Origin: a virus | DNA: 21,305 bases | Direction: 5' to 3' (one strand) | IMG/VR virus record: IMGVR_UViG_3300020400_000054 | Span: 1 to 21,305 of that record | Made by a program: the position numbers and the translations under genes | Shown: positions 1-21,305 of the stretch, one piece after another | How the letters are laid out: each line of letters begins with the position of its first letter | Position numbering within the stretch: the stretch's first letter is position 1 | The notes under the pieces: generated by a model | The model's input: only the letters and a program-made list of their open reading frames with translations | Told to the model about the DNA's origin: nothing | The model's database searches: none

Positions 1-3000
1 GAGTACCAGACGCATCTACCACTTCGGTGCCTGATCCATGCTCCTTAATTCCTGTTCCAAGTGTTCCACGTTGCAGTTGTCCTAACGTGTTACCTGATTT
101 TGTAAAGTATTCTATTCTCTCTTTGTCTATGAATATGACTCCAGGTATAATTGTAGCGACAGATGAACCGTCGTAACTAATCACACTCTTTGGTTCGGGC
201 AACACAGTGCCATCCTCGACAGTGATTGTTTGTGTGCCAATCGTCATATCCAATGTAAGTTTCGTTGTCGCATTTTTTGATATTCTTTTATAGAAGGTTC
301 TGTTAAGCATGTCTTTGAAAATTCTAAATCCAGTTGCACCTACTGCCGAGTCTACAGCAAAATACATCACGTCAAGTCTGTCACTTGATGTAATAGTTCT
401 GCCAGACACTGTCACCGTGTTCCCGCTAACAATATAATCGGAACCTTGTGTTAATTGTTCTCCATTGAGCCATACATACGTATAAGTGGCATTAATGGTA
501 TCAAATCTTAATTTAAATATTCCGCTTGGTCTACCTTCCAACACCTCTCTTCTTTGTTTCATGCCTAAGGCATTGTTAAAGGTTGTGACAGATAATACGT
601 CATCTTGGCTTAGAGAATATGGTGAAGTTATCCTTGCCGGCACCAATATTATATCTGTGCCTTGATTAAAATATTGATTATCAACTAGCGTAGAAATACA
701 AATCACATCAGAGGCACTTGGAAGTGAACCCGTCACAAATTCCACATTTTGATTTGCAATATCGACTGTGTAATCTGTTGATAGTAGTTTTTCCACACCG
801 TTTACAAATACCTGTACCTGACTCGCTGTTGTTATAGTTTTTGCTGGGTCCACTGTTGAGTCGTCACCCAATCCAGACACCACACCATATGTATATGTGC
901 TTCCATCGCCGACGTAATACGTATTATCAGGTCCACGTAACATTCTTCCATTGAGCTCGATAGTGGTCAACCCTGAGAACGGACCAATTGCTCCTGCAGG
1001 AAAAGTTAATGTATACCTGTTAGTACTTCCGTCATATGTAATTTTTTCATTTCTAATACTTGCAAAACTTCTTGAACTTGTAGCAGATTTATTGAAACCT
1101 GCAACTTGTATAAAAGCACCTGCTGGTGGCACTGGTGAATTGAAAGTGATTGTCACTGTGTTTGCAGTGATTGTTTTTGTAAAGTCAGTTCTTGGCACTC
1201 CGTCTTGTGTAACATATATGTCTGATACACTAGAGTCAAGGTTGAATTCATTTCTTGAACTTGTTGTAAATGACACTGTTGAATTATCACCAATAAATGT
1301 ATCAAGCACTCTGTAATTTTCTCCAGAGATTGCAAAAACTTTTGTTGATATCACACTATTATTTGCTGGTGGTGAATTAAATGTTATTGTCTTGTTACCA
1401 ACTTGCACTGTGTAATCGGTGGTTAATTTTTTCACCTCACCATCTACTACAACAGTTACAGATCCTAGTGTGCCAGGGAAATCGCCAATTGCAAACACTG
1501 TTGTACTTCCGTTGCCTTTGTGATTTACTTCGCTAATAAAAGGAACACCAGATTCTGGCGAAGTGTACACTTTAATATCTACTGTATCAAATAGTTGTCC
1601 AGGAACAGTTTCTTCTGGTGCATAACTTGTGTCAGGAGATACAAATGCGTCTCCCTCAAGCACGATGTCACTAGGTGCCTTACCTAGTGCTGATGTGAAA
1701 AGTCCACCTTTGACAATAGAATCTAGGGTCCTATCATCCGTTGGTGTTAGTACACCGTCATCGTCAAATGGAATAAATTCCACTAATGCGTTTTCATTAG
1801 GCATGTCACTTATTGTAAATGTTACGGTAGATCCATCGCCTCGAATCACGTCAGATAATTTTTTCCTAGTGCTGTCATCCTGTGTGATGTACACTTGAAA
1901 CACATCAGTTGATTTTGGAGCAGTATCAAACGTATAAGACGCTGTGGATCCGTCTGCCCTGAAAGCCTTTATTCTACTATCACCGTAGTTGTCCCATGGG
2001 AAGTCATACCAACCTGCTTTGTCCCAACCTGCTTCCTGTGTGAATAGAAGACCAGTGACCATTGTGCCTCCGTAGTCTACACCCGTCATTACTTGATCTA
2101 ATTCATTGCCAGGCATTCCTGAACCAGGAGTGTAAAAACCTTTGGTCCTATCTGCGGCAGTAAGTCCTGTCTCGTTTCCATATACTTTGTAGACACTGTT
2201 TACGTTGTCATCAAAATCTGTTGTGGATGTAAATGGATTGGTTACCTTGTACAACTGATTTTTGTATCTTAAAAGATCGTTGTATGCGTAACTTGTTGAT
2301 ACCTCCCAATCAACCACTCTACTTGTGCTAGACACTCTGTCAAACTTGATTGTTGTGTCAAAGTCTCTAACAAGATCATTGTCTAGATTTGCATAGGCCT
2401 TTGCAGAATCAGTTGGTGTTGAACCGTCATTTTTTCCACCAGTCAGCACCACTGTTGGAGTAGCGGTGTAATTAGCGCCTACATCCGTGACAGTGATCTG
2501 TGTCACTACTCCTGATTGTATTGTAGCAGTAGCCTTTGCGGCTGACGTTGTAGGAGTAACATACATTTTATAAAGACCAGATTTACTTGACATTCCATGA
2601 TTGGATATTTGGCTATCTGGCATGTAATACACTCCACCAAATTCATTAAAGGTGTGAATGTGAGATGTACCAGAACCACCGTTTTGTGAATCCCATATGT
2701 TTGATTGTGTTAAACTTGTAAACAGAGGATAGTAGTAACCATACTTGCCTGATGATGCCCCTCTGGAACTTGTTCCCAATATTTGGAACGGACCTGTGGA
2801 TCCAGTTGTACCTCCAACAATAGATACAGTAGGTTCAACCTCATACCCTGATCCACCATCAAAGACTGTGATACTCTTGACAAATTTTTTGTGATAATCA
2901 TTCCACATCTGCCATGGGTACTCAGTCAGTTTGTCGGTATCTAGATCAACATTTAAAGACCTAATTTTGGCAGTGTCGGCGTCATAAAAAGTTGGATTAT

Positions 3001-6000
3001 CAAAGTCTGTATATATTCCATCCTGCGTTTCTATTTGATCGTAGCCAATTTTGTATTCCCTTAATTTTGTATGAAATGGTTTAACCTCATTTATGTAACT
3101 TTCTATCCAACTGTCTGTACCTGATGTATATGTTTTTCTTTGATCTAATTTTCTTACTGAATTTTTGACATTTAAAAAAGATGTCTTGAACATCCAATCA
3201 ACATAAGTCTGCTCAGATAAAACTTTTCTCAAGCCTGTAAAAAATAATGTATTGTACTCTTTGGCCAAGTCATTTATGAATAAATCATCTCGCAGTGCTG
3301 TTAAAACTTTTCGTGTTTCGATACTAGGTTCTTGGTCAAAAAAGTTATCATCAAAATTATCTGCACCCGCATATCCTGTAGCATCTTGAGAATAGTCATA
3401 TAATTTTGTGCTAAGTCTTATTGTGCCGTTTTCGGTTCCAACGTTAGTGAAGCCAGATGCTGTTTTCATAAACAATTTCCATCCACCTGTATCTGCATTT
3501 GTAACCTTAACATGTTTTCCTATGGCAAGATCTAACGAATCTAACTCATATTCAAATTTAACCTGCTTATCTATAGGCGTATTTTCACTATGAATCATTT
3601 CATGAACCTCTGGATCCGTTCCATACCAGTCTGTGTAACTCCAGTATGCTGATGTGTTATAGGTCTGCAACTTTGTTCTCGACCATTGCGTACCGTCCCA
3701 TTGATATATGGCCCAATAATTATTTGCTGTTTCGTCTGCTCTAACAAGATAATTCACTGTACCTGAAATATCGGCAGTGTTGATGTAAGTAAGTTCTGCA
3801 TATGTATCAACCGAACCTTCCCACTCGAGACTTTGTGCAGTTGGCTCAGGGTCTTTTGAATCTAAATTTGCTAAATTTATTTGTCCAACTAGTTGATTTT
3901 TCTTCAAAACTGTATTTGCATAATCTATAATTTCTTTAAGAGCAGAATATCTATCAACATACCAGCTCTGCCTTGGGCGTACACTGTTTCCGTATCTTTC
4001 ATTTACAGGAAGGTTGAGATCCGGCACAAGATCGCCGGTACTGTTTTTACCAATCAAAGAATCCCACCATCTAGCCTCTATTTGTGTACCAGGCCTGAAA
4101 TCTTTATCTCCTTCTCTGACCAATTTCCAGACGCTGTGTGCGTCGGCATCAAATGTGTTAGTTCGTAAATCGACATTTAATACAATATGATCATTTACTA
4201 AATTTGTTACATTGTATACCTGTAACTTGTTTGTGTCAGTCACAGCGTAATACTTTAGGCCAAACCTGCTAGGATTTTGGATAACATTTGCCACATAAGA
4301 TACTGAATTTTTTCGATCTACCATGCTTTTGTTAGGCAGATCACTTTTATTTTTTACCCAATAATAATAAAAAGGTACAAAGTCGTCTAACCTAGAGTCG
4401 TATCTTTCGATGACTGTATACTGAGAGTCATCACCGTAGAGTGCGATGCCAGATACATTCTCCCCAAAGCCTTCTACCCTTCGGTCCCACTCACTAGGTA
4501 ACAATCGGGATTCGACCCATTCGTACACATCTATGCTAGATCCAGGAAATATTTTACCCCAATTATTATGTTTGTATTCTTGAGTATCCTGTTCATACCA
4601 TAACCATTTTACTGTTGAAAGATCCCACCAAACTTCCCCAACATGTGTTTCTGCCCATGGTGTTTTTGTATTTGCATTTGGCCCGACATTGTAAATTGCT
4701 GGATCCCAAGCAGTTTTTATATCTATTTCTCTGTCGGCCAAACCGAGTATACGTCCTTTGACTGGATCATAAAGATCATAATAATCTCTGATTTGTTTTG
4801 ACCTATTGTCAAAGTCGAAAACTTGTCCTAACTTTTGAATATCAACTAACGATGTTTCAGTGACTAAATTTTTCCAAGCATACTGTCCGGATGTGTTGAG
4901 ATCTAAAGATAAAACTGTTCCATCATTTGTTCTTGTTGTTGCACCAACCACATTGCCATCGTCTTTAGGCGCTCCTATAAGCACGGTGTCGTCAATGACA
5001 CACACACCTTTTCCAAAATCGTCGTTTTCAGAGACAGCATCTGAAATTAATCTATCATCAATTATAAATTTAGTGTTATACATTGTGGCTGTGTATGCCC
5101 CACCTGACCCAGCGTTTGCGTCAACTACATTGGTATCTTGTAAGTCGAAAGTAGTTTCTCCCGAATCAAACTTCATTTCACGAGAACTTGCAAATCTTTC
5201 GGCTCCAATCACAATTCTATTGCCGACATCGTTTATGTCTAGACTAGTGCCGAACCTCATGTTTGTTTGTTCGTCTGGCGATTTAATCGTTTGTTGAAGT
5301 GTATATGTATTAGTGGATTCGTCTGCATTCCATTTGTAGTAATATATTGCACCACCATCAATTTGTCCTGTGCTTCCGTCGTCCATACCCGGAGCACCAA
5401 CAATGAGTGTGCCGCCATCTTTACTCATTGCAATTGAATCACCAAAGGCAGTGTTCAAAGACGAACCATCTGCTGATACTCCTGTGATAGTTTGTGCAAG
5501 TGCAAACGTATTTTGTGTGCTTCCGTCACTGCTTTGCGATGTCTTGATAAAAATCTCCACCTTACCAGCATTTCCTGGCGCCAACGAACTTACGGCCAAT
5601 ATATCACCGTTATCATTCGCCGCGATTCTGTGTCCAAACCTTTGTCCCGAACCACCTGCGGGAGATTCAATTGTCAGATCCTGAGTCCATGTGTCATATG
5701 TTGATCCATCTGCTCCTATACCCCATGTGTACATGTACACTCTCCCTCTATCGCTGTCATGTCCTGGTGCTGACACAAACAGATATTTGTCAGGAGTCGA
5801 TCGTGCAGATGATAAACCAGGTTCGGAAATCTTATGATTCCATCCAAAATTCAAATTTTCATTTGCTGTTGACCCGTCTGTTGGCGGAGTGATTGTATTT
5901 AGAATACCATATTTGAAAGTCGACTGATCCCAAATGTATACTTTGATCAATCCAGCATTGAGTTGTCTCGTGCTACCATCTTGATCTAATGTATTCGTAA

Positions 6001-9000
6001 ATGGTGCACCGGCCACCACAAAGTTTTCATCAGTGCTTATAGACAATGATTCTCCAAGTCGACTTGTGTTGTCATTATTTTCTGTCATTGTGACTGTAGA
6101 CTGAGTGCCGAAAGTAGTGCCTGCTGTGCTTGATGTCCTGAAAAGGAAATGTATCTCACCCTGTGACTTACCTGGAGCAGATACAACCACAGTTCTTCCA
6201 TCATTTCTAGCAACTACCTTATGTCCAAATTCTTGCTCATCCGTAGCATTGTCGGGAGATAAAATAATTTTACTTGTGTAAGGATCTTGTTTCTCATAAA
6301 CTCGCCACAGGCCTTCGGTATCTGCGTCAGCAAAAACTTTGTCTCCTGGCATATCTATGGCATCATTTTTGTCGTTGTAAATCTTATAGTTTAGTCTATC
6401 GTTAACGTTGTCCATTGACGATAATCTTACGGATATAAAATTATAGATGTTACCATAACTGTCAGCAGTTGAACCATCTTCTAGTGCAGGAATAAATCCT
6501 ATATTTCCGGTGTAGTCTATTATGACAGTTTTATGACTAGGTATGGCTTTTACTTGATAGACGCCATTTAGTGTTGCCTCTTCACTATTTGATATGGCAA
6601 AATAATCTGCTTGTGTCCTGATAGAGCCTGCAGATAAATTATGTGAACCTGTAAATGTTACTTCGAGTTGGGTTGAGTCATTGATCAATTCAAGATTCGC
6701 AATCTTGATTTCTGCACTTGTGATACGAAGCACGTCCCAATCTTTGTTTGATTTGTTTGCTACCCATATTAGATCATTGGTAGATATTTTATTCATGTCC
6801 AAGGACAAAATTTCTTCTATATTAAACAATGTGTGTTGGACCTGCGACAATTGAGGATAGCCGGCAGTTTTAAACACTTGTGCTATATCTCTACTGACAC
6901 CTTCTTTAGCGTAATCTAATTTACTAAAGGTAGATGCCGCTGTGTACTCAACAGGTTTGTAGTAAAGATCTTCTTTGGCTACACCTATTGATCTAGAATA
7001 ATCTGTTGTTTCATTTGAAGAATCCAACAGTTCAATACTTTGAGGATCTGCGACTATCTTATCATCTCTGAGGGTTATTTGTATATTTTCTATAGAATCA
7101 GTGTTTCCAAACTTACCTGTTCTTATCATCCATTCTGGATATAGGTCTAGTGTAATATCTTCGCCTTCGTATTTCGCCTTAAGCAGTTTGTCTATTGCGT
7201 TCTTTGTACCTTTTTCTCTGATGTAACCTTGATAAAATTTGTATTGAGACACATCATTCACAAATAAATTTTCGAGATAATCTCTTGATTGATATCCGGT
7301 TAGCCTTTGAGCCAGTTGCTGTTGAGATTCATCAAAATTATTGGTTTCCAAATCATAAAAATCATTGAATTGCGAAATTTTATATTCGAAGTTCGGAATT
7401 AGTTGTGGCGCCGGCTTTTCGGACTTCAACTTCCAATTGAAATTTTCGAATTTTGATCCAGAATTATGATTTGCTTTTGCCACATAAAATTTTCCTTGGT
7501 ACTCAACACTGTCACCTATTTTATAATCAGTATTGGCTAACCAATAGGTTACCTGAGCGGCATCAAAAATGAAACCCGGAGCATAATAGTCACCGTTCCA
7601 ATTGCCTGTTTTCCAACCAACTAATTTTAATCTTTGTTGTCGAAAACCTGTTGCGGCGTCATATATGATATCAGAAAAGACAGTTTTGTTATCAAATAAA
7701 ATAATGTGTTCTTTTTGAACTGTGTTTAGAGCAATATTATATAGGCCAATCTGATCAGACTTGATTCCTAATTCAAATGTTTTTCCTATCCGTTTTGTGG
7801 AAACTTCTGCTAAATCAATTTTTCTACCACCTGAGTCTAGCAAAGAATAATCGCCTGCTACATTTCTAAGTCTTCCCACTATGCTGTTATTGGTGTCTAA
7901 CTCGAATCCGTCAGCGGCAGGAGATACCGTTACTGCCGATCCTGGTGCCCATTCTTGTGTTGTCCAGAACAAAAATTCTCGAACTGCATTAGCCCAATTC
8001 AAAGTTTCTTTGATTTCTTTTGAAAACTTGTTAAATTTGAATCCTTGACTTTCGAGCCAGTGTCCATAACCAAATAAAAAATCTGCCACATCTTGTATTG
8101 TAGCAAACACATGTCCATAAGGTATGGTTTGTGTTATTTCTTGATAATTTCTATATTCCTTTACAGCCAAAGATCCTTCAACTTGCACTGCTTTTGCTGT
8201 GCTTGTTTTGATAGGATAGTTAAAACTGAAATGTGGCTTTAATGTGTTATATCCAAGTATTTTGTATCCACCAACAAATGTAACACTTGATCCATCTGTT
8301 TTAGTTGTGGTGTCTGTGTTTTTTTCAATTAGCACACCAGAATAATTGAAACTATCCACAGGATTGCTGGTCCTAAATAAAATTTTATAATTCTCATCTG
8401 GAATAAATTTTGATCCTGATGTCGAACCAGGCGATACACTGTCTGTCAATATTTTAATATTATCTTTATCGGTGAATCCTCCAAGTTTATATGCCAGTTG
8501 AACTTTAAGGTTTTTCATCTTGTCGTAAAAGAACGTTTTGGCATCTAAGTTTCTCGACACCAGATAGTTCACTGTGTATGGCTGATACCCTGCTGTGTGA
8601 TATCTAGTAATAACTCCTGTTGCCAAATTTGTTTCTGTTTCAAGATGATATCTTCCCGAACTTAAAGTGGGTCTCACACCTGTATCAGATGATATTTGGT
8701 TCCCTGATATGTTTTTTGACAGTCTAGATAGATCAAAATAGTTTGAGAAAAATTTAGCCGGTTTTGTAAGAGCTAAAAGTTTCATTACAGAGAAAGGATA
8801 CGAACTCGATCTTCTCCAAGCAGTCTCGGCCGGAGCCTGGTCACCAAACTTCCAAGTCATTTGCCTACCAGGAATGTCAAGATCCGCAATTAAACCTGCC
8901 GCAATGGGATCCAATAAATTTCCAGATGCGTCAACCGGAATATATGATTGTATGTCTGGCTTACCGTATCTACCCGGCTCTACTTCAATTGCATTCCATA

Positions 9001-12000
9001 AAACACTGTTTCCCGAAGTGTATGGTGCTGAGCCGTATGTGTCCTCCCAATCGTCTGGTTTCTCAGAATGGCCAAACATCTCCCATGGTCTTACATGTGG
9101 AGCGTCAGTGTCATAAAAATACTTGTATATGCCTCTCCAGTATCCCGGGAGATCTGACTGCGTTAACCTATCCTTGGATTTTGAATAGTTGTAAGTGAAG
9201 GGAGATCCCTCCGAAAATACTGTATTGTTGATATACTGCACATTATTCCTGCCGGCCCAGTTATAAAAGTCTGCACCTAGAATACTATCTACTTCAGCAA
9301 GGCTGTACTCTGTTGGATAGAAAACAGTTGGAATGACGTCATTGACATCTAAGAGATCAGCATCGTAAGAAGTTTTTATATTATTGTAAATTCTTTTTTC
9401 GAGCTCTAAAATCAAATCGTCACGTTCATCGCCGTAGGCTTTTATTATAGATCCATCATGCTTTCTAATTACATTTGTATCTGTTAGGTAAGTTGTATCA
9501 GTAAAAGATTCTGGTTTAAACTTTGGATACATACCAAGTTTTGTTGGCGACGGAGGCATGAAACTTCCGGTAGTATCTGCATAATCTTTAATTACAATTT
9601 TATCTCCTTCTGATAAAGAGATTGATACATTAATACTATCATCAACAGTGCTAAAAGTGTAATCATGGCCAACTAAGAGTTGTGTGCCATTTAGATAAAC
9701 GTAGACAGCACGGTTACTAAGTTTAGTAATGTCATGCTGTGAATCCAATGCATATTCAGTTTGCGAAGCACCCAAGACAGTATAGTTTCTGATTGAAACA
9801 TTTTCCCCATAACCTAGCATGTCTTCGTAGTAAAAAGGAAATGTGCTGTTCCTACCTGGAGTAATAAGTTCGATAATCTCATCCACTCTGTCTGACGCCA
9901 CTCCTTCATAGGCAGTGCCGGTTGCATGAGTCAAAAATGCATTGTACCATTTCTCATATTCCTGTGAAGCATAATCTAAAGCGACGCTGAAATTGGCATC
10001 CTGATCAATCAAGTTGAATATTGCTGGAGTTAGTGGACCTTCATGTTGGTGTATTGTGCCGCCTTTTAGTCTTGCTTCAGGCTTGTCCCGTAAATTTGAG
10101 ACACCAGGTATAGCACCTGTGACATCTTGATTTTTGTCGAGTATATCTCTGACATGGTTTAGAATTTGTCCAAATGTAAAAGTGCCTAATTGATCGTTCA
10201 AAGCGTTAGTTGATAGGTTTTCAGGCACTTCGTATATGCCCTTGCCATCAACTTTCTCAGCACTGCTATACCCTGCAATTCTTATTTGGTCATTCGCTTC
10301 TAATTTTTTGTTAAACTTAATGTATCTATTTTTTGTTCCATTGACAAGAGTATAATCTGTCGTTAACGTTTTTCTTTGGCCGTTGACCACTACCGAAACT
10401 TCCAAGTCAGTCAAATCTGCTGAATCTTTGTAAAAATCAATTGGAAATAATTGTGTCTCTGTGGCATCGACTATTATTGTTCTTATTACACGTTGTTTGC
10501 TTTCCGAAAGTCTTTTTATCCACGAACTTCTTGAATTATGCGTTGCAAGTCCTGTGGTATAATGAAGATGGCCTTCTGCTAATTTTTTTGTTATTGTCGT
10601 TGTGCCACTCTTATATGTAAAAGATCCATTAGTGTGATCTGAATCGAATACTATGTCGCCGACATTATTGATGGTGTTGTATTTGACTTTTATCCCAAGC
10701 ACTGTGTCGGTAGTTGCTGTATCCGATGTAGCAAAGGAGAATACATTTGCTCCTATGAAAGATGAATTGGGATAAGTGGACGAATCACTGAAGGACACGT
10801 GATCGTTATCAAACATATCAAATAAAGGTGGTTGATTTACTTTAGTTTTTTCTTGTGCTTCAATAAATTTTTCAGCAGTGCTATCATATCTAAAAGTTTT
10901 CCCTTGATTTGTTGTTCCGAATTCAATGTATATTGAATCATTGTTGGACGGAGTGCCGTCTGATGCTTTTGTAAGGGCAATTACTTGTGTTGAATCTCCT
11001 GCTGTGACAAATGAAACGTCATAGATCACATCTTTGACTAAAGGATCGGTATCAGCCGAGAAAACAACTCTCATGCCGTTTGCCAAGGCCAGCCCGTCAA
11101 CAATATAACCAGTCTGTTTTACAACTTGGCTAAATGCATCAGTGGTTACTGTGTCGTACAATGTTACAGATTTTTTTGCTATAGTGCCGTGATTGTATAA
11201 AGCAAGTCCTGAATCAAATTCTATAATTGGTCTTTTTGCTCTATCTGTCTCATCTAAGACTGGAGTATAGCCATTTACTTTTGCAGTCTCTTCTATCACT
11301 GACCTATGAAACCACCTGTTGTATCTGGACCAGGCATTTCTATCTTGGGAATCTCTTTTGATAGTCATGTAGTCTTTGTTTTCAGGTAGATAGAATGCTT
11401 TGGCGTAAGGTCTTGAATCATAACCAACAGAGTCAAAAAGTATAGTAGTTTCAGTTGCGTAACTGCCTGGGGTAATTAATTCTTCTACGTCAGTCAAGGT
11501 GATTGCCTCGCCAACTCCTTCTACATAATATTCTTTGTTTTGATATGCTGTAGAAACCAAGGCACTTGGAAATTTAATCTTCATACCATTTGATAGATCG
11601 AGTGTCCTTAAACTGTAATTTTTTACCCCTATAATATCATTGTCTACATTGATTGCAGTCGTTGATGTTGCATCTTTAATCTGAAGTATGCCATACATGT
11701 TGGCATGATTGCCGCATTGATAATACAAAGTATTTGGAGCATCCGTCGGCACTGTGAATGTCACTGTTCCGTAAACTGCACCAGCGTTTGATACGCCATT
11801 GGTGTAAAATAAGTTTGTAGACCCATCCTTATAAGGTTCGGTCATTATGTAAAACGGATGGCCTTTTGCGTTCACGTTAAATTTGTAGGTGTTACCTCTG
11901 TATAAAGTTAAGATAGGATTGTTTTCATTTTCTCTATGCCTAAAATTGTATGCCCCTTTGGCCAAGTTTGATACCGAATATTCGATCACTGCCGATGGTC

Positions 12001-12520
12001 CTACAGAATCAATTTCAATTGCCAGTGGACCATTTGGCATCCAATAATATTCTCTGTAATTCACCAATTTGTCATAGTCTATTGCAGGATTCCAACTGTA
12101 GACTGTTTCTTTATTCAATCTATCATGATTGTTTGTTTTCCCGCCCAAATATTTTATTTGATTGATATAATCATCATACGTGCCTGTAAACTTAACTTGG
12201 TCCTCAGGATTAACAGATGTTGTATCTTTATCTGTGTAAGTTATTGCAGGCTCTAATTGGTAGGCAAATCTATCGCTGTCTGTGGCAGTGATATATCTAT
12301 CGTTTACATTTCTTGTGTATGCATCTTGTCTGCCTATGAATCCATCTAATCGATCCAGTGACCCTTTTTGGACCAAAGGATCCATTGTGCTAGATAAAAA
12401 TCTTTGATTAGAATCAGTCCTGTAAAACGCCGGTAAATGTTGTATAGTTCTTCTATATTCATTTTTGCCTTGCTGTACAACCTCGCTGTTGCTTCCAGAA
12501 TTTATAGGGTTATCCGCCAT
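1..12520 (-). CDS. Giant virion structural protein, downstream of gp6 (C-terminus beyond window)
   Basis: This frame starts at an ATG at 12520 and stays open to base 1, giving at least 4173 residues (over 450 kDa) with the stop outside the window. The start overlaps the gp6 stop as TAATG and has an AGGA ribosome site 5 nt upstream. Visible parts in order: an N-terminal region (residues 1-185) with an LPAFYRT motif and a YREYYWMPNG segment; a cupredoxin-like domain (190-283); NG...DY beta-modules at 713 and 944; a helical, Trp-rich segment near 1480-1530 (LFGYGHWLESQGF...FWTTQEW); a CBM5/12-like module near 1660; a seven-blade FG-GAP propeller (2085-2535); a second CBM-like module near 3405; and GDGST/NG...DY modules (3510-4060). 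The last residues read in the window contain LQRGTLGTGI. From memory, large structural proteins of T4-like marine phages share the N-terminal and 1480-1530 motifs. Position after gp6 suggests a baseplate-periphery or fibre role, possibly replacing T4 gp7/gp10; that is inference. No signal peptide or membrane segment was seen. Confidence 0.88.
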   Translation of the reverse strand, partial: MADNPINSGSNSEVVQQGKNEYRRTIQHLPAFYRTDSNQRFLSSTMDPLVQKGSLDRLDGFIGRQDAYTRNVNDRYITATDSDRFAYQLEPAITYTDKDTTSVNPEDQVKFTGTYDDYINQIKYLGGKTNNHDRLNKETVYSWNPAIDYDKLVNYREYYWMPNGPLAIEIDSVGPSAVIEYSVSNLAKGAYNFRHRENENNPILTLYRGNTYKFNVNAKGHPFYIMTEPYKDGSTNLFYTNGVSNAGAVYGTVTFTVPTDAPNTLYYQCGNHANMYGILQIKDATSTTAINVDNDIIGVKNYSLRTLDLSNGMKIKFPSALVSTAYQNKEYYVEGVGEAITLTDVEELITPGSYATETTILFDSVGYDSRPYAKAFYLPENKDYMTIKRDSQDRNAWSRYNRWFHRSVIEETAKVNGYTPVLDETDRAKRPIIEFDSGLALYNHGTIAKKSVTLYDTVTTDAFSQVVKQTGYIVDGLALANGMRVVFSADTDPLVKDVIYDVSFVTAGDSTQVIALTKASDGTPSNNDSIYIEFGTTNQGKTFRYDSTAEKFIEAQEKTKVNQPPLFDMFDNDHVSFSDSSTYPNSSFIGANVFSFATSDTATTDTVLGIKVKYNTINNVGDIVFDSDHTNGSFTYKSGTTTITKKLAEGHLHYTTGLATHNSRSSWIKRLSESKQRVIRTIIVDATETQLFPIDFYKDSADLTDLEVSVVVNGQRKTLTTDYTLVNGTKNRYIKFNKKLEANDQIRIAGYSSAEKVDGKGIYEVPENLSTNALNDQLGTFTFGQILNHVRDILDKNQDVTGAIPGVSNLRDKPEARLKGGTIHQHEGPLTPAIFNLIDQDANFSVALDYASQEYEKWYNAFLTHATGTAYEGVASDRVDEIIELITPGRNSTFPFYYEDMLGYGENVSIRNYTVLGASQTEYALDSQHDITKLSNRAVYVYLNGTQLLVGHDYTFSTVDDSINVSISLSEGDKIVIKDYADTTGSFMPPSPTKLGMYPKFKPESFTDTTYLTDTNVIRKHDGSIIKAYGDERDDLILELEKRIYNNIKTSYDADLLDVNDVIPTVFYPTEYSLAEVDSILGADFYNWAGRNNVQYINNTVFSEGSPFTYNYSKSKDRLTQSDLPGYWRGIYKYFYDTDAPHVRPWEMFGHSEKPDDWEDTYGSAPYTSGNSVLWNAIEVEPGRYGKPDIQSYIPVDASGNLLDPIAAGLIADLDIPGRQMTWKFGDQAPAETAWRRSSSYPFSVMKLLALTKPAKFFSNYFDLSRLSKNISGNQISSDTGVRPTLSSGRYHLETETNLATGVITRYHTAGYQPYTVNYLVSRNLDAKTFFYDKMKNLKVQLAYKLGGFTDKDNIKILTDSVSPGSTSGSKFIPDENYKILFRTSNPVDSFNYSGVLIEKNTDTTTKTDGSSVTFVGGYKILGYNTLKPHFSFNYPIKTSTAKAVQVEGSLAVKEYRNYQEITQTIPYGHVFATIQDVADFLFGYGHWLESQGFKFNKFSKEIKETLNWANAVREFLFWTTQEWAPGSAVTVSPAADGFELDTNNSIVGRLRNVAGDYSLLDSGGRKIDLAEVSTKRIGKTFELGIKSDQIGLYNIALNTVQKEHIILFDNKTVFSDIIYDAATGFRQQRLKLVGWKTGNWNGDYYAPGFIFDAAQVTYWLANTDYKIGDSVEYQGKFYVAKANHNSGSKFENFNWKLKSEKPAPQLIPNFEYKISQFNDFYDLETNNFDESQQQLAQRLTGYQSRDYLENLFVNDVSQYKFYQGYIREKGTKNAIDKLLKAKYEGEDITLDLYPEWMIRTGKFGNTDSIENIQITLRDDKIVADPQSIELLDSSNETTDYSRSIGVAKEDLYYKPVEYTAASTFSKLDYAKEGVSRDIAQVFKTAGYPQLSQVQHTLFNIEEILSLDMNKISTNDLIWVANKSNKDWDVLRITSAEIKIANLELINDSTQLEVTFTGSHNLSAGSIRTQADYFAISNSEEATLNGVYQVKAIPSHKTVIIDYTGNIGFIPALEDGSTADSYGNIYNFISVRLSSMDNVNDRLNYKIYNDKNDAIDMPGDKVFADADTEGLWRVYEKQDPYTSKIILSPDNATDEQEFGHKVVARNDGRTVVVSAPGKSQGEIHFLFRTSSTAGTTFGTQSTVTMTENNDNTSRLGESLSISTDENFVVAGAPFTNTLDQDGSTRQLNAGLIKVYIWDQSTFKYGILNTITPPTDGSTANENLNFGWNHKISEPGLSSARSTPDKYLFVSAPGHDSDRGRVYMYTWGIGADGSTYDTWTQDLTIESPAGGSGQRFGHRIAANDNGDILAVSSLAPGNAGKVEIFIKTSQSSDGSTQNTFALAQTITGVSADGSSLNTAFGDSIAMSKDGGTLIVGAPGMDDGSTGQIDGGAIYYYKWNADESTNTYTLQQTIKSPDEQTNMRFGTSLDINDVGNRIVIGAERFASSREMKFDSGETTFDLQDTNVVDANAGSGGAYTATMYNTKFIIDDRLISDAVSENDDFGKGVCVIDDTVLIGAPKDDGNVVGATTRTNDGTVLSLDLNTSGQYAWKNLVTETSLVDIQKLGQVFDFDNRSKQIRDYYDLYDPVKGRILGLADREIDIKTAWDPAIYNVGPNANTKTPWAETHVGEVWWDLSTVKWLWYEQDTQEYKHNNWGKIFPGSSIDVYEWVESRLLPSEWDRRVEGFGENVSGIALYGDDSQYTVIERYDSRLDDFVPFYYYWVKNKSDLPNKSMVDRKNSVSYVANVIQNPSRFGLKYYAVTDTNKLQVYNVTNLVNDHIVLNVDLRTNTFDADAHSVWKLVREGDKDFRPGTQIEARWWDSLIGKNSTGDLVPDLNLPVNERYGNSVRPRQSWYVDRYSALKEIIDYANTVLKKNQLVGQINLANLDSKDPEPTAQSLEWEGSVDTYAELTYINTADISGTVNYLVRADETANNYWAIYQWDGTQWSRTKLQTYNTSAYWSYTDWYGTDPEVHEMIHSENTPIDKQVKFEYELDSLDLAIGKHVKVTNADTGGWKLFMKTASGFTNVGTENGTIRLSTKLYDYSQDATGYAGADNFDDNFFDQEPSIETRKVLTALRDDLFINDLAKEYNTLFFTGLRKVLSEQTYVDWMFKTSFLNVKNSVRKLDQRKTYTSGTDSWIESYINEVKPFHTKLREYKIGYDQIETQDGIYTDFDNPTFYDADTAKIRSLNVDLDTDKLTEYPWQMWNDYHKKFVKSITVFDGGSGYEVEPTVSIVGGTTGSTGPFQILGTSSRGASSGKYGYYYPLFTSLTQSNIWDSQNGGSGTSHIHTFNEFGGVYYMPDSQISNHGMSSKSGLYKMYVTPTTSAAKATATIQSGVVTQITVTDVGANYTATPTVVLTGGKNDGSTPTDSAKAYANLDNDLVRDFDTTIKFDRVSSTSRVVDWEVSTSYAYNDLLRYKNQLYKVTNPFTSTTDFDDNVNSVYKVYGNETGLTAADRTKGFYTPGSGMPGNELDQVMTGVDYGGTMVTGLLFTQEAGWDKAGWYDFPWDNYGDSRIKAFRADGSTASYTFDTAPKSTDVFQVYITQDDSTRKKLSDVIRGDGSTVTFTISDMPNENALVEFIPFDDDGVLTPTDDRTLDSIVKGGLFTSALGKAPSDIVLEGDAFVSPDTSYAPEETVPGQLFDTVDIKVYTSPESGVPFISEVNHKGNGSTTVFAIGDFPGTLGSVTVVVDGEVKKLTTDYTVQVGNKTITFNSPPANNSVISTKVFAISGENYRVLDTFIGDNSTVSFTTSSRNEFNLDSSVSDIYVTQDGVPRTDFTKTITANTVTITFNSPVPPAGAFIQVAGFNKSATSSRSFASIRNEKITYDGSTNRYTLTFPAGAIGPFSGLTTIELNGRMLRGPDNTYYVGDGSTYTYGVVSGLGDDSTVDPAKTITTASQVQVFVNGVEKLLSTDYTVDIANQNVEFVTGSLPSASDVICISTLVDNQYFNQGTDIILVPARITSPYSLSQDDVLSVTTFNNALGMKQRREVLEGRPSGIFKLRFDTINATYTYVWLNGEQLTQGSDYIVSGNTVTVSGRTITSSDRLDVMYFAVDSAVGATGFRIFKDMLNRTFYKRISKNATTKLTLDMTIGTQTITVEDGTVLPEPKSVISYDGSSVATIIPGVIFIDKERIEYFTKSGNTLGQLQRGTLGTGIKEHGSGTEVVDASGT
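341..1993 (-). repeat. GDGST / NG...DY beta-module array of the giant protein
   Basis: Degenerate protein repeats at about residues 3510-4060. Units begin with G-D/N-G-S-T and alternating strand residues (GDGSTVTFTISD at about 3561, GNGSTTVFAIGD at about 3669). A strand with (N/D)G and often DY follows: VVVDGEVKKLTTDYTV (D3693), YVTQDGVPRTDFT (D3773), IELNGRMLRG (N3857), VFVNGVEKLLSTDYTV (N3907) and VWLNGEQLTQGSDYIV (N4019). A closing strand of the type TITFNSPP ends several units. From general knowledge, modules of this form are common in phage tail fibres. The codons differ between copies, so this is old divergence and not a recent DNA duplication. Confidence 0.72.
2186..2314 (-). other. 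Second possible CBM5/12-like module in the giant protein
   Basis: Residues about 3403-3445 read VDWEVSTSYAYNDLLRYKNQ, then LYKV and a region rich in Thr and Ser ending in F. The aromatic spacing W3405...Y...D-x-L-x-Y-x-x-x-x-Y resembles the module near residue 1660, with the Gly of GD replaced by Asn. Sugar binding is inferred from pattern only. Confidence 0.33.
4916..6268 (-). repeat. Seven-blade FG-GAP beta-propeller of the giant protein
   Basis: Protein-level repeats at about residues 2085-2535. Each unit starts with an (F/L)G turn, then a strand and a GAP-like strand: FGHKVVARNDGRTVVVSAPG (F2098), LGESLSISTDENFVVAGAP (L2155), FGWNHKIS...LFVSAPG (F2225), FGHRIAANDNGDILAVSS (F2295), FGDSIAMSKDGGTLIVGAPG (F2359), FGTSLDINDVGNRIVIGA (F2423) and FGKGVCVIDDTVLIGAP (F2502). 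The spacings are 57, 70, 70, 64, 64 and 79 residues. Seven units is the count needed for a closed propeller like the integrin alpha head. Several units are followed by a strand such as KVYIW, RVYMYTW or AIYYYKW, as in bacterial FG-GAP repeats. Propellers of this type commonly mediate binding to proteins or glycans; the ligand here is unknown. Confidence 0.85.
7421..7558 (-). other. Possible CBM5/12-like module in the giant protein
   Basis: Residues about 1655-1700 read YWLANTDYKIGDSVEYQGKF, then YVAKANHNSGSKF and a closing NW. This is the Y-x-x-G-D-x-V-x-Y-x-G-K-x-Y pattern with flanking aromatic residues seen in chitin-binding-type (CBM5/12) modules. The segment is short and this is a motif call only, so it may be a structural linker. 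Confidence 0.4.
11672..11953 (-). other. Cupredoxin-like domain of the giant protein (predicted type-1 copper site)
   Basis: Residues about 190-283 of the giant protein. A strand ending in NTYKFNVNAKGHPFYI supplies H221. The C-terminal loop reads YYQCGNHANMYG, giving C269, H272 and M275. The spacing C-x2-H-x2-M is that of the blue-copper protein amicyanin (Cys92, His95, Met98), and an upstream His on a beta-strand is the fourth ligand in that family. All four ligands are present, so the site looks functional rather than decayed. Copper binding is a prediction. The domain could instead serve only as a stable beta-sandwich in the virion. Confidence 0.72.
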
Positions 12521-12522
12521 TA
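12520..12522 (-). other. TAATG stop/start overlap, gp6 to giant gene
   Basis: The gp6 stop TAA and the giant-gene ATG share one base, with AGGA 5 nt before the ATG inside the gp6 coding tail. This arrangement usually gives translational coupling. The same TAATG form joins the 707-aa gene to gp5 at 18005 and the gp48/54-like gene to gp53 at 20431. Confidence 0.85.
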
Positions 12523-15500
12523 GTATCCTGACCCACTACTGCCGGTGCTCGATGAAGAGCCGGAACTTGTTGTAGTAGAGCCTGATACTGCTGATCCTGA
12601 TGTAGTGTTAGAAGTGGCAGTTGATGTTGATGTAACAACAGAGCCGGATGCCGTGAGTTGGTTGGCTCCTAATGCTGATATAATTGATACATCATCAACG
12701 GTGGCCCCACTGATGAAAATTTCGTCTGCCGCTGAATTTATTTGAAACAAAGACCCAAAACCCTGTCCCGATTGATTTGGCACAATCACCACCGTCAAAA
12801 GATCAGGTGCTAATTGATTATGCACATATGCGGCTAATTCTGTGAAATAAAAACTATCTCCAAAGTCCCAATTATCTAGGGCGAAATACTCATTTATAGC
12901 GGCAATCACTCTTGTTTTTATTACAGCATCTGAAATATTTGTTCTAGAGTTTTTGACAACCTTAAATGTCGCCTGTAATGTTTCTTCTGCATTTGATCCA
13001 AATAAAATTTTATATTTTACAGGATGATACACTATTTGATCTGATAATGACTTGAGTGGATTCAAAACACCTGCATATGCAATACGCAATTGATCTGGAG
13101 TTGAAGTTTTAGGTGCTGTACCGCCGTCTTGCAAGAATATTCTGAAAAGATTGTCATATGTTCTTTCTAAGAGATACACATCAACCAAATTAGAAACACT
13201 AGGATCTATTCTAGTTTCTTGCCCTGCATGATGCTTGTATTGAAAACTTAAATTGCTTCTGCCTTTTCTTGCTATGTAATCGGTGCTTGTTGATAGTGTG
13301 TTTGAGGACGAACTATATTTCTTAATTACATCTTCAGAAGCATCATAAAAATAAAATAATTGACCGTCTGTGTAAGTGTTTGTGTTTAGATTTATATCTG
13401 ACTCGTTCTCAGATACAATAAAGTTTGTCGCGGCGTATGGTCTGAATCTTTCTATATTATCATAAGAAATATATTTTTCAAAGAACACAAATTTTGTTGA
13501 CTCCGATAAAGTTGGTTCTATTATTATATCAAAAATATCAGGATTATCGACTACACCATCATCGTCGTCGTCGAAGAAGCCTACTTTCACTTTCCTGTTG
13601 TCTTGGAATCCATCTGCTTCGGTCACTGTGTCTGTGACTTGCCATGTAATTGGATATCCGATACTGTTACCTGTTGAAACAATACTATTTGTCTTAAGCA
13701 GTTTAACTGAATCTTTAACACTTTTTCCGGTTTTGTAGTCATAAATTTTTTCCTGTACATCGTAATGGAACTTATTCTGTGACTCCGATTCGAAGATGTA
13801 TTCTAATTTTCTGTACTGTACAGTGTAAGTGTTTCCATCATTAGTGAATTTGAACCACCAACTTGCATCTGCGTTTGCACCTGTGGCAGATCCTGTATTG
13901 GCTAAATCAAACACTGTGCTTGTGCTTAAATTTGTCGAAGTAATTACCTTCCATGTTTCCGAATCAACGTCGTATCTTAGACCAAATTCTTCATAAGATT
14001 CAATTCTATCGATTAAATCATTCTTCAAAGTTGTCGATAGTGATGTTGTGAAGTTTGGTATTATTGCATTAACTACAGAGCCTTGTGGTATAATATTGTT
14101 TAAAGTCACAGGGCCGTCGCCTGATTCTAGATTGCCGACTCCACCATTTGCACCATCACCCACAACAGTACCGATCTTAGCCCATGCTCTATCCTCAGCA
14201 TTCTCGGTTGCCGACGTCACTAAGGTTCCATTTAAAAATTTTCTAGTATCAGGTGATGTAAATTTTATCAATGCCCCAACTTTCGCAAATTTCATATTTG
14301 ATGTAGCAAAGTCTCCAATTACAAGAGGACCTCCACTAGTAAAAAAACCTGTGTTGGTATTTGTAGAAGTTGCAGTTGAACTCCATGTTGCTGACAATGT
14401 GCTTACATCTTTCGTACCGTATTTTTGATAATAAAATTGCCTCGCATATGCTTCTTTTAGTTTATCTTCTACAGAATTAGTAATCGTTGATTGTATGTCA
14501 CTTCTATTGTTAAAATTGAATGTGAATTGTTGCAAGGATTCTTCTCTATATAAAATTCCGTCTTCTGCAAACACACTTACATTTGAATAAGCACCTGTTG
14601 GGTCAAGTATTTCTTTAGCCCGAGATATTCCCGACGCAGACCTGTTGACAGATCTTACCTTTACTATTTCTTGTGAAGCACTAAGAGGTACCACTTGATA
14701 GTCCTCCGCTGTGATCATTCTATTCTGTGAATAGTAAACTTGTGATGCCTTTTCACGGATTGTGTCATTGGATTCTGTAGCCGCGGCATTGTAAACACTT
14801 GCTTTAAGGCTCATGGTCATGTTGAGCGACTGCTGTGCTCCATTGGCATCAATGTAGGGGACCACCAACTGCACGTTTGACATATCGCCTGGCTGGATAG
14901 CATACTTGGCATTGTCACTTGTTCTATAGTATGTTCTAAAACTCCCCAAAGGTAGGTTAGCAAAATTACCGTCTCCGAATACAAGATCGATTTCGTCATT
15001 GTTTTTTGTTACAATATTGTATAAGTTTCTTTCACTTTTGGATAATGAATTGTAAATTGCATTATTTCCTGAAAGCGAAGGTACCTTACTCCATCTTTCG
15101 GAAATTTGGCCAAACTGATCTAATTTATAAAGCCATACATCTGTTTCGTTTATGTTTTCAACATCTAATGGATAAACAAAATTTGTTACTGCGGTTTCAA
15201 CCGAAAAATCCGTTTGTTGTAATGAACCTTGTTTGAATTGAAAGAAAAAGCCTGTATTGTTCGAACTGTCGCCTGCACCGTCGGACCTATAAGTGTATGT
15301 CAGGCCTGTGCCTGGTATTGGATCGGATTCATAGATGCTATCCGAGTCATTGATTGTGCTCGGAACAATTTCAAAAGTTCTCGATATACCACCAATACCT
15401 TTTGAAAATGTAAAAATCGGAATATCCAGTTGATTTGAACTTAGTGTGTATACTTCTGTTGATATACCACCAATAGTTCCTGATTCTCGTGGATTGCCAA

Positions 15501-16008
15501 AGAGTTGTCCGGACTGATTTGCCGCATTTAAAATTGCGGTGAACTGTTCTCTGTAATTACTGTTGGCACCATCATTCCAAACTATATTGGTATTTGCCAG
15601 GTTAGTTCCAGAGCTATCTGTAACATCTTGAGTGGTTGATATAGAATCTAATTTCAATAATCCTGTCGCAGGTTTGTTTCTAGTTGCATTGTAATTAATC
15701 AGCCTTGCTAAACGTAGAACCGAATTTCTTCTTTCTGCTGTTTCAAGAAAATTTTCCCTAGCATTCAAGTCTACTCGAAATGACAAGGCCTGCGAAATGT
15801 ATGCAATGAGATCTATGAGAGCCACGTACTCTGAACTTTCTACAAAGTCATTGAAATCATCTGGATAGTTCTCCTTAAGGTACGCAACCATTGTTCTTCT
15901 TAGTGTTTCAAAATCATAAGATTTGAAATCTGCCTGCTGGAAAGACTGGTAGATCTTTCTCCAATCTTCTGCAACTAATAATCTGTTCTGTCTATCTGTA
16001 GTGGCCAT
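12520..16008 (-). CDS. 6: Baseplate wedge subunit gp6
   Basis: A 1162-residue protein, longer than T4 gp6 (660 residues). In T4, gp6 forms the iris ring that links the wedges and changes shape on sheath contraction. The N-terminus (RLLVAEDWRKIYQSF, DFVESSEYVALIDLIAYISQ, ARENFLETAERRNSVLRLAR) and the C-terminal block (QIVYHPVKYKILFG, NWDFGDSFYFTELAAYVHNQ, LLTVVIVPNQ, GFGSLFQI) match the gp6 family of marine T4-like phages as I know it; the middle is the baseplate-J-like region plus extra sequence. Residues 813-821 are DDDDDGVVD, an exact D-x-D-x-D-G-x-x-D calcium-loop pattern. Residues 1119-1162 are almost wholly Ser, Thr and Gly. The start at 16008 follows a 42-bp gap from gp25 that has a late promoter but no clear Shine-Dalgarno site. 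The stop overlaps the ATG of the giant gene. Confidence 0.95.
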   Translation of the reverse strand: MATTDRQNRLLVAEDWRKIYQSFQQADFKSYDFETLRRTMVAYLKENYPDDFNDFVESSEYVALIDLIAYISQALSFRVDLNARENFLETAERRNSVLRLARLINYNATRNKPATGLLKLDSISTTQDVTDSSGTNLANTNIVWNDGANSNYREQFTAILNAANQSGQLFGNPRESGTIGGISTEVYTLSSNQLDIPIFTFSKGIGGISRTFEIVPSTINDSDSIYESDPIPGTGLTYTYRSDGAGDSSNNTGFFFQFKQGSLQQTDFSVETAVTNFVYPLDVENINETDVWLYKLDQFGQISERWSKVPSLSGNNAIYNSLSKSERNLYNIVTKNNDEIDLVFGDGNFANLPLGSFRTYYRTSDNAKYAIQPGDMSNVQLVVPYIDANGAQQSLNMTMSLKASVYNAAATESNDTIREKASQVYYSQNRMITAEDYQVVPLSASQEIVKVRSVNRSASGISRAKEILDPTGAYSNVSVFAEDGILYREESLQQFTFNFNNRSDIQSTITNSVEDKLKEAYARQFYYQKYGTKDVSTLSATWSSTATSTNTNTGFFTSGGPLVIGDFATSNMKFAKVGALIKFTSPDTRKFLNGTLVTSATENAEDRAWAKIGTVVGDGANGGVGNLESGDGPVTLNNIIPQGSVVNAIIPNFTTSLSTTLKNDLIDRIESYEEFGLRYDVDSETWKVITSTNLSTSTVFDLANTGSATGANADASWWFKFTNDGNTYTVQYRKLEYIFESESQNKFHYDVQEKIYDYKTGKSVKDSVKLLKTNSIVSTGNSIGYPITWQVTDTVTEADGFQDNRKVKVGFFDDDDDGVVDNPDIFDIIIEPTLSESTKFVFFEKYISYDNIERFRPYAATNFIVSENESDINLNTNTYTDGQLFYFYDASEDVIKKYSSSSNTLSTSTDYIARKGRSNLSFQYKHHAGQETRIDPSVSNLVDVYLLERTYDNLFRIFLQDGGTAPKTSTPDQLRIAYAGVLNPLKSLSDQIVYHPVKYKILFGSNAEETLQATFKVVKNSRTNISDAVIKTRVIAAINEYFALDNWDFGDSFYFTELAAYVHNQLAPDLLTVVIVPNQSGQGFGSLFQINSAADEIFISGATVDDVSIISALGANQLTASGSVVTSTSTATSNTTSGSAVSGSTTTSSGSSSSTGSSGSGY
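12523..12654 (-). repeat. Ser/Thr/Gly low-complexity C-terminal tail of gp6
   Basis: The last 44 residues of gp6 (1119-1162) are built almost only from Ser, Thr, Gly, Ala and Val, ending in SSSSTGSSGSGY. It follows the conserved gp6 end (VSIISALGANQL), so it is an added flexible tail and not part of the known fold. The codons are mixed, so it is not a simple DNA microsatellite. Confidence 0.85.
13546..13572 (-). other. Calcium-loop motif DxDxDGxxD in gp6
   Basis: Residues 813-821 of gp6 read DDDDDGVVD and fit the D-x-D-x-D-G-x-x-D loop of EF-hand-like and thrombospondin-type calcium sites. NPDIFDIIIEP follows. Five of the nine positions are consecutive Asp. Metal binding is inferred from the motif; no partner helix is obvious. 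Confidence 0.55.
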
Positions 16009-16022
16009 ACTGTTTGTATGGA

Positions 16023-16030
16023 TATTTATA
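16023..16030 (-). promoter_or_regulatory. T4-type late promoter element TATAAATA upstream of gp6
   Basis: The minus strand reads TATAAATA exactly, the consensus -10 element recognised by T4 gp55-type late sigma factors (similar elements are described for cyanophages). It lies in the gap between gp25 and gp6, and it is the only exact copy I found on the coding strand. With T4 spacing the start of transcription would be near 16017, only about 9 nt before the gp6 ATG. Confidence 0.6.
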
Positions 16031-16050
16031 TATTAGATTAAGTGCGTATA

Positions 16051-16476
16051 TTAAGATAGGCGTAACAACGAATTTTCATCAAAGTTGAAACGTAACTTTT
16101 CGGTGATATTCAAGGGCACATATGTAATAGTGGCCTGTATGGATATTCCCCTATCGGCCTCAGAAACCAATATTTCTTCGGTTGCAATACGAGGATCTGC
16201 ATTTAAATTTGCAGTCACATCCTCAATAATGGCATCTTTCAAATCTTTCGTAAATGGCTCAAAAATGGCATCATATATGATGGTGCCAAATTCGGGGTTC
16301 TCCACTCTTTCACCTTTACGCACACTAAGTCTATTAATTAGATCTTGCTTTGCCACTTCAAAGTCATATAATTTAAAATTTCTTTTGTCAGCTCGCGAGC
16401 TAAAACCTTTGAAGGTAATACTCCCATTTGACTGGCTCCCTGAGCCTCCTGATGATCCTGAACTTCCGTATGCCAT
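16051..16476 (-). CDS. 25: Baseplate wedge subunit gp25 (GPW/gp25 family)
   Basis: A 141-residue wedge protein, close to T4 gp25 (132 residues). In contractile tails this family links the wedge core to the start of the sheath. The family signature is clear: NRLSVRKGERVENPEFGT, with R53, G55, E56, R57, P61 and G64, followed by IYDAIFEPF and a C-terminal beta region ending KLRFNFDENSLLRLS. The first 18 residues are almost wholly Gly and Ser and are extra compared with the conserved core, which begins near KNFKLYDFE-like residues 32-40 (here RNFKLYDFE). The start lies 14 bp after the gp5 stop with no clear Shine-Dalgarno site, so reinitiation after gp5 is likely. The start could in principle be further inside, but the nearest in-frame ATG choices would cut into the core. 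Confidence 0.95.
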   Translation of the reverse strand: MAYGSSGSSGGSGSQSNGSITFKGFSSRADKRNFKLYDFEVAKQDLINRLSVRKGERVENPEFGTIIYDAIFEPFTKDLKDAIIEDVTANLNADPRIATEEILVSEADRGISIQATITYVPLNITEKLRFNFDENSLLRLS

Positions 16477-16490
16477 ATACTTTATTTACT

Positions 16491-18005
16491 CTATGCTATA
16501 TCGTCCTTGTCTCTGCCTTTTGATGCTGTTCTATCATAAGGCTCGTGTGTGACAAATGCTCCGGTCACCCTATTGGTTTTGCTATCCATTACCGTGGTTT
16601 TTGCTTTTGTCTTTTCGTAGTTTGGTTTGCCATTCTTAATTGGCTCTTGTGCTATGATATCTTGCACTTTAATTGGTTTCAAGTCCACCTTATTATGGCT
16701 AGGTTCCAACCATCCTGGTCCCATGACAGATCGTGGTCCAACTGAATTAAGGTGAACCTCTTTGCTTGTTGCTAGATCTATTCTACCCTCAGCACTGTGA
16801 AACTGTATGCCCTTAGTGTGTGATGTTATGCCGTCTCTTGCAAAATGCCTCACAGAACCTTTTTGGGAGGCACCCAATATCCCTGACTCACCCATTACGT
16901 AAACAAATTTTTCAGCGTTCAGCACAACATTTTCTTCGGCAGTGAAATTAATTTTTTCTTTGGCGTGGAAATTTATATTTTTATCAGAGTGTAAATTGAA
17001 ATCTCCCTCGGCCCTAATTGCAATTCCTCTATCTGAATAAATGTTGATCTTTCCATTTTTCTCCATTTCTATAAATGCCTTGCCTGAGCCATTGGCTAGA
17101 TACACCACACCTTCTGTGTCATGCATTAATAATTGATGGCCAGATGCTGTTCTCAATCTTGTAAGTTGATTATTACCGTCTACATCACCATCATCCATAA
17201 CAAGTGTGTGACCAATCTTCCTGGTCACATAATCCTGTGCCCGTACGTCCTTTGTTCCAACAAACTGCTTTGTAGATTTGGTATCTTTCGGGCCAGGAGT
17301 ACTGATCCCAAACACACTACTCGGAGTCTCCCTACGTGCCGAACTGGTTGTGGTTCCCCTCACTTCATCTGGCGAAAGTCCTTGCTGTGCAAGTATGTCT
17401 GCCAATGGGTGTATTGGCTTGTTGAATGTATCGTATTTCAAAGCCGGGTTCGAACCAGGATTTTGTCTATTGACTTCTCCGGCTGGCACATTTTTTGTTC
17501 CATAAGTTTTCTGTTTATCTGTACCACTACTAAACTGTCCTGCAGGGCCTCCTGAATCTTTATCCCATGTTTTCTCACTAGCGGCTATGCCTGGAACCAT
17601 ATGATTGGTTACAGGATCCTGTAGACAACCTATCCAGAACGCCTGCTCCAACTTGCCTTCTGCAAATATTACTAGTACCCTAGTGCCTATGTCGGGTGGC
17701 ACTGCCCAAAAACCATAACTGTGTTGGCTGTGTTCATATTTTGTTGATCCAGGTACATTATATTTTACATCCTTGGCTCCGTAAAATGGGGAAAGATATT
17801 CGCAAGTAAATAAATTTCCGCTGATTGGATCTGCCGTTTTACTAAGTGCAGGAATATTGACCTGCAGTCTTCCCATTCGTAAAGGATCCACATTGTTTTT
17901 TACAATTGCTATGAATGGGCCCGGCTCGCCGCCTGCCCAGTCTTTAATTGTTCCCGGTGCTTTGCTAGTCGATGCGTGTCCCTTAAAGTAATCCTTTGTC
18001 GACAT
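16491..18005 (-). CDS. 5: Baseplate central hub/spike protein gp5 (OB-fold and beta-helix, no lysozyme)
   Basis: A 504-residue hub and spike protein that should sit trimeric under the tail tube and pierce the outer membrane. Residues about 28-130 are the gp5/VgrG-type OB-fold: FIAIVKNNVDPLRMGRLQV, FWAVPPDIGTRVLVIFAEGK and FWIGCLQDP. Residues about 262-425 are short alternating repeats (INIYSDRGIAIRAEGDFNLH, INFHAKEKINFTAEENVVLN) expected to form the triple-stranded beta-helix. The stretch 140-260 between them is a polar, Pro/Thr/Lys-rich linker; T4 gp5 has its lysozyme domain there and nothing like it is present. A C-terminal extension ends in THEPYDRT and a charged tail. The ATG overlaps the stop of the 707-aa gene as TAATG with AGGA 7 nt upstream, which fixes the start. 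Confidence 0.92.
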   Translation of the reverse strand: MSTKDYFKGHASTSKAPGTIKDWAGGEPGPFIAIVKNNVDPLRMGRLQVNIPALSKTADPISGNLFTCEYLSPFYGAKDVKYNVPGSTKYEHSQHSYGFWAVPPDIGTRVLVIFAEGKLEQAFWIGCLQDPVTNHMVPGIAASEKTWDKDSGGPAGQFSSGTDKQKTYGTKNVPAGEVNRQNPGSNPALKYDTFNKPIHPLADILAQQGLSPDEVRGTTTSSARRETPSSVFGISTPGPKDTKSTKQFVGTKDVRAQDYVTRKIGHTLVMDDGDVDGNNQLTRLRTASGHQLLMHDTEGVVYLANGSGKAFIEMEKNGKINIYSDRGIAIRAEGDFNLHSDKNINFHAKEKINFTAEENVVLNAEKFVYVMGESGILGASQKGSVRHFARDGITSHTKGIQFHSAEGRIDLATSKEVHLNSVGPRSVMGPGWLEPSHNKVDLKPIKVQDIIAQEPIKNGKPNYEKTKAKTTVMDSKTNRVTGAFVTHEPYDRTASKGRDKDDIA

Positions 18006-20128
18006 TATGTAATCCTGTTAATTATATTACTAATTCTCTCATTCACACGATCCTGTCCCATTGAACTTTTCACATTAGTTATAACGCCATCCTTCTTGAC
18101 AATTTTTTCATTGGACGTTCTTGTAACCGCTTGATCTTGGTTATTGAAACGAACCATCGTCAAAGTTTGTGAAAATTGGCCGTCTGCAAAACTTGATTCT
18201 ACCTGTGTGACCTTGTAAAGACCTGAAAAAACTCCTCGCGGTGATGATTGAAGTTCATACACACCTGTCTTGTCATTGAAATCTTGTGGTGTCTTGAATG
18301 TTAGATTAGTAACAGGCTCGGCCACATCATAATTGAAGCAACGCAATTTTGGATTCCAAATGTTGTCTTTTTTATCTCCTCGGAAAAAGTTTATGTTGGC
18401 ATCTGTGCTGACACCATTTGTGGTGGTTGGCGTAGCCGGGATAAATTGACTTTGTCCTAACCACGCTGGATCTCCCAATATCCGCATTCTTAAAACAACC
18501 ATGTCTGCGATAGGATTTGTTATCGCATCAAAGAATTGATCGAGTCTAGTGTCCACTTTACCTGTCCTACCTGAGCTTGCCGATTTTACTATAGAAGGGT
18601 AACTTTGTAGAGGTAACATTCCGGCTGAAAGAGGATGTCTAGTACTAGGTGTGCCGGTCTCCTCTGACTGTGCATCTTTTGTCTTCTCAAATTCTCTTGC
18701 GTCGTTAGCCTCAAGATCTTTCAGTCGCGACTGGTAATAGGCAACTTTATAGTTAATATCTAAATCTAATATGTCAACATTGTCTCCTGTAAAAATATAA
18801 TTGTATGCTTTGGCAACGTACGTCTGATAGTTTTTGTCTTGATGTATTCCAGCGGTGGCAAGATTATAAGCACTGATGTAATATGGTTCGATAACTATCT
18901 TGATTATTTTTGCTTGAGTTTGACGTATCTCATCAAAATTCTTTGTTGGTTCGATGCTTGTTCTAAATCTAAAATATTTAAAAAATGTGGACAATCCGTC
19001 GTTGGGATTAAATCTATCTGCGCCTCGTTTGCCAACAGCAGTGCTCCATTCATCAAAACTTTTTGCACCATACTTTGGATGTGTTTTCATTAAATTTTCC
19101 AACGTCATTATGATGTTGTTAGCCGTTCCAAATTTAATAACATCTAAATCAAACTGTTCGTCACCTGGAATAGGATCTGCAACTTTCTGTGTCATTCCGG
19201 CCTGCTGTAACAAATCATAGGACAATTGCTGTTGTGGATCAAGATCCTTACTGATAGATATTTCATATTTGTCAGGGTGCTGAAAAAATCTGGCTTGCTT
19301 TTCCTGTTCATTTTGATCATTCAAAATATTTTGAAAACTTACAATTGCATCAGCAAATGTTCTGACCGATGAACTTAAAGTTCCGCTTGTCCTTGGATAC
19401 ATGAAAGCATTGGTAAATGCAAATTCATTGTAAGGAATGGCACTAATTGTGTAGTATGATCCTCCTTGGTTGACATCTATATCCATTGAGACTAATTTTA
19501 TAGGTATCACCCTTTTTATAAATTCACTTTTCTCTTTTATAGGTTGGCCGCTCTCGTCAAATCCTTTGAATTCCACAGTCAGCATGTAAGGTGCATCTAG
19601 GTGATCTAGGAAGCCGTTGTTGGCCGCGGCCGCTTTTACTTTTTCTAAAAGTGTGATGCCTGATGGTTCGACCAATTCCATTTTTATGTTCGTGACACTG
19701 GTTAGACGTCTCTTATCGTTATATCCTGGTATCGAAATCATCTGTACGTCTCTGAAATAAAGGTCGTTGTTTTTACTGAATTCAGTTGTGGCTCTGTTCA
19801 GTGAATCTCGCAACGACTTGCTTTTTGTTATTGTTTTTTTACTTTCATCTGAGAACGGGCTTGATTCGCTTGGTGGACCATTGAAACTGTTGGCGCCAGC
19901 ACCTATTCCGGCACTCTGGGCTATTATATCATGAGGTTTGCTTTGAAAAAATATTTTTGGATTTCTAATTTCCCTTGTGCTCAATGCGGACAGTGTGAAC
20001 AAAGTATTGTAAGATGCAAACTGATGCAAAACATTATCATCTGGATTCAAAGGAAAATCTTTTATACTTTGCTTTCTGCCGTAAGCGGCAGACTCATACA
20101 TGCTGGATTGTATATCACTTATTGCCAT
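18005..20128 (-). CDS. Virion structural protein, probable baseplate hub component (gp27 position)
   Basis: A 707-residue protein between gp53 and gp5. I recognise it as a type found next to gp5 in T4-like marine phages but cannot assign a T4 name with certainty. Visible blocks: an N-terminal part (FPLNPDDNVLHQFASYNTLF); LLEKVKAAAANNGFLDHLDA followed by PYMLTVEFKGFDESG; YYTISAIPYNEFAFTNAF; a middle helical part with a Gln-rich stretch; RMRILGDPAWLG at about 547-558; and a C-terminal beta region SGLYKVTQVESSFADGQFSQ (635-654). The last two blocks recall tail hub and gpD/gp27-like proteins that form the ring holding the gp5 spike. It is longer than T4 gp27 (391 residues). It begins 3 bp after the gp53 stop with AGGA about 9 nt before the ATG, and its stop overlaps the gp5 start. 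Hub function is inferred from order and motifs. Confidence 0.75.
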   Translation of the reverse strand: MAISDIQSSMYESAAYGRKQSIKDFPLNPDDNVLHQFASYNTLFTLSALSTREIRNPKIFFQSKPHDIIAQSAGIGAGANSFNGPPSESSPFSDESKKTITKSKSLRDSLNRATTEFSKNNDLYFRDVQMISIPGYNDKRRLTSVTNIKMELVEPSGITLLEKVKAAAANNGFLDHLDAPYMLTVEFKGFDESGQPIKEKSEFIKRVIPIKLVSMDIDVNQGGSYYTISAIPYNEFAFTNAFMYPRTSGTLSSSVRTFADAIVSFQNILNDQNEQEKQARFFQHPDKYEISISKDLDPQQQLSYDLLQQAGMTQKVADPIPGDEQFDLDVIKFGTANNIIMTLENLMKTHPKYGAKSFDEWSTAVGKRGADRFNPNDGLSTFFKYFRFRTSIEPTKNFDEIRQTQAKIIKIVIEPYYISAYNLATAGIHQDKNYQTYVAKAYNYIFTGDNVDILDLDINYKVAYYQSRLKDLEANDAREFEKTKDAQSEETGTPSTRHPLSAGMLPLQSYPSIVKSASSGRTGKVDTRLDQFFDAITNPIADMVVLRMRILGDPAWLGQSQFIPATPTTTNGVSTDANINFFRGDKKDNIWNPKLRCFNYDVAEPVTNLTFKTPQDFNDKTGVYELQSSPRGVFSGLYKVTQVESSFADGQFSQTLTMVRFNNQDQAVTRTSNEKIVKKDGVITNVKSSMGQDRVNERISNIINRIT

Positions 20129-20131
20129 GTA

Positions 20132-20431
20132 TTATAGTCCTAGGTCTTTGAGCAAGTTCTCTTTCTTAGGTAACTGAACTGTCACTCCTGGTTTGAAATC
20201 GTAGATCGGATCCTCAATTTGGTCTGGATTACGCTGTGCAAACACCCACCACAGCCTAGGTGTGCCATATAAGTCATAGGACAAAAGATCTGGTCGATAT
20301 GCATATGTCCTTTCAATTGTATAACTTTGATCATCTGCCTCCGCAGTGATTGTCCTTGGATTAAGGATCGCGAGATAGTCCGAAATTTCTTCGGTCTCAA
20401 AATACGGAGATGTATTAGAATAATTTGCCAT
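20132..20431 (-). CDS. 53: Baseplate wedge subunit gp53
   Basis: A 99-residue protein with the core of the gp53 family: YAYRPDLLSYDLYGTPRLWW followed by VFAQRNPDQIEDPIYDF and GVTVQLP (residues 43-88). In T4, gp53 (196 residues) joins neighbouring wedges around the hub through a LysM-like fold; this version keeps that core and lacks most of the T4 C-terminal part, as is usual in marine relatives. The ATG overlaps the upstream stop (TTTAATGG) and has AGGA 8 nt before it. The 99-residue length is supported at both ends by these tight junctions. Confidence 0.92.
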   Translation of the reverse strand: MANYSNTSPYFETEEISDYLAILNPRTITAEADDQSYTIERTYAYRPDLLSYDLYGTPRLWWVFAQRNPDQIEDPIYDFKPGVTVQLPKKENLLKDLGL

Positions 20432-21255
20432 TAAATGAATCCTACTTCGTTACTTTTACCATTTAATTCCCCATTGACGAATTTTTTCATTGAGAAATTT
20501 TTGACACTGTCTCTGCTGTATATTGGTGTCAACAAGACAGATATATTTGACAATGTTGGTGCCCATGTTTGCGAATCACCTCTGTTTACTCCAGCCGCGG
20601 TCTCTTGATCTAATTGGGTTGCAGTGTATCCTGACTGATTCTGCTTTGTTGAAATATAATCTATGCCCGGTCGCAACTCAACGTTGAATGTATTAATAAT
20701 TACAGGCACTTTATGAAACATGTGATCTCCATAACCAAAGAAATGTAAAATTGGTGGTGGATTTCCTTTTAGATCTCCTATGCCTGCCTCTGAACCAAAA
20801 AACATTTTAGTTGCTGTCCTTAAAAAGTTAATTGTTGCCACCCAGTGTTTTGCATCCTCAGAATTTTGCACCGGAAATTCACCAATTACGTTAAAGGAAT
20901 CAACTTGCGAATTTTGATAAGCCTGATGTGGAAAATTACTATGCACTTGATCCATTGCGTTGTAGTTTGCACTGTGTTGAATTACCACAGCAGGAGTCAA
21001 CGGCCAAAACATTCCCTTAGATTCAGCCAGGGGACTCATAATCGGATTGTTAGCAAAATCAAAGAACTTTGTTAAAGGGCCTGATGGTACCTCTAATCTT
21101 ACTCTCCAGTCTTCTGTGTCACTACGACCTGACCATTTTGCCCTAGCCTGTACAATCCTGCTGTCATTAGATATCCCTGCACCTGCAAGCCTGCCCAGGG
21201 TCCTGTCGAATATGCTTTGTCCAACGTTCTTTACTATACTGCCCAATGTAGCCAT
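20431..21255 (-). CDS. Baseplate/tail-tube junction protein (gp48/gp54-like)
   Basis: A 274-residue structural protein. Blocks seen: an N-terminal region ending WRVRLEVPSGP; GMFWPLTPAVVIQHSANYNA (81-100); FNVIGEFPVQN...WVATINFLRTATKMFFGS (121-155); GNPPPILHFFGYGDHMF (164-180) with VPVIINTFNVELRPGIDYI; and TLSNISVLLTPIYSRDSVKNFS (234-255). These alternating strands and the PIYSRDS block fit proteins of tail-tube fold that cap the baseplate and start the tube, as T4 gp48 and gp54 do. From memory, marine T4-like phages carry such a gene just before gp53. I cannot tell gp48 from gp54 here. The ATG at 21255 has an AAGGA site 14 nt upstream, a rather long gap; no nearer start is seen. Confidence 0.7.
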   Translation of the reverse strand: MATLGSIVKNVGQSIFDRTLGRLAGAGISNDSRIVQARAKWSGRSDTEDWRVRLEVPSGPLTKFFDFANNPIMSPLAESKGMFWPLTPAVVIQHSANYNAMDQVHSNFPHQAYQNSQVDSFNVIGEFPVQNSEDAKHWVATINFLRTATKMFFGSEAGIGDLKGNPPPILHFFGYGDHMFHKVPVIINTFNVELRPGIDYISTKQNQSGYTATQLDQETAAGVNRGDSQTWAPTLSNISVLLTPIYSRDSVKNFSMKKFVNGELNGKSNEVGFI

Positions 21256-21305
21256 CTAAATGGTTGCTTTCCTTTATAAAATTTTGTATACTTTAACTAT
21301 ATTTA
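21256..21305 (-). promoter_or_regulatory. Leader before the gp48/54-like gene, with ribosome site
   Basis: Only 50 bp are visible to the right of the first gene. The minus strand holds AAAGGAAA at 21275-21268, with the AAGGA core at 21274-21270, 14 nt before the ATG. Just upstream is TTTATAAAGG (21280-21271), which has only a weak likeness to the late promoter element. The region is very AT-rich. It may be a true gap between genes, but the neighbour lies outside the window. Confidence 0.4.

Follow-up and report, generated by a model that had tools for sequence, protein, structure and literature searches.

Could a baseplate protein of a contractile-tailed phage hold a copper ion in the manner of a small blue copper protein, and what would such a site do on a virion? 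The question arises from the virus record of 21,305 bases analysed here (hereafter the window, meaning the whole stretch; G+C 38.7%), in which the initial annotation, made from the sequence alone, had proposed a cupredoxin-like domain with a complete set of blue-copper ligands in a phage structural protein.

Baseplate gene neighbourhood

All long genes of the window lie on the minus strand, and they encode a contractile-tail baseplate. A gp53-like baseplate wedge subunit is located at 20132–20431 (PHROG 7145, E = 1.7e-29), a gp5-like baseplate hub protein at 16491–18005 (Pfam Phage_base_V; PHROG 13211) and a gp25-like baseplate wedge protein at 16051–16476 (Pfam GPW_gp25, E = 2.1e-7; PHROG 43). 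A gp6-like baseplate wedge protein of 1162 aa (12520–16008; PHROG 10646, E = 5.7e-291, and also PHROG 219) has its best named relatives in the jumbo phages Atu_ph07, Phosso and PA5oct. The gene order gp5, gp25, gp6 then leads to a giant ORF (2–12520), which is open at the start of the window and encodes at least 4173 aa; the open frames of intact homologues of this protein span ca. 4160–4360 aa. The giant protein belongs to PHROG 10938 (virion structural protein, E = 6.8e-158). Its position downstream of the gp6, gp25 and gp5 homologues, together with an N-terminal match to the giant proteins of jumbo phages, led to its assignment as a gp7-like baseplate wedge protein. The placement of the proposed domain in a phage structural protein was therefore borne out by both gene order and PHROG membership.

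The match of PHROG 677, a gp9-like connector of cyanophages, was also considered as a possible identity of the giant protein. The match did not extend over the whole profile, being confined to profile positions 287–411 of 412, which correspond to the domain itself, and this assignment was rejected. Elsewhere, the giant protein contains a carbohydrate-binding module (CBM_5_12; residues 1660–1689, window positions 7454–7543, minus strand, E = 4.6e-9) and FG-GAP repeat sequence (residues 2491–2523, window positions 4952–5050, minus strand, E = 7.9e-12), features to be expected in a surface-contacting protein. The PA5oct homologue, which does not itself contain the domain, carries an ESI-MS/MS note in its annotation.

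Fold of the domain and its four-residue site

An AlphaFold2 model of the domain, with 61 relatives in the input, was all-beta and of high confidence (pLDDT 90, pTM 0.83). In a Foldseek search against the PDB, the best 50 of 249 matches (E ≤ 0.001) were all cupredoxins or cupredoxin-fold copper enzymes, and the matches listed included AcoP, pseudoazurin, rusticyanin, plastocyanin, nitrite reductase and small laccase. Pairwise comparison using VIA-align gave Z scores of 10.7 for Hyphomicrobium nitrite reductase (rmsd 4.1 over 101 residues) and 10.2 for rusticyanin (rmsd 2.4 over 98 residues), where unrelated models typically score 7 to 8 according to the tool's own note. The cupredoxin fold proposed initially was thus upheld and another fold was excluded. 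A search of the PDB with a family profile, which is independent of structure, likewise returned mostly cupredoxins (best E = 0.0027, with individually weak matches); the family profile was needed for this result, since a single-sequence phmmer search of the PDB with the domain returned chance matches only. As modelled, the cupredoxin domain of residues 178–286 is real and conserved, and its location is unusual. A second AlphaFold2 model, covering residues 1–345, was too poor (pLDDT 45) to show how the domain sits among its neighbouring segments or whether it is exposed.

The domain comprises ca. 110 residues, from residue 178 to approximately 286 (11663–11989, minus strand), and is supported by AlphaFold2, Foldseek, VIA-align and the PDB profile search. 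The span given in the initial annotation (11672–11953) does correspond to residues 190–283, and the domain itself is slightly longer. The numbering of the four putative ligands and their sequence contexts were exact. His221, the first ligand, occurs in GHPFYI (11858–11860, minus strand), and YYQCGNHANM holds the thiolate ligand Cys269 (11714–11716, minus strand), the second histidine ligand His272 (11705–11707, minus strand) and the axial ligand Met275 (11696–11698, minus strand). In the profile alignments, these four columns fall on the His, Cys, His and Met ligands of plastocyanin, which supports the completeness of the set, and Cys269, His272 and Met275 form a C-x2-H-x2-M loop with the spacing of amicyanin, as had been noted. 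This pattern occurs once in the window proteins (ca. 7,070 aa), against 0.0009 occurrences expected from composition. The giant protein contains only three cysteines in 4173 aa, one of which is Cys269.

Two BFVD entries annotated as "beta-sandwich proteins" (A0A481Z6J5 and A0A481YVH3, from Pithovirus LCPAC302 and Marseillevirus LCMAC201) have a predicted fold similar to that of the domain.

Relationship to small blue copper proteins

The small blue copper proteins (amicyanin, plastocyanin, pseudoazurin, rusticyanin and AcoP) share with the domain a beta-sandwich and the order His...Cys-x2-His-x2-Met. They are, however, small exported electron carriers, whereas the domain described here lies inside a giant phage baseplate protein, and the sequence similarity is too low for the models of those families. 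No match of the window domain to Plastocyanin/azurin (PF00127) was found in Pfam at E ≤ 1, the only hit of the domain alone being a sub-threshold one to the At5g54830-like domain, and no NCBIfam model matched it, including that of amicyanin (TIGR02657). Closest to it are further phage structural proteins, together with large marine bacterial proteins that bear repeats.

These results bear on the suggestion that the domain was borrowed from a host electron carrier. Recent capture of a plastocyanin or an amicyanin, followed by its fusion to a tail protein, would agree with the amicyanin-type ligand spacing and with the weak matches of some relatives to amicyanin, halocyanin and plastocyanin models (15 of 61 in NCBIfam, best E = 1.2e-4; 4 of 22 to Pfam Copper-bind). 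However, none of these models recognises the window domain itself, whose relatives are structural proteins of phages and, in bacteria, large proteins bearing SWM, Ig-like or collagen repeats. The suggestion was not supported, and we regard such a capture as highly improbable.

The domain as a module of phage tail proteins

The placement of the domain in the protein can be seen by comparison with the PHROG 10938 giants of Atu_ph07, Phosso and PA5oct, whose hosts are rhizobia and Pseudomonas. These gp7-like proteins occupy the same place after gp6 and have the same flanks, with both residues 1–177 of the window protein (11990–12520, minus strand) and those after approximately residue 290 aligning to them. 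They nevertheless lack the cupredoxin domain, there and genome-wide. In its position, PA5oct has a short link, and Phosso and Atu_ph07 have an unrelated stretch; across the four jumbo genomes searched, the domain was not found anywhere. Since the jumbo-phage homologues are without it, the domain appears to have been acquired as a module by a marine lineage, rather than lost in the jumbo phages.

Among named phages, the domain was found in 341 records, almost all of Synechococcus and Prochlorococcus phages; Syn9, S-ShM2 and P-SSM2 are cultured examples. The carriers are gp9-like connectors (at their C-terminal end), tail fibres and podovirus proteins. The cyanophage "baseplate wedge tail fiber protein connector" of PHROG 677 has this domain at its C-terminus (E = 1.1e-23), likewise with all four ligands; the window protein has no counterpart to the remainder of that connector. 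In 11 of 11 cyanophage records, each chosen because it held a match, one to four copies were present, and scans started from two further loci (L085 and L086) added few families. At three loci (L097, L101 and L104), the ORF downstream of the gp9-like gene, itself a baseplate protein, has a second, diverged copy that retains C-x2-H-x2-M. Immunoglobulin-like decoration domains provide a comparable case of a beta-sandwich module that recurs at many places in unrelated virion proteins, although they belong to another fold family and have no metal site. In line with the ESI-MS/MS note of the PA5oct homologue, carriers are present in virions: a domain-bearing fibre of phage S-SCSM1 has a virion-protein annotation, and the virion proteins of this phage have been identified by mass spectrometry (PMC9602691).

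Conservation of the ligands and their loss in one fibre clade

When the domain was used as bait, all four ligands were retained in 81 of 81 homologues, the window included, a count biased by the presence of the ligand motifs in the search patterns. Using residues 1–177 as bait instead, the domain and all four ligands were retained in 78 of 78 loci covering the region; many of these loci are on the same contigs as the domain-fetched set, and the independence lies in the bait. Three of them had variant contexts (GHPFWV, QCSNH) with the ligands kept. The ligand codons vary synonymously (TGT/TGC and CAT/CAC), and therefore the constraint acts on the protein. Over all families except one ligand-less clade (181 unique copies), Cys269, His272 and Met275 were invariant and His221 was kept in 179. 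The proposal that the ligands are under selection is thus supported by the independent bait and the synonymous codon variation.

The initial annotation had named free loss of the ligands among homologues as evidence against a metal site. Such free loss was excluded, save for one group of tail fibres that lost three of the four together. In these RN05-S-type fibres (L088, L217–L254 and L257), Phe, Ala/Ser and Thr/Val/Ile replace His, Cys and His, respectively. In the tree, a single clade (support 1.0) unites them, next to relatives in which the set is complete, and the only copy detected in RN05-S is of the ligand-less kind. The clade retains Met and the other conserved motifs of the domain, and its fold is probably unchanged. 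Because the clade lost His, Cys and His yet kept the rest, the ligands are probably unnecessary for folding. The absence of all three strong ligands from one clade in which the rest of the domain survives argues, at the level of sequence, that the ligands are kept elsewhere for one shared purpose, most simply a metal. Since this clade keeps Met too, Met is no evidence for copper in particular.

The same pattern bears on whether the site might hold another metal (zinc, or Cu(I) only) or none, the ligands then being kept for local packing or as a reactive cysteine. The retention of Met275 where the other ligands are lost favours this explanation, as does the chemistry of the cytoplasm, the site of virion assembly, where copper is scarce and zinc is more available. 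Joint loss of His, Cys and His in one clade, however, fits a shared metal better than packing, and His, Cys, His and Met in a cupredoxin frame are the copper set. We consider another metal, or none, unlikely. The recurrence of the domain in hundreds of marine phage tail proteins, with the site nearly always intact, suggests that the particles may carry copper.

Possible role on the virion

We take the domain to be a genuine metal-binding module of type-1-like character on the virion, with copper occupancy predicted. The specific reading that we favour, at roughly even probability, is that of a cupredoxin module in the gp7-like wedge protein of a marine jumbo-type myovirus, with a type-1-like copper site and an exposed position for contact. 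From the fold and the ligand correspondence, His221, Cys269, His272 and Met275 would hold one copper ion per chain. The domain would be exposed on the baseplate, where it may contact the host surface or a neighbouring fibre, and the metal would rigidify the ligand loops. By analogy with T4 stoichiometry, this would amount to ca. 6 sites per virion here and ca. 18 in cyanophages with the domain on gp9. A point against copper is that the known small blue copper proteins acquire it only after export, whereas the giant protein is assembled in the cytoplasm. Given that virion assembly takes place in this compartment, which offers little free copper, the metal would probably be loaded after lysis, from seawater or host debris. 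Most likely, the domain would serve as a metal-stabilised surface-contact module, although a purely structural need for the metal is doubtful because one clade manages without it.

Alternatively, the site could be redox-active, such that a change in oxidation state at the host surface or by light-driven reductants would help to trigger baseplate rearrangement or signal contact with a living cell. The complete type-1-like ligand set, the location on the baseplate, where contraction is triggered, and the enrichment in phages of phototrophs are all consistent with such a role. Nonetheless, no redox partner is visible, one fibre clade works without the site, and the domain occurs at many tail positions, fibres and podovirus proteins among them, which suits a general module more than a single trigger. 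We therefore consider a redox function unlikely.

A further possibility is that the loaded domain acts as copper bait, being recognised by a metal-uptake or metal-binding protein of the host surface, as a copper analogue of the "Ferrojan horse". Copper is scarce in the open ocean and the carriers are tail and fibre proteins, both of which would suit a bait. On the other hand, we know of no outer-membrane copper receptor in the likely hosts, and a type-1 site, which holds copper tightly and is half-buried, would make poor bait, so that this role appears quite improbable despite the iron precedent. Published work covers both metal-binding motifs of marine phage tails and the "Ferrojan horse" or "Trojan horse" idea for iron (PMC11705849). 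The iron-binding HxH motifs of phage tail fibres (T4 gp37) likewise place a transition metal on a tail protein (PMC11705849), although the fold, the ligands and the expected metal are all different, and the metal here is predicted.

More broadly, type-1 copper centres loaded outside the cell could serve on the baseplates and fibres of marine phages for redox- or copper-dependent host recognition, making virions participants in ocean copper chemistry; we regard this as a lesser possibility. If copper is present, the domain would represent a metal centre conserved in the tails of a great many marine cyanophages, laboratory isolates among them, and one so far recorded under labels like "baseplate wedge tail fiber connector". 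No description of a cupredoxin domain in phage baseplate or tail-fibre proteins, or of a plastocyanin-like one in phage tail fibres or cyanophages, was found in the open-access papers searched, and the sole open-access paper found to join cyanophage and cupredoxin concerns Borgs. Priority for describing the domain is not claimed. The copper content of virions and the need for copper in adsorption are questions open to existing cultures, for which the ligand-less fibre clade provides a natural control.

Carriers in bacterial genomes

The domain also occurs in bacterial genome assemblies, and several of the contigs concerned look viral. A chromosomal-looking gene on a 320-kb Hyphomicrobiales contig (L206: 3104–4396) encodes a protein of 430 aa with no Pfam match, which has two copies of the domain, each with all four ligands; relatives of this gene occur at L204 and L205. 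Other bacterial carriers have SWM, Ig-like or collagen repeats. In a Prochlorococcus single-cell genome (L216: 3–3173), a protein with SWM repeats and Ig-like domains contains one copy. In Lentisphaerae (L210: 3671–5125), a copy whose first His is replaced by Asn is joined, within one protein, to an FGE-sulfatase domain.
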